From Candidatus Sumerlaeota bacterium (lineage in GTDB: Bacteria; Sumerlaeota; Sumerlaeia; JAFGJS01), in contig JAFGJS010000099.1 in the NCBI GenBank assembly GCA_016928995.1, positions 1-5,588 of the forward strand: a stretch of 5,588 nt of DNA, written 5' to 3'. Positions 1 through 5,588 of the stretch are shown in pieces. The notes beneath the pieces were generated by a model. The model was given only the letters and a program-made list of their open reading frames with translations, had not been told where the DNA came from and made no database searches. Both the position numbers and the translations under genes were made by a program. Every line of letters begins with the position of its first letter. Position 1 is the stretch's first letter.

Positions 1-1
1 G

Positions 2-58
2 GCCTCGCTTGAAAAGGAATGGGAGTCATTTCTCGTCTCCAGATGTACTTTCGCATAA
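2..58 (+). CDS. possible C-terminal tail of an upstream gene (5' end outside window)
   Basis: The frame starting at base 2 is open from the window edge to a TAA at 56-58. It reads as a short tail, ASLEKEWESFLVSRCTFA, whose first half looks like an ordinary amphipathic helix. Eighteen codons are too few to name a family. The stop leaves about 150 bases before the next gene, room for the candidate promoter at 139-167. A rival reading is the frame running from the edge to a TGA at 210-212. That frame has Ser/His/Arg/Gly-rich, non-protein-like composition and is judged less likely. The upstream gene could also lie wholly outside the window. Confidence 0.25.
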   Translation, partial: ASLEKEWESFLVSRCTFA

Positions 59-138
59 CTTTGGGAGCTCCGTCAAGATGCGCCCGTCACACACGCTGAT
101 CAAACGTCATCGAGGATTGCACCAAAGTGAAACTTGTG

Positions 139-167
139 TTGAAACCGGATCGCCCGATGGCGATACT
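139..167 (+). promoter_or_regulatory. candidate sigma70-like promoter for the pseudokinase gene
   Basis: TTGAAA at 139-144 matches five of six -35 consensus bases. GATACT at 162-167 matches four of six -10 bases. The spacer is exactly 17 nt. Transcription would start near 174 and leave a leader of about 35 nt before the ATG at 209. It is the best-spaced pair I found upstream of this gene, but the call rests on consensus matching alone. Confidence 0.35.
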
Positions 168-208
168 CGGAATGGATCAGAATCACAATCGCACTCGATG
201 ATGCGAGG

Positions 209-3200
209 ATGATGACGGAAAGCACGTTCAACATCGGCCAGACGATCTCGGCGTACACGCTGCGCGGTTTGATCGACACAGATGGCGAGGGTCGCGTGTG
301 GCGCGCCGAGGACGCGAACGGCACGCCGTGGGCGCTGAAGGAATTGCCGCTGCACACCGACGCCTCGTTCGAGTCGTATCAGCGTTTGTTCGACCGGTTG
401 CATGGGCTGCAACACGCGAACCTTGCGGCGGTGAAGGAATTGCTGCGCCCGGGGAAGGCGCTCGCGCTCGTGGCGATGGAGCATCTCTACGGCGAGGACA
501 TGGGGCGCGCCCTGAAGGGCGGGCGGAAACTAACCATCGAGCAGGCCGTGGAATTTTTGCGCCAGGCTCTGGCCGGACTGGAGCGCTTGCATGCAGGCGG
601 GGAATCGGGCAGCGTGTTGATGGGTTGCATTTCACCGGAACGGATCTTCCTGCAAAACAGCGGGACGTATAAACTGCTCACCTTCGCCGGCCGCGGCAGC
701 ATTGAGGATCGTCCCGGACGGGCGCAATGGCTCAGCCCGGAGCGCTTGCAGGGATTCCCGGAAGACGCACGGTCGGATTTATTTTCGCTGGCGGCCACGA
801 CATACGCCCTGCTCAGCGGACTCGCGCCGTTCATCGGCTACACACCGGAGGCCGTGCTGGAGGCGCAGCTGAAGACGGAGCGCGAGCCGCTCACCGCGCC
901 ATGCGGCAACGCCGCGCTCAGCGCACTGATCCTGCGCGCACTATCGTTCCGGCAGGAGACGCGTCCGGCGAGCGCGCTGGAAATGCTGCGTGAACTGAAG
1001 CGCGTGGAAGTGCGCAAAGGAGCGCGGGCACAGACGACGCGGCTGCCCGTAATCCTGCCGCTGGGGCCGGCGCGCAGCGGCAAGACGCTTTGCGTCGCCG
1101 ATCTGTGGTTCGCCTTTAAACACGGCGACGGCGGACTGAGCGCCAGCATCCATTCGCCGCGCGACGAGAAATGGCTCGACGGCTTGCTGGAGCCGCTCAA
1201 GATGGGGATGGACCTGCCGCTGACCGAGGACGAGCAGCCGCGCGTGATTCCGCTGACGCTACGCCGTCATGGGCGCGTGCTGGGCGACTATGCATTGATC
1301 GATTACGCCGGGCGGCACTTCGACAGGCTGGCTGCCGGAGAGCCGTCGCCGCTCACGGAGTTCGCACTGGCGGACAGCATGCTCATTGCCGCGTTGCCGG
1401 ATTCCACCGATGAGACCGCACGGCAGGCGCAACTGGAAAGCATGCGCCGCGCGCTGCGGAATTTAACACAGACAGACACGGGCAAACACACCGCGCGCAA
1501 AAGCATTATATTGACCTCAACCTCCGCCCGGCCTGACGTGAAAGCGCTGCTGCGTGAATTCAAAAAAGTCTGCACGCCAGTCGTCGTGAAAGTTAAGAAA
1601 AGCGACAAGCCCAAAGCGAAAGACGTGTTCGCCGCCGCGCTAAAAAAACTACATCCGCCCGCTTCGCGTCAATTTGCTTTTCGTGCAATGCAAATCCTTC
1701 TCACTGTGCTAGTCGGTTTTCTGTTACACTCCAACCTTAATTGGCAGCTGTATCGATATCAAAGGAGCCAGTTGGCGCAACTCATCAACAAGCCAATTGA
1801 GCAATATCAGCCAGGGGAAATCACCCAATGGGTCAAACATAGCTGGCTCCCTTCGAATATATATGGCTATCGCGATAAATTTCCTGAAGACCTTTTTAAC
1901 GCCCATTCGAATGCCATCGAAACGAGCGCTGATCAATACAAACCGATCATTTCCTCTCTCGAAGAGATTTTTTTCAATTCGAAGGATATTCAGTTTACCA
2001 ATAATCAAACAGCTTTGGATCGGCGAAAAACAATTCTTGAATCGAATCCCTCATCCTATCCAACCGCAAGATTGAAGGATCCTGCGCTCTATCCACAAAG
2101 CGAATGGCGCAAAAACATGCTCCAGTTGAATCAAGCAGTTGATGAATATACACAAAGCGGTCATCTAGAGAAAATTTCCGATCTTGCCGAAGCAGCAAAA
2201 TTGCTTGCTGGAGATAATTTTTCACAACCGCCCAACTTCGTATCTTATATTATATCCTATCGACGCGACAAAGCATTCTTGCTGGTCATTCATCCTATCT
2301 ATAGGCATTATGACGCGCAATTTCAGATGCAATACTTGAAAGCCGTGGAGCAGCCGGAGCCGGGTGTGGTGACGGCGCCGGAGGCGATTGCGCTGTTCCG
2401 CGAAATGCACTCTTGGGAAGAGACACGCACCGCTGTGGTGAAGAATTTCGTACTCGACCCGGATGGCTGGGCCGAGGCGGAGAAGATGATCGCGCAGTAC
2501 CTGGAGCCGTATCGTGAGGCGGAAATCGAGCCAACGGACGAGGCGCGGCAATGGCTGGCTGGCATGGCGACGCTGCGCGCGGGCTGGAAACAGGTGCAGG
2601 CGGCGGATGAGCGGCGCGACTATGCGCAGGCCGAGCAGGCGCTGGAGGAGACGCTGCAACAAGCCGTCACGCTCCCGTCAACCGCGCTGAAGGCTGCCGG
2701 GGCGCTGAAGGATGTCTACGCCGATTGGCGCGCGATGAAGTTTGGCGAACGCAACCTGGGTCAGGCCGACGCGCGCAAAAGGCTGCGTTCCGACCTGGAA
2801 GACTTCATGCGATCCCACCGGTTGAAGAACCGCGGCTCCACGACGCTGGCGCGGGACATTCCGGATTTAATCGAGTTCCTGTTCGGTTCGCTGAAGGACG
2901 GCGCGACTCCCGAAGAGGCCCTGGGCGCGAAAATGATGAAAGTTCCGCTCGCATGGAAAGTGGCGCTAGATCAAATTTGGACGCAAAACGTGATTCCTGA
3001 CGCAAAAACGCTGCGCTCCGAAATTCGTGAGTTGCATAAAGGCTACGGTCACTTTCTAAAAAACCAGGAAAAATTGAACATCGACATGGAGCGCTGGCGT
3101 CGGCTTGAGCAATCCTGCCTCCGGTTCCTGGAGTTCGACGAGGCGCGCATGGAGCACCTCGATGATGTGTCGGCGGAGTATTTCAGTGCGCAACGCACGA

Positions 3201-3655
3201 TGTACTGCCGCAATTATATCGAGGCATACACCGAGCGCATGCAGGAATTGCGCGTGATCAGCGGGACGATGCGCCTGACCGGCACGGAGTGGAAATGGCG
3301 GGCGCGGGTGTTGTTCATCCAGCATGGCGATCCGCTGGAGGAAAACCTGGAAGACTTGGAATGGAGCGCGGCGGAGGCGGAGGCGGCGTTCCACACCGAG
3401 CCGCTCGAGGTGGATTGGGCGCAGCCGCTGACGCTGGCGATGGTGGCGGAGGTGGACGACTGGGGGCCAAATTCATTCTACCACGGCCGCCGCACGTTCG
3501 AACTGCGCACGCCGTTGATCCTGGAGATGCTGCACGACAAGACGTACGAGTTGGAGTTGCTGCCGAACGACGAAGGAATCAAGGCCGTGCTCACCTTCGG
3601 TCCGCGCTACGCCGGCGCCTGGCTCATCAGCGAAGATAAGCCATTGCCAGAATAA
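209..3655 (+). CDS. membrane-anchored pseudokinase / TssM(IcmF)-like P-loop NTPase fusion protein
   Basis: Residues about 16-265 form a PknB-type kinase fold. Lys44 (WALKE), S-P-E at 176-178, the SDLFSLA helix at 189-195 and Arg252 are kept. The glycine loop is degenerate (D23, D25, only G28 kept), HRD reads MGC (138-140), the catalytic-loop Asn is Arg145, and DFG reads TFA (158-160), so phosphotransfer is unlikely. Residues about 279-481 form a P-loop NTPase with Walker A GPARSGKT (286-293) and DYAGR (365-369). The latter resembles DTAGR in TssM/IcmF. The expected NKxD base-reading motif is not evident (LTSTSARPD, 435-443). A basic stretch precedes one hydrophobic segment (about 493-509), predicting a cytoplasmic N-terminus and about 640 residues outside. 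That part is mostly helical, with a Trp-rich, beta-like end (about 1020-1140). The start is ATG 209 or 212. GAGG at 205-208 is too close for a normal Shine-Dalgarno, and no in-frame start exists back to a TGA at 140-142. A partner-controlled signalling or secretion role is inference. Confidence 0.9.
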   Translation: MMTESTFNIGQTISAYTLRGLIDTDGEGRVWRAEDANGTPWALKELPLHTDASFESYQRLFDRLHGLQHANLAAVKELLRPGKALALVAMEHLYGEDMGRALKGGRKLTIEQAVEFLRQALAGLERLHAGGESGSVLMGCISPERIFLQNSGTYKLLTFAGRGSIEDRPGRAQWLSPERLQGFPEDARSDLFSLAATTYALLSGLAPFIGYTPEAVLEAQLKTEREPLTAPCGNAALSALILRALSFRQETRPASALEMLRELKRVEVRKGARAQTTRLPVILPLGPARSGKTLCVADLWFAFKHGDGGLSASIHSPRDEKWLDGLLEPLKMGMDLPLTEDEQPRVIPLTLRRHGRVLGDYALIDYAGRHFDRLAAGEPSPLTEFALADSMLIAALPDSTDETARQAQLESMRRALRNLTQTDTGKHTARKSIILTSTSARPDVKALLREFKKVCTPVVVKVKKSDKPKAKDVFAAALKKLHPPASRQFAFRAMQILLTVLVGFLLHSNLNWQLYRYQRSQLAQLINKPIEQYQPGEITQWVKHSWLPSNIYGYRDKFPEDLFNAHSNAIETSADQYKPIISSLEEIFFNSKDIQFTNNQTALDRRKTILESNPSSYPTARLKDPALYPQSEWRKNMLQLNQAVDEYTQSGHLEKISDLAEAAKLLAGDNFSQPPNFVSYIISYRRDKAFLLVIHPIYRHYDAQFQMQYLKAVEQPEPGVVTAPEAIALFREMHSWEETRTAVVKNFVLDPDGWAEAEKMIAQYLEPYREAEIEPTDEARQWLAGMATLRAGWKQVQAADERRDYAQAEQALEETLQQAVTLPSTALKAAGALKDVYADWRAMKFGERNLGQADARKRLRSDLEDFMRSHRLKNRGSTTLARDIPDLIEFLFGSLKDGATPEEALGAKMMKVPLAWKVALDQIWTQNVIPDAKTLRSEIRELHKGYGHFLKNQEKLNIDMERWRRLEQSCLRFLEFDEARMEHLDDVSAEYFSAQRTMYCRNYIEAYTERMQELRVISGTMRLTGTEWKWRARVLFIQHGDPLEENLEDLEWSAAEAEAAFHTEPLEVDWAQPLTLAMVAEVDDWGPNSFYHGRRTFELRTPLILEMLHDKTYELELLPNDEGIKAVLTFGPRYAGAWLISEDKPLPE
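1665..2340 (+). other. AT-rich patch inside the large gene
   Basis: Hand counts over 60-base blocks give 43% GC at 1681-1740, 42% at 1861-1920, 35% at 1981-2040 and 40% at 2281-2340. The next block (2341-2400) jumps to 73%, and other parts of the gene give 65-72% (481-540, 2461-2520, 2581-2640). The reading frame stays open throughout. The patch encodes residues about 487-710: the membrane segment and the adjoining region, rich in Asn, Lys, Ile, Tyr and Phe, with many A/T-ending codons. The right edge is abrupt and the left edge more gradual, with 47-53% GC from 1561 to 1680. Confidence 0.75.
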
Positions 3656-3767
3656 CCGTACCGCAATGTGATGATATAAAAACATCGAAGCAAGAACGGA
3701 AAAAATATTGACCAGCGTAATAGGCTATACTGATTAGCAAAATTAACGTTGTTTTCGAGAGGCATCC

Positions 3768-3856
3768 CAATCCGTACCGCGACCGTCAGGGAGCGGCCCC
3801 GACGGCGCTGTGGCAATGCATTACGGGCCGCTCCCTGACGGTCGCGGTACGGATTG
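3768..3856. repeat. long perfect inverted repeat (REP/MITE-like palindromic element)
   Basis: The left arm 3768-3799 and right arm 3825-3856 are perfect reverse complements over 32 bp, around a 25-nt loop (3800-3824). The stem ends with CAATCCGTACCG and has a GC-rich core, GACCGTCAGGGAGCGG. Neither side has a T-tract, so it is not a standard intrinsic terminator in either direction. It lies 112 bases after the stop of the pseudokinase gene and 53 bases before the tannase start. Perfect arms suggest recent insertion or ongoing maintenance. The core resembles palindromes I associate from memory with soil-bacterial genomes, which is not checked. If transcribed, it would form a very stable hairpin and could protect or block transcript ends. 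Confidence 0.9.
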
Positions 3857-3895
3857 AAAACTGCGATAATAATGCGGATCAGTCTAGCATTCGAC

Positions 3896-3902
3896 AAAGG
3901 AG
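3896..3902 (+). promoter_or_regulatory. Shine-Dalgarno site that decides the tannase start
   Basis: AAAGGAG lies 7 nt before the GTG at 3910. It supports the GTG over the next in-frame ATG at 3991, which has no comparable site and would remove most of the hydrophobic N-terminal segment. Confidence 0.8.
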
Positions 3903-3909
3903 AAATACT

Positions 3910-5370
3910 GTGTTAACTACAATCAGCCATACATGGTTTACGGTTCTTCAAATACTATGTATTTCGGGTATATTATTATGCGCCGGACAGATGAGTTATG
4001 GCGTAACAGGAGGCGATAAGTTGGAATTCAATGCGGATCAATTTATTGAAGAAGGCATGGGATGGCGAGGCCAGTCCGTCAAATTCCGTGTGTATCACAA
4101 CATCGTCTATGTGTCGAATCCCGTGGACGCGGAATATCAATGCATGAATTTCTTCGCTCCGGTGGAGTACTTCGAGGGCAAGTCCTATGGCCCCTATAAC
4201 GCCGAGACTGCTCCGATCTTTTTTCCGAACACCGTCGGCGGTTACATGCCCGGAAAACCGGGGAATATTCCCAAAGACAGCAGCGAGCGCATCAACGCCA
4301 TCGGCATGGCCCTACTGAAGGGCTACGTCGTGGCGGCGCCGGGCGCGCGCGGACGCAGCCTGAAGGATCAAAACGGCCAATTCACCGGCAAGGCGCCCGC
4401 GTGCATCGTGGACCTGAAAGCGGCCGTGCGTTACCTGCGCTATAACGACAAGGTCATGCCCGGCGACGCCGGGAAGATCATCTCCAACGGAACCAGCGCG
4501 GGCGGCGCGCTCTCAGCGTTGCTGGGCGCCACGGGCGATAACATGAATTACGAGCCGTATCTGACGGCGATTGGCGCAGCTAGTGCGCGCGATGATATCT
4601 TCGCCGCATCGTGCTACTGCCCGATCACGAATCTGGATCACGCGGACGCGGCCTACGAGTGGCAGTTTCACGGATTGAACAATTACAATTCCTGGATGGG
4701 CAAGGGCGTGTTGAACGCGGAGCAGATCGAGATTTCCGCACAGTTGAAGGCGCTATTCCCGGCGTACCTGAACAGCCTGAGACTGAAGAAGGCCGGCGGG
4801 ACGTTGCTGATGCTGGACGCCGACGGCGAAGGTTCTTTCAAGGAGTACGTCAAATCCTTCGTCATCGCGTCGGCGCAGAAGGCATTGAGCGACGGCGAAG
4901 ACTTGTCCGGTCTGGACTGGATGACGATCAACGATGGAACCGTCACGGACATCGACTTCGACGCATTCGTCGCCTACGCCACGCGCATGAAACCGGCGCC
5001 CGCGTTTGATGCGTTGGATTTGCGGTCGCCGGAGAACAATCTCTTCGGCACAGCGACCATCGACAACCAGCACTTCACGCTATTCAGCCAGGAGCATAGC
5101 GCGGATCATACATTGGCGGATCCGGCGACTGTGATGCTGATGAATCCGATGTATTACATCGGCACGCCGGGAACGGCGATGGCGCGGCACTGGCGGATCC
5201 GCCACGGCGCCGTTGACCGCGACACCTCGCTCGCGATCCCCGTCATGCTGGCCGCGAAATTGCGGAACAACGGCGCCGACGTTGACTTCGCGCTCCCCTG
5301 GGGCCAGGACCACGGCGGCGATTACGACCTGGAGGAACTCTTCGCCTGGACGGATCAAATCTGCCGCTAG
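3910..5370 (+). CDS. exported subtype B tannase (tannin acyl hydrolase, serine esterase)
   Basis: This alpha/beta-hydrolase esterase is predicted to cleave galloyl esters of gallotannins to gallic acid. The nucleophile is Ser196 in GTSAGG (194-199). Asp436 and His468 (WGQDHGG) complete the triad, 32 residues apart like Asp419 and His451 of Lactobacillus plantarum tannase. The three galloyl-contacting residues of that enzyme (Lys343, Glu357, Asp421) map to Lys361, Glu375 and Asp438 with identical internal spacing. Other family-like stretches are IFFPNTVGGYMPG (103-115) and CYCPITNLDHAD (235-246). At 486 residues it slightly exceeds the 469 of the L. plantarum enzyme. The extra length fits an N-terminal hydrophobic segment (about 9-25), a probable signal peptide, though its N-region lacks Lys or Arg. 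Cys24 follows Leu, a poor lipobox, so a lipoprotein is less likely than cleavage or a membrane anchor. Translation starts at GTG with a strong Shine-Dalgarno. No partner catabolic gene is visible. A related feruloyl- or other aryl-esterase specificity remains possible. Confidence 0.92.
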   Translation: MLTTISHTWFTVLQILCISGILLCAGQMSYGVTGGDKLEFNADQFIEEGMGWRGQSVKFRVYHNIVYVSNPVDAEYQCMNFFAPVEYFEGKSYGPYNAETAPIFFPNTVGGYMPGKPGNIPKDSSERINAIGMALLKGYVVAAPGARGRSLKDQNGQFTGKAPACIVDLKAAVRYLRYNDKVMPGDAGKIISNGTSAGGALSALLGATGDNMNYEPYLTAIGAASARDDIFAASCYCPITNLDHADAAYEWQFHGLNNYNSWMGKGVLNAEQIEISAQLKALFPAYLNSLRLKKAGGTLLMLDADGEGSFKEYVKSFVIASAQKALSDGEDLSGLDWMTINDGTVTDIDFDAFVAYATRMKPAPAFDALDLRSPENNLFGTATIDNQHFTLFSQEHSADHTLADPATVMLMNPMYYIGTPGTAMARHWRIRHGAVDRDTSLAIPVMLAAKLRNNGADVDFALPWGQDHGGDYDLEELFAWTDQICR

Positions 5371-5402
5371 ACAGGCGCCAAACCACCGAATAAATGTTTT
5401 AG

Positions 5403-5466
5403 TGGCCGTGTAGTGACCGTAGTATTACCGTAGTTCAACCGTACCCGCCCGGTCACTACACGGCCA
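5403..5466. repeat. second long inverted repeat (17-bp perfect stem) after the tannase gene
   Basis: Arms 5403-5419 (TGGCCGTGTAGTGACCG) and 5450-5466 are perfect reverse complements around a 30-nt loop (5420-5449). The right arm is followed by ATAAATTCG, not a T-tract, so an intrinsic terminator is not supported. It starts 33 bases after the tannase stop and may still stabilise or end that transcript by another route. The stem differs from that of the repeat at 3768-3856, so this is a different element. Confidence 0.85.
5416..5445 (+). repeat. three ACCGTA direct repeats at 11-nt period
   Basis: ACCGTAGT occurs at 5416-5423 and 5427-5434, and ACCGTA with following C at 5438-5444, so the starts are spaced exactly 11 nt apart. 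The first copy overlaps the end of the left arm of the hairpin and the other two lie in its loop. About one helical turn of spacing is typical of protein-binding arrays, but three short copies could also come from slippage. Confidence 0.6.
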
Positions 5467-5483
5467 TAAATTCGATAATGGCC
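5462..5483. repeat. small inverted repeat sharing the right arm of the second hairpin
   Basis: GGCCAT at 5462-5467 pairs with ATGGCC at 5478-5483 across a 10-nt gap. The left half lies in the right arm of the 5403-5466 hairpin, so the two structures cannot form at once. The stem is only 6 bp. Confidence 0.35.
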
Positions 5484-5567
5484 TATATTTCATACAATTT
5501 CTCACTACTGTCCAAAATAATCCTTAATTTCAAGTATTCGATACACTAAAGCGAATAAATTCAACTT

Positions 5568-5575
5568 CAAAGGAG
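5568..5575 (+). promoter_or_regulatory. Shine-Dalgarno site of a gene starting just beyond the window
   Basis: CAAAGGAG is identical to the eight bases around the ribosome binding site of the tannase gene (3895-3902). No ATG, GTG or TTG follows within the window. The last base is an A that could begin an ATG 12 nt after the site. The preceding 100 bases (5467-5567) are AT-rich, as expected of a promoter region, but I found no well-spaced -35/-10 pair. Confidence 0.5.
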
Positions 5576-5588
5576 CAGGGATCGATCA

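Follow-up and report, generated by a model that had tools for sequence, protein, structure and literature searches.

A candidate single-pass membrane protein joining a pseudokinase to a degenerate DO-GTPase2-like NTPase

The gene at positions 209–3655 encodes a protein in which a pseudokinase precedes a P-loop domain with affinity to DO-GTPase2 (PF19993), followed by one membrane segment and a large, presumably extracytoplasmic part. We read it as a kinase-fused, degenerate relative of a layout found in transmembrane (TM)-anchored DO-GTPase-like proteins, which would act in membrane signalling both as a scaffold and as a switch; we give this assignment roughly even chances. The window, i.e., the whole 5588 bp stretch analysed, is one entire contig (G000:C144) from a genome of 4.55 Mb, which is 92.5% complete. 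Consistent with the initial annotation, the reading frame starts with ATG, remains open without interruption across 1170 codons and yields a product of 1148 aa; that it represents real coding sequence is supported by its GC3, which is 0.7–0.9 for most of the length, as in the neighbouring tannase gene. The following features were delineated:

209–3655, + strand: entire gene (1148 aa), coding in this order for a pseudokinase, a DO-GTPase-like NTPase, a TM segment, a putative helical part and a putative beta-rich part (ORF translation)
254–1018, + strand: pseudokinase domain, residues ~16–270, with HRD changed to MGC, N to R and DFG to TFA, and beta3 Lys44 kept (Pfam, PDB chain and paralog alignments)
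1061–1528, + strand: DO-GTPase2-like P-loop domain, residues 285–440, PF19993 (Pfam match, motifs, profile comparison)
1673–1738, + strand: single predicted TM segment, residues ~489–510 (hydropathy)
1739–3246, + strand: putative helical stretch, residues ~511–1012, presumed extracytoplasmic (low-confidence model)
3247–3652, + strand: putative beta-rich C-terminal domain, residues ~1013–1148 (low-confidence model)

The kinase fold is recognized by the Pfam Pkinase model (E 1.2e-12) and matches PDB chains of the PknB type (E 5e-15). Its alignment to PknB and seven paralogs from the same genome revealed disruption of the catalytic motifs, with MGC at the HRD site, Arg at the position of the catalytic Asn and TFA at the DFG site. 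The Gly-loop is degraded (DTDGEG) and the alphaC Glu is gone; retained are the beta3 Lys44 and features of the APE region and helix F. All seven sampled kinase paralogs of this genome keep the catalytic motifs, with HLD for HRD in one of them (L002). By its motifs, the domain is a clear, catalytically dead pseudokinase, as had been proposed. The accompanying analogy to PpkA and other threonine kinases of type VI secretion systems (T6SS) fails, because the HRD Asp, the catalytic Asn and the DFG Asp are all missing. A search of genome contigs for homologues of the full protein returned one weak match, restricted to the kinase domain. Two plasmid kinase matches (H1 and H5) considered as potential fusions of a kinase with a DO-GTPase were rejected, being ordinary kinases with active motifs and without an NTPase.

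The P-loop NTPase with a DYAGR motif reported initially is present, with an intact P-loop, GPARSGKT, at residues 286–293 and DYAGR at residues 365–369. When residues 272–484 were scanned in isolation, the DO-GTPase2 model matched with 31.4 bits (E 2e-7), above its curated cutoff of 27, compared to 25.5 bits, under the cutoff, in the full-protein scan. Comparison of the NTPase with a five-member DO-GTPase profile gave a probability of 92.3% over 134 columns in hhalign and 9.5 bits in HMMER (best of 200 shuffles, 2.8); with a more diverse DO-GTPase profile, the corresponding values were 87.8 and 4.6, the latter barely above the best of 500 shuffles (4.5). A sensitive profile of this group retrieves the protein at E 2e-37, a value that is not independent, given that the protein itself is one of the profile rows. 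The spacing between the P-loop and the DxAG motif is 79 here, 80–95 in DO-GTPases and 45–50 in six true TssMs. The conserved Glu adjacent to Walker B is gone, with DYAGR here as opposed to DYAGE, DYPGE, DFAGE, DACGE or DYKGE in the relatives (DYPGG in L038), and manual alignment with relatives, including the Haliovirga protein described below, puts TSTS in the place of the G4 base-specificity motif TKxD. The domain thus appears to be a degenerate DO-GTPase2-like (TRAFAC) NTPase; from the Arg following DYAG and the TKxD to TSTS replacement, we infer a switch that probably binds nucleotide and hydrolyses it poorly. Weak PF19993 matches in members of the same class (L012, L014 and L016–L018) do not extend past the first ~100 positions of the model, and these proteins, judging from ORF length, may be FtsY/Ffh-like GTPases.

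In agreement with the single membrane segment reported previously, a hydrophobic segment starts at ~489 (19-residue Kyte–Doolittle mean, 1.76), and the sole other hydropathy maximum of the protein, at ~191 (1.58), falls inside the kinase fold. Hydropathy and the positive-inside rule point to a cytoplasmic N-terminus and an external location of everything downstream of the TM segment. The succession of a helical and then a beta-rich region is weakly supported: AlphaFold produced no usable fold, with pLDDT of 37 for the full protein and 39 for residues 975–1148, and the putative beta-rich domain matched no family.

The combination of a DO-GTPase-like NTPase with one TM segment, a helical region and a beta-looking end recurs, without a kinase, in three other proteins (L047, L053 and L084), in which helical and beta regions were assigned by eye from the sequence. 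L047, from genome G166, matches PF19993 at E 6.7e-10; L053 is WP_307905608.1 of Haliovirga abyssi, 29% identical to the G166 protein over 274 aa; and L084, from genome G335, is 24.5% identical to the Haliovirga protein over 314 aa. Homologues of L047 sought in its 5-genome phylum, in 376 genomes and in IMG/VR included nothing convincing; the Haliovirga relative came from a plasmid. The genomes gathered as relatives of G166 were largely the same as those gathered around the source genome. On this plasmid, pHIC (11944–15370 of L053), WP_307905608.1 adjoins WP_307905609.1, both annotated as hypothetical, and the two share a helical C-terminal region (31.6% over 228 aa, E 2e-14), which suggests that the pair is built on one module. 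In L084, the DO-GTPase-like TM protein (4100–6825, − strand) adjoins a two-TM gene and a GAP1-N2-like gene, the latter with a borderline score (22.6 bits, E 1.1e-4, just under the cutoff of 24). Although the fusion protein has the same order of regions after the kinase, its C-terminal part has no similarity to those of L047 and the Haliovirga protein detectable by hhalign or HMMER; homology based on a GTEW motif, suggestive by eye, was rejected, with scores at or below those of shuffles. What is demonstrated is therefore a shared layout rather than common descent of the C-terminal part.

Under the reading that we favour, the protein would be a single-pass inner-membrane component that unites a signalling scaffold devoid of catalysis and a switch dependent on nucleotide. 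Its helical and beta-rich part would lie outside and act as a sensor or anchor; binding of nucleotide to the P-loop would couple this outer part to the pseudokinase, and the pseudokinase would dock a partner. DO-GTPase systems are often found near the membrane (PMC7159879), a property that this protein shares along with the P-loop domain, the motif spacing and DYAG; unlike DO-GTPase2, it has Arg instead of Glu in the Walker B region, has lost G4 and is fused to a pseudokinase, and its short contig carries no GAP1. Against this reading speak the dissimilar C-terminus, the missing DO-GTPase Glu, the nearly nil HMMER margin with the diverse profile, the PF19993 score under the cutoff in the full-protein scan, the lack of GAP1, GASH and a second DO-GTPase on the short contig, and the apparent singleton status of the protein described below. 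Active kinases lie next to GAP1-N2 DO-GTPases in an actinobacterial subset, and catalytically disrupted kinases are effectors in MoxR-vWA systems (PMC7159879); a DO-GTPase-like domain fused to a catalytically dead kinase would constitute a new variant. As a tentative proposal that we consider somewhat unlikely, the pseudokinase and the degenerate DO-GTPase-like switch fused to it could together take their signal from an extracytoplasmic sensor, defining a new class of membrane signalling protein and a previously undescribed, kinase-coupled branch of TM-anchored DO-GTPase systems. If true, pseudokinases and DO-GTPase switches would be connected within a single polypeptide. DO-GTPases are also mentioned in connection with envelope-stress (Psp) operons (PMC11237479), and the TM-anchored DO-GTPase-like proteins with the NTPase-TM-helical-beta layout may be components of systems for envelope stress or conflict.

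The initial annotation regarded the NTPase as TssM-like and drew a parallel to TssM/IcmF from the NTPase onward. The coarse order of NTPase, TM segment, helical region and beta-rich end is indeed the same as in TssM/IcmF, DxAGR is shared, and a deep common origin of DO-GTPases and TssM is possible because their profiles are distantly related (hhalign probability, 95.4). However, the IcmF/TssM Pfam models, including IcmF-related_N (PF14331), yielded zero matches at E≤10 to either the full protein or the isolated NTPase, whereas six true TssMs score >200 bits against PF14331 and true TssMs, three of the same class among them, match IcmF models at E 1e-55 to 1e-78. Aligned with the six true TssMs by hhalign, the NTPase reached a probability of 25.8% over 44 columns confined to the P-loop area, and its HMMER score against the TssM profile fell beneath that of some shuffles, so that the domain is clearly closer to DO-GTPase2 than to IcmF. 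Furthermore, hydropathy places the one TM segment after the NTPase, with no sign of the two N-terminal TM segments that form the TssM hairpin; the part following the TM segment has no detectable sequence similarity to TssM; and T6SS markers (PF06761 and PF14331 for IcmF, PF05943 for TssC) were not found in the 92.5% complete genome. On profile scores, motif spacing and the missing markers, we reject the TssM-like reading, and the protein appears to have no sequence relationship to TssM beyond the shared P-loop, despite the similar overall layout. It is thus very improbable that we are dealing with a divergent or derived TssM/IcmF in which the kinase fold replaced the N-terminal hairpin and the C-terminal part spans the periplasm and binds an envelope complex. 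The recurrence of this TssM-like outline in several lineages, with an NTPase from a different P-loop family, is a warning not to infer T6SS components solely from the order of domains. True TssM genes were identified in three genomes of the same class, at L030 (G022), L031 (G017) and L034 (G010), with E 1e-55 to 1e-65, which shows that the class includes carriers of type VI genes; the search of the source genome detected none.

It is unlikely that the protein belongs to an anti-phage or abortive conflict system of the DO-GTPase/GAP1 type in which the pseudokinase would be a sensor or effector adaptor. In favour of such a role are the DO-GTPase2 match, the published association of these systems with conflict (Kaur et al., 2020, PMC7159879), the GAP1-N2-like gene next to one relative (L084) and the similarity of the kinase domain to the PADLOC profiles for PD-T4-6 and MAD6, both defence kinases (E 2e-31 and 2e-17, respectively). 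The PADLOC matches, however, may reflect generic kinase similarity, and the kinase is dead by its motifs. Moreover, the neighbouring gene encodes a tannase, the Haliovirga relative is located among metabolic genes, and no GAP1, GASH, second DO-GTPase or effector gene is present on the 5.6 kb contig, the start of which lies 208 bp upstream of the fusion gene. There is a smaller chance still that the protein does not share its origin with DO-GTPase systems and is instead a regulator of the receptor type or a scaffold for assembly, holding together a membrane complex in the manner of EssB/YukC of type VIIb secretion, in which a cytoplasmic pseudokinase is likewise followed by one TM segment (PMC12599244). 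Here, however, a P-loop domain matching DO-GTPase2 lies between the kinase and the TM segment, whereas no NTPase domain is described in EssB/YukC, and EssB models were not among the Pfam or NCBIfam matches of the full protein.

The fusion of pseudokinase, NTPase and one TM segment belongs, as first noted, to no named family. At E≤0.001, residues 272–1148 have no homologue in 60 other genomes (38 from the same class), and searches of 386 diverse genomes, of 195 genomes belonging to a second phylum, and of plasmids, phages and IMG/VR yielded none that was convincing. For now, the protein appears to be a singleton among about 580 genomes.

Downstream of the fusion gene lies a gene for a tannase of subtype B (3910–5370, + strand; NCBIfam NF041556, E 1.5e-194), the hydrophobic N-terminal stretch of which may be a signal peptide; the contig stops 218 bp past this gene. 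The gap 5' of the tannase gene contains a 32-nt inverted repeat without mismatches, the arms of which (3768–3799/3825–3856) are separated by a loop of 25 nt, and a second perfect inverted repeat, of 17 nt, is found at 5403–5419/5450–5466. Neither repeat matched Rfam, and their fragments are absent from the other loci compared. Within the fusion gene, GC3 drops from ~0.8 to 0.34–0.56 at ~1560–2310 and recovers afterwards; this stretch, encoding the TM segment and the first ~190 residues of the helical region in AT-rich DNA, is possibly a mosaic or fast-evolving segment.
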